From Nesterenkonia sandarakina (GTDB lineage: Bacteria; Actinomycetota; Actinomycetes; Actinomycetales; Micrococcaceae), in the NCBI RefSeq assembly GCF_013410215.1, contig NZ_JACCFQ010000002.1, positions 1 to 64,000 on the forward strand: a stretch of 64,000 nucleotides of DNA. The letters are read 5' to 3'. A model generated the notes under the pieces. The model was given only the letters and a program-made list of their open reading frames with translations, was not told the origin of the DNA and ran no database searches. A program made the translations under genes and the position numbers. Below, one piece after another: positions 1 to 64,000 of the stretch; the stretch's first letter is position 1, and the number at the start of each line of letters is the position of its first letter.

Positions 1-1339
1 GAGTATCACTGCGGACCGGGTCCGGGTCGGCGCCCCAGAAGGCTCCGTTCCAGATCTTCAACATCGAGAGCAAGGTGAATAGGCTAATCAGCACTGCGAA
101 AGCCGCCGCGATGTAGGCCTCACTTTCCAGCGCGGCCAAGATCAGAGACATCTTGGCGATGAAGCCAGAGAAGGGTGGGACCCCGACCAGCGACAGGGCC
201 GCAATCAAGAACACCAGACCCAGAACGGGTTCACGCCGGGCATAACCGCCAAGCTGGGAAAGCTTTCCGGTCCCGGCGTGGTGCTCCACGGCGCCACAGG
301 CCAAAAAGAGTGCGGCTTTGACGATGATGTGATGGACCATATAGAAGATCCCGGCGGTCAGACCCAGAGGACCAAAGAACGCCAAGGGAAGCAGAATGTA
401 GCCAACCTGGCTGGTCATGTGAAAGCTCAGAATCGAGCGCATGCCGTTCTCCCCGAGAGCGCCGAATACCCCCACAGTCATAGTGGCAAGCAAGACGATC
501 AACCAGAGCCACTGCAGAGATGCGTCTCCGTTGTAGACCACGGAGTAGATACGGAAGATGCCGTAGACGCCAATCTTGGTCAGCAAACCAGATAACAACG
601 CGCTGACTGCGACAGAGGCGAAGGGATAGGAACGAGGCAACCACGTGTGCACCGGCACCAGCGCGGCTTTGGCACCTAGGGCGAGCAATACGATTCCCAT
701 GGCCAGAGCCGTTGCCGTGGATTCCTGCGCGGCCCCTGCCAATTCTCCTAGGTTGACCGTTCCTGCGGTTCCGTAAACCAGCCCCACACCAGCTAAGAGC
801 ATCGCGGACACCAGCAGGTTCACTGCGAAGTAGATGCGCCCAGCATTCATCTGGGTGGCCCGTCCACTACGACTGAGCAGCACATAAGAGGGGATGAGCG
901 CTACCTCGATCATCACAAAGAGGTTGAACAGATCCCCGGTTAAGAACGCACCGTAGACGCCACCAGAGAGGATCAGCACCAGCGGGTGGAAGTAGGGATC
1001 TTCATCGTCACCTGTAGTCATGGCAAAGAATGAGCACACCAGCACCATCAAAGCGGCCACGGCCACCATGAGGCCGGCAAAGGTATCCATCACGAAGGGG
1101 ATCGAGACCCCACCTGGCCACCCTGAAACCTGTTCAGCGATCACGCTGCCATCTCGAGTGAGCGCAAATGAGTAGAGAGCACCGATGAAGATCGTGAGGT
1201 GCACTGCGGTTGCTGCGATGCGCTGGGCTAGCTTGCTCCTTCGTAATATAAGGGAGGCAGCCGCGGCGAGGATCGGAAGCCATAAAGCCGCAGGCAATAG
1301 CATTGAGATGGCTGCTTCTAGGTTCGGAGACATAGTCAT
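1..1339 (-). CDS. mrpD: MrpD, Na+(K+)/H+ antiporter subunit D (partial)
   Basis: Integral membrane subunit of the multisubunit Mrp cation/proton antiporter, homologous to the proton-pumping NuoM/NuoN subunits. Read on the minus strand, the frame stays open from the ATG at 1339 to the window edge (about 446 codons), so the C-terminal end is outside. The start overlaps the mrpC stop in an ATGA arrangement, which implies translational coupling. The protein is a continuous run of hydrophobic helices, with charged loop residues such as ALGENGMRS in the antiporter core and a conserved FHMTSQVGYI segment. Full-length MrpD is about 490-500 residues, so only some 50 are missing. Gene order A-C-D supports the call. 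Confidence 0.9.
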   Translation of the reverse strand, partial: MTMSPNLEAAISMLLPAALWLPILAAAASLILRRSKLAQRIAATAVHLTIFIGALYSFALTRDGSVIAEQVSGWPGGVSIPFVMDTFAGLMVAVAALMVLVCSFFAMTTGDDEDPYFHPLVLILSGGVYGAFLTGDLFNLFVMIEVALIPSYVLLSRSGRATQMNAGRIYFAVNLLVSAMLLAGVGLVYGTAGTVNLGELAGAAQESTATALAMGIVLLALGAKAALVPVHTWLPRSYPFASVAVSALLSGLLTKIGVYGIFRIYSVVYNGDASLQWLWLIVLLATMTVGVFGALGENGMRSILSFHMTSQVGYILLPLAFFGPLGLTAGIFYMVHHIIVKAALFLACGAVEHHAGTGKLSQLGGYARREPVLGLVFLIAALSLVGVPPFSGFIAKMSLILAALESEAYIAAAFAVLISLFTLLSMLKIWNGAFWGADPDPVRSDT

Positions 1340-1791
1340 CTGTAATGCCCCCCGCCCAGGTGCCCGGTGTGTGACTCCCCGATGGTGCCGCTGTCGAGAG
1401 GATCGATGTCTGCGTTCATGGTGGGGTCATTCTGTTCCGGGGTCGGAGATATATATCTTGCGGCGTCGTCCTGATGAGGATGATCCGAGGGTGTCCCGTC
1501 GTCTTCTGCTCCGTGTCCGGCCATGACGAGCATGTAGACAGTCAGCGCGAAGGTGATCACAATTGCGGTCAGGGCGAATGCCTGGACCAGCGGGTCGGAG
1601 ATGACGCTGGGGTCGGTGTCTTGCCCCACATAGCCTGGCTCTCGTTGGTGCATTCCTCCTGCGGCGAGGAGGATCACGTTGACCCCGTGGCCAATCATTA
1701 CGAAGCCAAACGCCACGCGGACCAGGCCTCGCTGAAGTACTAAGTACACCCCTGCTGTGACGAGCACGGTGACGAGTATCGCTGCGCTCAT
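1336..1791 (-). CDS. mrpC: MrpC, Na+/H+ antiporter subunit C (NuoK-like)
   Basis: A 151-residue NuoK-type subunit of the Mrp antiporter. Three hydrophobic segments occupy roughly the first 95 residues, including the family-like stretch FGFVMIGHGVNVILLAAGG and the helix VQAFALTAIVITFALTVYML. A polar, acidic and histidine-containing tail (about residues 96-151) is longer than in compact family members. The start overlaps the mrpA stop by 4 bp and its own stop overlaps mrpD by 4 bp, so A, C and D form a tightly coupled operon. The role in the complex is known from the family; nothing in the sequence shows ion selectivity. Confidence 0.9.
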   Translation of the reverse strand: MSAAILVTVLVTAGVYLVLQRGLVRVAFGFVMIGHGVNVILLAAGGMHQREPGYVGQDTDPSVISDPLVQAFALTAIVITFALTVYMLVMAGHGAEDDGTPSDHPHQDDAARYISPTPEQNDPTMNADIDPLDSGTIGESHTGHLGGGHYR

Positions 1792-4583
1792 CGGCTTACA
1801 CCTTCCCTTCGCGTTGCCCGATGTTCTTTGTCCGTCGCTGAGCTCACATGGTGTTCTTCCAACGGGGGTACCGCACCTCGGGTGAGGCGATCGAGCGCGG
1901 CTGCGACCAGTCCAAGTACGGCAAAGAAGACTCCCAGATCAAAGATCAGTGAGGTCGTCAGTGATTGGGTGAACCCGCCAACTTCCACCGCACCTTGTAT
2001 TGGGCGCAGGAAGGATCCCTCGATCAATCCGACGAGTCCGCCCACAACTGCCACGATGAGCCCGGAGCTCAACAAAATAGCCGGCCTGATAGGTGGAGGA
2101 TCGGCAGCGTGTCGGGGCAGTCGAGCCATCACCAGTGCCAGGCTGGCCACTAGAGCTGCGACGAAGCCTCCTCCTGGTTCATAGTGTCCCCGCCAGAGCA
2201 ACCAGATCGAGACCAACCCGATGAGCGGCACCAAGATTCTGGTGGCTGTAGTCAATACGGTGCGATCCCCGGGAAGATCCATACTGGCGGTCCGTTCATT
2301 GGCTGGGGATTCGCCGCGCAACAAGGCCAGGAGCCCCACGGCGGCCACCGCGAGGACTGTGATTTCACCGAAGGTATCCAGGCCACGGAAGTCAACAAGG
2401 ATGGTGTTGACCAGGTTGGTGCCGCCGGCGAGCTCCTCGGCCTCGGCTACGAAGAACTCAGCCGCAGCAGAGGGTTCGCGTCGGCCGGTCAGCAGCCAGG
2501 TGCCGGCCCCCGCGGTCACCCCGAGGACGGAGGCTGCCAGGAGACCTCCCCAGCGACGAAGCCCTGGTGCAGGGGTGAACAGGACGGGCAGGCGCCGCAA
2601 CACCAGCACCGCTACCGCCACGGTGAGGATCTCGACCAATAACTGGGTCATGGCCAGGTCCACTCCTCCGAGCAGCATGAACCAGCCAGCCATGAGGAAC
2701 CCGATCACTCCCAGCATCGCGACGGCGCCAAGCCTCGATCGAGTCCAACACAGACCCAGAGCAGCGAGAGCGGTGAGCGCGACTACCACCCAGTCTTCAG
2801 GCCGGGAGGTCGCAGCTGGAGGGGCGCCCTGGATGTCCCCAGCGAAGAGCACCCCCACGGCGAGAAGCACCAAGGACCCCAGTGGCCATAACAGATGGTT
2901 CGCGAGCACCCCAGTGCGTGCCGGGCGACTGACCAGCTCGCTGAACCGCAAGATCCCGGTGTAGCAGGCATCGTATGCAGCCACGCCGCTTATGGGCAGG
3001 TAGAGCCTCTGCAAAACAGTGTCTACAGGATCTTTGAAGGCATAGAGCGTCAGGCCCAGGCAGACTGTTGCGACCGACATCCACAGGGCGGGAGATGCGA
3101 AGCTATCTGGCCAGAGACTCAACCCTGCCGAGGCGTTGGCATCGAGGACCGTGGCCTGGGCAGAACGGTCGAAGAGGGGGTTGAGATAGACCACGAAGAT
3201 CCCCAGGACTAGTCCACCCAACGCCGGCACCGCTGCCGGGGCGAGGAAGGCCCACCGAGGTTCGTAAAGATTTTTTTGAACGGTGACCCCGCCGAAAGCC
3301 CCTGACCAAATGCGAAAACCGTAGGCGAAGGTCACCGCCGCTGAGGTCACAGCGGTTAAACCAGCCACCCATCCCCACACTCCGGGAAGCTCCAAGAAGG
3401 CGTAGTAAGCCTCTTCCTTAGACACAAACCCGAGGAACGGTGGCAGGCCCGCCATCGAGAGCGCTGCCAATCCAGTCAACGTGGCAGTCACGGGCATCAC
3501 GCGATAGAGACCAGAGAGTTCCCTGATATCGCGACTTCCTGCTTCTTTGTCGATGACCCCGACCAGCATAAATAAGGTCGCCTTAAATAAGGCGTGAGAG
3601 AAAGTATGTAGACCTGCGACGGCCAACGCCGCCGGTGTGCCAACTCCGATGAGAGCGACAATCCACCCGAGCTGACTCACTGTCGAATAGGCCAGCAACG
3701 CTTTGAGGTCGTGCTGTTTCAAAGCGAAGACAGCACCAAAGACTGTGGTGACCAATCCGATCAACACCAGAGTCACCGTCCACCACATAAAATCAGTGAA
3801 CGGCTGCGAGAACCGCATCAACACATAGATCCCCGCCTTCACCAGTGTGGCTGCGTGGAGGTAGGCGCTGACCGGGGTCAACGCGACCATCGCGTCAGGG
3901 AGCCAGAAGTGGAAGGGAAACTGCGCTGACTTGGTGACAGCGGCGAAGATGATCAAGCCCCCTATCCAGGGGGCTGCTGCTGATGCTGAAACCTCCTCGG
4001 ATCGAGCCAGGATCTGTGTGAGATCTGTGGTGCCGGTGACAGACCACAGCAGCACCACCGCTGCAAGTAGACCCAGTCCGCCACTGGCGGTGATGACGAA
4101 TGCTCGCGTTGCTGGGCGTGCCTCGTGGAGCCCTTGTGCGCCGATAAGAAAGAACGAGCACAGCGTTGTGATCTCGAAGAAAACGAACAGCAGCACAATA
4201 TCTGCCGAGAGAACCATGCCCAGCATTGCAGTGGCGAACATCGCCAACAGCATGTACAAGCGCCCGTGGTCGTACTCATCGCTGAGGTAGTGAGTGCAGT
4301 ACACCATGATCAAGGCCCCGACACCGAGCACGAGTATTGTAAAAATGAGGCTCAGCCCGTCGAGGTGCAACCTCAGTGCTATGTCGAAAGTGGGGATCCA
4401 GGTCCACTCGCCGGTGACTACATCTCCATTAAAAACCTGGTGCGCGTCGCGGAGGATGAAACCCAGCGAGGCTAGAAAGAGCAGAGCCATGGGGTAACCG
4501 GCATTGCGGCCCATGCGGGCGGCTAATGGTCTTGCTAAAGCTACGGCTACGAGCATCACCAATAGCGACGTCATCAGCGTCAT
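1788..4583 (-). CDS. mrpA: MrpA-MrpB fusion, Na+/H+ antiporter subunit A
   Basis: Largest Mrp subunit (931 residues), related to NuoL, fused to an MrpB-like domain at the C terminus. The N-terminal 500 residues hold the proton-channel core (for example SAQFPFHFWLPDAM, TFSHALFKATLFM and LPPFLGFVSKEEAYYA). The last 150 or so, starting near RILVPLIGLVSIWLLWRGH and including PGGGFVAALVASLAL, are MrpB-like. The ATG at 4583 is preferred over the in-frame GTG at 4589, because the ribosome-binding site GGAAGGA lies 7 bases before the ATG but only 1 base before the GTG. First gene of the operon; mrpC follows with a 4-bp overlap. Exports Na+ or K+ in exchange for protons and supports salt and alkali tolerance. 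Confidence 0.93.
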   Translation of the reverse strand: MTLMTSLLVMLVAVALARPLAARMGRNAGYPMALLFLASLGFILRDAHQVFNGDVVTGEWTWIPTFDIALRLHLDGLSLIFTILVLGVGALIMVYCTHYLSDEYDHGRLYMLLAMFATAMLGMVLSADIVLLFVFFEITTLCSFFLIGAQGLHEARPATRAFVITASGGLGLLAAVVLLWSVTGTTDLTQILARSEEVSASAAAPWIGGLIIFAAVTKSAQFPFHFWLPDAMVALTPVSAYLHAATLVKAGIYVLMRFSQPFTDFMWWTVTLVLIGLVTTVFGAVFALKQHDLKALLAYSTVSQLGWIVALIGVGTPAALAVAGLHTFSHALFKATLFMLVGVIDKEAGSRDIRELSGLYRVMPVTATLTGLAALSMAGLPPFLGFVSKEEAYYAFLELPGVWGWVAGLTAVTSAAVTFAYGFRIWSGAFGGVTVQKNLYEPRWAFLAPAAVPALGGLVLGIFVVYLNPLFDRSAQATVLDANASAGLSLWPDSFASPALWMSVATVCLGLTLYAFKDPVDTVLQRLYLPISGVAAYDACYTGILRFSELVSRPARTGVLANHLLWPLGSLVLLAVGVLFAGDIQGAPPAATSRPEDWVVVALTALAALGLCWTRSRLGAVAMLGVIGFLMAGWFMLLGGVDLAMTQLLVEILTVAVAVLVLRRLPVLFTPAPGLRRWGGLLAASVLGVTAGAGTWLLTGRREPSAAAEFFVAEAEELAGGTNLVNTILVDFRGLDTFGEITVLAVAAVGLLALLRGESPANERTASMDLPGDRTVLTTATRILVPLIGLVSIWLLWRGHYEPGGGFVAALVASLALVMARLPRHAADPPPIRPAILLSSGLIVAVVGGLVGLIEGSFLRPIQGAVEVGGFTQSLTTSLIFDLGVFFAVLGLVAAALDRLTRGAVPPLEEHHVSSATDKEHRATRREGVSR

Positions 4584-4985
4584 CAGCACGTCCTTCCGAT
4601 TAAGGGGTGTCGTCCTGGTGGCACTTATATCGCTGAGTCACGGGGTGCGTACTCTTCGACCTTCTGCGCACCAAAATCTCCGGGTTTTACATCTTATCGT
4701 TTGACGATGTCAATATCTTCCGACTACCAAGTGTTTCTTCTGCAAGAACACCTAGCGGGACTCATCGACCAGGACACACTTGCCCGAGTTCAGTCACCCC
4801 CCTCGAATACTCACACCTACACGACGCCTTCTCCGCGTGGTGAGCACACTTGCCTTCCAATTTGGTCCGTTCGCCAACGACGCCTTAGGAGTGCTGAAAG
4901 CTCGCTGGGGCTACTGTCCTCACTGCCGTGAGCTCCTCCACCGCGCCCTCGTGCATCACGTCTAGGTTCACTGCCCCATCCAGAC
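4584..4985. other. Intergenic region upstream of the mrp operon
   Basis: About 400 bases separate the mrpA start from the terminator of the BCCT gene. On the minus strand, GATATAAGT about 40 bases upstream of mrpA resembles a -10 box. A plus-strand frame at 4701-4931 (76 codons) is open but lacks a clear ribosome-binding site and any recognisable domain, so it is not annotated as a gene. Confidence 0.4.
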
Positions 4986-5027
4986 GAGAGCGGGGCCCCA
5001 GTTCCATGGGATTGGGGCCCCGCTCTC
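4986..5027 (-). terminator. Terminator of the BCCT gene
   Basis: A perfect 15-bp inverted repeat (4986-5000 against 5013-5027, arms with the core GCGGGGCCCCA) surrounds a 12-base loop. It lies 42 bases after the stop of the BCCT gene on the minus strand. No long T-run is present on either side, which is common for actinobacterial terminators. It may work in both directions. Confidence 0.8.
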
Positions 5028-5069
5028 TCTTCGACAGAGCCTCGTAAAGCAGCAGCTCGATCCGCGGAA

Positions 5070-7175
5070 TCAGTGCTGAGGGGCCTCTTCGACGCTCGCG
5101 GGAGAGCTCGGCGTTGGAGTCGACTCGGTCTCGCCGTTCCCGACGGCCTCTTCGTAGATCTGCTCAGACTCCCACTGCTGGCCCGTGGCGGATTCAGCGA
5201 ACTCCGGGGTCTCGAACACCTGGTCGGCGATCGGGTCGTGGTAGGCCACGTCCTCATCCCAGCCGATGGTGCCCGTCTCCGGGTTGACCACGGTGGAGTG
5301 GGCCGGCACGTCCTGGATCGCGAAGACCATGTCATCAGCGGAGAACTCCTCGGGGGCGTCCGCCTGCTTCGATGTGGGCTTCTCCAGTCCGGAGAGCGTC
5401 GCCGAGGTGCTGCCGAGGAAGCCCTTCAGGGCGGCGCGCTGGCCGGTGACCATGGAGCGGAGGTTCCGGTGGACCTCCCGGGTCGAGTCTCCCTCGACGC
5501 CGTGACGCGCTGTGTCGACCAGCGCTGTCTTGCTCGCCGTGGGGCGGATCCGCACATAGCGCGGCATGGTCTGCGTCTCGTAGGTGAACATGCGGATCTG
5601 CGCGATCACGGCGAGCACCATCACGATGGACAGCGGAGCCGCCGCGGCGATGGAGGTCACCTGCAGCACGCGCAGCGCCGCATCGGCGGCTTCGCCTCCG
5701 GCTGCCAGCAGCACGATCGCGGTGATCGCGATGAAGATGGTCCAGAACACTCGGGTGAGCTTCGGGGTGTCGGTGCGCCCGCCGTAGGAGAGCACGTCGG
5801 TGACCAGTGATCCGGAGTCTCCCGAGGTGATGAAGAAGATCGCGATCACCAGGATTGCCACCACGGCGGTGATCGAGGCCAGCGGGAGCTGCTCGAGCAG
5901 GGTGAAGGTGGCGCCGACGGTGTCGACGTTGCCGTCCTGGACCATCACGCCCTCGGTCATCTGGTAGTAGATGCCGGAGGAGCCGAAGATCGTGAACCAC
6001 AGGATGCTGACCAGCGTCGGAGCCAGCAGCACGCCCAGGACGAACTGGCGAATGGTGCGCCCGCGGGAGATCCGCGCGATGAACATGCCCACGAACGGAG
6101 CCCAGCTCATCCACCAGCCCCAGTAATAGATGGTCCAGTCTCCGGACCAGCCGGCATCCTCGCCGCCCACGTAGTTGGCGCTGGTCTCGAACATCAGCTG
6201 CGGGAAGGCCATCAGGTACTCGCCGAGGTTCCCCACAAAGGCCTGCACGAGGAACAGCGTGGGACCTGCAACGAGCACGAACAGTGCCAGGATCGCGGCC
6301 ATGACCATGTTGAAGTTCGAGAGCCACTTCAGGCCCTTGTTCACACCGGAGACCACCGAGAAGGTGGCGATCGCCATGATGACCACGATGATCACGGTCA
6401 GCAGGACGGTGTTGGCAGGATCCTCGATCCAGCCCATGAAGCCCAGACCGGCCGCGATCTGCTGCGTGCCGATGCCCAGGGAGGTCACTATGCCGAAGAC
6501 CGTGCCCACGATGGCGACCACGTCGATCACGTGCCCAACCCAGGATTCGATCAGCTTGCGACCGAAGATCGGCTCGAGCAGCCAGCGGACCGAGAGCGGA
6601 CGTCCGCGGCGGAAGGTCATGTAGGCCAGGCCCAGCCCGACCACCACGTAGATGGCCCAGGCGTGCAGGCCCCAGTGGAAGATCGACTGGCCCATGGCGG
6701 TGCCCATGGCCGCCGAATCCCCAGCGGTCACGACCTCGCCAGCGGCGTCGGTGCCGACGGCGCCGGTGACGTCCGGGGGAGCGATGAAGTGCCACAGCGG
6801 CTCGGCCACGCCCCAGAAGACGAGTCCGATGCCCATGCCGGCGGCGAAGAGCATGGTGAACCAGGAGCCCAGGGAGAACTCAGGCTTCTCGTCGTCGCGG
6901 CCCAGCCGGATGTTGCCCACCTTGGACAGGCCGGCCCAGAGGGCGAAGACCACGAACCCGGTGGCGATCAGGACGTACCACCAGCCGATCGTGTCCACGA
7001 TGGTGGCGTTGAGCGTCTCAAAGGCATCGGCTCCGTTGGCTGAGCCCCAGATGGTGGCAAAGATCAGGCCGATGACGATGATGAGCACCGCCGGGATGAA
7101 TACGGGCTTGTTCAGGCCGCGCCAGGCATCAGCTGGCGACCAGTCCCGTAGTCGAGCTTCGGGTTGCGAAGCCAT
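5070..7175 (-). CDS. BCCT family betaine/carnitine/choline transporter
   Basis: Secondary transporter of the BCCT family (701 residues, 12 predicted helices) for import of quaternary-ammonium osmolytes driven by Na+ or H+. The family signature around YYWGWWMSWAPFVGMF followed by IARISRGRT is clear, as is the Trp-rich motif near VFWGVAEPLWHF. After the last helix (about residue 545) there is a 150-residue acidic cytosolic tail, the part that senses osmotic stress in BetP-like carriers. The start at 7175 is chosen over the ATG at 7214 because GAGGAGGAC sits just upstream of it. The gene stands alone, followed by a strong hairpin. Together with mrp it points to life at high salt. Substrate is not determinable. 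Confidence 0.92.
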   Translation of the reverse strand: MASQPEARLRDWSPADAWRGLNKPVFIPAVLIIVIGLIFATIWGSANGADAFETLNATIVDTIGWWYVLIATGFVVFALWAGLSKVGNIRLGRDDEKPEFSLGSWFTMLFAAGMGIGLVFWGVAEPLWHFIAPPDVTGAVGTDAAGEVVTAGDSAAMGTAMGQSIFHWGLHAWAIYVVVGLGLAYMTFRRGRPLSVRWLLEPIFGRKLIESWVGHVIDVVAIVGTVFGIVTSLGIGTQQIAAGLGFMGWIEDPANTVLLTVIIVVIMAIATFSVVSGVNKGLKWLSNFNMVMAAILALFVLVAGPTLFLVQAFVGNLGEYLMAFPQLMFETSANYVGGEDAGWSGDWTIYYWGWWMSWAPFVGMFIARISRGRTIRQFVLGVLLAPTLVSILWFTIFGSSGIYYQMTEGVMVQDGNVDTVGATFTLLEQLPLASITAVVAILVIAIFFITSGDSGSLVTDVLSYGGRTDTPKLTRVFWTIFIAITAIVLLAAGGEAADAALRVLQVTSIAAAAPLSIVMVLAVIAQIRMFTYETQTMPRYVRIRPTASKTALVDTARHGVEGDSTREVHRNLRSMVTGQRAALKGFLGSTSATLSGLEKPTSKQADAPEEFSADDMVFAIQDVPAHSTVVNPETGTIGWDEDVAYHDPIADQVFETPEFAESATGQQWESEQIYEEAVGNGETESTPTPSSPASVEEAPQH

Positions 7176-8029
7176 TAAGTCCTCCTCAGTCAGATGAAAG
7201 TGTTCTCCGATCATGGTTCGGCGAACTCTCCAATTTCACAGCTTTTCTACTTTACGCCGAGACGTTCACGACTCGATCTCACAGATGATGCTTCAGGAAG
7301 GTGATCGGACGGCAGTGAATGGAGAGAACCACATCGTCCGCGGTGAGAGCGCACGTGGGGATAGTCGCCCTGACGTGGGTGAATACCATTTTTGTCTCTC
7401 GGATACTGCCAGGGAAAGGATCGGAAGCCCAGAGGCCTCCGGTCTTTCGCAGTACTGAGAGCCGCTCGCAATCGGGGTCTTCACGTACTACACAATCTGT
7501 GTACACACAGTCCTGGACTCCATTTGGCCCAATCAAGCTAGTCTAGAAAAAGTCGTCCGGAGTCGAGACGCGAATTTTATGAGGCTTCACCGCACACGGC
7601 AGGAAGTCTTTCTCGTTATCTTAACGACCAATTCGGCGTTGGCCCTGACCGCTGTAGTCAAAACATGCCGGTCTTTCGCGCAGTTTGTGGTCGCCGGTAC
7701 GGGTCCCTCGTAGTCTATCGAACACGGCATCGGGGAAGTCGGGTCTCATAGCCTCGACGCGGCGTCGGTCAGGGTTCGACTAGAGGACTAATTCAGGGCC
7801 CCGACCGGCCTGAAGGCGCTTGACTGAGACCACACCCCTCCAGAGTGAGAATCACGCACCGTCCCCATGTACTCAAAGATGTCGGATCGAGCGGTACAGG
7901 TAGTTATAAATACCGCTATACCGGGGAGTGCGGGACACGCGGTGGTGACCCTTCTTGGGGCCGTGGACCAGTCGACGGCAGGAGATCCGCCGAGCCCCGT
8001 GAAACGGACTCATGCCCCCCAAGCAGACC
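7176..8029. other. 850-bp region without a recognisable gene
   Basis: Holds the upstream region of the BCCT gene and the 3' flank of the GntR gene. Short frames on both strands (for example 7279-7536 minus and 7319-7546 plus) overlap one another and show no domain or good ribosome-binding site. The palindrome TGTGTACACA at 7499-7508 could be a regulator site. I recognise no RNA gene or riboswitch. Confidence 0.4.
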
Positions 8030-8770
8030 TCAAGTGGCCTCGCGCCGTATCGAGCGCTGCTCGAGTGAGTGGAGAAAGCGCTCTCCGGCACCGTCCAAGT
8101 GCTTCTTCAGAATCTCTCTCCATTGACCTGAACCCGCCTCGAGGTAGCGACAGAGCAGTAAGTGCTCTTCAGCAGAGGCAACGAGCCCCTCTGCCGGAAG
8201 CGGGTTAATTTCGAACAGCGCCCTCAGAGTGGGCTCCACTGTGCCCCAGATGGTCTGTAGCCGCTTCCCTCCGCCCACTTCGCAGAAGTGCCGGTGGAAC
8301 TCCATATCTAGCGTCGCGAAGCGCTCCTGGTCGCCCTCCTGAGCCGCAACGAGTAACTCCCGCGCCAGAGAGGTCAATCGTCCCCAATCGACCCCCGCGG
8401 ATTGAGCGGCTTCAATGCCCATGCTTTCGACCATGAACCGGATGGAGTAGACCTCTTCGATATCGGCCCTGGTCAGCGCGGAGACGCGATAGCCCTGGCT
8501 CGCTGAGTAGACCATCCCGTCGCGTTCAAGCTCGCGCAGAGCTTCTCTGACCGGCCCTCGGCTGACACCGTAGGTCTCTGCCACACGGACTTCTTTCAGG
8601 TGGGCATCCGGTTCGAGTTCTCCACTCAAGATTCCGCGGCGCAAATGATGCGCAAGCTGGGAGCCAAGCAGGGGAGTTCCAACCAAAACCATGTCCCTCA
8701 TTATGTCGTACGTGCCATATCCAGCTCTTCGGGTGGAGCCGAGCATCCCACCTGGAGTGACTTGACGCAC
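8030..8770 (-). CDS. GntR family transcriptional regulator with FCD domain
   Basis: Regulator of 246 residues or slightly fewer. An N-terminal winged helix (about 30-95, VAETYGVSRGPVREALRELERDGMV is typical) is followed by an all-helical FCD ligand-binding domain with the metal-binding-type pattern FMVES..DMEFHRHF..EEHLLL. Such proteins usually repress sugar-acid or carboxylate catabolism and release DNA on binding the substrate. The gene is divergent from the TRAP transporter operon, and a perfect palindrome (8800-8818) in the spacer is the likely operator. The start is uncertain: the GTG at 8770, an ATG at codon 9 and an ATG at codon 24 are all possible, none with an ideal ribosome-binding site. 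Confidence 0.88.
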   Translation of the reverse strand: MRQVTPGGMLGSTRRAGYGTYDIMRDMVLVGTPLLGSQLAHHLRRGILSGELEPDAHLKEVRVAETYGVSRGPVREALRELERDGMVYSASQGYRVSALTRADIEEVYSIRFMVESMGIEAAQSAGVDWGRLTSLARELLVAAQEGDQERFATLDMEFHRHFCEVGGGKRLQTIWGTVEPTLRALFEINPLPAEGLVASAEEHLLLCRYLEAGSGQWREILKKHLDGAGERFLHSLEQRSIRREAT

Positions 8771-8799
8771 CTGATGTGAGGTGATTCACTCAACCGTGG

Positions 8800-8818
8800 A
8801 ATGTAAACGGTTTACATT
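8800..8818. promoter_or_regulatory. Perfect 19-bp palindrome, candidate GntR operator
   Basis: AATGTAAAC-G-GTTTACATT lies between the divergent GntR and TRAP genes. It overlaps a possible -35 box (TTTACA, 8811-8816), with a weak -10-like TTCTAC 17 bases further on. Perfect symmetry and position make it the best candidate for the regulator's own site. Confidence 0.7.
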
Positions 8819-8851
8819 TTGAGTCCTTGTTTGTTCTACCGACGAAGTTGA

Positions 8852-9907
8852 GTGAGAACCACGATGCTTGAATCACTGGCCAGGACAAGAGTGCATAGGC
8901 GCACTCTGCTGGCTGCCATGGGGTTGTCCGGTGTGGCGGCGTCTCTGGCCGGGTGCGCCCCAGAAGGTCGCAGCGATGCCGAGTTCACCATTACTGCCGG
9001 CCATGGCGCCACGGTGGATCACTTCCACCACACCTCGTACCTGTATTTCCGAGACCTCATCCAAGAAGGCTCCAACGGACGCATTTCGGTCAAGGTCCAT
9101 CCCAATGGTGTCTTCGGCGGCGACCGTGAGGTCATCGAGCACGTCCAGCTGAACAACTTGCAGGTCGGCCTACCCTCGGCAGCTCCGCTGGCTGCGTTCA
9201 TCCCACAGATGAACCTGTGGGAGATCCCGTTCCTGTTCAACTCTGCTGAGCACGCCTACGCCACCGTCGATAGCGCCTTCGGCCAGTCCATCCTGGACCG
9301 GGCTGATCAGTTCGGGATGGTGGGCCTGGCGTATTGGGACAACGGGTTCCGAAACCTCACCACACGCAGTACTCGAGTAGAGGGTCCCGCTGATGTGGAG
9401 AATCTCTCCATTCGAACCTTGGAGAACACCGCGCACATCCGCGCTTGGCAGGCTGTTGGGGCTAATCCGACTCCCATGGCGTTTGGCGAAGTGTATGTCG
9501 GTCTCCAGCAGGGCACTATCCAGGCCCAGGAGAATCCGCTGCCGCTGATCGAGTCTCAGCGGTTCTACGAAGTCCAGCAATACGTCGTGCTCACTCGACA
9601 CTTGTATAACCCAAGCCCATTTCTGATGAACCGGGACTTCTACTCCGGCCTTCCCAGCAGCCTGCAAGATCTTGTGTCCCAAGCTGCTCTTGATACCCGC
9701 GATTACTGTCGGGATCTCGGAGAGCAGGCAGACCAGAGCGCACTGGAGACCATTCAGGATGCTGGAGTCGAAGTCGTAGAACTCGAACAGAGCCAACGCG
9801 AGGCATTTGCTCCGCAGATGCAACGGGCTGCTGAAGGCTACATCGAGGCATTGGTCGGTCAGAGCATGGTCGAACAGCTCTACAGCGCCGTCGAGGAGGC
9901 TGCATGA
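8852..9907 (+). CDS. dctP: TRAP transporter substrate-binding protein DctP
   Basis: Extracytoplasmic solute receptor of a tripartite ATP-independent periplasmic transporter (up to 351 residues). The N terminus has a twin-arginine motif (RRTLL) followed by a lipobox ending LAGC, so the mature protein is probably a membrane-anchored lipoprotein, as expected in a Gram-positive cell. The DctP family pattern is visible at GRISVKVHPNGVFGGDREVIEHVQ and at the ligand-binding arginine region ENLSIRTLEN. The start is either the GTG at 8852 or the ATG at 8864; the latter has a GAG-rich sequence at a better distance. The stop overlaps dctQ by 4 bp. Substrate is probably an organic or sugar acid, inferred from the enzymes downstream. 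Confidence 0.9.
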   Translation: MRTTMLESLARTRVHRRTLLAAMGLSGVAASLAGCAPEGRSDAEFTITAGHGATVDHFHHTSYLYFRDLIQEGSNGRISVKVHPNGVFGGDREVIEHVQLNNLQVGLPSAAPLAAFIPQMNLWEIPFLFNSAEHAYATVDSAFGQSILDRADQFGMVGLAYWDNGFRNLTTRSTRVEGPADVENLSIRTLENTAHIRAWQAVGANPTPMAFGEVYVGLQQGTIQAQENPLPLIESQRFYEVQQYVVLTRHLYNPSPFLMNRDFYSGLPSSLQDLVSQAALDTRDYCRDLGEQADQSALETIQDAGVEVVELEQSQREAFAPQMQRAAEGYIEALVGQSMVEQLYSAVEEAA

Positions 9908-10443
9908 ACACCGTCGAGACTGCGTCCAGCGTCCCGGACGCTACGGTGCCGACACAGCGGCAGCGATATGCCCCCGAGGAGGTGCTGACAGCATGCGCCC
10001 TGATCATCATGGTCATCACCCTTTTCGCGCAGGTTATCGCCCGGTACTTCTTCAGTGCATCCTTCACCTGGAGCGAGGAGCTCTCCCGGTACCTCTTTGT
10101 GTGGCTGGTTTTCGTGGGGCTCGGATCGGTCACTCTGCGTGGAGAACACGTGATCGTCGACGCTGCGATCAGTCGCTTCTCCCCACGAGTCCGCCGTGGT
10201 CTATCCCAGATGACATATGGGGTTCTGTTGCTCACCAACATCCTCATTGGCCTCGCCGCAGCATTCATGGTCTACACCTTGTTCGACCTCGGTCAAAGCT
10301 CACCGGCCATGGGAATCCCGATGTGGATCATCTACCTGTCTCTGCCGGCAGGGATGACCGTGGCCAGCCTCCGATTGATCCAAATCAGCGTCAAACTCTG
10401 GCGCACCCCGTATGAGGCGAAGACTGAAGAAGGTGGCCAGTAA
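9904..10443 (+). CDS. dctQ: TRAP transporter small permease DctQ
   Basis: Small membrane subunit (179 residues, four predicted helices) of the TRAP transporter. The family hallmark TWSEELSRYLFVWLVFVGLG is present near residues 55-75, and SLPAGMTVASLRLI lies in the last helix. It starts inside the dctP stop (ATGA) and its stop shares one base with the dctM start (TAATG), so all three are translationally coupled. It bridges receptor and large permease. Confidence 0.92.
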   Translation: MNTVETASSVPDATVPTQRQRYAPEEVLTACALIIMVITLFAQVIARYFFSASFTWSEELSRYLFVWLVFVGLGSVTLRGEHVIVDAAISRFSPRVRRGLSQMTYGVLLLTNILIGLAAAFMVYTLFDLGQSSPAMGIPMWIIYLSLPAGMTVASLRLIQISVKLWRTPYEAKTEEGGQ

Positions 10444-11714
10444 TGGATGTCCTCACCCTGTGTCTGGTTCTTCTCGGCGCGATCGCTATCGGGCTGCCGA
10501 TTGCCTATGCGCTGCTGCTCTCGTCCATCGTGTTTATCTTCGCCTTCGATCATGGTCTCTCCATGGGTCTGCTGGCCCATACCTTGACCACAGCCAACGA
10601 CTCCTTCCCGATCTTGGCGGTGCCTTTCTTCATCCTCGCTGGTCTGATCATGGGTCGAGGAGGGATCTCGCAGCGACTCTTCGCTGTTGCCACTGCGTGG
10701 GTTGGACATATCAAGGGAGGAATTGGTGTTGCGGCTGTCCTCACGGCTATGTTCTTCTCCGCGATCTCTGGCTCTGGACCAGCAACCGTGGCCGCCGTGG
10801 GAGGGATCATGATCCCTGAGATGGTCAAATACGGGTACAGCAAGACATTCGCCGCTGCTCTTATCGCCGCCGCCGGCACCATGGGTGTCGTCCTTCCACC
10901 ATCGATTCCACTGGTCATCTTTGGCGTCATCACTGGCACCAGCATCGGCGACCTCTTCCTCGCCGCCATCATCCCGGGACTCATCATGGGAGCTCTCCTG
11001 ATCATCTGGGTCGTGACGCATGCCCGCCGACACGGCATCGAGGGAACCCCGAAGCACTCCCTACGGGAACGATTTGGTTCGCTGAACCAGGCCAAAGGCG
11101 CCCTTGCGCTCCCGGTGATCATCCTTGGCGGGATCTACGGTGGGATCTTCACTCCCACCGAGGCGGCCGTGGTCGCCGTGGTCTTCGGGACCGCACTCTC
11201 GACTCTGCTCTACCGCGAGCTCACCCTCCGGACCTTGTTCCACACCATCGTCAACGCCGCCACCACCTCAAGCGCCCTGATGGTGATCGTCGCCAGTGCC
11301 GCTGTGTTTGCGCTCCTGCTGACAATCGCTGACGCCCCGACCTACGCCATTGACGCGCTGACCTCAGTCTCGACCAACCCGGTGATCATCATGCTCATCA
11401 TCACGCTCTTCATGCTGCTCTTGGGCGCGTTCATGGAAACCATCGCCGCGGTCACCATCACAGCGCCCATCTTGGTGCCCGTGATGGCTGAGATCGGCAT
11501 GGACCCCATCCAGATCGGGGTAGTGCTGATCATGTTGCTCGCCCTGGGCTTCATCTCCCCACCACTGGGGGCGAACCTGTTCGTCGCCGCGAAGACCGCG
11601 GGCACCACCAGTGAGAAGACCTTCGTCGCGGTACTGCCTGGCTTCGCACTCTTGACCGGCGCGTGCCTGCTGGTCGCTTTCATCCCGGCATTGACGATGA
11701 CCTTCATCAGCTAA
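10443..11714 (+). CDS. dctM: TRAP transporter large permease DctM
   Basis: Large permease of the TRAP transporter (423 residues, about 12 helices), using the sodium gradient for substrate import. Family features include PFFILAGLIMGRGGISQRLF, FFSAISGSGPATVAAVGGI and VLPPSIPLVIFGVITGTSIG. The length matches the family norm of about 425. It is the third coupled gene after dctP and dctQ; the aldolase gene follows after a 52-bp gap, so transport and catabolism appear co-transcribed. Confidence 0.94.
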   Translation: MDVLTLCLVLLGAIAIGLPIAYALLLSSIVFIFAFDHGLSMGLLAHTLTTANDSFPILAVPFFILAGLIMGRGGISQRLFAVATAWVGHIKGGIGVAAVLTAMFFSAISGSGPATVAAVGGIMIPEMVKYGYSKTFAAALIAAAGTMGVVLPPSIPLVIFGVITGTSIGDLFLAAIIPGLIMGALLIIWVVTHARRHGIEGTPKHSLRERFGSLNQAKGALALPVIILGGIYGGIFTPTEAAVVAVVFGTALSTLLYRELTLRTLFHTIVNAATTSSALMVIVASAAVFALLLTIADAPTYAIDALTSVSTNPVIIMLIITLFMLLLGAFMETIAAVTITAPILVPVMAEIGMDPIQIGVVLIMLLALGFISPPLGANLFVAAKTAGTTSEKTFVAVLPGFALLTGACLLVAFIPALTMTFIS

Positions 11715-11766
11715 CACCCCTCGAACTTGCCTTCGACACTTGAACCCGATCGAAAGAAGACCCTTC

Positions 11767-12507
11767 ATGACTGCTCCCACCACCGCACATGCCACCGCCT
11801 CATTTGGCATGTGGATGATGCTGCCCAGCCCAGAACTCGCCGCAGCCGCCTCGGCCGAAGGCTATGACTACGTAGCCCTGGATCGACAGCACGGCTACAT
11901 CGCCCAGCACGACGTCCCGGTCTTAGCACGCGCCATCCGCAGCGCCGGTGACGCCCAGGTCACCGTGCGGTGCACCAAAGTGGACTTCGCCGAACTCGGC
12001 GCCCTAGCCGACGCAGGAGTCGACACCGTCATCGTGCCTCTCATCTCCTCGGCCGCCGACGCGGCAGAGTGCGTGCGCGCTCTGAACTACCCACCAGTGG
12101 GGGAACGCTCCTGGGGACCCACCGCCGACCTGGTGACCGGCTCCCCGGACCCCACCGACAGCACCAGACGGCCACAACTGTTGGTCATGATCGAGAACAA
12201 AGCCGGCCTCGATGCTCTGGAGGAGATCTGCACCGTCCCCGGAATCGACGGCATCTACATCGGTCCCTCAGATTTGGCGTTCGCCCTGGGACACACCCCG
12301 GGGGTCCCCCACGTCGAGATCGAGACCACCATCGAGGACATCCGCACCCGTGTCGAACACCACGGGCTGGTTGCAGCAATCCACTGCGGCTCCGGCGCAG
12401 AAGCCCAGACACGGGCGGCGCAAGGTTTCACGGTCGTGACCTCAGCTATCGACGTGCTGGCTGCCCGTGGAGCCTTCGCACACGAGCTGACCACCGCACG
12501 CCACTGA
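11767..12507 (+). CDS. HpcH/HpaI family class II aldolase
   Basis: Metal-dependent aldolase of the HpcH/HpaI (2-keto-3-deoxy sugar acid aldolase) family, 246 residues. The catalytic histidine is in ALDRQHG, the substrate-binding arginine in VTVRCTK, and the metal ligands are Glu in MIENKAG and Asp in GPSDLAFALG. Members split 2-keto-3-deoxy or 4-hydroxy-2-oxo acids to pyruvate plus an aldehyde. The ATG at 11767, with GAAAGAAGA upstream, is preferred to the TTG at 11740. Position behind the TRAP genes suggests it cleaves a derivative of the imported acid. Exact substrate unknown. Confidence 0.88.
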   Translation: MTAPTTAHATASFGMWMMLPSPELAAAASAEGYDYVALDRQHGYIAQHDVPVLARAIRSAGDAQVTVRCTKVDFAELGALADAGVDTVIVPLISSAADAAECVRALNYPPVGERSWGPTADLVTGSPDPTDSTRRPQLLVMIENKAGLDALEEICTVPGIDGIYIGPSDLAFALGHTPGVPHVEIETTIEDIRTRVEHHGLVAAIHCGSGAEAQTRAAQGFTVVTSAIDVLAARGAFAHELTTARH

Positions 12508-12534
12508 ACCCCACTGCACGAGAGAAAGAGCCCC

Positions 12535-13494
12535 ATGCGCGTCGTCGTTACCGATCACGAATTCCCCCACCTCACAGCCGAACAAGAAGCCACCACAGCA
12601 CGCGGGGCTGGGTTCAGCGTCCACAACACGCGCGATGAGGACGAGGTCGTAAGCATCACCGAAGGTGCGGACGTCGTGCTGCTCGCGTTTGCCCCGATCA
12701 CCGAGCGTGTGCTGCGCGGACTGGCGAAGAACGCGACCGTGATCCGCTACGGCGTCGGGTACGACACCATCGACGTCGAGGCAGCCACCCGCCACGGGGT
12801 TCGGGTCTGCAACATCCCCGACTACGGCTCCGACACGGTCGCCGACCACACGGTCATGCTCGCCCTCACGGTGTTGCGCCGGACTCTCGAGTATGACCAG
12901 ACGCTGCGCGGCCCCAGCAACGGGTGGATCTCCGCCCGCGAGATTGGAGAGATCCCTGCGCTGAGTGACGTGACGTTCGGTCTGATCGGCACCGGCACGA
13001 TCGGGCGGCTGGTGGCTTCCAGGATGTCCAGCTTCGGCGCCAAGCTCATCGCCTATGACCCCTACGCCGATGCTCACACGCTGGAGCAGCATGGAATCGA
13101 ACAAGTCGGCTTCGATCACCTCCTGGAAGAAGCGAATATTCTCTCGCTGCATGCTCCGCTGACTCCGGAGACGCACCACATCCTCGATGAAACAGCGCTG
13201 CGGCGCACTAACCCTGGGACCATTGTGATCAACACCGCCCGCGGTCCACTGCTGGACACCCTCGCGGCCGCCGCATTGACCGAGTCCGGCCACCTAGGAG
13301 GGCTCGGACTCGATGTCTTCGAAGAAGAGCCCCTAGCCGCCAACCATCCGGTCCGGCAGGCTCCGCGAACGGTGTTGACCCCACACGCCGCGTTCTATTC
13401 CGCCCAGTCTCTGCGTAATATGCAGGACTACGCTGCCGCAGAGATCAATCGGGCACTCTCAGGACAGCCACTCCGGTGTCAGGTCAACCGTTGA
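12535..13494 (+). CDS. D-isomer-specific 2-hydroxyacid dehydrogenase
   Basis: NAD(P)-dependent dehydrogenase of the phosphoglycerate dehydrogenase/hydroxypyruvate reductase superfamily (319 residues). The Rossmann motif GLIGTGTIGR is near residue 150; the catalytic triad is Arg in NTARGPLLD, Glu in DVFEEEPL and His in LTPHAAFYS. It probably interconverts a 2-hydroxy acid and a 2-keto acid in the same pathway as the aldolase. The ribosome-binding site GAGAAAGAG precedes the ATG. It overlaps the kinase gene at the 3' end. Specificity cannot be read from the sequence. Confidence 0.9.
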   Translation: MRVVVTDHEFPHLTAEQEATTARGAGFSVHNTRDEDEVVSITEGADVVLLAFAPITERVLRGLAKNATVIRYGVGYDTIDVEAATRHGVRVCNIPDYGSDTVADHTVMLALTVLRRTLEYDQTLRGPSNGWISAREIGEIPALSDVTFGLIGTGTIGRLVASRMSSFGAKLIAYDPYADAHTLEQHGIEQVGFDHLLEEANILSLHAPLTPETHHILDETALRRTNPGTIVINTARGPLLDTLAAAALTESGHLGGLGLDVFEEEPLAANHPVRQAPRTVLTPHAAFYSAQSLRNMQDYAAAEINRALSGQPLRCQVNR

Positions 13495-14402
13495 GAACTG
13501 AAACGCAAAATCCACCGTCCGGATCGTCTGCCGGTCGGATGCTGGTGTACGGGTCTATCAATGAGGACATCGCACTCCAGGTCTCAGTCTTCCCCTCTCC
13601 GGGGCAGACCCTCAAAGCCCACGGCTCAGCTCGAGCGACCGGGGGCAAAGGTGCGAACCAGGCCGCGGCAGCAGCGCTACATGGCGCCAGGGTGCACATG
13701 ATCGGTGCAGTAGGAGATGATCCTGCCGGCGAGGCTGCCAGGCTCGCCCTCGACGCGGCCGGCGCCGACACTACTCTGGTGCGCACCGAGCCGATCGTGC
13801 CCACCGGGACCGCGTATATCTACGTGCGCTCCGATGGGGAGAACACCATCGTCGTGGACCCCGGAGCCAACACCAAGGAAACTGTCGACGAGATTCCCGA
13901 AGAAGTCTTCGAAGAAGCTCGCTGGTGCCTGCTGAGTCTCGAGGTCCCCGAAGACCAAGTGATGAGGTTCGCCGCCAGGGCCCGTGCTCACGGTGTGAAG
14001 GTGGCACTAAACGCCTCACCCGGACTCGACGCGGCACTCGAAAAGGATCTGGTGGACGTGTTGATCGTCAATGAAGGCGAAGCTGACGCGATCGCGGGGG
14101 AGGGGTGGCGAGAGCTCGGAGATATTGCCGATCATCTCGGCGTCGAAGCGGTGGTGGTCACCCAGGGTGGAGACGGTGCCACCGTACTCCAGCGTGACGC
14201 CGCGGCCGTCCATGTTCCCGCCGAGAGAGTGAAGGTTCGCGATACCACTGGCTGTGGAGATGCCTTCGCGGGTGTCATGGTGGCGGCACTCACCGATGGG
14301 TGCAGTTACGCAGACGCTATCGGTCAGGCGGCGAGGTTCGCTGGACGGACCGCCGAGCACCCCGGGGCGATGGCTGCGTACTTCGAGCTCCACAGGGACT
14401 AG
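13476..14402 (+). CDS. PfkB family (ribokinase-like) carbohydrate kinase
   Basis: ATP-dependent sugar or sugar-acid kinase, up to 308 residues. Motif 1 (GGKGANQAAAAALHGA) and motif 2 (DTTGCGDAFAGV, containing the catalytic Asp and the anion hole) are intact, and SINEDIAL near the start matches the substrate-binding strand. The start is unclear: the GTG at 13476 overlaps the dehydrogenase by 19 bp, while a TTG at 13491 has AGGT at a good distance. Last gene of the operon. With aldolase and dehydrogenase it suggests degradation of a sugar acid through a phosphorylated intermediate, for example a keto-deoxy acid, but this is inference. Confidence 0.88.
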   Translation: MSGQPLRTETQNPPSGSSAGRMLVYGSINEDIALQVSVFPSPGQTLKAHGSARATGGKGANQAAAAALHGARVHMIGAVGDDPAGEAARLALDAAGADTTLVRTEPIVPTGTAYIYVRSDGENTIVVDPGANTKETVDEIPEEVFEEARWCLLSLEVPEDQVMRFAARARAHGVKVALNASPGLDAALEKDLVDVLIVNEGEADAIAGEGWRELGDIADHLGVEAVVVTQGGDGATVLQRDAAAVHVPAERVKVRDTTGCGDAFAGVMVAALTDGCSYADAIGQAARFAGRTAEHPGAMAAYFELHRD

Positions 14403-14868
14403 CCGAAGCTGCACGTGGCCGACCTGGCCTGTCCGGTCTGGCCGCCGTCGAGCTTATTCAGCGAGGCCGGCTCGGCCCCCAGGCTTTTGGTGAAGGACGC
14501 GCAGCAGCGGTCTGAGCATCGCACGGTCATTTCGTGGTGAGCCCACGGGACACCTCACTACGAAGCATCTTTCGCTCGGTGCTTTGGAGGTTCGATGGTC
14601 GGGTCCTGACGGCACGTTTAACTACTGCCGGCGACGCTCTTCGAGCACCGGTCAAGCATGGTGCCTCACCAATGGGAGGTGGCGCGGCCCTGCCGCGCCT
14701 TCCTAGAAGGCACCGTAGGCGTGAGGCTTCTGACGTGGCGATGTATGTGCACTGGGGTCCTTCTTGGCCAGGGTGCCCATTCTTGTACGCAAGGTGCACC
14801 CGACTCTCAATAGCACTGCAAGGCTGACTAGTACAACGTTTATTGCTCTATACGTTAATATTGTTGTC
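14403..14868. other. 466-bp spacer before the AbiE pair
   Basis: No convincing gene. Open frames on both strands (14527-14799, 14534-14827) are in conflict and lack domains. The last 45 bases turn AT-rich, with TAATAT at 14856-14861 seven bases before the abiEi ATG, consistent with a -10 box and a leaderless transcript. Confidence 0.5.
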
Positions 14869-15507
14869 ATGAGTGCGTCGACGATGGCGGCTATTGGGGT
14901 TCTGGCCGAGGACCGGTGGGGCATGTTCACCGCCGCTCAAGCCTCTGGAGTCGGAGTCAGTGCTCCCCAACTGTCGCGGCTGGTCTCGGCCGGAGCTTTG
15001 GAACGCATGACCCAAGGTGTGTACCGGGTCGTCGGAGCCCCCACTGGAGAACACGACATGCTGCGTGCGACGTGGCTCGCGCTGGGAGGTCACCTCAAGG
15101 CTGAGGATGGTGCCCCCCGTGTCGTTGCGGCAGGAACGACTGCCGCGGAGCTTCACGGTGTGGGGGATTTTTATCTAGACCTGTATGACTTCGTGGTGCC
15201 ACGGCGACGAGGGACAAGGATGAGAGGCGTCCGCCTACGCGTGCGAGAACTCACCCGGTCGGAGATCACACATGTCGACGGGATGGCCGCCATGACCGTG
15301 GAGCGCATGATCGCAGATCTGGTCGAGCTCAACCAAGAGCTCTCACTGGTCGGTGACCTGATCGCTGAAGCTCATGGCAAGGGGCTTATAGCGTCGGTGT
15401 CCGGGCTCTCGTCGTATCTGCAACCACTGGCCAGACGCAATCGAGCCGCATCCGGTGAACAGTTGCGCAAGAGGCTCTTCGAGGAGGCGGGCATAGATGA
15501 CAAGTAG
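14869..15507 (+). CDS. abiEi: Type IV toxin-antitoxin system antitoxin, AbiEi family
   Basis: Antitoxin and transcriptional repressor of an AbiE-type system (212 residues). The N-terminal winged-helix part shows the AbiEi pattern WGMFTAAQASGVGVSAPQLSRLV..GALERMTQGVYRV. The C-terminal domain (about 70-212) matches the family in size. The start was set at 14869 because it follows a -10-like TAATAT by seven bases, and upstream codons would lie inside that promoter; this suggests a leaderless mRNA. Overlaps abiEii by 11 bp. AbiEi represses its own operon and neutralises the toxin without direct binding in known cases. Confidence 0.88.
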   Translation: MSASTMAAIGVLAEDRWGMFTAAQASGVGVSAPQLSRLVSAGALERMTQGVYRVVGAPTGEHDMLRATWLALGGHLKAEDGAPRVVAAGTTAAELHGVGDFYLDLYDFVVPRRRGTRMRGVRLRVRELTRSEITHVDGMAAMTVERMIADLVELNQELSLVGDLIAEAHGKGLIASVSGLSSYLQPLARRNRAASGEQLRKRLFEEAGIDDK

Positions 15508-16426
15508 AGATACCTATAGCAGTTGGAAAGCACTCGCCTCCGCTTTGAAGGAAGCGGCGAAGAAGGACTCGACGGCGAGCGTGGACGCTCATATGCGTTT
15601 CGCCGTGTCGGATCGTTTCCTCAGCCGTGTTTTCGCCAGTTCCGAGGACAACGAATGGACGCTCAAGGGAGGGACCGGGTTGCTCGCGCGGGTGCCGAAT
15701 TCTCGTGCCACCAAGGACGTAGATCTGGTCACCACCGAGAAGGAGCTCGAAGAGGCTCAGGCAGCGTTGATCGAAGTGTCCCATCGGGACTTGGGTGACC
15801 ATGTGGAGTTCAATTTTAAGTCTTCCCATCCCACTGGGGGAGGGAACAATCAGCCGAACGTGCAGGCCCGGCAGGTGGTCTTCACCTGTATAGATATCGA
15901 TACGGGGAAGCGAATCGATGACGTGAAGGTCGATCTCGCTGTAGAGCAGGCGCCCACCGGGGAGGTGGAGGTCCGGCATCCATCGAACCGCCTATTGCTC
16001 GCGAAAGATGTGCCGAGCTCGCCATATCGCTTGTTTCCCGTGGCTGACCAGATTGCTGACAAGGTGTGGGCCACCGTTCAGACCTATGGTCATGGGCGAT
16101 CCACACGCGAGAAGGATCTAGTGGACTTGGTAGTACTCTCCCGGACTCAGACAGTCGATCTCCTGCAGTTGCGTCAAGCGTTGGAGGCAGAGCGTCTACT
16201 GCGTGGTGAGGACAGAATCAAGACGTTCTCTGTTCCTGATACCTGGGGGCCACGGTTCAGTGTTCTCGCGCGAGCAACCGAGCTGTGTTCGGGGCTCACC
16301 ACGGTTCACGCCGCCACGGATCATGTTCGGCGCCTGATCGATCCTGCTATAGCGGCTGCAGAGCCTAGGACGAACATGACGTGGTCACCCGAGACAGGCT
16401 GGGGTCCAGCCTCCACAGTCAACTAG
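15497..16426 (+). CDS. abiEii: Type IV toxin, AbiEii nucleotidyltransferase
   Basis: Nucleotidyltransferase toxin of the AbiE family (309 residues); related enzymes modify tRNA acceptor ends and stop growth or abort phage infection. The nucleotidyltransferase motif is present as LKGGTGLLARV followed by TKDVDLV, and the downstream lysine/aspartate motif as REKDLVDL near residue 205, so the active site looks intact. It starts inside abiEi (11-bp overlap), which gives coupled translation. Length is typical. Confidence 0.88.
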   Translation: MTSRDTYSSWKALASALKEAAKKDSTASVDAHMRFAVSDRFLSRVFASSEDNEWTLKGGTGLLARVPNSRATKDVDLVTTEKELEEAQAALIEVSHRDLGDHVEFNFKSSHPTGGGNNQPNVQARQVVFTCIDIDTGKRIDDVKVDLAVEQAPTGEVEVRHPSNRLLLAKDVPSSPYRLFPVADQIADKVWATVQTYGHGRSTREKDLVDLVVLSRTQTVDLLQLRQALEAERLLRGEDRIKTFSVPDTWGPRFSVLARATELCSGLTTVHAATDHVRRLIDPAIAAAEPRTNMTWSPETGWGPASTVN

Positions 16427-16427
16427 T

Positions 16428-16538
16428 TCAGGGGACAGCGCCCACGGGGACCACGGCGACGACCGCGGCGAGCCCGGCGGTGACGAAGGTGATCGTGATG
16501 ATGATGAGCGCGACGCTATCGCATCCCGAACTAGTCAC
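16428..16538 (-). CDS. Possible 36-residue hydrophobic peptide
   Basis: A short minus-strand frame starting with GTG, directly after the abiEii stop. It encodes a peptide whose residues 8-36 are almost entirely hydrophobic (ALIIITITFVTAGLAAVV), like a single membrane helix. There is no strong ribosome-binding site. It may be the C-terminal scrap of a lost membrane protein or a small membrane peptide within the toxin-antitoxin block. Existence as a gene is uncertain. Confidence 0.25.
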   Translation of the reverse strand: MTSSGCDSVALIIITITFVTAGLAAVVAVVPVGAVP

Positions 16539-16916
16539 ACCAGATGGTTTTCTGGGTCAGCGGAGGCTGTTGGACTCGTCGCTCTGCTCGCGAGACAGAT
16601 GGAGCGCTACATCGAGGTCGTGGGATCTGATTCGCGGGGCCATACTTCGGAAGATCCCACCCGCCGAGGGCAAGTCCCACCCTTCGCCGGTCGCCTACGT
16701 GTCGTACATATCTCGGTGCGCGTCCGCTGGGGTCGTGGATCCTCGATACGGCCACGACAAAACCCGGATGGTGCTGATGATGCAGAACCCAGACGTGCAG
16801 CAGGCGCGCTGGAAGGCCCGCCTACGGACCGACAACCTGACATAAGATAGATTATCGGCATATCGGGTGTGATTGCGCATGTGGTTGCGCCATTGATATT
16901 GAATGGTCAGCATGGG

Positions 16917-17342
16917 ATGCTCAACGTCATGTCGTTCACAGCACCTGAGCCGGCTGACCGGCGGGCTCACCGCAAATCCGTCGAGCTTGCCGATAATGAA
17001 CTGGTGTACGAGCTGCGGGAGCTACTGGGTTTCCAGCTCGTGGCAGACATCGGTCCAGTCAAAGAAACTCGAGCGGTGCGCCAGTGGGTCGAGGGCGAAC
17101 GCAGGCCTTCCGCGGCGACCATGGGGCGTCTTCGCAGTGCGTACTTGGTTGCAGCGATTCTCCATGAGAACTACCCGGCGCCAGTAGTCCGGGCATGGTT
17201 CTCCGGGCTAAATCCCGACCTGGGTGACTCAACTCCAGCGGTACTCCTTCGTAGTGGGCCACCTGAGCAGACGGGGCCTGTCGTTTTGGCAGCTGCACGT
17301 GCGTTTATCGCCGCAGACCGATCTGAGGAACAGGGCCTCTAG
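16917..17342 (+). CDS. MbcA/ParS/Xre-like antitoxin (orphan)
   Basis: Protein of about 141 residues. The C-terminal part (VRAWFSGLNPDLGDSTPAV followed by AARAFIA) matches the toxin-binding domain of MbcA/Xre antitoxins, whose partners are usually RES-domain NADases. The N-terminal part is helical and may bind DNA. Starts at ATG 16917 or 16929 are favoured over a distal GTG at 16869; none has a clear ribosome-binding site. The gene expected next would be a RES toxin, but the downstream frame (17355-17426) closes after 23 codons. So this is either an orphan or the survivor of a decayed pair. Confidence 0.7.
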   Translation: MLNVMSFTAPEPADRRAHRKSVELADNELVYELRELLGFQLVADIGPVKETRAVRQWVEGERRPSAATMGRLRSAYLVAAILHENYPAPVVRAWFSGLNPDLGDSTPAVLLRSGPPEQTGPVVLAAARAFIAADRSEEQGL

Positions 17343-17354
17343 GAGCATCATCGC

Positions 17355-17426
17355 GTGAGCGCCCCGTCCCGCCGGCGTGTGCGGGCGCTTCAAGGACGCC
17401 AGGTTTGCGCGCCTGACACACTGTGA
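17355..17426 (+). other. Short frame where a toxin gene would start
   Basis: TAGGAG followed nine bases later by GTG opens a 23-codon arginine-rich frame that ends in TGA. The spacing from the antitoxin stop (12 bp) is what one expects for a co-transcribed toxin. It shows no similarity to the RES N terminus that I can recognise, so it may be a truncated remnant or chance. Confidence 0.25.
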
Positions 17427-17591
17427 TCCTCGGACTTCTCCCGCGCGCCCTGGAGGGTCCAACAGCCCGTTGGACAAAGACTGACTAGGCAGTCCCCGAG
17501 ACGACAAGGCCGTAGCGTTTTTCGGCTGCCCTGCCCCGGCACGAACAGATTCGAGCCAGGTTGTCCGAATCGAGGGCCAGCCAAGAGCTGG

Positions 17592-17620
17592 TTTCGTAAC
17601 TTTCGTAAGACGGCTACAAT
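17592..17620 (+). promoter_or_regulatory. Promoter of the HTH-PIN pair with tandem operator repeat
   Basis: Two direct copies of TTTCGTAA (17592-17599 and 17601-17608) overlap the -35 region of a promoter whose -10 is TACAAT (17615-17620), giving a 17-bp spacer. The repeats are a natural binding site for the HTH antitoxin encoded just downstream. Confidence 0.55.
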
Positions 17621-17649
17621 CGGAGCTACTGAACCTGAGGAGGTCCCCC

Positions 17650-18162
17650 ATGAGTGCACTACAGAAGCCCCATCCAAGTGGTTCCTCTGAGGCCATCACC
17701 GAGAGTGAGACCGCCGCTCAGGTCCTCAGTTTCCTCGATGCACATGAGGCGCGACATGGTGCCTTGCCTTCGCCTCGCTATTTTCTCTCTGGCGCTGACG
17801 AACACGACCGAATTGAGCTCACTGAGCAGATGCATCAGATGCTCAGGGAAATCACGGATGCCCTCTCTAGAGGTCACTCAGTCAGTGTTCTGGCTCGTGA
17901 GCAAGAGATCACGACCCAGCAGGCTGCTGAAGTGCTCGGCCTGAGTCGCCCAACGGTGGTGAAGCTCATCGATGAGGGTGAACTCGACGCCTCGATTCCT
18001 GGGAAGAACCGCCGGAAGCTGAAGCTGAAAGACGTTCTGCGGTACCGCGATGAGCTGAAGACTCGACGCAGGGACTTTATCGCTGAGTCGGCGGCCGCCT
18101 ACGAAGACGTCGACGAGGACCAGGTCTCCGAACTTCTGGACCAGGCGAAGAGGGTCCAGTAA
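17650..18162 (+). CDS. HTH (excisionase/MerR-like) antitoxin of a PIN system
   Basis: A 170-residue protein with a helix-turn-helix of the excisionase type at about 100-145 (TTQQAAEVLGLSRPTVVKLI then IPGKNRRKLKLKDVLRYRDEL). The N-terminal 95 residues are helical and acidic, probably the toxin-binding part or dimer interface. A strong GAGGAGG site precedes the ATG. The PIN gene follows after 37 bp, an arrangement known for antitoxin-toxin pairs of this type. Likely autorepressor acting on the TTTCGTAA repeats. Confidence 0.75.
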   Translation: MSALQKPHPSGSSEAITESETAAQVLSFLDAHEARHGALPSPRYFLSGADEHDRIELTEQMHQMLREITDALSRGHSVSVLAREQEITTQQAAEVLGLSRPTVVKLIDEGELDASIPGKNRRKLKLKDVLRYRDELKTRRRDFIAESAAAYEDVDEDQVSELLDQAKRVQ

Positions 18163-18199
18163 GCCGCTCGAGCACTAGGTCGATGGGATACTGAGGCGC

Positions 18200-18778
18200 A
18201 TGTACCGTGCCGTTCTAGATACGTGCGCCTTAGTCCCCGGCCTTCAGCGGGATTTCCTTCTACAACTGGCGGCCGAACAGACTTACTCGCCGCTCTGGGG
18301 TACCGGGATACTTCATGAGTTGGACTACGTCCTCGCGAGATTAGACGCCGCACGAGAAGTCCCGAATAGTGTAGGCCGTCGGCGTCATCTTTTTACTCAG
18401 ATGCAGCGTGCATTCCCGGGGGCATGCATTGAAGCCCCCAAGAGTGGGGACTACGCCCACTATCAACTGCTGGATCCTGATGATGGCCACGTGGCCCATG
18501 CGGCCATCATGGGGAAGGCTGACGCCATAGTCACTGATGATCGACGAGCAGGATTCGATCAATCTCCAACACTGGCTTCTGCTGAGGTCGAGATCCTGCC
18601 ACCTCAGACTTTTGCCGCTAACACCGTGGTTGCGCACCTCGAGGCAGGAGCCCGGGCGCTCCATGCTCTTGCGAATAGGTCCGCCGCTCCTCCGCGAACG
18701 CCACAACAGATCCTTGATCTACTAGCAGCCAAGCACCGGATGATTGAGGTCGCTGAACTACTGGATGACTCGGTCTGA
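18200..18778 (+). CDS. PIN-domain ribonuclease toxin
   Basis: PIN-type endoribonuclease (192 residues). The acidic active-site residues are visible: Asp in VLDTCALVP (residue 7), a Glu in ILHELDYVL, and the pair in LLDPDDGHVAHAA and DAIVTDDRR. The last 60 residues form a helical extension beyond the PIN fold. Encoded directly downstream of the HTH protein and probably co-transcribed. Targets in such systems are tRNA or mRNA; which applies here is unknown. Confidence 0.8.
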   Translation: MYRAVLDTCALVPGLQRDFLLQLAAEQTYSPLWGTGILHELDYVLARLDAAREVPNSVGRRRHLFTQMQRAFPGACIEAPKSGDYAHYQLLDPDDGHVAHAAIMGKADAIVTDDRRAGFDQSPTLASAEVEILPPQTFAANTVVAHLEAGARALHALANRSAAPPRTPQQILDLLAAKHRMIEVAELLDDSV

Positions 18779-18963
18779 GGCATTCAGCGACAGCCTTTGC
18801 CTAAAGTGGGGCATCTAGACATCATCCCGCTGGCAAACCGACCTCTGGGCCGTAAGGCGGGGCTCTGTCTGCTGGGTGTAGATGGCAACATGTGAGATTC
18901 AAACAGAGTGCTCGTGAAGTCATAACCGCCAGATGCAAGTGCAGTAGCGGCGTCCTGGAGGAC

Positions 18964-20379
18964 TCATCGACGGTGAACCGATCGCTGCTGTCCCAAGGCC
19001 ATCAGGGCTGCGCCGATCCCGAACGTCGAGTAGAGGAATGCGCCTGCTCCCAGTGCGGTGTGGGCCCCGGTAGCCAGGTCTCCTTCCTGTCCAGCGCTGT
19101 AGTGCAGTGCGATCACGCCGAGTGCGGCGATGCCGATCCCGCCGCCGAGGGCGAAGGAGCTCTCTTGGATCGCGCCCGCATCTGCTGTGCGAGTAGTGGG
19201 AGCGGAGCTCATCAACGCGTTCGAGGCCAGCGCCATCACCGTTCCGGCGCCGAGACCGAGCAGTATCAGGCTGAGAGGATGCGGGGTCTGAGGCAGCGAG
19301 ATCACCAGGAGCGAGCCAAGTGACGTGGAGAGGAAGCCAGCGGTCAACAGGTGGGGCTCGGCGATCCATCGAGTTAACTGTGGAGCCAGGATGCCTCCGG
19401 CCATGCTCGCTGCAGCCAAGGGCAGAAGCGCCACCCCAGCGGAGATCGCGGTGTGCGTGTCCTCGCTCAGAAGCTGCTGAGTCAGCAGGTACAGCGTTCC
19501 GTTGAAGAGCCCCGAGGTGGCCACGATGCTTAGGGCGGAGACGCTCAGCACAGGGTTCTTGAAGAGGGTGATGTCGAGGTATGGACGGCGCAGACGTGTC
19601 TGTCGCCAGCAGAAAACGACTCCTGCCGTGGCGCTTCCTATCAGCAGTGCTGGTGCGGCAGCAGGTAAGTCGTCTCGCGTGATCACTTTCAGTGCGAGGA
19701 TCAGTGCGCCCAGCCCGACCGTGGAGGTCGCGATGCTGAGCGGATCCAGCTTGGGTGGTGTCGTGTTTCTCGACTCCGGCAGCACCAAGCTGGCGGCAAT
19801 GAGACACAGTCCAAACACTGGCACGTTGATCCAGAAGATCCAGCTCCGCGAAAGTTCCTCGAGGAGCACTCCACCCAGGAGGGGCCCGAGGCCTGTGCCT
19901 GCGCTGAAGCTGGTGACCCAGAGCCCGTAGGCGACGCTTCGAGATCTCAGCGTGGGGAAGGAGACTCGGATGATCGCGACGGTCGCGGCGATCAGCAAGG
20001 CAGATCCGATCCCCTGGCCGATCCGTCCAGCGATCAGCATGGCCGGACCTGTGGCGGCACCCGCGATAACAGCGCTCACTAGGGCCACGCATAGTCCCGC
20101 GGTGTAGGCGCGTTTTCGTCCGTAGCGGTCTGCGAGGACGGCGCTGGGAATGATTGCCACACCTGTAGTGAGGGCATAAGCATCTGCTGTCCACAGTGCC
20201 TGGAGCGGGCTCAGAGACAGACGTTCAGTGAGCTCGGGCAACGCGGCCGCGACTTTGGTCATGTCGGTGCCACCGAAGATCAGCACCACAGTGAAGACAG
20301 CCAGGATCGCGCAGACCCGGGCGAAGGACAGTGGCTCATCATGGTGACGAAGAGGGGCAGACTGTGTGGAGTGGGACAT
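18964..20379 (-). CDS. MFS transporter, DHA2 (14-helix) drug exporter type
   Basis: Proton-driven multidrug or metabolite exporter with 471 residues and about 14 hydrophobic segments. Motif A is present as VLADRYGRKRAY after helix 2, and the motif-C-like stretch SAGTGLGPLLGG in helix 5. The divergent LysR regulator begins 72 bp away, the usual layout for a regulator controlling the exporter. No clear terminator is visible at its 3' end. Substrate unknown. Confidence 0.88.
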   Translation of the reverse strand: MSHSTQSAPLRHHDEPLSFARVCAILAVFTVVLIFGGTDMTKVAAALPELTERLSLSPLQALWTADAYALTTGVAIIPSAVLADRYGRKRAYTAGLCVALVSAVIAGAATGPAMLIAGRIGQGIGSALLIAATVAIIRVSFPTLRSRSVAYGLWVTSFSAGTGLGPLLGGVLLEELSRSWIFWINVPVFGLCLIAASLVLPESRNTTPPKLDPLSIATSTVGLGALILALKVITRDDLPAAAPALLIGSATAGVVFCWRQTRLRRPYLDITLFKNPVLSVSALSIVATSGLFNGTLYLLTQQLLSEDTHTAISAGVALLPLAAASMAGGILAPQLTRWIAEPHLLTAGFLSTSLGSLLVISLPQTPHPLSLILLGLGAGTVMALASNALMSSAPTTRTADAGAIQESSFALGGGIGIAALGVIALHYSAGQEGDLATGAHTALGAGAFLYSTFGIGAALMALGQQRSVHRR

Positions 20380-20451
20380 GGACCTAGTTCATCGACGAAT
20401 GAAGTCTGCGTCCAGGTTCACATAGTCACGCTGACCGTGCAGTATGAGTCC

Positions 20452-21384
20452 ATGATTGATTCACGCTTGCAGCTGCTTCTGGCCGTCAGTGAGTACGGGA
20501 CCGTGACTGCCGCAGCGGAGGCGCTCTTCCGGAGCCCCTCAGGGGTCTCCCGGCAGATCAAACAGCTCGAGGCAGAGATTGATCTCGACCTACTGGAACA
20601 CGACGGGCGTCGGGTGAAGTTGACTTCGGCCGGGCAGCGATTGGTCGAACACACACGGGCATTGAACGCCCAGTGGGAATCTGCACTTAGCGACACGGCC
20701 TCTGCAGCTACCCAGCTGTGTGGTCCTGTGGTCATCGGTGGGTTCGCCACGATCTTGACCGCCGTGGTCACCCCGGCCGTGGTGCGGCTGCGTGCCGAGC
20801 ACCGGCAAGTGAAGCCGGTGGCCAAGGAGATCTATTCACAAGAGATCTCGAAAGCCTTAGAGACCGGGGCGATCGATGTGGGCTTGTTCGTGGCGGATGA
20901 ATCCACCAGTCGGCTTCCTGACTATCTGGAGGTCGAAGAGTTCATGGACGACCCTATAGACCTCCTGGTTCACCGGGACCACGTCTTCGCCGTACGAGAT
21001 GAAGTGCGACTCGAAGAGGCGCGTCACGAGGAATGGATTACCGGGCTCCCCCATCAAGACTCGTATATGGAGCTCTACGCCGCGACCCGATCCGCCGGCT
21101 ACGCACCGCGCTCCAGCCACTATGCCCAGGACCTCACAGCCACAACGGCGATGGTCGCAGCAGGGCTGGGGATCTCCGCGTTCCCGCGCATCGCACAGGA
21201 GATCTCGCACCCACAAGTCCGACGTATCCCCCTCGCCGGTGAGCATCGGCCACACCGTCGGATCATGGTGACCTTCCGCGCAGGTTCACGAGGGAACCCG
21301 CGGATCGATGCCGCTATCCACGCGATGGAGACGGTTCGAACAACGCTGGCGGATCGCACCCCAGGACCAACCACCGGCCCATAG
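20452..21384 (+). CDS. LysR family transcriptional regulator
   Basis: LysR-type regulator (310 residues): N-terminal winged helix (VSEYGTVTAAAEALFRSPSGVSRQIKQLE) and a periplasmic-binding-like effector domain (about 90-300). The start at 20452 gives the standard N terminus; longer frames from 20341 would run into the divergent MFS gene. Likely activates the neighbouring exporter and represses itself in response to a small ligand. Confidence 0.9.
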   Translation: MIDSRLQLLLAVSEYGTVTAAAEALFRSPSGVSRQIKQLEAEIDLDLLEHDGRRVKLTSAGQRLVEHTRALNAQWESALSDTASAATQLCGPVVIGGFATILTAVVTPAVVRLRAEHRQVKPVAKEIYSQEISKALETGAIDVGLFVADESTSRLPDYLEVEEFMDDPIDLLVHRDHVFAVRDEVRLEEARHEEWITGLPHQDSYMELYAATRSAGYAPRSSHYAQDLTATTAMVAAGLGISAFPRIAQEISHPQVRRIPLAGEHRPHRRIMVTFRAGSRGNPRIDAAIHAMETVRTTLADRTPGPTTGP

Positions 21385-21544
21385 CGAGATCCAGTTGTGA
21401 GTCACAGCGAGTTCCTCAGGTCCAGGTGAGTCGGAACTACTCGGGCGCCCGTCATCGGTCACAACTGAACGACACCGACCGTTCCCTCCGCGGCATACCC
21501 CCTAGTCGAGGGATCGCAATGAGTCCCTGCACCGGCTGATGCAC

Positions 21545-21555
21545 GTGTAATACAC
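21545..21555 (+). promoter_or_regulatory. Palindrome upstream of relB
   Basis: GTGTA-A-TACAC lies 22 bases before the relB start. It contains a -10-like TAATAC and is followed by AGGAGG. A short dyad over the promoter is the usual autorepression site of RHH antitoxins. Confidence 0.5.
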
Positions 21556-21576
21556 TGTGGTGCAGGAGGTTCAGCC

Positions 21577-21804
21577 ATGACGACAACCGTTCGACTACCA
21601 GCCGAGCTTGAAGCTCGCCTAGCTCGGGTGGCCGAGGGCACAGGGCGCCCGAAAAGCTACTACCTGCGCGCGTTGCTGGAAGAAAACATCGAACGCCTGG
21701 AGTGGGAACTCTCTCTCGAGCGAAAGGTCGCGGATATTCGTGCAGGCAAGCGTCAGAGATATTCACTCGAGGAAGTAGAGCGCGAGCTTGACCTGGAAGA
21801 TTGA
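21577..21804 (+). CDS. relB: RelB/DinJ-like ribbon-helix-helix antitoxin
   Basis: A 75-residue antitoxin. The N-terminal ribbon-helix-helix (TTTVRLPAELEARLARVAEG..KSYYLRALLEENI) dimerises and binds DNA; the acidic tail ending in VERELDLED binds the toxin. Preceded by AGGAGGT. Overlaps the toxin gene by 17 bp. Lies at the left edge of the mobile element and may help to keep it. Confidence 0.87.
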   Translation: MTTTVRLPAELEARLARVAEGTGRPKSYYLRALLEENIERLEWELSLERKVADIRAGKRQRYSLEEVERELDLED

Positions 21805-22051
21805 GCTCGATGAGGACGTCCGTAAGACGCTGAAGAAGCTCGACAAGCCGGTCGCTCAGCAGATTCTGCGCAAACTCCGCGAGATCGAGTCCTTAGACGA
21901 TCCCATCACGATGGGTAAACCGCTCTTGTCTCACCACAAGGGGTTCTGGGTCTACCGGGTCGGGGATTTTCGAGTCCTCTGCGATATCCAGTACGGACAG
22001 CTGATGGTCCTGGTGATTGAACGTCAGCACCGCAGCGAAGCCTACAAATAG
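21788..22051 (+). CDS. relE: RelE/ParE family toxin
   Basis: An 87-residue toxin of the RelE fold. The pattern is typical: basic N-terminal helices (DVRKTLKKLDKPVAQQILRKL), then FWVYRVGDFRVLCDI and the C-terminal strand VLVIERQHRSEAYK, which carries catalytic basic residues. The start is a TTG inside relB, giving coupled translation. Cleaves mRNA at the ribosome in characterised homologues. Confidence 0.87.
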   Translation: MTWKIELDEDVRKTLKKLDKPVAQQILRKLREIESLDDPITMGKPLLSHHKGFWVYRVGDFRVLCDIQYGQLMVLVIERQHRSEAYK

Positions 22052-22158
22052 GGCTGAGAGATTCACGAGGTAACTGGCGGTCAGTCACCCTCGTGATGAC
22101 GTTTGTCCCCTACTAGAAGACCGCCCCTAGAGAGACCACGCATGAGAGAGGATCTGAC

Positions 22159-23877
22159 ATGAACCAGCGCGCCGGCAGAAGAAACCAACCGGGCTCCGAG
22201 GAGACGGGCTGGATCATCCTCGGCGGTTTCATCGCGATAGTTCTACTGCTCGCCGCTGGATGGTGGGCGGCGGCGCTGATTGATCCTGCGATCACTGGCC
22301 CTGCCGGGGCTAACGATCCGCTGACGATCATCGGTGGTCAGATCACGGGTGCGCTGCCGGTCACGGCGGCGCAGCTCGTCATGTTCGGCACTATCGTCTT
22401 CGGCGTCCTGGTGCTGGTGGGGCTGCTGGTCTTTGCAGCGGTGCGCCAGCGGGGGAAGTCCTCGCGGGTCGATCACCTGGCGCGGTCTATGTCGCGGCCG
22501 AAGGATCTCAGCGGGCTCGGCATGAAGTCCCAGACGGCCGACGCGGAACGGCTGAAAGCCTCCAACGCGTCACCGGGGGTGCCGCTGGCGCGTGCGGTGG
22601 CGAACAACAAGGAGCTGCGCGCCTCGTGGGAGTGGGTGCAGACCTGGATCATGGGGCCTCGTGCGGGTAAGACCTCGTGTGTGTGCGTGCCTCAGATTGT
22701 CGAGACCAACGGGCCCGTGCTCGCGACCTCGAATAAGCGAGACATTGTGGATCTCACGCGCGGCCCGCGCCTGGCCAAGGGCCGGGTGTGGGTCCATGAT
22801 CCCCAAGACATTATTGGTGAGGAACCGTCCTGGTTCTGGAACCCGCTGAGCTTCGTCAAAGACATGGAGACCGCACAGAAACTCGCGGACGTGTTCATTA
22901 CCTCCGAGACCTCGGCCGGGGCCTCCCAGGATGCTTATTTCACCTCCGACGGTAAGCGTCTGCTCTCACACCTTCTACTCTCGGCCGCGTTGTCCTCGCG
23001 TCCGATCACGGACGTGTTCACCTGGGCCAATGATCCCGATGACCCGACTCCGCGGACTGCGCTGCGCAAGGCCGGCAGTCCCAATTACGCGGATGCGCTG
23101 GGCCAGATCATGCAGCTCACCCCGAAGCAGCGCGACGGCGTCTATGGCACCGTGCGCCCGTGGGTCTCGGTCCTCGGAGATGAACGGGTGATGCCGTGGC
23201 TGCGCGATCCTATGCTGCCTGGCGTGGTCGAGTTTGATCACGAAGAGTTCTCCAAGACCACGGACACGCTGTATCTGATCTCGCGTGAGGGTGGCGGATC
23301 TGCTCGGGCGATCACGGCTGCGTTGGTCATGGCCACGCTGACGACTGCGGAGAAGCGCGCTGGCCGGCTGCCTGGTGGCCGGCTTTCCCCGCCGGTCATG
23401 GCTGTTCTTGATGAGGCCGCGAACGTGGTCCGGTGGCGTGAGCTGCCGGACCTTTACTCGCACTATGGTTCGCGCGGGATCGTGGTCTCAACGTTCTTCC
23501 AAAGCTTCGTCCAAGGTGTGGAGGCGTTCGGCAAGGAAGGGATGCGCAAGCTCTGGTCCTCGGCCAATATCCGGGTGGCCGGCTCGGGGCTCTCTGAGGA
23601 TGCGTTTCTGCCGTTCCTCTCCCAGCTCGTGGGCGAACGTGACGTGATCAAGCGGCAGACCAGCAGCGCGCAGCGCGGCCGGTCTACCTCGACGTCGATC
23701 CAGCGTGAACGGATTCTCGACGTCGCGGATCTCGCGGGGCTGCCCCCGGGGCGTGCGTTGCTGTTCAGCTCCGGTCAGCCGGCCGCGCTGATGAAGCTCG
23801 AACACTTCTCAGCGAAGCCTTATGCAAAGGACGTCAAGGTCTCCCAGGAGCACTACGAGGCCAAGCTCGGCCAATAA
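22159..23877 (+). CDS. Type IV coupling protein (TraG/VirD4-like)
   Basis: Membrane-anchored DNA-pumping ATPase that links relaxase-bound DNA to the transfer channel (572 residues). Two N-terminal transmembrane segments (about 20-45 and 70-95) precede the ATPase. Walker A is degenerate but recognisable as IMGPRAGKTSCVCV, Walker B is VMAVLDEAANV, and the downstream glutamine motif is STFFQSFVQG. GAGAGGATCTGAC precedes the ATG. It is the only large gene of the element on the plus strand, ended by a strong hairpin. No VirB4-like ATPase or channel genes follow in the window. Confidence 0.9.
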   Translation: MNQRAGRRNQPGSEETGWIILGGFIAIVLLLAAGWWAAALIDPAITGPAGANDPLTIIGGQITGALPVTAAQLVMFGTIVFGVLVLVGLLVFAAVRQRGKSSRVDHLARSMSRPKDLSGLGMKSQTADAERLKASNASPGVPLARAVANNKELRASWEWVQTWIMGPRAGKTSCVCVPQIVETNGPVLATSNKRDIVDLTRGPRLAKGRVWVHDPQDIIGEEPSWFWNPLSFVKDMETAQKLADVFITSETSAGASQDAYFTSDGKRLLSHLLLSAALSSRPITDVFTWANDPDDPTPRTALRKAGSPNYADALGQIMQLTPKQRDGVYGTVRPWVSVLGDERVMPWLRDPMLPGVVEFDHEEFSKTTDTLYLISREGGGSARAITAALVMATLTTAEKRAGRLPGGRLSPPVMAVLDEAANVVRWRELPDLYSHYGSRGIVVSTFFQSFVQGVEAFGKEGMRKLWSSANIRVAGSGLSEDAFLPFLSQLVGERDVIKRQTSSAQRGRSTSTSIQRERILDVADLAGLPPGRALLFSSGQPAALMKLEHFSAKPYAKDVKVSQEHYEAKLGQ

Positions 23878-23928
23878 TCCACGCAGTAACCCCGGGCCCT
23901 GTAGAGGCCCGTGGAACGCCGCACAGAC

Positions 23929-23969
23929 AAATGTCCCCCCGTCCGCATTCAGCGGACGGGGGGACATTT
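23929..23969. terminator. Bidirectional terminator between convergent genes
   Basis: Perfect 18-bp inverted repeat (23929-23946 and 23952-23969) with a 5-base loop; arms contain the run ATGTCCCCCCGTCCGC. The A/T pairs at the base give T-runs in both orientations. It lies between the coupling protein gene and the convergent DUF4913 gene. Confidence 0.9.
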
Positions 23970-23978
23970 GCGTGAGGC

Positions 23979-24482
23979 TTACTGTTCGCGGGGGTCGCCT
24001 GCCTCGCGGAACCACCCGTGGGGCGTGGGGTTGGTTTCCCAGGCCGGGGGCACGGTGTTGCTTTCGACCTCGGGGGGCTTGGTGTGGAGGTTCCAGAACG
24101 GCCCATCAGCGGCGGTGAGCTGGTCCATGATCGGGTAGAGGTAATCGCGGTAGAACACCGCGATTCCTGTCCCTGGTTCCAGGCGTAGATGCTCCCAGGC
24201 TTGCCAGAGTGCTTCGAGTGCGCCGCCGACCTCTTCGTAGTGCCACCAGTTCGGGTCCCAGCGGCGCTTGCTGCCCCCTAGCTCGCGCCGGTAGTGCGGC
24301 AGTAGCCAGCCGTTTACCCATGCGCCAGCGTTGGGGTAGGCCAGTGTCGGCGTTTCGTCCTCGGTGGTCTCTTCGTCCGCTGTGGTCGGCACCGGTTCGG
24401 TGGCCTCTACCGCTGGTGATTCCTCGGGCTCGTCTGGCTCGGGGATCTCTAGGTCGGGGGCGAAAGCGCTGGTGTCACTCAT
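23979..24482 (-). CDS. DUF4913 protein of actinobacterial mobile elements
   Basis: A 167-residue protein. The first 45 residues are acidic and low-complexity. The rest matches the DUF4913 pattern of Trp-rich segments: GAWVNGWLLPHYRRELGG, RWDPNWWHYEEVGGALEALW and LEPGTGIAVFYRDYLYPIMD. Function unknown; the family is typical of conjugative elements in Actinomycetota. The start overlaps the upstream gene by 4 bp, so it is the last gene of the minus-strand mobilisation operon. Confidence 0.8.
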   Translation of the reverse strand: MSDTSAFAPDLEIPEPDEPEESPAVEATEPVPTTADEETTEDETPTLAYPNAGAWVNGWLLPHYRRELGGSKRRWDPNWWHYEEVGGALEALWQAWEHLRLEPGTGIAVFYRDYLYPIMDQLTAADGPFWNLHTKPPEVESNTVPPAWETNPTPHGWFREAGDPREQ

Positions 24483-25411
24483 CGAGAGATCACCTGATCC
24501 TTGCTCTGGGTCTTCACGGCTCCGCGTGCCGGGGTGGGTCCGGTGTTTCCCTTCCCGGTGACGGCTTTCTGCGCCGACATGGGGAAGCCTTGGGCCTGGC
24601 GCTGACGCACCGCGACCAGGGCGGGATCGAGCTTCTGGATCTCGTTAAGCTCCTGCTTGCTGACTCGCGCATAGGGCTGCGGCTGCCGGCCTCCCGTGGC
24701 TTCCTCGGCGCGGGTGTGCTCGTGGTCCTGGTTGACCTCTGAGCCAGCCCGGTCAGCGGCGGCAAGGTTCGCGGTCTCTGAGGTCTTGGCCTCGGCGGCG
24801 CGGTCCTCGGCCGCGTTGACCTCTGGACCGTCCTGGGTCTTGCCGGCCTCGGCGGGCGCGGCTGCCTCTGACTGCTCGGCCGACTGCTCGGCCTCGTTGT
24901 CCAGGGTCGGTGTTTCGACCTCGGGGGTGGTGGTTTCCCGCTGCGCGTCGATGCGTCCCTGGTCCGCTTCGGCGTCGGAGCGTGCCCGGGTGAAGTAATC
25001 ATCGAGGGCATCGCGCAGCGCGTGGTGTCGATCTTCCAAGGAGTTCGGATGATCGCGGTTCATCTGCTCGACGTTGATCCCGAAATCATTGCGCAGCACA
25101 TCGGCGGTGTGCATGGCTGCCATGCGCGCGTCGGGCTGGGTGCGTCCAAGGTGTGAGGCCACGGTCATGTGGTCAGCGATGTTCTCACTCGACGCGGTAC
25201 GCCAGAATTCGCGGCTGTAGACCTCTTGGCGCAGCCCTGATGCTAGTTGCGCTTCGCTGCGCTGCACATTGGCTTGCGCGGCAGCGCGCTGCTGCGCCTG
25301 GGCCTGATGGTCCCGGGTCGCGGATTCACGGACCTGCATCGCAGACCCGGTGAGGGTGCGCGCCATAATGGCAATGCTCTCGGTGATCTCTGACTCTTCG
25401 TTGTCTGCCAT
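24479..25411 (-). CDS. Coiled-coil accessory protein of the mobilisation operon
   Basis: 310 residues, unknown family. Very rich in Ala, Glu and Gln, predicted mostly helical or coiled (residues 1-140), then a disordered acidic middle (140-230) and a basic end (PYARVSKQELNEIQKLDPAL onwards). It lies between relaxase and DUF4913 genes with short overlaps, so it probably serves DNA processing in transfer. No catalytic motif seen. Confidence 0.6.
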   Translation of the reverse strand: MADNEESEITESIAIMARTLTGSAMQVRESATRDHQAQAQQRAAAQANVQRSEAQLASGLRQEVYSREFWRTASSENIADHMTVASHLGRTQPDARMAAMHTADVLRNDFGINVEQMNRDHPNSLEDRHHALRDALDDYFTRARSDAEADQGRIDAQRETTTPEVETPTLDNEAEQSAEQSEAAAPAEAGKTQDGPEVNAAEDRAAEAKTSETANLAAADRAGSEVNQDHEHTRAEEATGGRQPQPYARVSKQELNEIQKLDPALVAVRQRQAQGFPMSAQKAVTGKGNTGPTPARGAVKTQSKDQVISR

Positions 25412-25432
25412 TGCTCTACCTTCCGTAGTGGC

Positions 25433-26920
25433 TTAACGTCCGTATCCCTGGTCTGCGCTCCCACGTCCGGGGCGATGAACACTCATAGGGGTTCGCGTGG
25501 GGGAATCCTTCGTCGGTGCAGCCGCTGTGCTGGTCGCGTTCTCCTTCTGGACCCGGATGATCTCGGCGCGAATGATCCGGTCTGCCTGGGCCAAGGCCGG
25601 CAAGGTCGCAGCACTGAGCTGCGGACGGCTGCTGGCCAGCTTGTCATCGGTCATGGCGCGGGCAAGCCGGTTGGCTTGCTGCAAAACAGCGAGCCAACTG
25701 CGCGCAGAGTTCTTGGACGCGAACCGGGCTCCCAGCCGCACCGCGTGGGCGGCGTTTCCACTGCCCTGTGAGGCACGCGCATAGTTCTCCGAGAGCTGGT
25801 GAAACACTCCCGGCTTGTCGCGCTCCATCGACATAGAGACCCGCGCGTAGATGTTCGCCAGCGCATCGGGTCCGGCGTTGCCGGCCATGAGGTGCTGCGC
25901 GCGGCGCGGCTCGAAATCAGGCGCCTTGCTCGTGCGATCTGGCTGCGCAATGGAACCGGTATGGACTCCGCGCAGCAGCCGGTCAGCGCCTTCTTTCCCT
26001 TCACCGTTGAAGCGGGCGCTGATGTAGGGCCAACCTAGGGTGCGGTCGATCTTTGATGGCGCGTAGTAGATCGTTGATTCCTTGGAACCGGGCTCGGGTG
26101 TGAGTCCAACCCGGTAGCCCACGATCCTGTCGGTAGAGCCCTTGGCGAAGCGTGGAGCGACGCGCACGCCTGAGTCCATGAGGCGTTGCACGTACTCGTG
26201 CTGGTTCGATGACGTGGCCAGTGCTGCGCGCATCCGGCGGCGCAGCTCGACCGGGGCCGGCATCGCGTGGCCCTGGCGCTGCGCGGTGGTGCGTTCGGCC
26301 GGCTTGTCCCCGGAGAGTCCACGACTCTTGTCCCTGGATTCGAGCACGACGAGACCGTGCTTCTCCTCGATCTCACCGGCGACTTTCTGAGACCGGCGCT
26401 TGTCGAAATGAACGTCTGCTTTGGTGCCGTCCTCGCGGACCATCTGCACAGCGATGTGAATGTGGTCGTTGCCGTTCTTGGACTCTCCGTGGTGGATAGC
26501 CGCCCATCGGGACGTCTTAGCGCCGTCGGGGTCGATGAAGCCCATTCCCTCAACGAAATCGTGAGCGATCTCGGCCCACTTCTCATCGCTGAGTTTTCCC
26601 TCATCAGCTTTCAGGGCCAGCGAGCAATGCCAGACGTGAGCGTCCTTCTTGCCGGTCGTCACGTACTGCGAGGTTTCCTGGTCGAACTCTTGCACTGGCA
26701 CCTGAACGGTCGTGCCGTGCTGCTTGCGTGGAGCGTCGAGAACATTAGCAATGTCCAGCGCGTCATCGCGGCTCAGTGCCTTGCCTGGTTCAACGGCAAA
26801 GGTCACCAAATCGTGTCCAGCGATGAGGCGCTGATCGGTGTGCTCGTTGGCTCGACCAGGACCGGCAAGGTACATGACGAGTCCAGCCATACGACCACCC
26901 TGCGTGACGTTAGGCATCAT
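25433..26920 (-). CDS. Relaxase (mobilisation nuclease, probably MOBP)
   Basis: DNA-nicking relaxase, 495 residues. The metal-binding histidines are in NGNDHIHIAVQM (around residue 155), with a further histidine in WHCSLAL; a Tyr in the first 25 residues (VMYLAG) is a plausible nucleophile. The C-terminal two thirds is less conserved. It starts within the mobC stop (ATGA overlap) and is followed by the coiled-coil gene. It should nick at an oriT just upstream of mobC and lead the strand to the coupling protein. Confidence 0.88.
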   Translation of the reverse strand: MMPNVTQGGRMAGLVMYLAGPGRANEHTDQRLIAGHDLVTFAVEPGKALSRDDALDIANVLDAPRKQHGTTVQVPVQEFDQETSQYVTTGKKDAHVWHCSLALKADEGKLSDEKWAEIAHDFVEGMGFIDPDGAKTSRWAAIHHGESKNGNDHIHIAVQMVREDGTKADVHFDKRRSQKVAGEIEEKHGLVVLESRDKSRGLSGDKPAERTTAQRQGHAMPAPVELRRRMRAALATSSNQHEYVQRLMDSGVRVAPRFAKGSTDRIVGYRVGLTPEPGSKESTIYYAPSKIDRTLGWPYISARFNGEGKEGADRLLRGVHTGSIAQPDRTSKAPDFEPRRAQHLMAGNAGPDALANIYARVSMSMERDKPGVFHQLSENYARASQGSGNAAHAVRLGARFASKNSARSWLAVLQQANRLARAMTDDKLASSRPQLSAATLPALAQADRIIRAEIIRVQKENATSTAAAPTKDSPTRTPMSVHRPGRGSADQGYGR

Positions 26921-27330
26921 GTGGCATCGGCCTCTTCGGGCGAGACTGCCAGGCTAGGAAGTGCGTCATCTATGCGTCGCATCGTGGCGCGCACCTGAGC
27001 CAGTGAATGAGTCAGCTCCGCGCTGATCTCCTTGGTGACAGCTTCCTCGGCGTTAGCGCGGCGAGCGAGCTGGTTGATGTTGTTGCCGATAGCCGCCAGC
27101 GAGCCCTGGAGCTGATGCAGTCGCGTGCTCAGTTCGTGGCGCTCTGACACGGACATGCCGCGATCACGCGAGAGCGCAGATTCCTTCAGGAATCGCGCGG
27201 GCGTCATGCCGGCCTGTGAAGCAGCGAAGTAGAGAGCGTTGTCCTCGAACTCGGTCAGCTTCACCTCACGACGGATCGGGCGACCGCCAGCGGCATTCGC
27301 TTGCCGCATCCGTCTTGCCAAGAAAATCAC
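26917..27330 (-). CDS. mobC: MobC-like relaxosome accessory protein
   Basis: A 137-residue protein of the MobC/ribbon-helix-helix type: basic start, RHH-like segment (RREVKLTEFEDNALYFAASQAGMTPARFLKESAL) and a helical region with the MobC hallmark LAAIGNNINQLARRAN. It binds oriT and helps the relaxase open the DNA. First gene of the minus-strand operon, overlapping the relaxase gene by 4 bp. The start is a GTG at 27330 or an ATG at 27309. Confidence 0.85.
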   Translation of the reverse strand: MIFLARRMRQANAAGGRPIRREVKLTEFEDNALYFAASQAGMTPARFLKESALSRDRGMSVSERHELSTRLHQLQGSLAAIGNNINQLARRANAEEAVTKEISAELTHSLAQVRATMRRIDDALPSLAVSPEEADAT

Positions 27331-27719
27331 CGCCCTTTAAGCCCAGTGCAACGACGCTTGAAACCTCTAGGTTCAAGGGTGCCACAGGCCCAGCGCAGCG
27401 ACAAGGAACCAAAGCGAGTTAGCCGTGCTAACTCTACAGCTTGCTCCGCCTTGCTCCGCCTCGGGTATCTTCTGGTGGTCTTTTCGGGTTTGGACGTGCG
27501 GACTCGGAAAGACAAGCGTTCTTTTCGCAGGGTGAGCTTACGGGCTGCGCAGAACCGGTCAAGCCTTCCGACCGGCTTTCGCGGCATATCCTCACTCAAT
27601 CGCTGCGCTCAATCGCTCCGGTATTCCACGGACCACTCTCCAGGCTGGACCGAACCTGCTCCACCCGATATTCGGCAGTTGCCGAAAAGAACGGTGACCA
27701 ACCAAACCAGGAGGAACCC
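27331..27719. other. Candidate oriT and regulatory region
   Basis: About 390 bases between divergent mobC and the small HTH gene. It contains an inverted repeat AGTTAGC-CGT-GCTAACT (27417-27433), a perfect tandem repeat of TTGCTCCGCC (27441-27460) and the dyad CCGGTC/GACCGG (27555-27575). Short structured repeats immediately upstream of a MobC-relaxase operon are what an origin of transfer looks like. The nic site cannot be assigned from the sequence. Confidence 0.55.
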
Positions 27720-27983
27720 ATGCCACGGATCATCACTCCCAGCGAAGTAGCCAACCAACTTAACGTCGCAGAATCGGACCTTGCCGCATGGCGCAACAGT
27801 GGGTTAGGACCGGTGTGGCTGAACATCGAGCCCAACACGATTCGCTACGTCGATACTGCCGTGCATCGCTGGGTAATTTGGCAACTCGATCACCCCACAC
27901 CGACACTGCACGTCACTCGATCCGATGAGGACACAACGCCCCTTCAGAATGAGCAACTACCAGACGTAGACTCAGGCTCATGA
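27720..27983 (+). CDS. Small HTH (excisionase/AlpA-like) protein
   Basis: 87 residues, preceded by AGGAGG five bases before the ATG. The N-terminal half (IITPSEVANQLNVAESDLAAWRNSGLGPVWLNI) resembles winged-helix excisionase domains that bind DNA. The C-terminal half is acidic and polar. Could control excision or transfer of the element. Overlaps the next gene by 4 bp. Confidence 0.65.
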   Translation: MPRIITPSEVANQLNVAESDLAAWRNSGLGPVWLNIEPNTIRYVDTAVHRWVIWQLDHPTPTLHVTRSDEDTTPLQNEQLPDVDSGS

Positions 27984-28294
27984 GTGAACTCACACCAGCA
28001 CAGCAACATGTCCTCGATGAAGCCGAGAAGGTCAATCAGGAACGCATGGCGGCGGTCCAGGATCTCGCGGTCGCGGTCGCTCGGCGCGTGGAACTGGAAC
28101 ACGAACTCAGCGAGGCGAAGAAGGAAGAGAAGCGGCTGATGGTCGCGGCTGAACGTCAGGGGTGGACCCGGGCCCAGGTGGCTCGATTCTCCAAGCCGCC
28201 CAAGAGCAACACGCGCAAGAACTCAGCCAGCAGCCGAAGCGACGCACACCAGGATGAGATCGGTGGATCTCGCTCAGATGTAACTGAGGACTGA
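27980..28294 (+). CDS. Small coiled-coil hypothetical protein
   Basis: 104 residues, starts in the stop of the HTH gene (ATGA). Residues 5-65 form a charged amphipathic helix (VARRVELEHELSEAKKEEKRL), followed by GWTRAQVARFSKPPKS and a polar tail, reminiscent of DNA-binding accessory proteins. No family recognised. Confidence 0.55.
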   Translation: MSELTPAQQHVLDEAEKVNQERMAAVQDLAVAVARRVELEHELSEAKKEEKRLMVAAERQGWTRAQVARFSKPPKSNTRKNSASSRSDAHQDEIGGSRSDVTED

Positions 28295-28298
28295 GCAG

Positions 28299-28526
28299 AT
28301 GACTAAGCCAACGCAGGGCAAGGACACCGCAGTGTTCTTCTTCGTCGCAGCGACGTTTGTTCTCATCTTTCCCGTTGTTCTACTTCCAGACTCCCCAATA
28401 TGGCTACGTATCCTCAGCCTCATAGTGGGCATCACTCTCATGGTTCTCGGATTCCCAAGACTTGCTGCCGAGCGGGCTAGGAAGAACTCAGCTCGGAATC
28501 AGCCACCGACGACCCAGGACCAATGA
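28299..28526 (+). CDS. Two-helix small membrane protein
   Basis: 75 residues with hydrophobic segments at about 10-29 and 36-53 and a basic C-terminal tail. Starts 4 bp after the previous stop, so it is third in a small operon. No known family. Confidence 0.55.
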   Translation: MTKPTQGKDTAVFFFVAATFVLIFPVVLLPDSPIWLRILSLIVGITLMVLGFPRLAAERARKNSARNQPPTTQDQ

Positions 28527-28558
28527 CTCCTGAAGGTGAGCGGGGTCAGCGGGGAGCG

Positions 28559-28610
28559 CGAGGGGCGGCAGCCCCTCGCCGGTTCACGCCGCTCGACGCG
28601 GCGTGAACCG
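28559..28610 (+). repeat. Two adjacent hairpins
   Basis: CGAGGGGC/GCCCCTCG (28559-28578, 4-base loop) is followed immediately by a 13-bp perfect dyad (28580-28592 and 28598-28610, arm core GGTTCACGCCGC, 5-base loop). They may form a terminator for the preceding operon, or a structured origin or transfer signal of the element. Confidence 0.7.
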
Positions 28611-28633
28611 ATGCCGCGCTAAACTCACAAAGA

Positions 28634-28676
28634 AAGGCCCGGACCTAGCTACTTGCTCTAGCTAGGTCCGGGCCTT
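28634..28676. terminator. Bidirectional terminator
   Basis: Perfect 18-bp inverted repeat (28634-28651 and 28659-28676, arm AAGGCCCGGACCTAGCTA) with a 7-base loop between convergent genes. A/T at the stem base on both sides. Confidence 0.85.
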
Positions 28677-28697
28677 CTCTCGTCTCCGGTCACTGGG

Positions 28698-29096
28698 TTA
28701 GGACTCGATCCCGTGGTGTCCCTCGGATGAGTTCTCCAACTCGAAACCTGAATCGATGCGCAGCATCACCCCGGCGAGGCTATCGGCGTAGATTCCATTG
28801 GCGCTGTAGTGGGTGATCGTCTCTCCCTGGCGCTGGTACTCCACGCGGATATCGTAGAGGTCCGCAACGCTTAGCGTGATCATCACCCGCATGTTGCGCG
28901 GGGCCTCTGAGCGGTCGCCGCTCTTCTTAAACGGCAGCACCCGCGCGAGAAACACCAGGGCGTGTGTCCCGTTCTGGTGGGTGTAGCTTCCGAGCTTGTG
29001 CGCTCCAAGACTCAACAACACAAGCGGCGTGACCTGGCGGCGGATCGTGGCGGCAACGTACTGGGCTTCTTCGCGGGTTTCGGTAGTGGTCGTCAT
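28698..29096 (-). CDS. Hypothetical protein of the mobile element
   Basis: 132 residues, preceded by AAGGAG at a good distance. Mixed alpha/beta composition with strands such as ALVFLARVLPF and MRVMITLSVADLYDIRVEYQ. No motif or family recognised. Probably co-transcribed with the gene upstream at 29146-29694. Confidence 0.55.
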   Translation of the reverse strand: MTTTTETREEAQYVAATIRRQVTPLVLLSLGAHKLGSYTHQNGTHALVFLARVLPFKKSGDRSEAPRNMRVMITLSVADLYDIRVEYQRQGETITHYSANGIYADSLAGVMLRIDSGFELENSSEGHHGIES

Positions 29097-29145
29097 GGCG
29101 GTTACTCCTTACGTGGCGGCTTGGTCTTCTGGTCGTTGCTGCGGC

Positions 29146-29694
29146 TTAGGCGTAGCTGGTGCCGTGCTGGGCTTCTTCGTCAATGGGCCGAGCCATTGCG
29201 AAACTGTTGATCTTCACCCAGGGCTGTGAGTGGGGGTCTTGGACCTTGCAGCGGAACGCGTCCCCGGTGAACTCTCCGCGCTTCGGGGTCGCGGTATAGG
29301 TTCCCCAGCTCTCGCCGTTCTCCTTTGCCAGTGAGATCGGGCGAATCATGACCGTCTTCGCGGTGGCCTTGGTGACTTCGTAGAAATCAATGTTGGTCTG
29401 GCCATAGCCCCAGGAGGACACCAGCACGGTTCCCACGGGCAGCCCGTGGGCCTCAGCGGTGGCGGTCTGGGCGGTGTGCGTGGCGGTGGTGGTCATCTCT
29501 GCGTCTCCTGGCTCATCGGTGCGGAACGTGGCGAGGGCTTCTACCTCTGCGTCTGAGAGGTAGTAAGTAAAGCTGCAATTGCCGGCCTTCTTGGCCTCGA
29601 CCTTGGCGGCTTCCCGCGTCATGTGGACGCTAAGGATCTGGGTCACTGCGACGTTTAGAACTGCCCAACGGGCTAGTGGCTGTGTGACTGGCAT
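29146..29694 (-). CDS. Hypothetical protein of the mobile element
   Basis: 182 residues from the ATG at 29694, which has GGGGGAGAGA upstream; a longer frame to 29943 runs through a repeat-rich, non-coding-looking stretch and is not adopted. The N-terminal 65 residues (LNVAVTQILSVHMTREAAKVEAKKAG..YYLSDAEVEAL) look like a separate small domain; a second ribosome-binding site before MTTTATH suggests a possible internal start. The C-terminal part is beta-rich (VGTVLVSSWGYGQTNIDFYEVTKAT). No known family. Confidence 0.55.
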   Translation of the reverse strand: MPVTQPLARWAVLNVAVTQILSVHMTREAAKVEAKKAGNCSFTYYLSDAEVEALATFRTDEPGDAEMTTTATHTAQTATAEAHGLPVGTVLVSSWGYGQTNIDFYEVTKATAKTVMIRPISLAKENGESWGTYTATPKRGEFTGDAFRCKVQDPHSQPWVKINSFAMARPIDEEAQHGTSYA

Positions 29695-29800
29695 CGTGGT
29701 CTCTCCCCCATCGTTTTTTCCTGCTGGCGAGCTTGTCGAGCGGCCCGTGACGGAAGGGGTACACCGAAGGCCAGCCGGCCGAAAATCTGTGAGGAAATAA

Positions 29801-29980
29801 GCGAGGAACGAGCGCCGATCAGAATTTCGGTTGGCGCAGACCCGGTGAGGAATGAACCGGGTTGTGCCCCCGGAGCACGGGCGTAAACTCCTAGAGCAGT
29901 AGGAAAAGCGGGGACGGTGTGCAGCGAGGAACGAGCGGAGCACCGGACCAGAACAGGCCAGGTCGATGCGAGGAACGAGC
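29801..29980. repeat. Three direct copies of GCGAGGAACGAGC
   Basis: A 13-bp sequence occurs at 29801-29813, 29924-29936 and 29968-29980 in the same orientation in a gene-free stretch (29695-30104). Such spacing could represent protein-binding repeats for replication or transfer control of the element. The rest of this gap holds no gene I can support. Confidence 0.7.
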
Positions 29981-30104
29981 AGCGGCCCGGACCTCTAGTG
30001 CAGCGCAGCGGGTCATCGCGCTGGACAGTCCGTGGACCTTCTTGGCGGTCCGCACGGGAGTACAGCGGAGGGTGCGGGCGAAGCCTCGGCGCTAGGGTGG
30101 CTAA

Positions 30105-30302
30105 ATGGAATCCCTCTTATTCACCATCGGCGGCGTCGTCTTGATCATTGGAGGGATCGTTGGTTCTATCCACTACAAGAAGGTCGACAAGATTTTCGAC
30201 GGTGGACCCTTTCAAGACGCCCCCGCTGAGTTCCTACTACTCCCTCTGTGGGGCGTGGCCGGCATAGGGCTCTCCCGCTTCTTCGAGTGGGGTTATGTCT
30301 GA
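30105..30302 (+). CDS. Two-helix membrane protein, paralogue of 30945-31145
   Basis: 65 residues: a hydrophobic N-terminal helix, a basic loop (HYKKVDKIFDGG) and the block FQDAPAEFLLLPLWG followed by a second helix. The same block recurs in the 66-residue protein at 30945, so the two are tandem paralogues. AGGGTGGC precedes the ATG. Unknown function. Confidence 0.6.
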   Translation: MESLLFTIGGVVLIIGGIVGSIHYKKVDKIFDGGPFQDAPAEFLLLPLWGVAGIGLSRFFEWGYV

Positions 30303-30384
30303 CCCTTTCGTGCGGCTTCTGCGGCGGATATTATGAAGGGGACCAGTCCAGCCGGTTTCGACTGAACTGGCCCCCTTGAGCGGT

Positions 30385-30537
30385 CTAGAACGTGTGGCCC
30401 CGTCGATGCTTTGCAGAGCATCGGCGGGGTTTTTCGTTGCGCTGCTTGCGCAGCTCAACGACTGCTACCGCCAGATTCACTCCGGCGGTCATCAGTCCTA
30501 GACCGGCAAGGACGATAGCGGCAACCATTTCTGGCAC
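30385..30537 (-). CDS. Small single-helix protein with basic tail
   Basis: About 50 residues from a GTG at 30537 with AAAGGA upstream. One transmembrane helix (MVAAIVLAGLGLMTAGVNLA) followed by an Arg/Lys-rich tail, a layout seen in Fst/Ldr-type membrane toxins and in small membrane regulators. The last codons overlap the hairpin at 30398-30429. Whether it is expressed is unknown. Confidence 0.4.
   Translation of the reverse strand: MPEMVAAIVLAGLGLMTAGVNLAVAVVELRKQRNEKPRRCSAKHRRGHTF
30398..30434 (+). terminator. Rho-independent terminator
   Basis: A 13-bp stem with one mismatch (30398-30410 and 30417-30429) and a 6-base loop is followed by TTTTT on the plus strand. It lies about 95 bases after the 65-residue gene and could end its transcript. 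It also overlaps the 3' end of a small minus-strand frame. Confidence 0.75.
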
Positions 30538-30944
30538 GGCCTCGTCCTTTCGTGCGCCGAGTTTCGGCGTCTTGCGCTCACTCGTTTGTGGAGCACTCCC
30601 TGGCCCAGTCGGTCCGGGTGGGCTGTCAAGGCCGAAGAGTGCCAGCAGATTCACCGGCAACGGCGAGGGTCGGGAAAGTTCTGGCGCGAAATAAGGGAGC
30701 TTGCGACCGCGCGCCCGAAGTTTTCCGCCCCTCGGTCCCGAGGCACGAGGGACTGAATCTGGTGACACGTGCCTTGACAGGTCGGGCCCCGGACCCGACT
30801 AGGCTTAGGAGGCTCAACAGCGACCCCAGGTGACCACACGGGGGTTTCGTCGGGGTTCCGCGCAGCGGGACACCGACACCCACACAGCCGGCAGGCCGTC
30901 CCCTGATGCCGTGCGCGGCTCCCCGATTCCTCTAGGGCCGGAAG
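30538..30944. other. Gap with promoter-like dyad before the 66-residue gene
   Basis: About 400 GC-rich bases with no supported gene. TTGACA at 30774-30779 is followed by the dyad GTCGGG/CCCGAC (30781-30799), which may be an operator-containing promoter for the gene at 30945. Confidence 0.4.
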
Positions 30945-31145
30945 ATGGCACCCTGGCTCATCATCCTTATTGGCACCGTCGTGTTCGTCGGCGGAATCAT
31001 CGGGTCCTTCCGCTACCGAACCATCCACAAGCGCTTCTTCCAAGGTCACATCTTCCAAGACGCCCCTCCCGAATTTCTGCTTCTCCCGCTCTGGGGAGGA
31101 GCAGGTATAGGTGGAGTGTTCATACTCATGGGCATTTTTCGATGA
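30945..31145 (+). CDS. Two-helix membrane protein, paralogue of 30105-30302
   Basis: 66 residues: helix, basic loop (FRYRTIHKRFFQGH), then the conserved block FQDAPPEFLLLPLWGGAGIG and a second helix. Clear paralogue of the 65-residue protein 840 bp upstream. GGAAG lies close before the ATG. No known family. Confidence 0.6.
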   Translation: MAPWLIILIGTVVFVGGIIGSFRYRTIHKRFFQGHIFQDAPPEFLLLPLWGGAGIGGVFILMGIFR

Positions 31146-31152
31146 CGAGGTG

Positions 31153-31767
31153 ATGGGTAGGGTCAGGACGATGAGGACTGGACCAGCACCGGCACGGCTG
31201 CGCCGCTGGTTCGCTCTGGCGTGGCTGATGTCCCAAGCCTTCACCAAGCACCAACCGGGCGCGATCCTGGCCTACCCGGTCACCCTTCTCACTGTCGGGA
31301 TCTATCTCCCGCGCCGACAGGTCTACGAGACAGACGACGGCACCGGAATGGTGATCTTCGGACGCTTCCGCATCAGCAATGAACTCAGCGCGGCCGCACT
31401 GGTGTTCCTCGCCTTCTTGGGTGTCGTAGTACTGACCGGGGTCACGATTGGCCCTTGGGGACTAAACGTGGCCGCGCTGCTGTGGCTGCCCTTCACGCTG
31501 GGTCTTGCTCAACTCGATTCCGGGGCGTTGTCGATGACACCGGTCGGCCCTGAGACTCCGCGCGGTGAGCGATGGCAGGTCGCAGCACTGGCGCAGCGTC
31601 CCGATACCCGTCTCACCGCCTTACTTCTGACCCGGAGTCTTCTGGCGTCCTTGCCCTCTGGTGCGGTGGCAGTCGCCGCTGCCGCAGATGACCGGCTCTT
31701 GGCGGCGTATCAGCGGTTGGGCTTCACCAAGGGAAAGCGGAGGCGGGTCTACCGAGTGACCCGATGA
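31153..31767 (+). CDS. Membrane protein with GNAT-like C-terminal segment
   Basis: About 204 residues. Residues 1-135 contain two or three hydrophobic segments (YPVTLLTVGIYLP and VFLAFLGVVVLTGVTIGPWG). The C-terminal 75 residues carry features of GNAT acetyltransferases (WQVAALAQRPDTRLTALLL and LLAAYQRLGFTKG), but the usual R/Q-x-x-G-x-G/A loop for acetyl-CoA is not obvious, so activity is doubtful. An ATG at 31171 is an alternative start. Confidence 0.5.
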   Translation: MGRVRTMRTGPAPARLRRWFALAWLMSQAFTKHQPGAILAYPVTLLTVGIYLPRRQVYETDDGTGMVIFGRFRISNELSAAALVFLAFLGVVVLTGVTIGPWGLNVAALLWLPFTLGLAQLDSGALSMTPVGPETPRGERWQVAALAQRPDTRLTALLLTRSLLASLPSGAVAVAAAADDRLLAAYQRLGFTKGKRRRVYRVTR

Positions 31768-31845
31768 GCCGAACGTCAGACCCGTAAGGTTGTCCGAAAT
31801 GCCTCCGACGTGGGAGTTTGCATAGTCGTCTCGTAGAGTGAACCG

Positions 31846-32091
31846 ATGAGTCGAAAAGGAACCCCAGGGAATTGGGCCAAGGGTGTCATCGGAAATCGAG
31901 CGGCCAGAATTGCGGTGCTCGTGGTGGCATTGCTCTTTGCGGGAGGCTTTTGGCTCCTTCAAAACACCGGGGTGATCGAGCCCAGTGAGACGGTCGCCAT
32001 CGTGGGCGTTGCCCTCTTCGTGCTAGTCGCGTTCCCCGTCGCGCTTCTCACCGGTCGGTCTAGCGACAAGGCACTGAACCGAGAAAAGTAG
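31846..32091 (+). CDS. Two-helix small membrane protein
   Basis: 81 residues with helices at about 20-38 and 49-67 and basic ends. Typical small accessory membrane protein; no family recognised. A short hairpin (AGCCCT/AGGGCT, 32090-32104) overlaps its stop and probably ends the transcript. Confidence 0.5.
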   Translation: MSRKGTPGNWAKGVIGNRAARIAVLVVALLFAGGFWLLQNTGVIEPSETVAIVGVALFVLVAFPVALLTGRSSDKALNREK

Positions 32092-32104
32092 CCCTTTCAG
32101 GGCT
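32090..32104. terminator. Short hairpin between convergent genes
   Basis: AGCCCT-TTC-AGGGCT, perfect 6-bp stem directly at the end of the 81-residue gene and 13 bp before the end of the convergent gene. Confidence 0.5.
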
Positions 32105-32116
32105 AGCACCAAGTCC

Positions 32117-32716
32117 TCACACCGTGTCGTAGTTGAAGTCGCTGACCAACAGTTCGCCGTCGTCGGTGGTCTCGAAGTTGAAGAAGTACAACCTGCGCTC
32201 AGTGGGGTTGGTGATCACGTCCCCGTCTTCGGTGACCCATATCCAGGTCACCTCGATGGACACGACCTCGTTAGAGGTCGCCCGGTTCGGCGTTGCGGTC
32301 GGCTGACTGGTCGCGCCGGCTGCGGCGGCGTCGAGCCATGCGGCCCCGGTGGCGGGGCGCTCGGGCGCGGTGATCGAGTCGGCAAGTTCCTCGGTCATGA
32401 GATCCGCTGCGCGCATTTCGGCTGCGGTGCGGTTGTAGTCCTTGTTGGGGTCCCAGGTGGTCATGATCTCTGCGACCTTCATCCCCAGTTCTTCCATTGC
32501 CTCACGATCCGCTGCCAAGGGGTCTTCGTCCTGACCCTCGTCCAAGGTCTCTTCGGCCGGCTCGGGCTGGACCTGCGTCGGGCTCGGCTCGGGGCTCTGC
32601 TCGGGTTCCTGCGCGGTGGGCTCATTTGAGGACACTGCGACGTAGGCGAACGCTCCCCCAGCGGCACCCAGGACCAGCACGGCGACGATGATGGCAATGA
32701 TGGCGTTGCGGCTCAT
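32117..32716 (-). CDS. Membrane-anchored protein of the transfer module
   Basis: 199 residues: one N-terminal transmembrane helix (IIAIIVAVLVLGAAGGAFAY), a Pro/Glu-rich linker (residues 30-65) and an extracellular domain of about 130 residues ending in LYFFNFETTDDGELLVSDFNYD. The fold may resemble the NTF2-like VirB8/TraH-type proteins, but that is a guess. The start overlaps the transglycosylase gene's stop by 4 bp, so the two proteins probably act together at the cell wall. Confidence 0.6.
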   Translation of the reverse strand: MSRNAIIAIIVAVLVLGAAGGAFAYVAVSSNEPTAQEPEQSPEPSPTQVQPEPAEETLDEGQDEDPLAADREAMEELGMKVAEIMTTWDPNKDYNRTAAEMRAADLMTEELADSITAPERPATGAAWLDAAAAGATSQPTATPNRATSNEVVSIEVTWIWVTEDGDVITNPTERRLYFFNFETTDDGELLVSDFNYDTV

Positions 32717-33801
32717 GAGTCGATGCCCTTTTCTCTCAGCAGTGGTGTGGGGTCTACCAGGTTGTCCCATCCTGGGGTGGCTTCGTCACCTTCGGGGATG
32801 CCGACCTGGAAGTGCAGATGATCCCCGGCCGATGAACCGGTGTTGCCCTGGGTGCACAGCGGTGTACCTGGTGCCACGGTATCGCCGGGGCCAACGTCGA
32901 TGCTGTTGGCCGCGCAGTGGGCGAACTCGACATGCAGCCCAGGGGCATCGGGCATTTTCCCGAGCACGACCCAGCCGAGTTGTTCCCAGCCGTTGATCAC
33001 TCCGGTGGCGCGGATCTCGAGATCCATTGGGGCCACGATGGTGGCACCAGTGGGGCCGGCGAAGTCCAGGCCTCGGTGATCGGAGACTCCACCGGAGCAG
33101 TTCAAGGCGTTGAGGATCGGGCAGGATCGAGCACCGAAACCAGAAGTCATGGTGGATCCCGGTAGCGGGTGGGTCCACTCCCCTGTGCCAAGCTCTCCGA
33201 TCTCTTGGCCTCCCACGGGTGAGCAATCGGCCGAGTAGTTGCCTTGAGCACTTCCCATGATGGTTTCCACGTACTCTTCGGTCTCAGTGAAGCCGGGGAT
33301 TCCTCCGGCGCTTTGGACCGCGCCGGGGCCGGCGTTGTACGCCGCGAGGGCCAGTTCTGCGAGTTCGCGCTCATTGCCGGCAAGGTCAGCGACTTCGTCG
33401 GAGACTGAGGCCATATAGCGGCCCATCGCCGCTATCGAGTCCTCGGGGTTGAAGGGGTCTCCCCCGTCGCCGTAGGTCTCCCAGGTCTGGGGCATGAACT
33501 GAGCGATTCCCTCGGCTCCTACGGGGCTCACAGCGTCGGGGTTCCAGGATGATTCGGCGTCGATCTGCGCCGCCAGGAGATCCACGGAGAGACTTGATTC
33601 AGCGGCCGCGGAATCAAGGGCCTCCCGGTATTCCTCCGGGATCGCGGAGGCATCCTCCGTGGTGCCGGGTCGGCAGGAGGCTTGCGGCTCGGGTTCTTCT
33701 CCCCCGCTGATCGCTATGACCAGGATGAACAGCGGTACGCCGATCAGGACAGCGAGGATGCCTAACGTGAGGCCACACCCTGAACCGTCGTTCTCCGCCA
33801 T
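32713..33801 (-). CDS. Lytic transglycosylase-M23 peptidase fusion
   Basis: Cell-wall hydrolase of 362 residues. A transmembrane anchor (about 10-30) is followed by an SLT-type lytic transglycosylase domain (about 55-170; catalytic Glu in IDAESSWNPDAVSP, then GIAQFMPQTWETYG and ALAAYNAGPGAV) and an M23 metallopeptidase domain (about 205-355) with HRGLDFAGPTGATI and the zinc motif GDHLHFQVG. Such dual enzymes open peptidoglycan for conjugation channels in Gram-positive bacteria. GGGGGAG precedes the ATG, and an inverted repeat lies just upstream. Confidence 0.88.
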   Translation of the reverse strand: MAENDGSGCGLTLGILAVLIGVPLFILVIAISGGEEPEPQASCRPGTTEDASAIPEEYREALDSAAAESSLSVDLLAAQIDAESSWNPDAVSPVGAEGIAQFMPQTWETYGDGGDPFNPEDSIAAMGRYMASVSDEVADLAGNERELAELALAAYNAGPGAVQSAGGIPGFTETEEYVETIMGSAQGNYSADCSPVGGQEIGELGTGEWTHPLPGSTMTSGFGARSCPILNALNCSGGVSDHRGLDFAGPTGATIVAPMDLEIRATGVINGWEQLGWVVLGKMPDAPGLHVEFAHCAANSIDVGPGDTVAPGTPLCTQGNTGSSAGDHLHFQVGIPEGDEATPGWDNLVDPTPLLREKGIDS

Positions 33802-33813
33802 AGACTCCCCCGT

Positions 33814-33833
33814 TGCGAATTATCCAATTCGCA
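33814..33833 (-). promoter_or_regulatory. Inverted repeat at the promoter of the hydrolase gene
   Basis: TGCGAATT-ATCC-AATTCGCA, perfect 8-bp arms, 12 bases before the start codon. It overlaps a -10-like GATAAT on the minus strand, so it may be an operator. It could also form an mRNA hairpin beside the ribosome-binding site. Confidence 0.55.
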
Positions 33834-33991
33834 GTGTATTGCAAGGTCTATGGTTCTAACGGGCGTCAAGATTGCTATGCATTCTTCAATTGCTTAAGAC
33901 TGGTATCAAGCGGGGCGCAGCAAGTGTTGCGCGGGGTATACCCCAGCGCAGAACCACACTGCATTATGCAGTACGCGTCGCTGGGGTCCGC

Positions 33992-34735
33992 TTAGGAAAT
34001 GTTCTCCCTTTGCTTAGTGGCCCAGTGCTGTATCGCTTGGTAAACGATCTCGGCGGCGGCTTGGCCTCCGTAGACGTTGGAGAAGCGCTCATCGGCGGTG
34101 TATAGCTGAGCCAGTCCCAAGTAAGCGTCAGTGGTCAGGACTGTTGTCTTCCAGTTTTCAGAAACCCACTGATGGTGTTGGCTCACGAGTTCTTGGAAAT
34201 GCGGACTCGTCGGTTCCTCGCCGGCCTGCGCTGCGCGACGAAGGGCGTCGTTAATGTTCACCGCAGTTGCTTCCTCTTGGTTATCTGTCGCGTGCAGGGG
34301 GGAGATGTCTTGCCATGCCTCATCTCCCCATCGTTTGCGAACCTCTGTTTCATGGGTTGAGTGGTCGAAGTTGGCGAAGAGTTCGTGGAGCGTCATAGTG
34401 CTTCCCTGGTCTATGGCGTGAAGAAGTTGTTCGACCGCGAAGAGCTGCCGGTCTGTCTCATCTCGACGTTGTTTGAGTAACAAGGCGTGAGAACGAACAA
34501 TCGCGGACAGATTCTGGTTCTCTACGATTGCTCGCTTGATAGCGGGCAGTGGCATATCGATAGCCCGCAGGGACAGGATGCGGTAGATACGGGCAACCTC
34601 ATCCTCTCCGTAATGGCGGTAGCCATTAGGGTCCACTCGCGATGGACGGAGAAGGCCGACCTGTTCATAGTGGCGCAGAGTCCGACTCGTGAGCCCGGTT
34701 GCCCGGGCGACCTCGCGGATTGGCCACTCGCTCAC
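33992..34735 (-). CDS. MerR family regulator with TipAS-like domain
   Basis: 247 residues: an N-terminal MerR winged helix (IREVARATGLTSRTLRHYEQVGLLRPSR), a coiled coil (about 75-115), and a C-terminal helical domain of the TipAS type (HQWVSENWKTTVLTTDAYLGLAQLY..DERFSNVYGG). Proteins of this type sense thiopeptides or other hydrophobic drugs and activate resistance genes. The GTG start overlaps the VOC gene stop by 4 bp; both are likely autoregulated from one promoter. Confidence 0.88.
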   Translation of the reverse strand: MSEWPIREVARATGLTSRTLRHYEQVGLLRPSRVDPNGYRHYGEDEVARIYRILSLRAIDMPLPAIKRAIVENQNLSAIVRSHALLLKQRRDETDRQLFAVEQLLHAIDQGSTMTLHELFANFDHSTHETEVRKRWGDEAWQDISPLHATDNQEEATAVNINDALRRAAQAGEEPTSPHFQELVSQHHQWVSENWKTTVLTTDAYLGLAQLYTADERFSNVYGGQAAAEIVYQAIQHWATKQRENIS

Positions 34736-35220
34736 GACTGAGTATCTTCCATCGTCGAATCGGTGGTGTTGAAGTCACCAGTGACTTTCTCAGCGACCCA
34801 ACTGCGTGCCTGTTCTTCCTCTGCTGTGCGCGGTTGCGTGAGTACTATCCGATTTCCGTCAAAGTCGGTGATGGTCAGGTCTGTGCTGAACCAGGGAGTG
34901 TCCTCCGGACCCTCGGTGGAGACCTTTGCCGCGCGGAGTTGGGCTGCGAGCTCGTTGAGATCAATCGGCCCTGCCATGAAGGATAGAGAGGTGGAGCCGT
35001 TTCGAGGTTCGCCTTGTACTAGGAGTAGGTCTTGGTACTTCATCCGACGAAGGTGAATGAGCTGGGGCTCACCTGTGGGCCCCGGAATCGTCGCAAGATC
35101 AACGAATCCGGCCTGAGCGTAGACGTTTCTGGCGGCAGAGAGATCTCGAACGACGAATGTGGCGAACATCGGCATTTGGTAGATCGAGCGGTCCGCTGTC
35201 GGGGTGTCGGTTGTTGTCAT
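34732..35220 (-). CDS. VOC family protein (glyoxalase/bleomycin-resistance fold)
   Basis: 162 residues, one pair of VOC modules: MFATFVVRDLSAARNVYAQAGFV, MKYQDLLLVQ and LTITDFDGNRIVLTQP. Could sequester or modify a drug; coupling to a TipAS-type MerR regulator supports a role in resistance. The ATG at 35220 is preferred to the one at 35232, because a promoter with TTGACT and a -10-like AATGCT would start transcription at or near 35220, giving a leaderless message. Confidence 0.8.
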   Translation of the reverse strand: MTTTDTPTADRSIYQMPMFATFVVRDLSAARNVYAQAGFVDLATIPGPTGEPQLIHLRRMKYQDLLLVQGEPRNGSTSLSFMAGPIDLNELAAQLRAAKVSTEGPEDTPWFSTDLTITDFDGNRIVLTQPRTAEEEQARSWVAEKVTGDFNTTDSTMEDTQS

Positions 35221-35237
35221 AGTGCCAAGCATTGCGG

Positions 35238-35258
35238 TTGACGCTACGGAAGAGTCAA
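35238..35258 (-). promoter_or_regulatory. Dyad in the promoter of the VOC-MerR operon
   Basis: TTGAC (35238-35242) and GTCAA (35254-35258) form an inverted repeat; on the minus strand the outer TTGACT is a good -35 box, and the spacing to the -10-like AATGCT is about 19 bases. A long spacer with a dyad is what MerR-type activators act on. Confidence 0.45.
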
Positions 35259-35461
35259 TACCGATGGTCGGGGCGCGCCGGCTTCAAGCGGCAAGCACTT
35301 CGGGCAAAGGACGCTAGTGGCGGGCCTGCCGTTCCCGCAACCTTACGGGTGTGGCTCATGGGTATGCCCATACGCGACAGTCCACGGGCTCAGACAAGGT
35401 ATGTCTCTGTAGGGTGTCCGCGCAGACCAATGAGGCAGATCTGCGCAAGGGTCTGGACGAA

Positions 35462-35791
35462 ATGAGACACTCAAATGCGAGTTCCGATGCAAATAAGATG
35501 TACCGAGCTACAGGTCACACCGCGATCGCAGGATGCCAACTATGGACAGCACACACCGTAGATTTAGTGGGAGAAATACTAGCCAACATAGTTTTTATAC
35601 TCTTAGGTCTTGTGATCGCTGTATTTGCACACAAGTTCAACGATCAGTACGACGAGTACTGGTCTAAAGCAACCTCAAAAAGCAAAGAAGACGTGCAACG
35701 ATTTAGAAGTAGCACACCCTTCATGAGAGTGGTCGGCGGCATCGCCGCAGGAGCGGGATTAATCCTTCTAGCAACCAATCTCCTCGGGTAA
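35462..35791 (+). CDS. Two-helix small membrane protein (low GC)
   Basis: About 109 residues, with helices around VGEILANIVFILLGLVIAVF and VVGGIAAGAGLILLATN and a polar loop (AHKFNDQYDEYWSKATSKSKED). GC content is visibly lower than that of the neighbours, suggesting recent acquisition. The start is uncertain (ATG 35462 or 35498). Layout resembles the other two-helix proteins of this region. Confidence 0.5.
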   Translation: MRHSNASSDANKMYRATGHTAIAGCQLWTAHTVDLVGEILANIVFILLGLVIAVFAHKFNDQYDEYWSKATSKSKEDVQRFRSSTPFMRVVGGIAAGAGLILLATNLLG

Positions 35792-35835
35792 CGACACCAC
35801 TCCCAAAGCTGGGACGCTCGATAGCATCGACCGTT

Positions 35836-36048
35836 ATGAACAACGGTACGGACGGCCTAATTTTCCTCATCCTGGGCGTAGTACCCCTGGTGTTTCATAG
35901 ACCCTTAGGGTCATTCGTGCTCCACGCAAACACCAAGCTTTACCCCAAGGCAGGCAAAGCCCTGGCGGAGCACACCAGCCCTAGAGCGATGCTCTACCCA
36001 GCAATAGCCTTCATAGTCCTCGGCGTAATTTTGATGATCCACGAGTAA
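35836..36048 (+). CDS. Two-helix membrane protein, paralogue of 37552-37764
   Basis: 70 residues: helix 1 (LIFLILGVVPLVF), the conserved segment HRPLGSFVLHANTKLYPKAG, and helix 2 (YPAIAFIVLGVILMI). The copy at 37552 has the same length and keeps FHRPLGSFVL, N.KL.P.AG and PAI.FI..GV. No known family. Part of a segmental duplication together with the following lipoprotein gene. Confidence 0.65.
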   Translation: MNNGTDGLIFLILGVVPLVFHRPLGSFVLHANTKLYPKAGKALAEHTSPRAMLYPAIAFIVLGVILMIHE

Positions 36049-36075
36049 TCGCCATTACTGAGAGTCCGGCGCTTG

Positions 36076-36103
36076 TGTCTCACAAGCCTTGGGCTGAGCG
36101 TCA
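36076..36103 (+). repeat. 28-bp palindrome family, site a
   Basis: Left half TGTCTCACAA, core GCCTTGGG, right end CTGAGCGTCA. Lies 28 bases after the 70-residue gene and before the first lipoprotein promoter. It matches site d (37830) over the left half and core. Confidence 0.5.
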
Positions 36104-36130
36104 TTTCTCAGGTCGTCCTTCTGTGCATCC

Positions 36131-36164
36131 ACACATTCCCCCTAGTCACAGGCGGCTAACGATT
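36131..36164 (+). repeat. 34-bp exact direct repeat, copy 1 (copy 2 at 37885-37918)
   Basis: The 34 bases beginning ACACATTCCCCCTAGTCACA are identical in both copies and are followed by similar sequence through the lipoprotein signal peptide. This marks the duplication of the unit (two-helix gene plus lipoprotein gene). Confidence 0.9.
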
Positions 36165-36175
36165 AGCGTGAGAGG

Positions 36176-36206
36176 TTGCCGTCGCATACCCGGCCCAGCC
36201 TACGGT
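36176..36206 (+). promoter_or_regulatory. Promoter of AMIN-like lipoprotein 1
   Basis: TTGCCG, a 19-bp spacer, then TACGGT. The same architecture (TTGYCN-N19-TACGGT) precedes the other two lipoprotein genes at 37930 and 42329, so it is conserved beyond the duplicated copies. Confidence 0.6.
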
Positions 36207-36253
36207 GAAGCCAGACCCATGACCGGAAAACGTTCTTGGAGAGAAAACCCCCT

Positions 36254-37039
36254 ATGAGACACCGTGCCGTATTCCTCACCGCTTCTATCGCCGCAGGGAC
36301 CCTCGTCTTGGCAAGCTGCGCGTCCCCAGATGAGGAGTCTGAACCGGCAGCGACCTCGGCCTCACCGTCACCCACGGTCGAAGAAAGCAGCCCTCAGGAG
36401 ACCGAAGCACCCGAGCCCTCCCCCGAAGAGACCGAGACTGACGAAGAAGACGGATCTTCCGAATCAGAAGAAGAGGGTTCGACGGCACCAGAAGACGAGC
36501 CCACCACCTCTGAGGACCCTGCCGAGGACCGCAACGGCGACGGTGATCCCTCGGAGGCTTCTGAAGATGATGCGCCTGACTTGAGCCAATTCGGAGCAGG
36601 ACCCCAAGACGACGAGTTTGCATCCGACTCCGAAGAGCGCAGCACCTTGATCGCTATTCGTCATGGGCAGCACCAGGGGTATGAACGGCTGGTCCTGGAG
36701 TTCTCCGATGCTCCCCCTACAAGTGTCTACGCGCGTTTCGTTGACGAGGCCATTTCAGGCATGCCTGATGTGGGGGACACCTCGGACCAAATGGAGGGTC
36801 TCGAAGTTCTCGAACTGAGAGTCAACGGAATAGTGGAGGAAGACCCACAGCACGCCCCAGAGCTGCATTCAGGGGAACACTGGTACCCACCACAGAGTGA
36901 TCTCGTTGCTGAGGTCTCACTTGGAATGCTGTTTGAAGGCATGGGCACCTATTTCGTCGGGCTCAACGCCGAGACCGAATATCAGCTGACACTGGCGAAC
37001 GACCCGCATCGAATCATCGTGGACTTCGCCACCCAGTAG
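36254..37039 (+). CDS. AMIN-like domain lipoprotein 1
   Basis: Secreted lipoprotein (261 residues from the ATG at 36254): signal peptide with lipobox LASC, a 95-residue Glu/Ser/Pro-rich linker and a C-terminal beta-rich domain of the AMIN-like type (IAIRHGQHQGYERLVLEFSD ... PHRIIVDFAT). The start is fixed by the upstream promoter and by GGAGAG. It is a paralogue of the proteins at 38005 and 42403. Probably surface-exposed, linker spanning the wall; ligand unknown (AMIN domains often bind peptidoglycan or septal structures). Confidence 0.8.
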   Translation: MRHRAVFLTASIAAGTLVLASCASPDEESEPAATSASPSPTVEESSPQETEAPEPSPEETETDEEDGSSESEEEGSTAPEDEPTTSEDPAEDRNGDGDPSEASEDDAPDLSQFGAGPQDDEFASDSEERSTLIAIRHGQHQGYERLVLEFSDAPPTSVYARFVDEAISGMPDVGDTSDQMEGLEVLELRVNGIVEEDPQHAPELHSGEHWYPPQSDLVAEVSLGMLFEGMGTYFVGLNAETEYQLTLANDPHRIIVDFATQ

Positions 37040-37093
37040 CGCTCCAAGACCTCCCAGTGCCACGCTAGTTCGTCCTGCCGGCCGCTCAGACCC

Positions 37094-37121
37094 AGTCTCG
37101 TAACCCTTTGGTTGCAAGACA
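37094..37121 (+). repeat. 28-bp palindrome family, site b
   Basis: Left half (A)GTCTCGTAA, core CCCTTTGG, right half TTGCAAGACA; halves pair at 7 of 10 positions plus a G-T pair. Lies 54 bases after lipoprotein 1. Confidence 0.65.
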
Positions 37122-37171
37122 TGGATGCTCACCGAGCGTCAGTCACCTTGGCGATTTAGGATCCGTGGCAC

Positions 37172-37375
37172 TCAAATAGTGTTGCCTGGATCAACCTTCG
37201 AGTTCCGATACGAGTAATTGATCGCGGCTTGATACAAGACGCCAAATGCACCTGTTGCCAGCAGCACCCAATCATCAGTACGACCAGCGGCAACCTGGTA
37301 CACCCCTGCGGCGACCAATACGGCTGAGAAAACGAATACCAGCCACCGCAAGCGGTACGCGATAGTCAATTGCAC
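37172..37375 (-). CDS. Two-helix small membrane protein
   Basis: 67 residues from a GTG at 37375 with GGGAG five bases upstream. Helices at LRWLVFVFSAVLVAAGVYQV and WVLLATGAFGVLYQAAI. Lies in the opposite direction between the two duplicated units. No family recognised. Confidence 0.55.
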   Translation of the reverse strand: MQLTIAYRLRWLVFVFSAVLVAAGVYQVAAGRTDDWVLLATGAFGVLYQAAINYSYRNSKVDPGNTI

Positions 37376-37472
37376 AGGAACTCCCACATCACTCGGTGAC
37401 GAACTACACCTCAGCACGGTATCAACGGCACATTGCTTCAATCCTGAACTACGGGACCACCCGCATCGAAAG

Positions 37473-37500
37473 TGCGTTTCAACCCTTAGGTTGCAAGGCA
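37473..37500 (+). repeat. 28-bp palindrome family, site c
   Basis: Left half TGCGTTTCAA, core CCCTTAGG, right half TTGCAAGGCA; halves match at 8 of 10. It sits in the divergent gap between the genes at 37375 (minus) and 37552 (plus), so it is not a terminator. Confidence 0.55.
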
Positions 37501-37551
37501 TCGGGGAGGATTGTCCGTCCGAGGTTGCGGTTCCGGATACCGTAGGGATCT

Positions 37552-37764
37552 ATGAGTAGCCTCTGGGACGGTCTAGCCATTCTTGTATTTGGCCTGGTGT
37601 TCCTGGTTTTCCACCGGCCCCTGGGGTCATTCGTGCTGGAAACGAACGCTAAGCTGTTCCCCACGGCGGGCACCTTCATGAAGGAAAACACCGATCCCCG
37701 GGTAATGATCTTCCCCGCTATAGGGTTCATTGCCTTCGGCGTCCTCCTTATGCTGCGTGACTAA
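37552..37764 (+). CDS. Two-helix membrane protein, paralogue of 35836-36048
   Basis: 70 residues with the conserved centre FHRPLGSFVLETNAKLFPTAG between two helices (LAILVFGLVFLV and FPAIGFIAFGVLLML). Same gene order and spacing to a lipoprotein gene as its paralogue. Function unknown. Confidence 0.65.
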   Translation: MSSLWDGLAILVFGLVFLVFHRPLGSFVLETNAKLFPTAGTFMKENTDPRVMIFPAIGFIAFGVLLMLRD

Positions 37765-37829
37765 TCTCCTCTGCCGCCGATATGCGCAAGCGCCTCGCAA
37801 AACTGGTCCCGCAGAATCACGGTCCAAGA

Positions 37830-37857
37830 CGTCTCGTAACCCTTGGGTGAGCGCCAT
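37830..37857 (+). repeat. 28-bp palindrome family, site d
   Basis: Left half CGTCTCGTAA, core CCCTTGGG, right end TGAGCGCCAT. Counterpart of site a in the second duplicated unit, 66 bases after the 70-residue gene. Confidence 0.5.
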
Positions 37858-37884
37858 TTCTCGGGCAGTCGTTCTGGCACATCG

Positions 37885-37918
37885 ACACATTCCCCCTAGT
37901 CACAGGCGGCTAACGATT
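37885..37918 (+). repeat. 34-bp exact direct repeat, copy 2
   Basis: Identical to 36131-36164; lies at the same distance upstream of its promoter and lipoprotein gene. Confidence 0.9.
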
Positions 37919-37929
37919 CGCCCTAGAGG

Positions 37930-37960
37930 TTGTCGGCGCATACCCGGTCCTGCCTACGGT
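37930..37960 (+). promoter_or_regulatory. Promoter of AMIN-like lipoprotein 2
   Basis: TTGTCG, 19-bp spacer, TACGGT; shares GCATACCCGG within the spacer with the promoter of lipoprotein 1. Confidence 0.6.
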
Positions 37961-38004
37961 GAAGTCAGACGGATGACCCGAAGACGTTGTGGAGACATAA
38001 CCCG

Positions 38005-38796
38005 ATGACCCGCCACGCCACATTCCTCACAGCTTCTATCGCAGCTGGGACCCTTGTCCTGGCAAGCTGCAACTCCCCAGACGAGGACTCTGAACGGGCA
38101 GCAACCTCGCCTCCTCCGTCCCCCACGGTGGAAGAAAGCAGCCCCGAAGAGATCGAGACGCCTGAGCCCTCCCCCGAGGACACCGAGGCTGAAGAAGACG
38201 ACGAATCCTCCACATCAGACGGAGATGAGCCTTCTGAGCCAGACGATGAGTCCACTCCCGTCGAGGAGACGCCCGAAAGCTCCCCTGGCACCGATGGGTC
38301 CCAGCAGGAAGAACCAGCGGGACAGGATGACCTCTCTGAGTTCTCCCAAGAGGTCAGTGCTACCGAGGATTTCCCTCACACCTCGGGCACGTGGGAGGAA
38401 GCACAGCACCTCGTTGAGGTGCGGGTTGGTCAACATGAAGGCTATGACCGGGTTGTCTTCGAGCACAGCGAGCCGAGTGAACTGGCGTACCAGGTGGAGT
38501 ACGTGGACCGTCCCACCGACCAAGGCATGGGCGAACCCATTGATGTGCCCGGGAACGCCTATTTGGCGGTTTCTGTGAGTGGTCTAGGCATCGGACCTGG
38601 TCAGCAGGATCCTGATGCGGTGCTATCTGGTGCCATAGAGGACGTTCAGTCGCAGTCGGCACTTGTCCAAGGCGTACACGCGCAGGGGCCATTCGAAAGT
38701 CAAAGCACCTACTTCGTCGGACTCGATCAGCCGCGCGATTTCAGAGTGCAAATGGCCGAAGACCCTAACCGGATCATTCTTGATCTCGCGCACTAA
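38005..38796 (+). CDS. AMIN-like domain lipoprotein 2
   Basis: 263 residues from the ATG at 38005. The signal peptide and lipobox (VLASC) are nearly identical to lipoprotein 1, followed by an acidic Ser/Pro/Glu linker and the AMIN-like domain (VEVRVGQHEGYDRVVFEHS ... DPNRIILDLA). The linker and domain have diverged much more than the signal region, suggesting old duplication followed by change in ligand or by diversifying selection. GTGGAGA precedes the start. Confidence 0.8.
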   Translation: MTRHATFLTASIAAGTLVLASCNSPDEDSERAATSPPPSPTVEESSPEEIETPEPSPEDTEAEEDDESSTSDGDEPSEPDDESTPVEETPESSPGTDGSQQEEPAGQDDLSEFSQEVSATEDFPHTSGTWEEAQHLVEVRVGQHEGYDRVVFEHSEPSELAYQVEYVDRPTDQGMGEPIDVPGNAYLAVSVSGLGIGPGQQDPDAVLSGAIEDVQSQSALVQGVHAQGPFESQSTYFVGLDQPRDFRVQMAEDPNRIILDLAH

Positions 38797-38835
38797 TTCT
38801 CCGGTGGGCGCCCCTAGGTCTCCTCGCTCCTCGAC

Positions 38836-38863
38836 TGTCTCGTAAGGCTTGGGTTGCAAGACA
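38836..38863 (+). repeat. 28-bp palindrome family, site e (best symmetry)
   Basis: Left half TGTCTCGTAA, core GGCTTGGG, right half TTGCAAGACA. Halves agree at 8 of 10 positions. 39 bases after lipoprotein 2. A further half-site, TTGCGAGACA, lies at 38973-38982. Confidence 0.65.
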
Positions 38864-39044
38864 CTCGATGAGACACCTCTCCCCCGGCCTAAGTTCCGGG
38901 AGATCTCACGGGTTGGAGGGAGCGACCCGCCTCGCAACAAGGTCTTCGAACGCGCAATGCACACGAGCTTGGTTGCGAGACAGCCTTCGGAGTCGTTCGA
39001 GCCGCTGCCGGAGTGGTCTCGCTCGTGACGGTGTTGGCTAAGTC

Positions 39045-39623
39045 TTAGGGATGCTCTTCCGGGGCCGCCAGCACCCCTCGCTCCCGGATACTGCGCAACC
39101 AGAACCCGATCACTGTCACGATCGCAGCTACACCAAGTTGGAGCCACCCTGCGTTCACCCAGCCGCTCAGTGGGGACACCACCGGCTCTTCGAAGATGAA
39201 CCGCATCAGCGCCCAGACCAACAAGACCACACCAGAGAACAGGACATACCTCCGCGCGGCCTCTGCACGAGACAACAGACTCAAAACCACCCCGACCACC
39301 CCTAGTAGGAGGTGGGCTGCGTGGGCCCACCACATAGTGGGCACAACACTGGGTCGAGAAGCAGCGGCGGTCACCGGACCGGTGTCAAACCCCTGGGGAC
39401 CACTCACGTCTAAGAGAACTCCGAGGACCCCCAGGGCGAACAATCCGAAGCCGACGGACAGAGCGGTCAAACGGGCGAACCTCTCCCGTTTAGTGTCCGC
39501 GGGAACAGTCCAAGCTGGAAACGACCGACGGCCCCGATCTTCACGGTCCCGCTCGATCTCGCTCACAGTTGCTGCGCCGCCGTCGTTACGCGGCGCTGAG
39601 ACCGAGGCGATCAGTCGACTCAC
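39045..39623 (-). CDS. Four-helix membrane protein (DUF4383-like)
   Basis: Up to 192 residues with four predicted helices. The segment WAHAAHLLLGVVGVVLSL followed by AARRYVLFSGVVLLVWAL resembles DUF4383 proteins, which have no known function. The first 37 bp overlap the CBS gene, so the true start may be the GTG at 39566. Probably co-transcribed with the CBS gene. Confidence 0.6.
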   Translation of the reverse strand: MSRLIASVSAPRNDGGAATVSEIERDREDRGRRSFPAWTVPADTKRERFARLTALSVGFGLFALGVLGVLLDVSGPQGFDTGPVTAAASRPSVVPTMWWAHAAHLLLGVVGVVLSLLSRAEAARRYVLFSGVVLLVWALMRFIFEEPVVSPLSGWVNAGWLQLGVAAIVTVIGFWLRSIRERGVLAAPEEHP

Positions 39624-40167
39624 CCGGGTCTGCGACCGGCCCCGTCATGGCCGGTGTCGCCGTTTCCCCCTCAGTCGACGCCGTCAACTCGCGGAGCTCA
39701 GTGCTCGCCAGGAGTTCAGCGTGCCCCGAGGGCTGAGTGTTCTGCAGGGTCCCGGTGTTCTGCGAATGTTCGGTGAGTTCTGAGATCACGGCGGAGGACT
39801 CCGCCCGAGCAATCGCAGCACTGGTGAGCATCCCACGCAAGACACGGCCCTGGATCACCGGGGCATACTCCACCTGGTGTGTGGCCATGAGATTCAGCGC
39901 CTCTTCAACCGTGGTCTCGGTGGAAACGACCGGCGCGGTAGTGCGCATCAGGTGCTGGGCCCGCAGGGAGTACGCCAGGTCTCCCATAGAGGCCAGCACC
40001 CGGTCGAGCTCGCTCTGGGCCACGACCCCAAGGAACTCTCCGCCGGTATCGCACAGCGGTAATGCCTCGTGACCCGTTCGCTGAAGGGCTGAGGCAACCT
40101 CCGTCAGAGATGCGTCGATCAGCAGCCGTTCGGGGCGGGGATCCATCAGGTCTTCAATGACGTGCAC
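39586..40167 (-). CDS. CBS-domain pair protein
   Basis: 193 residues with two CBS domains (about 1-60 and 65-120; LMRTTAPVVSTETTVEEALNLMA is typical of the second) and a polar C-terminal tail of 70 residues. Tandem CBS domains bind adenine nucleotides and act as energy or ionic sensors. Stand-alone proteins of this type often carry stress roles. Lies next to a MarR-controlled Asp23-like locus. Confidence 0.8.
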   Translation of the reverse strand: MHVIEDLMDPRPERLLIDASLTEVASALQRTGHEALPLCDTGGEFLGVVAQSELDRVLASMGDLAYSLRAQHLMRTTAPVVSTETTVEEALNLMATHQVEYAPVIQGRVLRGMLTSAAIARAESSAVISELTEHSQNTGTLQNTQPSGHAELLASTELRELTASTEGETATPAMTGPVADPGESTDRLGLSAA

Positions 40168-40212
40168 GCGTAGCTCTCCTATGCGGGGGTCGATACGAAA
40201 TAAGAAGGGGCG

Positions 40213-40231
40213 GGTCGGAGCTGGTCCGACC
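40213..40231. terminator. Hairpin downstream of the 58-residue gene
   Basis: GGTCGGA-GCTGG-TCCGACC, perfect 7-bp stem in the gap 40168-40325, on the minus strand following the small membrane protein gene. Confidence 0.5.
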
Positions 40232-40325
40232 TGTTGTCATCAGCTTTATGGGCGCCCTACACACGGGCTCGGGCCACCAGCGGCCACGAAACCAACTATG
40301 TCGGCCGGTCCGAGGTGATCGCAGT

Positions 40326-40502
40326 TCAGGATGGATGTGCTTGAGAAGGCGCCTCGAGAGTCAAGGGCCGGGTTTCGGCAGTGGTCGCTGCAACGGTGGG
40401 TGAGAAAATGGTGATCAGTGCTTTAGCGCTGATCAAGAGCGCGGAGACCAACAAGGCTGCGAGGACGAACGCGTTCAGTGTGTGTATCAGTGCCATGTCC
40501 AT
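40326..40502 (-). CDS. 58-residue small membrane protein
   Basis: An ATG at 40502 with GAAGGA seven bases upstream opens a 58-codon frame. Residues 5-32 form a hydrophobic helix (LNAFVLAALLVSALLISAKAL), followed by a Thr/Pro-rich polar tail. Lies between the Asp23-like gene and the CBS gene, all on the minus strand, so it is probably part of that operon. It is shorter than usual annotation cut-offs and easily missed. Confidence 0.65.
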   Translation of the reverse strand: MDMALIHTLNAFVLAALLVSALLISAKALITIFSPTVAATTAETRPLTLEAPSQAHPS

Positions 40503-40566
40503 GACGAGGTCCTTCGATCAGAGTGTCAACGACTAGATAGCTCAGCTGCTGAGAAGGCCCCGGAGC

Positions 40567-41004
40567 TCAACCAGAGGTGGTTGAGGAGGGGGCGACCTTG
40601 AACTGGAGATCGCGGGAGGCAAAGGTTTCCCCGAGCATCCGTTCGACGTTGGGGATCACGCCGTGATCGATGAGTTCCATCACCGCAGAAGGATCGATCT
40701 CGGCCACCAGCGTGCAGGTCAAGTGGAAGACCAGCTCTGAAGGGGCACCGGAGATCTCCACGATGGCGGATTCCACATCCTTGTGTGCCATCAAACCTGC
40801 CGCGGAGGCCTTGGCCATCTGGTCGTAGCGCTGAAGGCCACGGGGAGCCACACCGGCCTGAGGGTGTGCTGCGAGATCTCGACGCTGATCATCGAGGACC
40901 TGGTCGTTTATGACGTCGTCCTTGACGTCGTCTGCCAGCGGGTGAGTGCTGGGCGTTGAAGTCTGCGGGGGGATTGGTTCTGCGTACGTCTGCGTGTCGT
41001 CCAT
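40567..41004 (-). CDS. Asp23-like small stress protein (tentative)
   Basis: 145 residues from the ATG at 41004 with GGAGAGA upstream. The first 60 residues are polar and likely disordered. The C-terminal half (VESAIVEISGAPSELVFHLTCTLVAEIDPSAV then VERMLGETFASRDLQFKV) has the alternating strand and helix pattern of Asp23/Gls24-type envelope stress proteins. The assignment is by pattern only. Divergent from the MarR gene, sharing its operator region, and hence probably repressed by it. Confidence 0.5.
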   Translation of the reverse strand: MDDTQTYAEPIPPQTSTPSTHPLADDVKDDVINDQVLDDQRRDLAAHPQAGVAPRGLQRYDQMAKASAAGLMAHKDVESAIVEISGAPSELVFHLTCTLVAEIDPSAVMELIDHGVIPNVERMLGETFASRDLQFKVAPSSTTSG

Positions 41005-41094
41005 CGTGTCTCTCCTGCACCCACTGGGTCTGCCGCGCGATCCACCCTCTTCGGTGGCCAACGCCCAAACTCTCTTGAATAGAACATCCCCCTG

Positions 41095-41145
41095 TAACAG
41101 TTAGACGCTATAACGGTTAGACCGTGTAATGCAATCGTGTATAGT
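41095..41145 (+). promoter_or_regulatory. marR promoter with two TAAC-N-GTTA operators
   Basis: TAACAGTTA (41095-41103) and TAACGGTTA (41111-41119) are palindromes spaced 16 bp apart. The second overlaps the -35 box TTAGAC (41117-41122), which is 17 bp from the -10 box TATAGT (41140-41145). This fits autorepression by MarR and joint control of the divergent gene. Confidence 0.7.
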
Positions 41146-41169
41146 GCTGGCGATAAGGAGGCGATCGCG

Positions 41170-41766
41170 ATGAGTCAGACCGACTCGAGCACCGCAACAC
41201 CGTCGAAGGTCGTAACTGTAGAGTCCACCGATCACCACGCATTGGCGCCTGTTCAGGACCATGAAGCAGCTGAGGCAACGGCCCTCTCTGGGGATCCAGG
41301 CGGATATTGGTACGGGCGCAATGAGGAGTCGTTCTCCTCGATCGATCTGCTCAATCTCTTGCGTCAGTACCGTGAGGCTGAGAAGCAGATGCGCGCCAGG
41401 ACCAGGGAATCAATGCGGATGGGTGAGACCGACCTTGTAGCCCTTCGCTTCCTGGTCAAGGAACGCTCTGCAGGCCGGGTACCGCGCCAGCGTGATCTCG
41501 CTGCAGCTCTGCAACTGACCCCGGCTTCGACGAGCGTTCTGGTCGATCGCCTGTCGAAGGACGGGTACATCCGTCGGATCCCGCACCCTGCAGACCGCCG
41601 GTCAGTCGGACTACGGGTTCTCGGTGAGACCGACCGCGAGGTCAAAGCCACACTGAGTGGCATGCATGCCCGCATGATTGCCGAAACCGAAGCCCTCTCA
41701 GAGGAAGAGCGCTCCGGTGCGGCCCGTTTCTTGCGTGGACTCATCCGTAGCGTCAGCGAGCACTAG
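41170..41766 (+). CDS. MarR family transcriptional regulator
   Basis: 198 residues from the ATG at 41170 with AAGGAGG upstream. A polar N-terminal extension of about 55 residues precedes the winged-helix core (QRDLAAALQLTPASTSVLVDRLSKDGYIRR then PADRRSVGLRVLGETDREV). Divergent from the Asp23-like/small-membrane/CBS operon; the operators in between suggest it controls that stress locus and itself. Confidence 0.9.
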   Translation: MSQTDSSTATPSKVVTVESTDHHALAPVQDHEAAEATALSGDPGGYWYGRNEESFSSIDLLNLLRQYREAEKQMRARTRESMRMGETDLVALRFLVKERSAGRVPRQRDLAAALQLTPASTSVLVDRLSKDGYIRRIPHPADRRSVGLRVLGETDREVKATLSGMHARMIAETEALSEEERSGAARFLRGLIRSVSEH

Positions 41767-42328
41767 ACCGGGCGTGTGGTAGCAACACGGAGCGCTGGCA
41801 GATCAAGTTGGATCAGGCAAGGTATTTAGTGCTGTGAGGTCTACCCGAGAGGGGTAGTTCTTCGAGCCCGATATTCCGGGAGCGATGATCTCGACTAGGC
41901 AAGAATCTCTTGTGGATCACCAATGCGCCCAGGGCGCCGCCATGAAGGGACTCATCGATCCAGCGCGAATTGGGGCCTTTTAGATCTTCGCAGAGCCTGG
42001 TGCGACACGAATCTCGCGTGAGACGGTGATGTCACCGGTGTTTGTGTGGCTCCGGTGGCCCGCCCGAGGCGCATCCCTGGGCGGGCCTCTCTTCACCCCA
42101 TCGGAGCTGGCGGGCTGCACAGTAGTTTCCGTGGCTTGCCTCTGAAGCCAGGGCTGGTCTGTCTGAGAGATTAACATCAGGCGGGCTCCTTAGCCCGCCG
42201 CTCTACTCAGCAGAGCCACACGCTAGGGGGATTCCTGAGCGAGCGATTATTTGAGCAGGGTATACATGCTGGGAATCCGCAAACGACATCACGCCTGGTC
42301 ACAAGCCACTAACAATCCGTCAAATCAG
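41767..42328. other. Gap with two hairpins
   Basis: No supported gene in about 560 bases. Two hairpins occur: GCCCGCCC/GGGCGGGC (42058-42086) and GGCGGGCT-CCTT-AGCCCGCC (42180-42199); the second is a strong terminator-like stem. Confidence 0.5.
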
Positions 42329-42359
42329 TTGTCTCAGGGAACCAGGTCATGACTACGGT
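42329..42359 (+). promoter_or_regulatory. Promoter of AMIN-like lipoprotein 3
   Basis: TTGTCT, 19-bp spacer, TACGGT, identical in layout to the promoters at 36176 and 37930 although the rest of the upstream sequence has diverged. It fixes the gene start at 42403 rather than 42349. Confidence 0.6.
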
Positions 42360-42402
42360 GGATCTGCCACCCGTATGTCCTCGACTCTTGGAGACACTCT
42401 CA

Positions 42403-43209
42403 ATGATCAGGCGACCCGCGCTCTTTACTGCTGCGCTTACTGCCAGCGCCCTGGCACTGACAAGCTGCGGCTCGGCCGACGAGGATGCAGACACGGTCGC
42501 TTCCACCCCGGACCAGTCCTCCACTGAAACAGAGTCACCCTCCACCTCAACCGGCGCCGGCCCCACAGCTGAGGGTGACGATGATGACGGGGACGAGGCG
42601 GTCACTGAGGAGGAGCCCGAGGTCGAGGACGAAACCGAGACTCCCGACCCGTCTCCCTCTGAGGGGCAGGCATCGCCCACTGAAGACGAGTCGAACGGTG
42701 ATGAACCAAGCGGAGATATCTCCAGCTCTCTCGATCCTGAGGAATTCACCCTGAACGGCGTTACTCAGGAAGCTGAGCAGGGCTCTGATATTACTGACCT
42801 GGGTGAACTGGTCGATGTCCGGGTCGGGGTCCACGACCAGTACGAGCGACTGGTGATTGAGTTCACCGGTAGCGGGGCGCCGAACTCGTTTAGTACTGAG
42901 TTCACAGATGACCCCATGATCCGGATGACCGAGGAGCCCCTCGAGATCCCCGGGGACTCCGCCCTGTACTTGCGCATCAGCAACCTCTACGCCGGAGCTT
43001 TTGAAGACAGTCCCGCTGGTGATGACCGGCTCGCGCTTGAAGAGCAACCCGTCGTGTTGGAGAACAGCAGCATCTTCACCGAAGTCCACTATGGCGGTCG
43101 CACGGAGGCTCTCGGAGAGTTCTACATCGGTATCGATACCGAACGACCGGTCCGCGTCGAGGCTCTGGATGACCCCTCGCGCATCGTCTTCGACGTCTCG
43201 ACCCCCTAG
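42403..43209 (+). CDS. AMIN-like domain lipoprotein 3
   Basis: 268 residues from the ATG at 42403 with GGAGA upstream. Signal peptide with lipobox ALTSC, an acidic Thr/Ser/Glu linker to about residue 125, and an AMIN-like domain (VDVRVGVHDQYERLVIEFTG ... DPSRIVFDVST). More distant paralogue of lipoproteins 1 and 2, 3.6 kb away, sharing the promoter architecture. Likely wall-exposed; function unknown. Confidence 0.8.
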   Translation: MIRRPALFTAALTASALALTSCGSADEDADTVASTPDQSSTETESPSTSTGAGPTAEGDDDDGDEAVTEEEPEVEDETETPDPSPSEGQASPTEDESNGDEPSGDISSSLDPEEFTLNGVTQEAEQGSDITDLGELVDVRVGVHDQYERLVIEFTGSGAPNSFSTEFTDDPMIRMTEEPLEIPGDSALYLRISNLYAGAFEDSPAGDDRLALEEQPVVLENSSIFTEVHYGGRTEALGEFYIGIDTERPVRVEALDDPSRIVFDVSTP

Positions 43210-43287
43210 AAACCCTGGCCCATTCAACCTGCCGCGGCCTGGACCTCTGCTGTGCCCGATAACGACTAGTGAAGCGAGACTGAATCT

Positions 43288-43725
43288 ATGCCGCGGAGCA
43301 CCTTCTTTAGCTTCCACCCCGAGCATGAGCCCTTTAGGTCGACCATCGTGTGCGAGAGCCCCCAACTGGAGGAACGCCATAAGGCTTGGATCCGATCCTC
43401 GCGGTGGAACCGGGTCAGTCCGGCAGATGACTCCACCACGGCTCATCTGCTGCTGAAGAGCCTGAAGCACACCGCTGTCACGGCGGTGTTGATCGGCCCG
43501 GACACCACGAACCATCGATGGGTCCAACACTTGATCGAGATAAGCCGTAAGCGGGGGAACGGGCTGTTCGGCATCTACCTGCATAACATCAAGAACGAGG
43601 AAGGACAGATAGCACCCAAAGGAGAGAACCCGTTACCACCGGGGTGCCCCACCTACGACTGGGTCTTTGACCACGGTCCGAGCAACCTCGCGGCATGGGT
43701 CGACGCGGCCTACTATGCACCCTGA
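43288..43725 (+). CDS. TIR-like (MTH538/ThsB-type) domain protein
   Basis: 145 residues covering one TIR-like domain of the MTH538/ThsB type. Key matches are the first strand TFFSFHPEHE, the strand and loop VTAVLIGPDTTNHRWVQHLIEIS, and GLFGIYLHNIKNEEGQ followed by KGENPLPP. ThsB proteins of Thoeris make a cyclic ADP-ribose signal on phage infection, which activates ThsA. No ThsA-like gene is near: the flanks are an AMIN-like lipoprotein and a deacetylase. The protein could work with a distant partner, or do something else. The ribosome-binding site is weak. Confidence 0.8.
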   Translation: MPRSTFFSFHPEHEPFRSTIVCESPQLEERHKAWIRSSRWNRVSPADDSTTAHLLLKSLKHTAVTAVLIGPDTTNHRWVQHLIEISRKRGNGLFGIYLHNIKNEEGQIAPKGENPLPPGCPTYDWVFDHGPSNLAAWVDAAYYAP

Positions 43726-43803
43726 CCCCCGGCTCCCCCGCCAGGAGCTCGAAGCACATCCAAACAGCAACGTGAGCACTCCTCGAGAGCCTGCAGCGCG
43801 TCT

Positions 43804-44751
43804 ATGACCAATGCCACCGAGAACGACTCTTTTTCGGAAGTGTCTGCCCCACACCTTGGGACCCCCAACTCCAGCGGAGCTCACCTAGATCGCCGTGCCG
43901 CACTAGCCATGTTCGGTTCAGGTGTGGTGGTCTCCGCGATCTCCGCCTGCTCCAGGGGCCCCTCGAAACCAGCACCAACGCCTGCTGCCACGAAGACCGC
44001 CCCACCAGTGCCGTCAGCGGCCCCGGACCAAGGCCAGACCGGTGTGGCGTCGCGGGAGGAGATCATCGCGAATTACCAGAACGTCGCACCCGGAGAGTTC
44101 GGACCAGACATCCCTGGAATCAAGGTTGCACTCCCTCCGGGCAGCACGGTCGCTGCGATCACTCTTGATGCCTGTGGTGGCCCCAACGGTTCAGGACTTG
44201 ATCGGCAGATCCTGGACACCCTGCGGTATTTCCAGATCCCGGCGACGCTGTTCATCAACCAACGGTGGGCCCAAGAGCACCCCGAAACGATGGGGGAACT
44301 TGTCGACGATACGTTGTTCGATATCGAGAATCACGGCACAAAACATCTGCCCCTGTCGGTGGATGGTCAGGCCGTCTACGGGATCGAGGGAACCCGTTCC
44401 GTTGGGGAGGTCTATGACGAGATCATGGGCAACCAGGAGTACCTACGATCTGAGTATGGCGTCCAATGCCAGTTCTTCCGGCCCGGCACCGCGTTTCTTG
44501 ATGAGACCTCGGCGCAAATTTGTCTTGACCTGGGTCTGACACCTGCGGGGTTCAGCCTCAACCTCGATAATGGGGCGACTCTTCCTGCGGAGAGCGTGGA
44601 GGAACGGGTGACTCATTTTGCCGGTGGGGATATCGGGCTGGGTCACTTCAATATCCCCTCGTCCGGGACTGGCACAGGCCTGGCAAGAGCACTCCCGCAG
44701 CTCATGGAACGAGACATTGAGTTCGCCACTCTCCGGCAGGCAACGCGGTGA
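43804..44751 (+). CDS. Secreted polysaccharide deacetylase (NodB domain)
   Basis: 315 residues. A twin-arginine-like start (LDRRAALAMFGSG) and a cysteine in SACSRG suggest a secreted, possibly lipid-anchored protein; a Pro/Ala/Thr linker follows. The NodB domain shows the catalytic Asp in AITLDACGG, the zinc ligands in IENHGTKH and the FFRPGTAFLD motif. It probably removes acetyl groups from peptidoglycan or another wall polymer and so alters lysozyme sensitivity. Stands alone; site R7 follows it. Confidence 0.85.
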   Translation: MTNATENDSFSEVSAPHLGTPNSSGAHLDRRAALAMFGSGVVVSAISACSRGPSKPAPTPAATKTAPPVPSAAPDQGQTGVASREEIIANYQNVAPGEFGPDIPGIKVALPPGSTVAAITLDACGGPNGSGLDRQILDTLRYFQIPATLFINQRWAQEHPETMGELVDDTLFDIENHGTKHLPLSVDGQAVYGIEGTRSVGEVYDEIMGNQEYLRSEYGVQCQFFRPGTAFLDETSAQICLDLGLTPAGFSLNLDNGATLPAESVEERVTHFAGGDIGLGHFNIPSSGTGTGLARALPQLMERDIEFATLRQATR

Positions 44752-45272
44752 CGTTCAAAAACACAATGTGCGCACAATGGGAGTAACAGCGGCCCCCACT
44801 GACGAAGGCTGAGCCCGCAAGGAGGTAGGGCTATTTCCTGTTCGAGCGCACTCTCGTGGGGCTCAGACCGTAGAACCTCGAAGACTTGGTCGAAGGGTTC
44901 ACATTCCGTCTGTCGTTCTCCACGGTGTTGGCGAGAACCTCTGTCCTGGAACTCCACAGTCATTGCACCGTACGGCGGACTAATAGGGCCCACGGTGCTT
45001 TCGCATCATGTCTGATGATGAGGTGAGCCTCCTTGCGGCTTATAACCCCGGCGTGACTACACCAAGAGCGTCTGACTAGTCGCTTGGTGCACATAGGCTC
45101 CATTAGAGGCAGTTGGTTCTGTCGTTGAACGGGGATATCCCTGAGGTATCCAGCGGGAACTTATGTCCGTACCCCCGAGTAATGTCAGCTTATGTTTGCC
45201 CCACCTAACTCATTGCACACACTCCCGCATCCTTTCTACGACCGCGAGCTCACGATGACTGATATAGCAGCG
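44752..45272. other. 520-bp gap without a gene
   Basis: No supported frame. Contains a small dyad (TGTGCGCACA, 44767-44776) and a member of the palindrome family at 44812-44832 (AGCCCGCAAG... GGGCT). Confidence 0.4.
44812..44832 (+). repeat. Palindrome family, short site R7
   Basis: AGCCCGCAAG with a GGGCT partner arm; shares CCCGCAAG with sites R3 and R4. Lies 60 bases after the deacetylase gene. Confidence 0.4.
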
Positions 45273-45545
45273 TTAGCGATCGCCCTTGAGGTCACCCCAC
45301 TGGAGGTCTTGAAGTCTCTCCATCGTTCTGGAGATTAGACACTCGACATCCACTTGAAGCACTGAGGCGATGGAGAACAGGTGGGAGACCGGTATGTCAC
45401 GTTTCCCGTTGAGATACCGGTGGACGGTGGAGTCCGCCAGTCCAGAAGCGACTGCGACGTCCTTCATCGTCATCTGACGAGCGGCTCGTTCGGCGCGGAG
45501 TTGCGCCGCTAGAGCGGACGCAAATTCTGATGCTCGATTATCCAT
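45273..45545 (-). CDS. XRE family HTH repressor (phage-type)
   Basis: 90 residues with one XRE helix-turn-helix (MTMKDVAVASGLADSTVHRYLNGKRDIPV) and a short tail. On the minus strand a -10-like TACAAT ends six bases before the ATG, so the message is probably leaderless. Divergent from another HTH gene across a 93-bp spacer with repeated ACTGTCC motifs, like a phage immunity switch. Confidence 0.8.
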   Translation of the reverse strand: MDNRASEFASALAAQLRAERAARQMTMKDVAVASGLADSTVHRYLNGKRDIPVSHLFSIASVLQVDVECLISRTMERLQDLQWGDLKGDR

Positions 45546-45577
45546 TCATTCATTGTATACCCCCTTCGGACATCAGA

Positions 45578-45647
45578 ACTGTCCAAATGGGCATACTTCG
45601 CCGTTGCAACTGTCCGTTCGAGCAATTAATGTATCCATATGGACAGA
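45578..45647. promoter_or_regulatory. Control region with three ACTGTCC-type sites and leaderless promoter
   Basis: ACTGTCC occurs at 45578-45584 and 45609-45615, and in inverted form (TCTGTCC) at 45641-45647. The plus-strand promoter is TTGCAA (45604-45609), 17-bp spacer, TAATGT (45627-45632), six bases from the ATG at 45639, so its transcript is probably leaderless. The three sites overlap or flank both starts, as operators of a repressor pair would. Confidence 0.65.
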
Positions 45648-45872
45648 TCCAGACTGGTTTCGCATCGCATCCGAGATGCACTACTCAACGCAAATCGAAC
45701 CCAGGAATGGCTGTCCATGAAAACAGGAATAAGCCATAGGACACTATGCCGCAAAATGAGTACACGGACTGATTTTACAGTCACGGAAGTATGGAAAATA
45801 TCAACTGCTTTAAATCTAGGATTGACTACTTTTTTTGAGGCGACAGGTGATGAGAGGCACGGAAATTTGTGA
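45639..45872 (+). CDS. Second HTH regulator (Cro/repressor-like)
   Basis: 77 residues with an XRE-like helix-turn-helix (RTQEWLSMKTGISHRTLCRKMS) and a C-terminal helix. Preceded by a well-spaced promoter and translated from a probable leaderless mRNA. First gene of an operon with holin and amidase. GC content is low compared with the surroundings, indicating foreign origin. Confidence 0.7.
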   Translation: MDRSRLVSHRIRDALLNANRTQEWLSMKTGISHRTLCRKMSTRTDFTVTEVWKISTALNLGLTTFFEATGDERHGNL

Positions 45873-45878
45873 ACTAGC

Positions 45879-46100
45879 ATGAGAAAAATTCCAGACGCCA
45901 AAATAAGGATAATAATTTACCATGTTGTGGCCGCCGCACTATTCGTGGCACTTGTTACCGATTCAATTACGGCACAGCAGGTTAACGAGTATCTTTATGT
46001 TTTGACTCTAATACTTGGTATTGGTGGAGTTGAAGTGGCTGCAAGAACTGCCAAGTTGAAAACAAATAAAAAAGAGGATTTTGAGGATAAAAATGGTTAA
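45879..46100 (+). CDS. Phage holin-like small membrane protein
   Basis: 73 residues with two hydrophobic segments (IIIYHVVAAALFVALVTDSI and YLYVLTLILGIGGVEVAA) and a lysine-rich C-terminal tail, as in small phage holins. Begins 6 bp after the HTH gene and overlaps the amidase gene by 8 bp. Its place just before an endolysin is the main evidence. Low GC. Confidence 0.7.
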   Translation: MRKIPDAKIRIIIYHVVAAALFVALVTDSITAQQVNEYLYVLTLILGIGGVEVAARTAKLKTNKKEDFEDKNG

Positions 46101-47223
46101 CATTATTAGTCGTGAAGAGTGGGGCGCTACCCAGGTCGATGGGAATGGAAGTCGACAGCCTTCGAACCTCGTCAGGGTTCTCCACCACTCGGCTGGGCCG
46201 ACCCCTTCAACGGGAAACAGCCTGTCTGCCGACATCGCCGTCGTCCAGAACCTTGAGGTTATTGGGCAAAACCGGTTCGAGCGTGGGATTTCATATACCT
46301 TCATTGTGACCCCCGCTGGACGAGTCTTCGAAGGTCACTCGATTGGTCGGGTCGGCACTCACACACTGGGCCAGAACTCTACCGGCGCCGGTATCTGCAT
46401 TCCCGGCGATTACACCTCGCAGGACATCTCGACCGCCGCTGAAAATGCGCTGATCGAACTGCTCCAGGAGGGTGTGGACAGAGGCTGGTGGACTAGCTCA
46501 TCCATCAGTGGTGGACATCGGGACTACGTCGCAGGGGAATGCCCAGGAGACATCCTGTACTCCCGGATCGATGAGATCAATGCTCGCGCGCAGGGGGGAT
46601 CACCCGACCCCGGCGACCCGGATGATGACAACGGTGGTGGCGTCACCCCGGGGCCGTTCACCGGTTTTATCCGTGCCACCGCCGATGGTGATCTCCGTGT
46701 AGGACCCTCTTCCAGCAGCAGCTTCGTACGGACTGTCCTTGAGGGCCAGATCATGCTTGCCGCAGAAGGAGAGGCAGAGTGGTGGACTCGAGTCGGCGAT
46801 TATTGGTTCCCCAACCGCCGGGTGCAGTCCAGCGGTGGCGTGGTTGCTCGCGGACTTCTGCACGGACAGTGGCCAGACCGAGACATGCGTGTCGTCGGAG
46901 AGATCGGCACCGAAGCTGACTTCGCTTGGCGGGAACTACTCGCGCAGGTGGGCTTCAACACGGGCAACGCATACCTGGACCGCCACGCCTGGCTGGGTTC
47001 ACGAGGGTACTCCGGAGCGCACACACAGCGCCTCCAGCAGTTCCTCCGGGATCGGATCGATCCCAACGACGGCCTGCCCTTCTACCGAAACGCAGCGGGT
47101 ACAGGTCCTGGTGAAGTGGACAACTCCAGGGGTCCGCGCACAAATCAGGGAGAGATCCGTTTCCTGAACTGGCAGCGAGAGTTCTTCGACAACGTTGAAT
47201 ACTACTCACACTATTCTTCGTAA
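46093..47223 (+). CDS. Phage-type N-acetylmuramoyl-L-alanine amidase (endolysin)
   Basis: 376 residues from the ATG at 46093 with GAGGAT upstream; an in-frame TTG at 46081 is less likely. The N-terminal PGRP/amidase_2 domain has zinc ligands in VRVLHHSAG, GGHRDY and ECPGD, and cleaves peptidoglycan stem peptides from the glycan. An acidic Gly/Pro/Asp linker (about 160-185) leads to an SH3-like wall-binding module (FIRATADGDLRVGPSSSSSFV ... WWTRVGDYWF) and a C-terminal helical module. No signal peptide, so export needs the holin. Followed by a strong terminator. Confidence 0.88.
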   Translation: MVNIISREEWGATQVDGNGSRQPSNLVRVLHHSAGPTPSTGNSLSADIAVVQNLEVIGQNRFERGISYTFIVTPAGRVFEGHSIGRVGTHTLGQNSTGAGICIPGDYTSQDISTAAENALIELLQEGVDRGWWTSSSISGGHRDYVAGECPGDILYSRIDEINARAQGGSPDPGDPDDDNGGGVTPGPFTGFIRATADGDLRVGPSSSSSFVRTVLEGQIMLAAEGEAEWWTRVGDYWFPNRRVQSSGGVVARGLLHGQWPDRDMRVVGEIGTEADFAWRELLAQVGFNTGNAYLDRHAWLGSRGYSGAHTQRLQQFLRDRIDPNDGLPFYRNAAGTGPGEVDNSRGPRTNQGEIRFLNWQREFFDNVEYYSHYSS

Positions 47224-47256
47224 ATCGAATAATAGTGAGGCTGCATAAATAAATCT

Positions 47257-47297
47257 TGGTGGCCCAGTACGTGAAACTTGCACCTACTGGGCCACCA
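47257..47297 (+). terminator. Terminator after the lysis cassette
   Basis: Perfect 13-bp inverted repeat (47257-47269 and 47285-47297, arm TGGTGGCCCAGTA), 15-base loop, 33 bases after the amidase stop. Confidence 0.85.
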
Positions 47298-47687
47298 GGT
47301 GTCTTTTCGCTTTGGATACTGAAACCACACTTTGATTATTAAAGGCCTCCCAGAGCATTCGTCCGGTAAGGCCCCAGCCCTTGTCCAGATGCCCCGGTGT
47401 CGCTGCTGTCAGCTCGCTAGCCTTGACCCCTTCGGCACGCCATCCGACTAGGACATCGTCTTTGCTCTCAAATCGGGAGTAACCCCTAAATCGGTGGTCG
47501 CGAGACGAGTGTCGCCGAGCGTAAGGGAGTGCCGGGGAAGCAATCTGGTAGAGGACTACTAGGCCTAAGTGACCAGTTAGTTGTCACAGCGAAATATTTC
47601 CGTCGACAAGTGAGCTGAGTTACTCTGAACGAGTCGCGGTCGAGGTCCTCGAACGCGATCAAACCATTGTGACGAGGAGTCCCTCTG
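47298..47687. other. Upstream region of the CHRD-like gene
   Basis: Nearly 400 bases without a gene. TTGTC (47581-47585), the palindrome GAAATATTTC (47591-47600) and GACAA (47605-47609) form a nested dyad about 80 bases before the next start codon, a possible operator. Confidence 0.4.
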
Positions 47688-48509
47688 ATGCGTAAATCCA
47701 AATTCTTCGCAGTCCCGACACTGGCCTTAGGAGCGATGCTCCTCAGCGCTGGCCCCGCAATGGCCCACTCCGGCCATGGCCCCGAGACCGACGGCGCCGC
47801 CACCCTTGATGAGAGCCAGACCTGGTCCTCCCAGGCGTCCCTGGCGTCCTTGAACAACAGCGGAACCATCGGCGATGTCCTGATCGAGGGCCAGGGCAAC
47901 CAGGCCACGGTCTACATGACAGTCGAAGGCGCCGCCGAGACCTTCATGGACGGGCCTTTCCCCCATGCCCAGCACATCCACTTCGGCGCCCAGGGTGTTT
48001 GCCCACCAGACAGCGCGGACCAGAACGGCGACGGTGCGGTCAACGTCGAAGAAGGCGCACCCTTCTACGGCGGCATCGGATCCTCGCTGACCATCGAGGG
48101 TGACACCTCGGCCGATTCAGCTCTGGCCGTGGAGCGCTTCCCCGGTGGCAGCAGCTACACCTACGAACGGACTATCGAGCTTCCTGATGACGTAGTGGAC
48201 TCCATTTCGAGTGGCACCGGCGTCGTCGTGGTCCACGGTGTCGATCCAACACTCCTGAGTGAGGAGGCCGCGAATGCTCCCTCGGAGCTTGATGAGTCGC
48301 TGCCCCTGGCCGCGACCCTGCCCGCAGCCTGTGGCACGCTGCTTGCCTCGCAGATGGAGCAGATGCCTGAGGGGGGCGCTGACACCGGCGTGGCTGGCGG
48401 AAGCTCTGAGGGTACCGGGATGGCCCTGGCAGCAGGTGGTGGAGCCCTGGCTTTGGGCGCCATCGGTGCCGGCGCCTACGTGATGCGTAAGCGCACCAGC
48501 GAATCGTGA
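47688..48509 (+). CDS. Secreted, membrane-anchored CHRD-like protein
   Basis: 273 residues: Sec signal peptide (ending around AMAHS), an extracellular domain (about 30-225) with FPHAQHIHFGAQGVCPPDSADQNGDG, reminiscent of CHRD or SOD-like secreted domains and containing a DxNxDG calcium-loop-like motif, and a C-terminal anchor helix followed by KRTSES. No LPXTG. Found as exported proteins in many Micrococcales; function unknown. A good hairpin follows. Confidence 0.7.
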   Translation: MRKSKFFAVPTLALGAMLLSAGPAMAHSGHGPETDGAATLDESQTWSSQASLASLNNSGTIGDVLIEGQGNQATVYMTVEGAAETFMDGPFPHAQHIHFGAQGVCPPDSADQNGDGAVNVEEGAPFYGGIGSSLTIEGDTSADSALAVERFPGGSSYTYERTIELPDDVVDSISSGTGVVVVHGVDPTLLSEEAANAPSELDESLPLAATLPAACGTLLASQMEQMPEGGADTGVAGGSSEGTGMALAAGGGALALGAIGAGAYVMRKRTSES

Positions 48510-48583
48510 TCTCGAGCCGACAAGGGTAGACTCGCCCCAAGTGACTCACGTCACCTGAGTAATGAGATTATTCGCAGGTGCGA

Positions 48584-48628
48584 AGTAGTGGCCTCGCGGG
48601 ACTTCAATAGTCCTGTGGGGCCACTACT
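48584..48628 (+). terminator. Terminator of the CHRD-like gene
   Basis: AGTAGTGGCC (48584-48593) and GGCCACTACT (48619-48628) form a 10-bp perfect stem, extended inward with mismatches, about 75 bases after the stop. Confidence 0.75.
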
Positions 48629-49190
48629 GTTCTATCACTCTTGGCGCTGCTTACCACCCTGTTGCCGAAGCGTCCGTGGCGTCTATTTCTCGACGGATAT
48701 ACCCGACATGGGTCAGTAGGGCGGAGCAACAAAGCAGCTGCGCGTAAGCCGATCCTTGAGCGTGCATCACGCGCGGCACTGTAGTCATACTTGAGGCCAC
48801 GGCTCACCTCTCGGATCGGAGCGGACAGATCATAGAGCCAAGTGGTTCCTGACCCGCGCCGCGGGTCGAATCAGCTCGGGCAGGTCCAGCCCACGGGTTC
48901 TATGGTTAATACCGAAGCACCAACCCTGATGAGTCAAAAACGTATCCCGGCGACACTTCCCTCCCCTCGACCGGTGAAACCCTCGGTTCAGCCCTACGCA
49001 TGCCTCTCCTCGGCATTGCCTACGTTCGTCTACGGGGTAGCTGGGCGTTCGATTCCCCGGCTTACACCACGGAACTGGCGGGATTGACCCCAATGGAGTA
49101 CGAAGCAATCATGAGCCCCGGCGTCGCTCTCGCGGCGTGACTTTAACTGTCACCTATCGGTGCGGCAGACCCTGTAAGAAGTTCGATCCG
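48629..49190. other. 560-bp gap without a supported gene
   Basis: A minus-strand frame around 48648-48797 (about 50 codons, GTG start) is open but has no ribosome-binding site or domain. A tRNA T-loop-like stretch at 49045 has no matching arms. I see nothing firm here. Confidence 0.35.
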
Positions 49191-49673
49191 ATGATGTCGA
49201 CTGTGGTCTCCCACAACGCAGCGGCGTTCTTCGCGTTACGAGCGGCACCGGAGGGCTTGCGTACTGCCGGAGGGTATGCCTCACGCAGTGAGTACTGGTG
49301 GGTTGCCCTTGCACAGTTCGTCCTCTATCTCGTCCTTGCCGGGATCTACGCAGCAGTCTTCACAAGCCTCCTCGATGGTTCTCCGAATCTTGAGACCTAC
49401 AACACCGGGATGAGTGCGGGATTTGAAGCTGAGGGTGGCGCAGCCGTGGCCCTGATGGCGATCAGCCTGGTCAACCTCGGCGTAGCTCTTGCGCTTCTGA
49501 TCCCCACCTTGTCAGTGACATGGCGTCGCCTCCATGACGCGGGGTTCCCCGGCCCTTTCTACTTCTTGGCCCTCATCCCTGTCATCGGTCCTATTCTGCT
49601 GCTGGTCTTTTTGGCGTTCCCCACCCGCCAAGAACGACACAAAACCATCTGGACAGACCCGATCAACGACTAG
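49191..49673 (+). CDS. DUF805 family membrane protein
   Basis: About 160 residues. The family pattern is clear: YASRSEYWWVALAQFVLY, then RRLHDAGFPGPFYFLALIP followed by VIGPILLL. Three or four helices. Function unknown, although related YhaH-type proteins sit in the inner membrane. ATGs at 49191 and 49194 are both possible; a GTG at 49137 is less likely. Confidence 0.85.
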   Translation: MMSTVVSHNAAAFFALRAAPEGLRTAGGYASRSEYWWVALAQFVLYLVLAGIYAAVFTSLLDGSPNLETYNTGMSAGFEAEGGAAVALMAISLVNLGVALALLIPTLSVTWRRLHDAGFPGPFYFLALIPVIGPILLLVFLAFPTRQERHKTIWTDPIND

Positions 49674-50097
49674 GGCAGGCCCCCAAGCGAGTTACGAAGC
49701 AACCGGGCCTCACACGGTGGGGCGCAGGCTCTGAAGCCTCCATGTTCTGTCGTGCAGATGACTCCCCAGACGAAGTCGATCCAGAAAGGTCAATGAGGTG
49801 CACGGAAACTCATTCCTCAGCAGGCCGCCAAGTCAGCGTGGCGTGGTCCGATCTCGCCCTCAGCGCTAGGGGTACTAGGCACCCGTGTGGTTCGGGTCTA
49901 CGGTGCACAGTCGGAACGCGCATCTAATCGTCGACTTCACTTTGGACAGCCTCGCGACCCTCGACGCCTACTCTGTCCAGCGGGTTCACAGGTATGCCCC
50001 AGGGACGGAGGCGACGTATCGGCCACCACCTTGCGAGACGCTACAGGGGATGGGTCTGTCTCACGATCCGACCCCGGTTCTGCACCAGGACCAGCTG
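49674..50097. other. 420-bp gap
   Basis: Begins with a stem AGGCCC/GGGCCT (about 49678-49710) that may terminate the DUF805 gene. Open frames on the plus strand continue into the antisense of the next gene and are not supported. Confidence 0.35.
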
Positions 50098-51159
50098 TTA
50101 CTGTGGCGCCACTACGGCCGAGAGGAACGCGACGGCAGCGACACTGAGAGCCCCTATGAGAACCACCGCAGCAATGTGGAATCGCAGCTGGTCACGCAGG
50201 ATCCCGATAAACTCTCGGATCACGGCACTGGGCAAGAAGTACCATGCCGTTTTCGCCCCGATGACGTGTGCCCGCATGCCCAGCTGTCGGGTCAGGAGAG
50301 CAGCTCGAAATGCGTGATAGCTGCTGGTGACCACCAACACGGGAGACTGTGGGTCCGATACCAGCGCGCGGGAGAACTCGAGGTTCTCTGCTGTATTTCT
50401 TGACGCCGTCTCTGGGATGACCTGGTCCGGTTCAGTGCCCTGGCCGATCAGGTAATCACGCATCGCCTGACCTTCAGGCACTGGTTCGTCCGGGCCCTGT
50501 CCACCACTGGTGACCAGCAGCGGCGCCTCGTATCGGCGCTGTGCCTCTAAGCCCTTGTCCAATCTGCCTGCCAGCAATGGCGGGACCCGACCGTCGATCA
50601 GACCTGCCCCAAGCACGATGACCGCCTCCGGGGTGAGTCGGACCGGTCTCCATCGGTACAGCAGAGAAGCCACCAGAAAGACCGCGAAGCAGAATCCGAA
50701 GTACCCCACCAGCAGCGTGACGGCCAGGTGCAGTCCATAGCGGATCAAGTAGCCCACATCGTCGCGGACGATCCCGTCGGGTTCAAGCAGCCGCAAAGTC
50801 GTCGGAAGAACCACCAAGGCTACGCCCCCGAGCAGAGCCAGAGCGTTACCGAGAGAGCGGCTCTCCCGCCGAAGCACGGTCACCCCGCTCCACAGGAGAA
50901 ACACAGTCAAGACCGGGTAACCCAGGACGTTGCCTGCCACCAGGATCACCAGCACGGTGACGCCAGTGCCCAGGAGCACCCCCGAGTGTCCAAGCTCCAG
51001 CGCGAGGAATCCACCAGCGACCAAAGCGATCAGCGCTGCGGCCATTCCCAGGATGAACGCCCCGAGCCGGCGGCCGTCCCGGACGTACTTCCCCAACCCC
51101 CAGCCTGCTGCTACGACACCCAACAGCAGCGCAATCCCCCACACCCAGGACAGCGTCAT
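50098..51159 (-). CDS. YdcF/SanA-like (DUF218) membrane protein
   Basis: 353 residues. Five or six helices fill the first 170 residues; the DUF218 domain follows (AVIVLGAGLIDGRVPPLLAGRL, LLVTSGGQGPDEPVPEGQAM, ASRNTAENLEFS, VLVVTSSYHAFRAALLTRQLG). Such proteins are linked to envelope integrity and antibiotic tolerance; the reaction is unproven. The start overlaps the stop of the MmpS-like gene by 4 bp. Confidence 0.87.
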   Translation of the reverse strand: MTLSWVWGIALLLGVVAAGWGLGKYVRDGRRLGAFILGMAAALIALVAGGFLALELGHSGVLLGTGVTVLVILVAGNVLGYPVLTVFLLWSGVTVLRRESRSLGNALALLGGVALVVLPTTLRLLEPDGIVRDDVGYLIRYGLHLAVTLLVGYFGFCFAVFLVASLLYRWRPVRLTPEAVIVLGAGLIDGRVPPLLAGRLDKGLEAQRRYEAPLLVTSGGQGPDEPVPEGQAMRDYLIGQGTEPDQVIPETASRNTAENLEFSRALVSDPQSPVLVVTSSYHAFRAALLTRQLGMRAHVIGAKTAWYFLPSAVIREFIGILRDQLRFHIAAVVLIGALSVAAVAFLSAVVAPQ

Positions 51160-51614
51160 CCCTGGTCATCCTGAGCCGGGACGGTGGCGCTGCATTCCAC
51201 GGCTTCACCAGGAGCGCTTGATTCTGCTTCCACCAACGTTTCAGAGTCATCGATGATCACAGCGCATCCCAGGACGACGCCGGGGACACCAGCAACAGAG
51301 ACCGACACGTCGTCATCGACTCGACCGAGTGTTTCAAACTGTGCCGGTTCAGAGCTCTCAGTCACGGTGGTCGCAACGGTCTCTTGCTCGCTGAGACCTG
51401 TTTCACGCCATTGGTACTCAACGCGCAGGTTCTCGCTCCCAGCCTCTCCTGAAACCGTGTGGATTTCGTAGGTCACCGCGCGTGAGTCCTCGAAGAAACC
51501 GCAGCTGCTCAGAGCGAGACCAAGGGTCATCCCCACGACGCTGATGGAGATGCCGGATCGCATCTTCTTGGTCGCTGTTGGGCCTGTGTGCCCGTAGGTG
51601 CTGATGACGGTCAT
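51156..51614 (-). CDS. MmpS-like lipoprotein
   Basis: 152 residues from the ATG at 51614, which is 7 bases from GAGGAG (the ATG at 51620 is too close). Signal peptide with lipobox ALSSC, then a beta-sandwich pattern of the MmpS family: TYEIHTVSGEAGSENLRVEYQW ... VSVSVAGVPGVVLGCAVIIDD ... AVECSATV, with two conserved cysteines. MmpS proteins usually assist MmpL/RND exporters; here the partner is a DUF218 protein, which is unusual. Confidence 0.65.
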   Translation of the reverse strand: MTVISTYGHTGPTATKKMRSGISISVVGMTLGLALSSCGFFEDSRAVTYEIHTVSGEAGSENLRVEYQWRETGLSEQETVATTVTESSEPAQFETLGRVDDDVSVSVAGVPGVVLGCAVIIDDSETLVEAESSAPGEAVECSATVPAQDDQG

Positions 51615-51790
51615 GCTCATTCTCCTCAGATGCTCATCGGTGGCCCGCGATGACTGGACGCGGGTGGGTTTGAAGAAGGGGTGCCTGATCTCAGGCGCCT
51701 AGAGGACGCGGGGCACCTGTGTGCGAGGACCTTGATGGGATCTCGTCGTTGGTGCCGAGGCGTCGGCGCTGCCGGTCTTTGCTTGTCTCG

Positions 51791-52654
51791 TTAGGCGTCA
51801 CTGCGCGTGAAGCGCAGCGCTCCCAGTGTGAGTGGGACGCCCACCCAGATCAGTAGGCCGATACCTGCCTGCCAAGGCTCTAAGGCTGCGATGAGGCCAC
51901 CCTGACCAGTCCCTGGGTTGACAAGAGTGTTCACCAGGTTCGTGTACTCGACCTGCAGCAGGGTCTCTACCCAGGCGGCGCCACCGGTGATGTCATAGAG
52001 GATCACCGTCACGATCTGCATCACGAACAGAATGATTGCCAGTACGACGATGCCTCCGGCCGCGCTGCGCAGCAGCACTCCTAAGCCGAAGCCCAGCAGC
52101 GCGGTCAGCGTCACCGTGGCCCAGGTCGCGGCGTACATCGCAGCGATCTCAGCATCGAAGATGTCCCCCGGGCTCAATGACTCAGCGATAAAGCTGGTCA
52201 GCAGGTGACTCGCTACGACTAGAATGGCCGCCACTACAGCCGCCCACATCACAAGAGCCACAGCCTTAGCACTGAGCAACAGTGATCGCCGCGGCACTAC
52301 GGTCACACTTGATCGGATAGCCCCGGTGGAGCACTCCGTGGAGATTGCGATCACACCAAGAGAGCCCAGTAAGAACATGGCGAAGTAGCTGCCGGCTTGG
52401 CCCTGGGTCGCTACCTCCATGGCGTCGCCAGCGCTGCCGGGATTATCGGCCATAAGGTGCTGGACGGAGAACGCCACCACACCGGCCATGAAACCGCCCA
52501 GGCCGATGGTGATGACCGAGAGCCACCAGCAGGTGCGCAGCGCGTTGAGCTTGACGATCTCTGATCGGATGGCCCCAGTCAGGCTTACCCCGGGGGATGT
52601 GGTGTCTACGGAGAAAGTCCGCGCAGCTGCAGTGTTGGTATGTGTGGGGTTCAC
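51791..52654 (-). CDS. ABC transporter permease (ABC-2 type)
   Basis: 287 residues with six predicted helices in the ABC-2 layout; the block GVIAISTECSTGAIRSSVTVVPRRSLLLSAK is typical of the BcrB/NatB-like family. It overlaps the ATPase gene by 4 bp. Together they probably export a peptide or drug, controlled by the PadR regulator upstream. Confidence 0.87.
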   Translation of the reverse strand: MNPTHTNTAAARTFSVDTTSPGVSLTGAIRSEIVKLNALRTCWWLSVITIGLGGFMAGVVAFSVQHLMADNPGSAGDAMEVATQGQAGSYFAMFLLGSLGVIAISTECSTGAIRSSVTVVPRRSLLLSAKAVALVMWAAVVAAILVVASHLLTSFIAESLSPGDIFDAEIAAMYAATWATVTLTALLGFGLGVLLRSAAGGIVVLAIILFVMQIVTVILYDITGGAAWVETLLQVEYTNLVNTLVNPGTGQGGLIAALEPWQAGIGLLIWVGVPLTLGALRFTRSDA

Positions 52655-53604
52655 TGTGTGACCTCCTGCTGGGTGGCTTCCTGCTGGGTGGCCTCCTGGG
52701 TGGTGCCGCCGGAGCGGTATTCAACGTGGTCGCCGGTGAGTTTCATGTATTGGTCCTCGAGGCTGGTCTCCTGCGGGGCTAGCTCGTGGAGCACGACCTG
52801 GGTATCTAGTGCGCGGCGTCCGATGATGCGGGGGTCCAGCCCACCGACCTTCAGGGTCTCTGCATCCAGGTGGGTGATGGTCACACCGTCAGCGCTCAGG
52901 GCATTGGCCAGATCAGCGGCCTGCTCTGTGCGCACCAAGACCTGCTGATCTTCTGCGTCGAGGAGCTCATGGATAGGAGCGTCGGCGATGAGACGTCCGC
53001 GACCCAGGACGATCAGGTGATCTGCTGTCTGAGACATTTCGCTCATCAGATGCGAGGAGAAGAAGACCGTACGGCCTTCAGCAGCCATATCTCGGGCCAG
53101 GCGGCGCACCCAGCGCACACCTTCGGGGTCAAGCCCATTGACAGGTTCATCGAAGATCAACACCGCAGGGTCTCCCAAGAGCGCCGCGGCGATCCCCAGC
53201 CGCTGGTTCATACCCAGGGAGTAGCCCTTGATGCGTTTGCCGGCTGCCTCGCCCAGGCCGGTGAGGTCGATGACCTCTTGGACCCGTTTGTTGCTGATCT
53301 TGTGGGTTGCAGCGAGGGCTTTCAGGTGCGCCTTGCCGGTGCGCCCCGGGTGGGTGGCCCCGGCGTCGAGGACGGCGCCCACGGTGCGCATCGGCGCTTT
53401 GTGCTGGGCGTAGGGTTTTCCATCGATCGTGATGGATCCAGAGGTCGGCCTGTCCAGGCCCACCCCCATGCGCATCGTGGTGGACTTCCCGGAACCATTC
53501 GGACCGAGGAAGCCTGTGACCTTCCCCGGCTGCAGTTGGAAACTGATGCCATCGACTGCGGTCTTTGCTCCGTACCTCTTATGGAGGTTCTCAGCGGTGA
53601 TCAA
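52651..53604 (-). CDS. ABC transporter ATP-binding protein
   Basis: 317 residues. Walker A GPNGSGKS, signature YSLGMNQRLGIAAALL, Walker B AVLIFDEPVNGLDPEG and the H-loop FFSSHLMSEM are intact. A domain after residue 215 is of the drug-exporter type. The C terminus has a repeated QQEAT motif produced by a 15-bp tandem repeat (52665-52705). The start is a TTG with AAGGGAG eight bases upstream; just before it a short AAAGCAGT repeat occurs. Confidence 0.9.
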   Translation of the reverse strand: MITAENLHKRYGAKTAVDGISFQLQPGKVTGFLGPNGSGKSTTMRMGVGLDRPTSGSITIDGKPYAQHKAPMRTVGAVLDAGATHPGRTGKAHLKALAATHKISNKRVQEVIDLTGLGEAAGKRIKGYSLGMNQRLGIAAALLGDPAVLIFDEPVNGLDPEGVRWVRRLARDMAAEGRTVFFSSHLMSEMSQTADHLIVLGRGRLIADAPIHELLDAEDQQVLVRTEQAADLANALSADGVTITHLDAETLKVGGLDPRIIGRRALDTQVVLHELAPQETSLEDQYMKLTGDHVEYRSGGTTQEATQQEATQQEVTQ

Positions 53605-53743
53605 GTGTTCGACTCCCTTACTGCTTTACTGCTTTATTGCGTTACTTCGTTGCACGTTCTTGTTCGTCGCGTGATTCTGACCCTCAGTAGATACGGGTCA
53701 ATGTTCTGAGGTGCGGGCTAGCCGGATCCTGCCCAGGCGAGCC

Positions 53744-54328
53744 TCAAGGTTTCACGGGGTGACGGTCATCTGGTGAGCGTCGTCGAGCCGCGACGCGCAG
53801 CAGGTGAACCATCGGCACCACAAGTAGAACGATGGAGAACAGGCCCGTCAGTAAGATCCAGGCCGGTGCCGGCGAGAACTGCGGGATCGCGTGGGTCGCA
53901 AACAGGAATGCAAACGGTGGGGCGATCGCTGCTGGCCATGCGAGTGTGCCGGCCCAGCGATCGGTCATGGTCCATCGGGGGCCATTCCAGATCATGATCA
54001 CTCCGGCAATCCAGCCCACCACCGGTACGACGAACCCGCCTAGTGATAGAACCAGCACAGAGAGCACGTCGTAGAAGAGGCTGCCATCGGTCCGTCCCCT
54101 GGGTAGGACACCAGCTTCTTCCCGCGCAGCGTCCGCAATCGACTCTGGGGTTCCCAGATCATCGAGCATCTGAAGCACACTGGCTTCATCGGGTGCCTGC
54201 GAGACGGCCTCAGAGAGGTGAGTGTCAATATCACTCAACAGCTCGGCGCGATGTCCCGCAGGTAAGTCGGAGGTGGCCTGTGTTAACCGTTCGCGGTAGT
54301 CGGCAATGAGCCGCTCAGCGTCGTTCAT
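53744..54328 (-). CDS. HAAS-domain (DUF1700-like) membrane protein
   Basis: 194 residues from the ATG at 54328 (GAGGAAGACC upstream). The first 75 residues are the HAAS signalling domain (AERLIADYRERLTQATSDLPAGHRAELLSDIDTHLSEA), followed by three to four helices. In such operons, a PadR regulator and a HAAS protein control an ABC exporter. It lies 41 bp after the PadR gene. Confidence 0.85.
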   Translation of the reverse strand: MNDAERLIADYRERLTQATSDLPAGHRAELLSDIDTHLSEAVSQAPDEASVLQMLDDLGTPESIADAAREEAGVLPRGRTDGSLFYDVLSVLVLSLGGFVVPVVGWIAGVIMIWNGPRWTMTDRWAGTLAWPAAIAPPFAFLFATHAIPQFSPAPAWILLTGLFSIVLLVVPMVHLLRVAARRRSPDDRHPVKP

Positions 54329-54369
54329 ATCGGTCTTCCTCGAAGTAATCGGTGTAGTCATCGACGGGT

Positions 54370-54717
54370 TCACGCTTGGCCTTTCTGGAGCAGCTGATCC
54401 ACGGCCTCCCGGAAGTGGACCCATTCCTCACGGAACGTCTCCAGAGATCGTTGCCCCTGGTCGGTCAACCGGTAGTACCGGCGCGGGGGGCCCGCGGGTG
54501 ATTCCTGCCAGGTGGTGGCCACTAAGCCGTCGTCACGTAGCCGTGAGAGCAATGGGTAGATGGTGCCCTGGCTCGCAGCGAGAGCTTCGGTGTCAGCGAG
54601 ATCGCTGACCAACTCGACGGCGTATCGTTCCCGCTCATCTAGCAGGGCCAGCACGCAGAAGACGACGGTGCCGCGCCGCAGCTCTGACATCGACTTCTTT
54701 GCTCGACCAGGTTCCAT
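54370..54717 (-). CDS. PadR family transcriptional regulator
   Basis: 115 residues from the ATG at 54717. The winged helix is clear (LRRGTVVFCVLALLDERERYAVELVSDLADTE, then QGTIYPLLSRLRDDGLVATTWQ and PPRRYYRLTDQG), with a C-terminal dimerisation helix. Probable repressor of this operon (PadR, HAAS, ATPase, permease), lifted by a drug. TTGTATGAC just before the ATG suggests a leaderless start. Confidence 0.88.
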   Translation of the reverse strand: MEPGRAKKSMSELRRGTVVFCVLALLDERERYAVELVSDLADTEALAASQGTIYPLLSRLRDDGLVATTWQESPAGPPRRYYRLTDQGQRSLETFREEWVHFREAVDQLLQKGQA

Positions 54718-55169
54718 GTCATACAAAGTACCTGGTTGTCTCGACTTGTTACAAGATAAACTCCGCCAAGGACTACTGCGGACACCACGGGAGGCCGCGG
54801 GGGTTCCGTGGGCCCGACCTAAACGAAGAACGAAGGAGCAGGGTTTCCAGGTTCTCGACGATGCCCCGCGACGCGTCAGCACCACCCTGCGGCGCCCGCC
54901 GCTGCCGATCGCCTCGATACCAGCGAAGTCATGCTCCTGGCTTCAGTGCTCACGCAATGTCCCCCTACCCGTTGCGGCGGGAGATCTCCGGCAGTGGCCC
55001 GTGAGCCGATGATCCGATAATCAACCGTGTGGCGCGCAGCGGGCCACCGATCGCCTCTGAGGTTCTTGTGTCGTCGCAGGACTATCCTTTCCACTGCGAG
55101 ATACGCTGGAGAAAGAAATACTGTGGATGAAAGCCTAACCGCCATGGCTTTCCTGCAAAGGAGATTGCG
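54718..55169. other. 450-bp divergent gap
   Basis: Upstream of both the PadR operon and the lipoprotein gene at 55170. Open frames on both strands lack support. No repeat of note. Confidence 0.35.
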
Positions 55170-55490
55170 ATGAGTAGAGACGGACGAATACGTAGAAGCG
55201 CTGTCGGTATGACGATGGCAATCGGCTTCGTCGTTGCGGGGTGCACCACAACTTCGGAGACCACCACGTCCACAGAGGAGTTCCGCGACATCGCTAGCAT
55301 TGAGACCAACGTGGATGTCGACACCGAAGCAGAACTCGACGCTTTCCTTAGGTCTGGTGCGCCTAAGACGATCTACATGGATGAATCGGGGGAATTTAGC
55401 AAGGTCGAAGAAGGCAACCAGCGCCCCGATTTCCGATCATCAGAAGGTGGCCCGTGTCAGGTTCACGATCTGTGTCTGCCTGGTCGGTAG
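55170..55490 (+). CDS. Small lipoprotein
   Basis: 106 residues with signal peptide and lipobox VVAGC (Cys about residue 25), then a Thr/Ser/Glu-rich region and a short polar domain with two cysteines near the end (GPCQVHDLCLPG) that may form a disulfide. AAGGAG precedes the ATG. No family recognised. Confidence 0.65.
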   Translation: MSRDGRIRRSAVGMTMAIGFVVAGCTTTSETTTSTEEFRDIASIETNVDVDTEAELDAFLRSGAPKTIYMDESGEFSKVEEGNQRPDFRSSEGGPCQVHDLCLPGR

Positions 55491-55532
55491 GCTCAGCGAC
55501 CGGCCAGTCGCTGGGGCGTTAGCCCATCCGAG

Positions 55533-56000
55533 TTACCGATCGCCCCCGGACCAACGCACAGAAGTGTCACACATCGTTGTCTCAGCAGCTCGTTCATGCT
55601 CGCAGACACCGTCCACCAGGTCTCGATCACCGATTGGCTCGCCGAGGTCGATATCGGTCGGGACGACCTCATTCCCCGGGCAGTCGGCGGGGCCTTCTAG
55701 GGGTTCAACAGCCGCTTCAATGACGATCTGATCTTCACCGGTATCGACCTCGACATCGACAATCTCACCCGTTTCCCCGCTCGCACAACCGAGTCTCTGG
55801 ATGCCAATCTCAATGACCTCATCATCTGGACTCGCCGAACCTGGGTCGCTGAGCTCCCCTGTCGCATGGCCTTCATAGCTGGGCTCCTCCTCGGCTAGCG
55901 TGCCAGAGGGTTCGGAGCTGTCTGGCGCTTCGCCTTCCCCACAACCGACGAGGAAAAGCGCCAGGGCGAAAAGTCCGGCTCTAGCGGTATGGGTGCGCAT
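55533..56000 (-). CDS. Lipoprotein, unknown family
   Basis: 155 residues from the ATG at 56000 with GGGGAG upstream. Signal peptide with lipobox FLVGC, an acidic linker, and a C-terminal beta-rich domain with three cysteines (RLGCASGETGEIVDVEVDTGEDQIVIEAAVEP ... ADCPGNEVVP ... VCEHERA). It may bind a small ligand. No known family. Confidence 0.65.
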   Translation of the reverse strand: MRTHTARAGLFALALFLVGCGEGEAPDSSEPSGTLAEEEPSYEGHATGELSDPGSASPDDEVIEIGIQRLGCASGETGEIVDVEVDTGEDQIVIEAAVEPLEGPADCPGNEVVPTDIDLGEPIGDRDLVDGVCEHERAAETTMCDTSVRWSGGDR

Positions 56001-56113
56001 GCGGGACTCCCCATTGGGGTCAAGGGGTTTACTTCCAACTCGAGGGTAGGGGGCGAAGTTGAGACGTCTGCTATTCGCTGCGACCAAAAGGCCTCGACTA
56101 CTGATCAGAGCAG

Positions 56114-56140
56114 TGCCCGTAAACGGATCGCCTAGTGTGC
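56114..56140 (+). repeat. Palindrome family, degenerate site R6
   Basis: Left half TGCCCGTAAA followed by CGGATCGCCTA, like site R1 (57197). The right half is poorly kept. It lies between the GNAT gene end and the lipoprotein start. Confidence 0.4.
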
Positions 56141-56623
56141 CGTGGAATCAGCAACGGGCACCGGCTGCTCCTTCCGTGCTGCAAAGAGAATCAGTCTTGA
56201 AGCCCCGTTGTCAGCAGTTGCACCGTGGATAGCCGGGAATCGACCGAGTGAGCTGAAGCCAAACGTCGCGTGCAATTGAATCGAAGCCGTGTTGTGTTCG
56301 TTCGTGAAGTAGTAGGCGTGGTCGCTGAGGGACCAGATCCAGTTCAGTCGTGTTTGGGTCAGTGCTGCCGCGACGCCTCGGCGGCGGTGGGTTGGGGTGA
56401 CCATGACGCCTCCGAGGTAGTGACCGGCTGGAGAGCCGCTGTCGGGCTCTCTATGGGAGTGGGTCTTGGCGACGCCCACGAGTTCACCTTCTAGTTCCGC
56501 GACGAGGACCAATCGATCAGGCATTGGGACGAACACGTTCGGTTCCCAGCGTTCGCGGCCGCTGGCCACACTGATGCGCCGCGCGCTCTCGACGTCGTCT
56601 GGTGTTGCCGACCTGATCAGCAC
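56132..56623 (-). CDS. GNAT family N-acetyltransferase
   Basis: About 163 residues from a GTG at 56623 (AGGAGG nine bases upstream; a TTG at 56626 is possible). Acetyl-CoA binding motif A is present as LGGVMVTPTHRRRGVAAALTQTRL, and the last strand as NTASIQLHATFGF. Acetylates an unknown small molecule or protein. Single-gene unit in the accessory region. Confidence 0.82.
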   Translation of the reverse strand: MLIRSATPDDVESARRISVASGRERWEPNVFVPMPDRLVLVAELEGELVGVAKTHSHREPDSGSPAGHYLGGVMVTPTHRRRGVAAALTQTRLNWIWSLSDHAYYFTNEHNTASIQLHATFGFSSLGRFPAIHGATADNGASRLILFAARKEQPVPVADSTAH

Positions 56624-56785
56624 CAATTTATTCCTCCTGGCATCAGTGAACGCGTGCAAGCAAATAGACCCCGTTGGAGGGCTCAGTGATCCGTGCGGCA
56701 CGCGCCCGATCGCTCAGCGAACGAGGTCGTGAGATCTTGTTCTGCTCTGAGTGGTTCCGTCGTGGCGATGGCCCATTCTTGTGGT

Positions 56786-57139
56786 CTATGTCAACGGACG
56801 CATGGAGTCGAGAACCCGGGTAGGCATCATGGTGAGCTGTTCGGTGAGGTCGACCGGAGCAAAGGCGGAATCGATGCAGGACTCCCAAAATTCGGTGTGC
56901 TTCGCATCGAGCCAGTGTGAGGACTCGTGAAGCTCGATACCGTCCTCACCCTGGACGCTGTACCAGTAGAGGTAGTCCACGCCCTCGATGGTCTCCGAGA
57001 AGATTGTTTCCACGTACATTTGCTCAGGTTCGAGAGTTTCCTGCACTGCCTCCATGTTGGATCGGAGGAAGTCCATCCATTCGTCTACTTGTTGCTTTTT
57101 TCCTGCTTGGACGCGGAATCGAGTGAGTTCAATACGCAT
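56786..57139 (-). CDS. DUF6176 family protein
   Basis: 117 residues. The pattern RFRVQAGKKQQVDEWMDFLRSNMEAVQETL, MYVETIFSE, DYLYWYSVQGE and HWLDAKHTEFWESCID fits the DUF6176 family (antibiotic-monooxygenase-like fold, function unknown). A single gene with a basic start MRIELTRF. Confidence 0.7.
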   Translation of the reverse strand: MRIELTRFRVQAGKKQQVDEWMDFLRSNMEAVQETLEPEQMYVETIFSETIEGVDYLYWYSVQGEDGIELHESSHWLDAKHTEFWESCIDSAFAPVDLTEQLTMMPTRVLDSMRPLT

Positions 57140-57196
57140 GAATCAAGGGTCTCATGTGTAGTTGCCCTTGAGACAGGCTCTTGGGTGCTTCCCCAC

Positions 57197-57223
57197 TGCC
57201 CGTAAGACGGTCGCCTACGGACA
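57197..57223 (+). repeat. Palindrome family, site R1 (27 bp)
   Basis: Left half TGCCCGTAAG, right half CCTACGGACA (reverse complement TGTCCGTAGG); halves match at 8 of 10. The left 14 bases equal the reverse complement of the right arm of site R3 (62215). Lies between the methyltransferase end and the DUF6176 start. Confidence 0.6.
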
Positions 57224-57265
57224 TTCATCGTCCGGTTAAGAGCTGGATGCCTGCAGAGGATTTCC

Positions 57266-57898
57266 CTAGGCACTGGGCAGGATGAAAATCCCGTCGGGTC
57301 CCTCATGGACTGCTGGTGTGCCAGGCGCTAAGTAGACACTTACACACCATGGATCCCCTTGAAACGGCCTTAGGTGCCAGTTGGAGAACCGCTGATACAG
57401 GGTGAGCCCAGAGTCATGTGCCGCCTTGTCTTGATCTCTGGGACCGCCCCGCGATTCAGTTGATGTGCCAGTAACCAAGTGTCCTGCCGGGACCAGCAGC
57501 TGCGCCGCGGTCATGAATATCGCGTGGAGCTCATCTGCCGTCAGGAATGCCGGGACATTTCCAGCCATGAGAAGTCCCTCGTACTTCGCTGGAAGCCCCA
57601 GTTCTGTGAGTGTCTGTCTCGATACTTCCTTGGCATCGAGCTGGTGATACCAACTTGGGTTGAATAGATCCGTTGCGACGTCGAGGACTGGTTGGGAGGG
57701 ATCGATGCCGTAGGCCGGATGGTTGCGGTGCCTCAGAGCGTTGACGGCGGTTCCGACCCCACACCCAATGTCCAGGAGTCGAGCCTGAGGCTGGACGAGC
57801 ATGTCGATGAAACGGGCATCGGCTTCCAGATTCACCCCTGAGGTGACAAGTCTGCGCATCTTGGCGGCGTAAGAGGTGTAGTTCGAAGAAACTTCCAT
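57266..57898 (-). CDS. SAM-dependent methyltransferase (class I)
   Basis: 210 residues. Motif I is ARLLDIGCGVGTAVNAL with the acidic end of strand 2 at YGIDPSQ, and a later strand is HLVTGTSTES. The N-terminal segment (SSNYTSYAAKMRRLVTSGVNLEADARF) is a cap found in small-molecule methyltransferases. Substrate unknown. Single-gene unit. Confidence 0.8.
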   Translation of the reverse strand: MEVSSNYTSYAAKMRRLVTSGVNLEADARFIDMLVQPQARLLDIGCGVGTAVNALRHRNHPAYGIDPSQPVLDVATDLFNPSWYHQLDAKEVSRQTLTELGLPAKYEGLLMAGNVPAFLTADELHAIFMTAAQLLVPAGHLVTGTSTESRGGPRDQDKAAHDSGLTLYQRFSNWHLRPFQGDPWCVSVYLAPGTPAVHEGPDGIFILPSA

Positions 57899-58385
57899 GG
57901 GGCAAGTGTGTCAGCAGCGTTCAGCGCAATAGCGTTCGAACGCAAGGACATGCTCCAGGGCTGCCCGCAGGCAAGCCGGATCAAATGCTGCCGATCAGTG
58001 CGGCAGGCCCGCGCTATCTCAACACCTTTAGCTGAACCCCTGCCGCAACCTCGCATCCGGTCTATGTCACCTGCCCACAGAGGGATCCCTCTGCGTGCAT
58101 TGAGCCGCCGACTGGAATACGCGCGCCCTCAAGACCCCCGGCTATCGCACAACGGTCGCGATCGTGCACCGTACACTCCTTCATCTCCGAGTAGTTCGAG
58201 TCTGCGAGTCGCAGCGACAGTCGCCGCAGGACCGACCATACGGTGACCCTTGAGATCCACGGCCACCGACCGTCCGGCTCCGACTGGAAAATCTATGAAA
58301 AAGTAGAATTGAAGCGGACGTTTTGGGCTCGGCCGGACATGTACTAGGTGAGAAGGTAGTCACCTACCAGTGGAAAGAGCGCAAG
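57899..58385. other. Divergent gap with repeat R2
   Basis: Nearly 490 bases between divergent genes, holding the repeat at 58080-58163. No other gene or RNA seen. Confidence 0.4.
58080..58163 (+). repeat. 85-bp repeat R2 with GGATCC palindrome
   Basis: Begins with the 12-bp palindrome GAGGGATCCCTC (58080-58091), then TGCGTGCATTGAG, and ends with a degenerate 28-bp site around GCCCTCAAGA ... CTATCGCACAACGG. Aligns along its whole length with R4 (63351-63436). It sits in a divergent promoter gap. Confidence 0.7.
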
Positions 58386-59129
58386 ATGACTGGCTCACCT
58401 AATGACCACAGCCAACCACCAGACGGCGATGATCCTCTAGACGTCCGATTGGCCTCTTCCGCGCCCAACGGCACGCCGGCGACCGATGAACTTCAAGAAG
58501 AGCTGAACAGGCTCTCCGCCGCAACTCGCGAGCAGGTCCAGGGGCGCCGCCGGTCTGGGCGGTCTCGTCTCTCACGTGGTGCCGCTTTGGGGCTCGCTGC
58601 CTTCGCCCTGCTGGGCACCGCCACTGCGGCAGTGGCCGTGGTCGAGCTGCGCGACTTCTGGTCGGACAGAGGAATAGAACCGCACGCGAGCTACAGCTTC
58701 GAGCTCCCCAGCGGCGCCGAATGCGAAGTAGAGCTCCGGATGCTCAGCATGGGCCCGCCTGGCGTGGAGAACACCGGGGACTACTTGATGACCGATGAAC
58801 AAGACGCCTTCGCCCGCGAGATGTACTCAGATGCCCAGGCCAGAGTTGATGAGCTGGTGGAAACCGACAGGTTTCAGGAAACACTCGAGATGCAGAGAAA
58901 TTTCCCTGGCGCTCCAGATACAACCGAAGACGACGCATACTTCCATGCTGTAGATACCGAGCTGTCCCTCAGCGTCACAGCCGATTACTACGACGCCATG
59001 GAAGAGATTCGCGTAGGCGGATACCTCATGGGGCACTCCTGCCCCGGAGCAGATTTCGAAGGTAGCCCACTGACCGAGTACAACGATATGGACGCCCACG
59101 AAGACACCGGTGGGGGTGTTGGTGGATGA
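58386..59129 (+). CDS. Probable membrane anti-sigma-like protein
   Basis: 247 residues from the ATG at 58386 (GGAAAGAG upstream). About 70 cytosolic residues (LASSAPNGTPATDELQEELNRLSAATREQVQ) precede one transmembrane helix (AALGLAAFALLGTATAAVAVV) and an acidic extracellular domain with two cysteines (GAECEVELR and GHSCPGADF). The next gene encodes an ECF sigma factor and overlaps by 4 bp, so an anti-sigma role is likely, although the gene order is reversed from the usual one and no classical zinc-binding ZAS motif is present. Confidence 0.6.
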   Translation: MTGSPNDHSQPPDGDDPLDVRLASSAPNGTPATDELQEELNRLSAATREQVQGRRRSGRSRLSRGAALGLAAFALLGTATAAVAVVELRDFWSDRGIEPHASYSFELPSGAECEVELRMLSMGPPGVENTGDYLMTDEQDAFAREMYSDAQARVDELVETDRFQETLEMQRNFPGAPDTTEDDAYFHAVDTELSLSVTADYYDAMEEIRVGGYLMGHSCPGADFEGSPLTEYNDMDAHEDTGGGVGG

Positions 59130-59704
59130 CCCATTCACGAGAATCCCCAGTAGAGACCGCGCTGCGAGCCAACTCCATCGACCTGTTGCACTACTTCGAG
59201 CGCCGCACCGACCGAGACGCGGCAGCAGATCTGATGGCCGAGACCATGCTCACCGCGTGGCAACGCGAGAAGGACCACCCCGAAGGTACTGAATCTTCCC
59301 GGATGTGGCTCTTCGGCATCGCCCGGAACGTCTTGAAGAACTCCGAACGAGGAGCTCGTCGTCGCCACCGGTTGGCCAGCAAACTCAGAAAGCTGTTGCA
59401 CCCGGATGAGGCATCACACTCGGCCGATGACGGTGTCGAAGTCCGCGACGCCATCGAACAACTCGACCCCGCTCTGGCTGAACTGGTGAGACTTATCCAC
59501 TGGGAAGGCTTCAGCATCAATGACGCCGGTCAGATACTGGGCCTCCCCTCCTCCACCGCGCGAGGAAGCTACCAACGGGCGAAGCAACAACTTCGAGAAG
59601 CTCTCGAACCCGGTAACTCAGAGGCCCAGCACTGCCCAGCCACGCTCCCCCACGTGGACCTCAACACCTTTACTGGGAATGAACGCGTGACTGGCATCGA
59701 CTGA
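59126..59704 (+). CDS. ECF-type RNA polymerase sigma factor
   Basis: 192 residues with region 2 (LLHYFERRTDRDAAADLMAETMLTAWQRE then SSRMWLFGIARNVLKNSERG) and region 4 (LDPALAELVRLIHWEGFSINDAGQILGLPSSTARGSYQRAKQQLREAL). Its ATG lies in the stop of the putative anti-sigma gene. Regulon unknown; the many lipoprotein genes nearby could be targets. A Cys/His/Pro-containing tail of about 30 residues follows region 4. Confidence 0.88.
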   Translation: MTHSRESPVETALRANSIDLLHYFERRTDRDAAADLMAETMLTAWQREKDHPEGTESSRMWLFGIARNVLKNSERGARRRHRLASKLRKLLHPDEASHSADDGVEVRDAIEQLDPALAELVRLIHWEGFSINDAGQILGLPSSTARGSYQRAKQQLREALEPGNSEAQHCPATLPHVDLNTFTGNERVTGID

Positions 59705-59897
59705 ATGAACGCCTAATGCCACATCCGCCAATGACTCAGGGGCACCGAGTGCACGGTCGGAGTGGCTCGCACGACGCGATGCTATCCAAGCAGCCGAGAT
59801 GTCCGCACGTAGGCCGAAAGGCTAGATCTTCCCGAATGTTTTAGTTGGTGTCACTATTTTTATAGGCCTCTAATACGACCATAAGGATTGCGCAATA

Positions 59898-60455
59898 ATG
59901 TCACTACACCCCCACCACACCACCCCTTTAGCTATTGCGACACTTGCCGGGCTGTTGCTGACTGCCTGTGCTTCTGGAGGCGACGAAACCGTGGAAAATG
60001 CCTCCGTACAGTCAGCCACACCCACTGCGACATCTACCGCAGGCGCAGGTGATTCGACCGAGGCGTGGGACCCGGCTGATCCTGAGAATGAGCTAACAGT
60101 TCATTGCACTGACGCTGACGCTCTGAACGAGAACGAAGACCGCGAACCAGCAGGATGGCCACAGGACTGGGAAGAAGGTGAGCCGATGCCCGACCCTGAG
60201 TGTCACCCGGATTTCATCGAAGTAGAAAGCTGGGCTCTCTACGAAGAATTCCGGGCCTGCTGGGAGGGCTCAGAGACCAGCACTGCCGTGCGCGAACCCG
60301 ACATGACAGACCAAGACACATACGAGATCTTATGGAGTCAGTCCCAGGATCGAGCGGAGTGGGAGATGCCTAGTGGCGAAGGCGCCCCTTTCGAGGGGGC
60401 TAGCGAGGAATGCATCGCGCTCTATGAGGACGGTCAGGACAGTAACGACATTTGA
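59898..60455 (+). CDS. Lipoprotein, unknown family
   Basis: 185 residues. Signal peptide with lipobox LLTAC; a Thr/Ala/Ser linker; then a Trp- and acid-rich domain (PAGWPQDWEEGEPMPDPECHPDFIEV ... FRACWEG ... SEECIALYEDG) with four cysteines that could form two disulfides. AAGGATTG lies upstream of the ATG. Lies 193 bp after the sigma factor gene. Confidence 0.65.
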   Translation: MSLHPHHTTPLAIATLAGLLLTACASGGDETVENASVQSATPTATSTAGAGDSTEAWDPADPENELTVHCTDADALNENEDREPAGWPQDWEEGEPMPDPECHPDFIEVESWALYEEFRACWEGSETSTAVREPDMTDQDTYEILWSQSQDRAEWEMPSGEGAPFEGASEECIALYEDGQDSNDI

Positions 60456-60518
60456 TCGTAGACCCGTGAGACTCAAGTTCGCGGGGCGCTGATGGTGGCA
60501 TCCAGTGTCCCGCACGAA

Positions 60519-60594
60519 GAAGGATCCTTTTACCGGGCACAGAATCCTCGAGCGGGGCGTCAGTGCTCGCAAGACGAGCTTTCACGGGCGAGAG
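60519..60594 (+). repeat. Repeat R5 (compact variant)
   Basis: Palindrome AAGGATCCTT (60520-60529), then GAGCGGGGCGT and a 28-bp-like site TGCTCGCAAGACG ... CACGGGCGA (60564-60591). Same order of blocks as R2-R4 but shorter. Lies between convergent genes. Confidence 0.55.
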
Positions 60595-60666
60595 TTAGAT
60601 TTCCAATGCGGCTCATATCGGCTCGCAAGTGGCGTCGGCATTTCGCGGGGAGCTACTTAATGACTC

Positions 60667-61260
60667 TTAGATCCAGCAGCGCGAGGTAGGGGTCTCCGTC
60701 GAGACCCAAGCTTCAGCGAATGCGGGCTCGGTCTTGAGTCCAGAGGCTTTGAGGCTCCTGATCTCCTCCTGGAAAACAGAACCATGGCGCTGGAGGAGGA
60801 TGTACTCCACCACCAAGTGCCGGAATGCTCTCTGTTCACGGATCGCTGTGGTGTGGATGAAGAACTCAACCAGGTAGACCTCCGACCGGAACGACACACA
60901 CCACGCGCCAGCCTCTTTCCCATGCGGCCACTCCGCAAAATCCGGCTTGTGAGCAAAGCGTGCGGTGAGAGCATCGCGGACAACTCCGGGTTCTGGCGCG
61001 CAGATCAAGATGTCTAGATCCGATTCTGGAAGGTCGACATCCAACGGAACAGTGCCCGCCAGCGCCCACTCCTGGACACCGGTGATCGTGTCGAGGCCCA
61101 ACGCGTCCAGAGTCAGAGCGGCCGAACGATGTCGTGGGTTTCCGTCCCGAAGATAGTCGGTGTCCAGGAGTTTCTTCTCAGCGTCACCCACCACGCTGGT
61201 GCCTGCTGTCCGTTGGGCGACAGAGAGGGCACTTGCGCTGCTCGTCGTCGGCTCATCCAT
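60667..61260 (-). CDS. DUF4269-like nucleotidyltransferase-fold protein
   Basis: 197 residues. The pattern WALAGTVPLDVDLPESDLDILICA contains the D-x-D of a nucleotidyltransferase fold; QRAFRHLVVEYILLQRHG and SLKASGLKTEPAFAEAW are typical of DUF4269. Reaction unknown. Overlaps the NUDIX gene by 8 bp and is probably co-transcribed with it. Confidence 0.8.
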   Translation of the reverse strand: MDEPTTSSASALSVAQRTAGTSVVGDAEKKLLDTDYLRDGNPRHRSAALTLDALGLDTITGVQEWALAGTVPLDVDLPESDLDILICAPEPGVVRDALTARFAHKPDFAEWPHGKEAGAWCVSFRSEVYLVEFFIHTTAIREQRAFRHLVVEYILLQRHGSVFQEEIRSLKASGLKTEPAFAEAWVSTETPTSRCWI

Positions 61261-61771
61261 GGGGGTCCACGGAGATGTCTTGGAGCTGCTTGTGGGCGAA
61301 CCTGCGGACGCCTTCTTTGGTTTCGCTCAGACCCAGGACCTCGTTCTTGGTGAACCAGCGAACGTCGTGCACTTCGGATTCCAGTGCCGTGAGATCGGCG
61401 TGATCGTCAGCAACCAGGAGGTACATCGCATCCATGTGGATGCGCTCGACGTCCTTCGGTGACTCTGGAATGAGCTGTGCCGCCATGGCGAGCGGGGTCG
61501 GCAGCTGAACCTCTGTCGGGTCATCCAGCTCCAAGTCCAGAGCACCCGCCCCAACATGTCTGGCTCGCACCCCGGTCTCTTCGAGCACTTCTCGGAGGGC
61601 AGCATCTGCGGGGTATTCGTCCGGATCGACGTGCCCGCCTGGGGGGAGCCAGCACTCCAGGGTCTTGTGAAAGATCATCAGCATGCGGGTGTGGTCCTGG
61701 TTCACAACATAGCCCGTGGCGGTGAACTGTTTCTTCATACCGGCTGAGTACTCGATCAGACTGCTCATCAT
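61253..61771 (-). CDS. NUDIX hydrolase
   Basis: 172 residues with a full Nudix box GGHVDPDEYPADAALREVLEETGV. Hydrolyses a nucleoside diphosphate linked to another moiety; substrate unknown. First gene of a two-gene operon with the DUF4269 protein. The start may be the ATG at 61771 or one codon later. Confidence 0.88.
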   Translation of the reverse strand: MMSSLIEYSAGMKKQFTATGYVVNQDHTRMLMIFHKTLECWLPPGGHVDPDEYPADAALREVLEETGVRARHVGAGALDLELDDPTEVQLPTPLAMAAQLIPESPKDVERIHMDAMYLLVADDHADLTALESEVHDVRWFTKNEVLGLSETKEGVRRFAHKQLQDISVDPHG

Positions 61772-61970
61772 TCCAGCCTAGCTTCCGCCACGCCTTGCCC
61801 TTCTCTGCCCCAGAAAGACAACCGGATCCACTGCAGCACGACAGCCTCGAACTCTGACATCGCACAGGGAACTTCTTCAGAACACCTGCCCAGATGGTTC
61901 TCGTCCATCTCTTGAGGACAAATGGGCGAACAACTCGAACCTCGCAGAGAACCGTGCGTCGTAGCGCCTC
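61772..61970. other. Short gap
   Basis: About 200 bases between the NUDIX start and the MarR remnant; no gene or clear promoter recognised. Confidence 0.35.
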
Positions 61971-62122
61971 GTGCAGATCACTGCGGCTGGGCGCGAGATC
62001 CTGGACCAGGCGTGGACAATAGCGCTGGCCGCAAATGACCTCAGTGACCCGGGACTCAGTTGGGACGAGAGCGTCGAGCTCAACCGATTGCTGCCAAGGT
62101 CGCCCTGGCCACGAAGTTGTAG
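61971..62122 (+). pseudogene. MarR family C-terminal fragment, frameshifted
   Basis: The frame LQITAAGREILDQAWTIAL continuing to ELNRLL matches the wing and C-terminal helix of MarR regulators. After ELNRLL the reading shifts by one frame to end as KVALATKL at 62122. No N-terminal winged-helix part is found upstream, where a TAG closes the frame. Remnant of a lost gene. Confidence 0.6.
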
Positions 62123-62170
62123 TTTTGCCGCGGTCACGGCTGTTCTCGTTGAGCCTAGACACTGTTCGGT

Positions 62171-62242
62171 AGAGGATCCCTCTGCGGGCATCAAGTCTTG
62201 GAGTACATGAAAAGTGCCCGCAAGCCGGCCGTCTTACGGGCA
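62171..62242 (+). repeat. Repeat R3 with perfect-length 28-bp palindrome
   Basis: Starts with AGAGGATCCCTCT, then GCGGGCATCAAG, and ends with a 28-bp site at 62215-62242: left half TGCCCGCAAG, right half CTTACGGGCA, only two mismatches over 14 pairs. GCGGGCA can also pair with TGCCCGC, so alternative stems are possible. Confidence 0.7.
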
Positions 62243-62442
62243 AGTGCTACTTCGGGCGCTCCAAGATCGTGTTGCCCCCATTGTTACGACTCACGGCTGG
62301 AGAATCTCGCGGATTTGGCAATCGGGGGTTAGGTGTTCCATCTACTGCCCCAACCTCTGGGTCCCGAGACGACGGATCGCTGCTCCGCGGTGATGGTGAC
62401 ACCGGTCACAAACATGACGAACGCGTTCAATACACAGCTGTC

Positions 62443-62703
62443 TCACCGTCCGGTGATCCCGTAGATGGCCAGGCCGATGCCGAAAAGTATGAATGCGGCT
62501 CCGGCGACGACCGTGGTTATGGGTGTGGTTCGTCTGCCGACCGATTCCCCTAGGGATCCATAGATATTGTCATTAATGGACACCGCCACCCTGCGGACGT
62601 GGTGTTTCCTCGCAATGAGGAGAGCTCCGAGAAACAAGGGGACCGGGGCGAGCAGCAAGGCAGGTAGATACATGGGGTGGTCGTTCCGTTCCTGAGGTTT
62701 CAC
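62443..62703 (-). CDS. Two-helix small membrane protein
   Basis: 76-86 residues, start at GTG 62703 or ATG 62673. Helices at LPALLLAPVPLFLGALLIA and TTVVAGAAFILFGIGLAIYG, with a loop KHHVRRVAVSINDNIYGSLG. Its layout parallels the 71-residue protein next to it and the 70-residue proteins at 35836 and 37552. Confidence 0.55.
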   Translation of the reverse strand: MKPQERNDHPMYLPALLLAPVPLFLGALLIARKHHVRRVAVSINDNIYGSLGESVGRRTTPITTVVAGAAFILFGIGLAIYGITGR

Positions 62704-62837
62704 GTTCGCGCTCTCACGTTTGACCCCTGGGTGGCTTCTGGATGTGAGAGCGGCCAGGTTGAGTCCTTCAGGCGGTTCTTAGTGCACCCCACTGGGGCGA
62801 CGTTCCTCGTACCTGAGTGTCAACCCAGGGCCTGTGC

Positions 62838-63053
62838 TTAGCCGTCGAAGATCCCCATAGCGATGAAAACTAAGCCGCAGACTATAGCGCCAACTGATGG
62901 GATAATAACTTGAAAGGGCGCAAAATGCAGTCCATCTTTGTCAGTATTATATAATCGGTTGTGACTATTCCTGGCAGATATGGCGATTTTTCTACGGTTT
63001 ATTAATCCAAGTATCCCTAGTACGAGCACCGTTACGCCTATGGCAACTTCCAA
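62838..63053 (-). CDS. Two-helix small membrane protein (low GC)
   Basis: 71 residues: helix 1 (VAIGVTVLVLGILGLI), loop NRRKIAISARNSHNRLYNTDKDG, helix 2 (VIIPSVGAIVCGLVFIAMGIF). Lower GC than the surroundings. Lies between repeats R3 and R4 with its relative at 62443. Confidence 0.6.
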   Translation of the reverse strand: MEVAIGVTVLVLGILGLINRRKIAISARNSHNRLYNTDKDGLHFAPFQVIIPSVGAIVCGLVFIAMGIFDG

Positions 63054-63622
63054 GATCTAACCCTTTCCCTTGAGTTGGAAGCCTTTCACGCCGCAACATG
63101 AAACGCCACCACCGAAAACTGCCCGGCAAGACCCACTTCAGTCTCTTTGGCGTCCTAGTTGGTGGCGCCGTTGAGGTCGACTCGTAGGCTCTACGGGAGT
63201 CTGCTAGAGCTAAGAAACCTTCGGTTCCATCATTAGCAGCTTCTATAGTTGCGCCACTCACTGGCTCCGGCGATTCACCGGACTCTCCTGAGCTGCGACT
63301 GCTGAGCTGATGCCGGCTCGGGTCAAAGAGTTTTTGCCAAATCCTGCACAAAGGGATCCCTCAGCGGGCGTTGAGTTCTCCACTGGGATACGAGTGCCCG
63401 CAAGATGCCCTCCTATCGGGCAACGGGCGCGATCGGCTCACCGAACTGTGGGTCACATCGATTTGAGAGCGAGTCCGCTAGATCCAGCTGTGGCCGTCCC
63501 AGTTCCTTGGCGCGGGACGCCGCCAGCCTGGAATGATCAAGGTGCAAGGGAGATGCGTGAGCGCGGACGAGAGAACGAATTAAACACCCTTTAATCGCAT
63601 AGATCTGTGCCATAGTGAGTAT
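63054..63622. other. Divergent gap with repeat R4
   Basis: Nearly 570 bases without a supported gene, containing R4 (63351-63436). Confidence 0.4.
63351..63436 (+). repeat. Repeat R4 with 28-bp palindrome
   Basis: AAGGGATCCCTC, AGCGGGCGTTGAG, CTGGGATACGAG, then the 28-bp site at 63395-63422 (left half TGCCCGCAAG, right half CTATCGGGCA), followed by ACGGGCGCGATCGG. Closest relative is R2. Confidence 0.7.
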
Positions 63623-64000
63623 ATGAAAACCAAATCATCAAAGGCCGTCACGGGCGCCTTTCCGATACTTGCGGTTCTTCTGGTGGCGACCTCATGTAGT
63701 GCAGCCGCCAGTGATACAACGTTCGAGGATGTCGCAGATCTCTCATCCTCCGTGGAGTCTGCAGGGCACGAATGCAACGCTATGACTAGCACGACGTACG
63801 ACCTCGGAGAGCAGGCCATGTGCGCGGAAGGCCACTCGCTCACAGTGTGGGATGAAGAGGCCGACCCTGGGGAACTCGGCGAGGATGACGCCCTGGTCCA
63901 GGAAATGGAAGAGCAGGACCTGATTGAGCATTTGCGCGGAGCGAACTGGCACGTGATGTCCGTCGACGGCGACCTGCTAGATGAGATGCAGCAGAATTAC
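63623..64000 (+). CDS. Lipoprotein, partial at the window edge
   Basis: The frame is open from the ATG at 63623 to the last base (126 codons). Signal peptide with lipobox VATSC, a Thr/Ser/Asp region and an acidic domain with two cysteines (GHECNAMTST and EQAMCAEGH). Its end is outside the window. No family recognised. Confidence 0.65.
   Translation, partial: MKTKSSKAVTGAFPILAVLLVATSCSAAASDTTFEDVADLSSSVESAGHECNAMTSTTYDLGEQAMCAEGHSLTVWDEEADPGELGEDDALVQEMEEQDLIEHLRGANWHVMSVDGDLLDEMQQNY

Follow-up and report, generated by a model that had tools for sequence, protein, structure and literature searches.

Can a phage immunity switch and a phage lysis cassette be kept together on a plasmid when the phage itself is gone, and if so, is the resulting unit a device or a scar? 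This question is raised by four genes in a 64,000-nucleotide window (the whole stretch of DNA that was analysed). An earlier note on this DNA had read them as a lysis module with its own repressor switch and no phage, and had offered two alternatives, a stand-alone lysis device or a domesticated prophage scar. The data presented below cannot choose outright between the two, but on balance point to a scar, possibly one that still functions.

The module and its plasmid

The 64-kb window is the start of contig C2 (103,098 bp), one of the two contigs of a 3.02-Mb Nesterenkonia genome (Micrococcaceae), and comparisons with the plasmid took in all 103 kb. Because an open reading frame spans its ends, C2 in all likelihood is a circular plasmid. 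Conjugation equipment (a MobA-type relaxase and a TraG/TraD-like coupling protein) and ParA are encoded on it, and a megablast search of PLSDB with 25 kb of the plasmid returned zero matches. The four-gene module lies at 45273-47223, in less than 2 kb, with all open reading frames intact. Its features are as follows:

45273..45545, minus strand: HTH1, CI-like repressor, 90 aa, XRE/HTH_3 (Pfam HTH_3, 2e-10; phrog_4583 'transcriptional repressor', 1.6e-10)
45546..45638, no strand: divergent operator/promoter spacer between HTH1 and HTH2, 93 bp, 45% GC
45552..45578, minus strand: candidate leftward promoter TTCTGA-15-TACAAT, a weak match (8/12 consensus), 6 nt to the HTH1 ATG
45580..45593, no strand: putative operator O3, TGTCCAAATGGGCA, 1 mismatch to TGTCC-N4-GGACA, adjoining the -35 region of the leftward promoter
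45604..45630, plus strand: candidate rightward promoter TTGCAA-15-ATTAAT, a weak match (8/12 consensus), 8 nt to the HTH2 ATG
45611..45624, no strand: putative operator O2, TGTCCGTTCGAGCA, 2 mismatches, between the -35 and -10 of the candidate rightward promoter
45632..45645, no strand: putative operator O1, TATCCATATGGACA, 1 mismatch, with the HTH2 start codon inside
45639..45872, plus strand: HTH2, Cro-like regulator, 77 aa, 44.0% GC (phrog_4583, 4e-9)
45879..46100, plus strand: holin, class II-like, 73 aa, 37.8% GC (phrog_6116, 1.6e-7; phrog_565 holin)
46093..47223, plus strand: endolysin, 376 aa (Pfam Amidase_2, N-terminal, 7.9e-10; phrog_1493 endolysin, 1e-24)
~47255..47299, plus strand: terminator-like 15-bp hairpin, -32.5 kcal/mol by folding energy, then GGTGTCTTTT; not called by the terminator scan

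Two other loci on the plasmid were recorded. A SIR2-HerA anti-phage defence pair was found at C2 75260-78414 (L016:11260-14414; PADLOC 1.5e-137 and 1.9e-252). At C2 84990-86722 (L017:990-2722) a UmuD-like gene (phrog_811, 4.5e-43) is followed by a long open reading frame resembling a Y-family polymerase, and the two are possibly a plasmid-borne mutagenic SOS polymerase pair.

Regulators and operators of the switch

The divergent pair of HTH genes described in the earlier note was recovered at 45273-45545 (minus strand) and 45639-45872 (plus strand), with the same 93-bp spacer. The three ACTGTCC-type sites reported in the spacer are real, and are half-sites of three TGTCC-N4-GGACA palindromes. 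Not one of 20,000 shuffled spacers reached three such palindromes, and nowhere else on the 103-kb plasmid do three fall within 93 bp. The two leaderless promoters that had been proposed do exist as candidates, but each matches the consensus at only 8 of 12 positions, and a stricter scan found neither. Leaderless mRNAs for HTH1 and HTH2 are possible, because the candidate promoters end 6 and 8 nt, respectively, before the start codons.

The best matches of HTH1 (8.7e-12) and HTH2 (3.7e-5) in the genus are adjacent, divergent genes on a single contig, G001:C48. The repressor there is 37% identical to HTH1 and the Cro-like gene 28-32% identical to HTH2, and their spacer is likewise 93 bp long with three TGTCC-N4-GGACA operators, one of which lies across the Cro start codon. 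The pair belongs to a prophage whose further genes were assigned from sequence and gene order as integrase, lysis, tail, capsid, portal, terminase-like and early genes, with only some of these roles profile-tested; the prophage is present in IMG/VR as a virus (L099). HTH1 also shows 42-44% identity to proteins of Arthrobacter phages, namely the annotated repressors in Maja and ArV2 and an HTH protein in Hestia, and all three phages have the same divergent layout with an integrase nearby.

With a profile of HTH2, 39 of the 395 family genomes searched were found to encode related Cro-like genes. At the 11 best-resolved of these loci a divergent HTH gene was called in 10, and the gene after Cro was an excisionase-like or other small early gene, had no TM segment, and was never a holin. 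The immunity cassettes of temperate Micrococcaceae phages (Maja, vB_ArS-ArV2, Hestia and the G001:C48 prophage) resemble the module in their small divergent CI-like and Cro-like HTH genes, but differ from it in that their Cro leads excisionase-like or early genes with a full phage beyond, whereas the Cro of the module leads a holin and an endolysin.

As in a CI/Cro-type switch, the module regulators are homologous to a phage repressor and to Cro and are divergent, and several palindromic operators in their shared spacer overlap the (weakly matched) promoters. The Cro-side promoter of such a switch reads into early genes (excisionase, replication), and in the module a holin and an amidase were found there instead. 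The likeness to an immunity region that had been proposed was upheld by the agreement of the operators and the divergent pair with the prophage and with temperate Arthrobacter phages. Judged by its sequence, the module switch is a genuine temperate-phage immunity region.

The 14-mer of O1 is found unchanged in the spacer of another immunity region in the family (L072:1319). The spacers at L072, L079, L081, L098 and L102-L104, examined by eye, showed an operator core like CCATATGG or CCATACGG, often spanning the Cro start codon, and it is possible that related Micrococcaceae phages share a family-wide operator code. A small open reading frame antisense to the end of HTH1 (45198-45338, plus strand), which reads ...MTDIAALAIALEVTPLEVLKSLHRSGD, resembles the tail of an XRE protein and had no PHROG match.

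The lysis genes and their relatives

PHROG and Pfam matches agreed with the earlier assignment of the genes directly after HTH2 as a holin and an amidase. HTH2 and the holin gene are separated by 6 bp, the holin and endolysin genes overlap by 8 bp, and a GAGG lies six bases 5' of the endolysin ATG. The holin has two hydrophobic (TM) segments and a charged C-terminus. The amidase had been described as three-part: the N-terminal domain was matched in Pfam, but the SH3-like middle and the C-terminal third are suggested only by conservation with prophage endolysins, and structure prediction for the endolysin, from a shallow alignment, gave a pLDDT of 33. The catalytic-type residues H30, Y67, H141 and C149 (375-aa numbering) are invariant in comparison with the prophage endolysins. 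A frameshift in the amidase, which had been raised as a concern, was not found, and no catalytic residue has been lost. As in a holin-endolysin cassette, a TM holin is placed beside a wall hydrolase whose catalytic residues are intact, and the best reading is that the module would be structurally capable of lysis when derepressed.

The strong terminator that was thought to end the rightward transcript is present as the 15-bp hairpin, but its T-run begins several bases past the stem, which is why the terminator scan passed it over. A 99-aa stop-to-stop frame right after the module (47287-47583, minus strand) overlaps the hairpin and is coding-like; no relatives of it were found.

The endolysin is 36-42% identical to Nesterenkonia prophage endolysins of genome G026 and, in two copies, of genome G011; more distant relatives occur in prophages of G016 and G007. 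All of these relatives adjoin tail genes. The holin is 38% identical to that of a prophage lysis cassette in another genome of the genus (G022:C41). The prophage lysis cassettes of these five genomes are like the module in having a homologous Amidase_2 endolysin and holin, but they lie in a late operon after tail genes in the order endolysin-holin, whereas the module pair is ordered holin-endolysin and is placed under the immunity promoter. The two best order-level endolysin matches (G423 and G401) were in remnant or phage settings, with the endolysin before the holin, and a match on an Actinoalloteichus plasmid was to a phage-plasmid with capsid and tail genes. Viral contigs searched with the endolysin and holin as queries yielded no relatives. 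On these comparisons, the close relatives of the endolysin and holin are limited to prophage lysis cassettes.

The endolysin-holin cassette of G423 (L064:8799-10992) has a serine-recombinase-like gene close by, and within 20 kb no tail genes were recognised; the cassette can be read as another lysis-only prophage remnant in the order, one without a CI/Cro switch.

A possible mechanism and its triggers

The Cro promoter of the module is placed so that it would read into lysis genes in place of the early operon of a phage. While the unit is resident, HTH1 would occupy all three TGTCC-N4-GGACA operators and thereby silence HTH2, the holin and the amidase; of the three sites, two lie across either the rightward promoter or the start codon of HTH2. 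If HTH1 were lost, titrated or inactivated by an antirepressor, then HTH2, holin and endolysin would be made; the holin would open the membrane, the amidase would cut the wall, and the cell would lyse without releasing particles.

SOS/RecA-inducible control was considered as the trigger and was not supported. HTH1, at 90 aa, has an HTH only, with no S24/LexA-type cleavage domain in Pfam, and no SOS box was found near the module promoters, where the top candidate had 2 mismatches in 8. Because HTH1 appears to consist of a DNA-binding domain alone and its surroundings hold no SOS box, lambda-like direct induction through RecA, and with it direct SOS control of the module, is unlikely, and the earlier suggestion to look for an effect of DNA damage on its transcription is weak. 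Likelier triggers than RecA are an antirepressor, a homoimmune phage that titrates the repressor on infection, or dilution of the repressor.

Such triggers could also serve defence. HTH1 might confer superinfection immunity by repressing incoming phages with the same operators, and a phage antirepressor or operator titration would then free the holin and endolysin and kill the cell before virions form. Defective-prophage repressors can confer homoimmunity, the operators of the module are near-identical to those of the genus prophage, and the SIR2-HerA defence pair is on the same plasmid. A cryptic prophage with phage-resistance effects has been described and provides a precedent (PMC6356513). 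However, most abortive systems act faster than lysis driven by a holin, and repeated co-occurrence of the module with defence genes could not be shown; this explanation appears very unlikely.

Other phage genes on the plasmid and the unit in other genomes

When 297 proteins predicted in the prophage loci of the genus, flanks included, were compared with the plasmid, only the repressor, Cro and endolysins gave matches, all inside the module. Among approximately 40 plasmid proteins scanned against PHROGs there was no credible structural or packaging gene; weak matches to terminase-small-subunit and portal PHROGs were rejected, the proteins being a MerR-like HTH protein and a Nudix protein. As the earlier note had it, no structural, packaging or integrase gene was found near the module; a resolvase lies about 31 kb away. 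The structural and packaging genes that a functional prophage or phage-plasmid would carry were not found on this element in these searches. A second resident prophage acting as a helper was also rejected, with zero matches genome-wide to terminase phrog_2 (one terminase family) and only one endolysin-type match in the genome.

Only chance-level short repeats, and no att repeats, were found flanking the module, and its borders hold no recognisable truncated phage gene. Stop-to-stop frames in the left flank (44752-45272) had no convincing match in genus prophages, PHROGs, genus genomes or plasmids, and the right flank (47224-47687) had none in genus genomes, plasmids, PHROGs or the 297-protein comparison.

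A search of related genomes for the same unit without phage genes, as proposed earlier, found relatives of each part inside full prophages and the four-gene unit nowhere else: it was absent from 30 genus genomes and from 395 family genomes (endolysin, holin and Cro searches). In the open-access literature no description was found of a plasmid CI/Cro switch wired directly to a holin and endolysin.

These data bear on whether the unit is a domesticated stand-alone device, in which the plasmid or host keeps a CI/Cro-controlled holin and endolysin to lyse some cells or adjust the wall, with the release of DNA, proteins or vesicles from the lysed fraction as the proposed benefit. The four intact genes, the tight operon, the full operator set and the end hairpin are consistent with this, as is the lack of any other phage gene on the plasmid, and precedents exist in a Listeria CI/Cro locus (PMC8235301) and the E. 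coli DLP12 lysis module (PMC7918800). A domesticated locus would, however, be conserved across relatives without phage genes, and this unit was found only on this plasmid, so there is no conservation to back selection. No bacteriocin or cargo gene was recognised alongside the module, and a holin-endolysin pair for which no inducer is known is a liability. A domesticated device is unlikely, though far from negligible. It is quite unlikely that the conjugative plasmid itself has converted the immunity switch and the holin-endolysin pair into an autonomous device for suicide or release, such as one that kills the host upon infection by a phage with the same operators.

Composition and origin

The GC content is 57% in HTH1, 44% in HTH2, 38% in the holin gene and 60% in the endolysin gene, and averages 60% (s.d. 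3.5) in plasmid genes. The low GC that the earlier note saw in the first genes is found in HTH2 and the holin gene, but not in HTH1, nor in the amidase. The breaks in composition at gene borders imply recombination. Since the GC of HTH2 and the holin gene is far below that of the endolysin and plasmid genes, these two genes probably have a common source that is not that of the endolysin.

A single internal deletion of a genus-type prophage was rejected as the sole origin of the module, for it would give the order endolysin-holin, and the composition breaks also argue against it; its origin requires that phages recombined with one another, or that the source was a phage not yet sampled. One such phage would be an undescribed phage or satellite in which repressor/Cro, holin and endolysin natively follow one another, and which has lost its remainder or is a satellite dependent on another's packaging. 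The AT-rich HTH2 and holin genes, unlike their neighbours, suggest joint travel, and the gene order is unlike that of genus prophages. Nevertheless, this arrangement was absent from viral contigs scanned with endolysin, repressor and holin queries and from named phages, and no integrase, primase or packaging gene accompanies the module, which makes a native unit of this kind highly improbable.

Because each part is of phage origin, the unit is phage-derived, and the earlier reading of an immunity switch and lysis module with no phage was strengthened by the operator match to the prophage and phages and by the lack of other phage genes on the plasmid. The preferred explanation, with a probability of roughly 0.6, is that the unit is an intact, mosaic remnant of one or more temperate actinophages, consisting of switch, holin and endolysin. 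We infer an origin by loss or recombination, and not one in which a function for the host or plasmid was selected. Against a remnant stands the lack of an att site, integrase or truncated phage gene at the borders, and the intact, tightly coupled reading frames fit selection as well as they fit youth.

Parallels and significance

In Listeria, a stand-alone CI/Cro switch drives the metzincin/TIMP wall effectors mtz-tim, and this locus is chromosomal, conserved across Listeria and experimentally shown (PMC8235301). As in the module, two XRE genes drive a pair of wall-acting genes, with no phage around; the Listeria effectors, however, are a metzincin and a TIMP-like lipoprotein and not a holin and endolysin. 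E. coli K-12 keeps the DLP12 lysis module (PMC7918800). Here too the holin and endolysin of a defective prophage are kept by the host, but DLP12 differs in being chromosomal, within a defective prophage, and in having spannins. The control of DLP12 lysis is also unlike a CI/Cro pair set directly upstream.

If the module works, it would be a minimal four-gene lysis switch of less than 2 kb in a little-studied actinobacterium, would make it possible to ask directly if phage lysis genes serve the plasmids that keep them, and would provide a compact operator-repressor pair (TGTCC-N4-GGACA) for the Micrococcaceae. If it is a remnant only, it shows how far a prophage can shrink and yet keep an intact lysis circuit.

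Tail and lysis genes were also found on a separate contig of a second Nesterenkonia, G011:C2 (48,067 bp; L010, L015 and L018). That contig is possibly an extrachromosomal phage or phage-plasmid, and a related prophage (L011) is present in the chromosome of G011.
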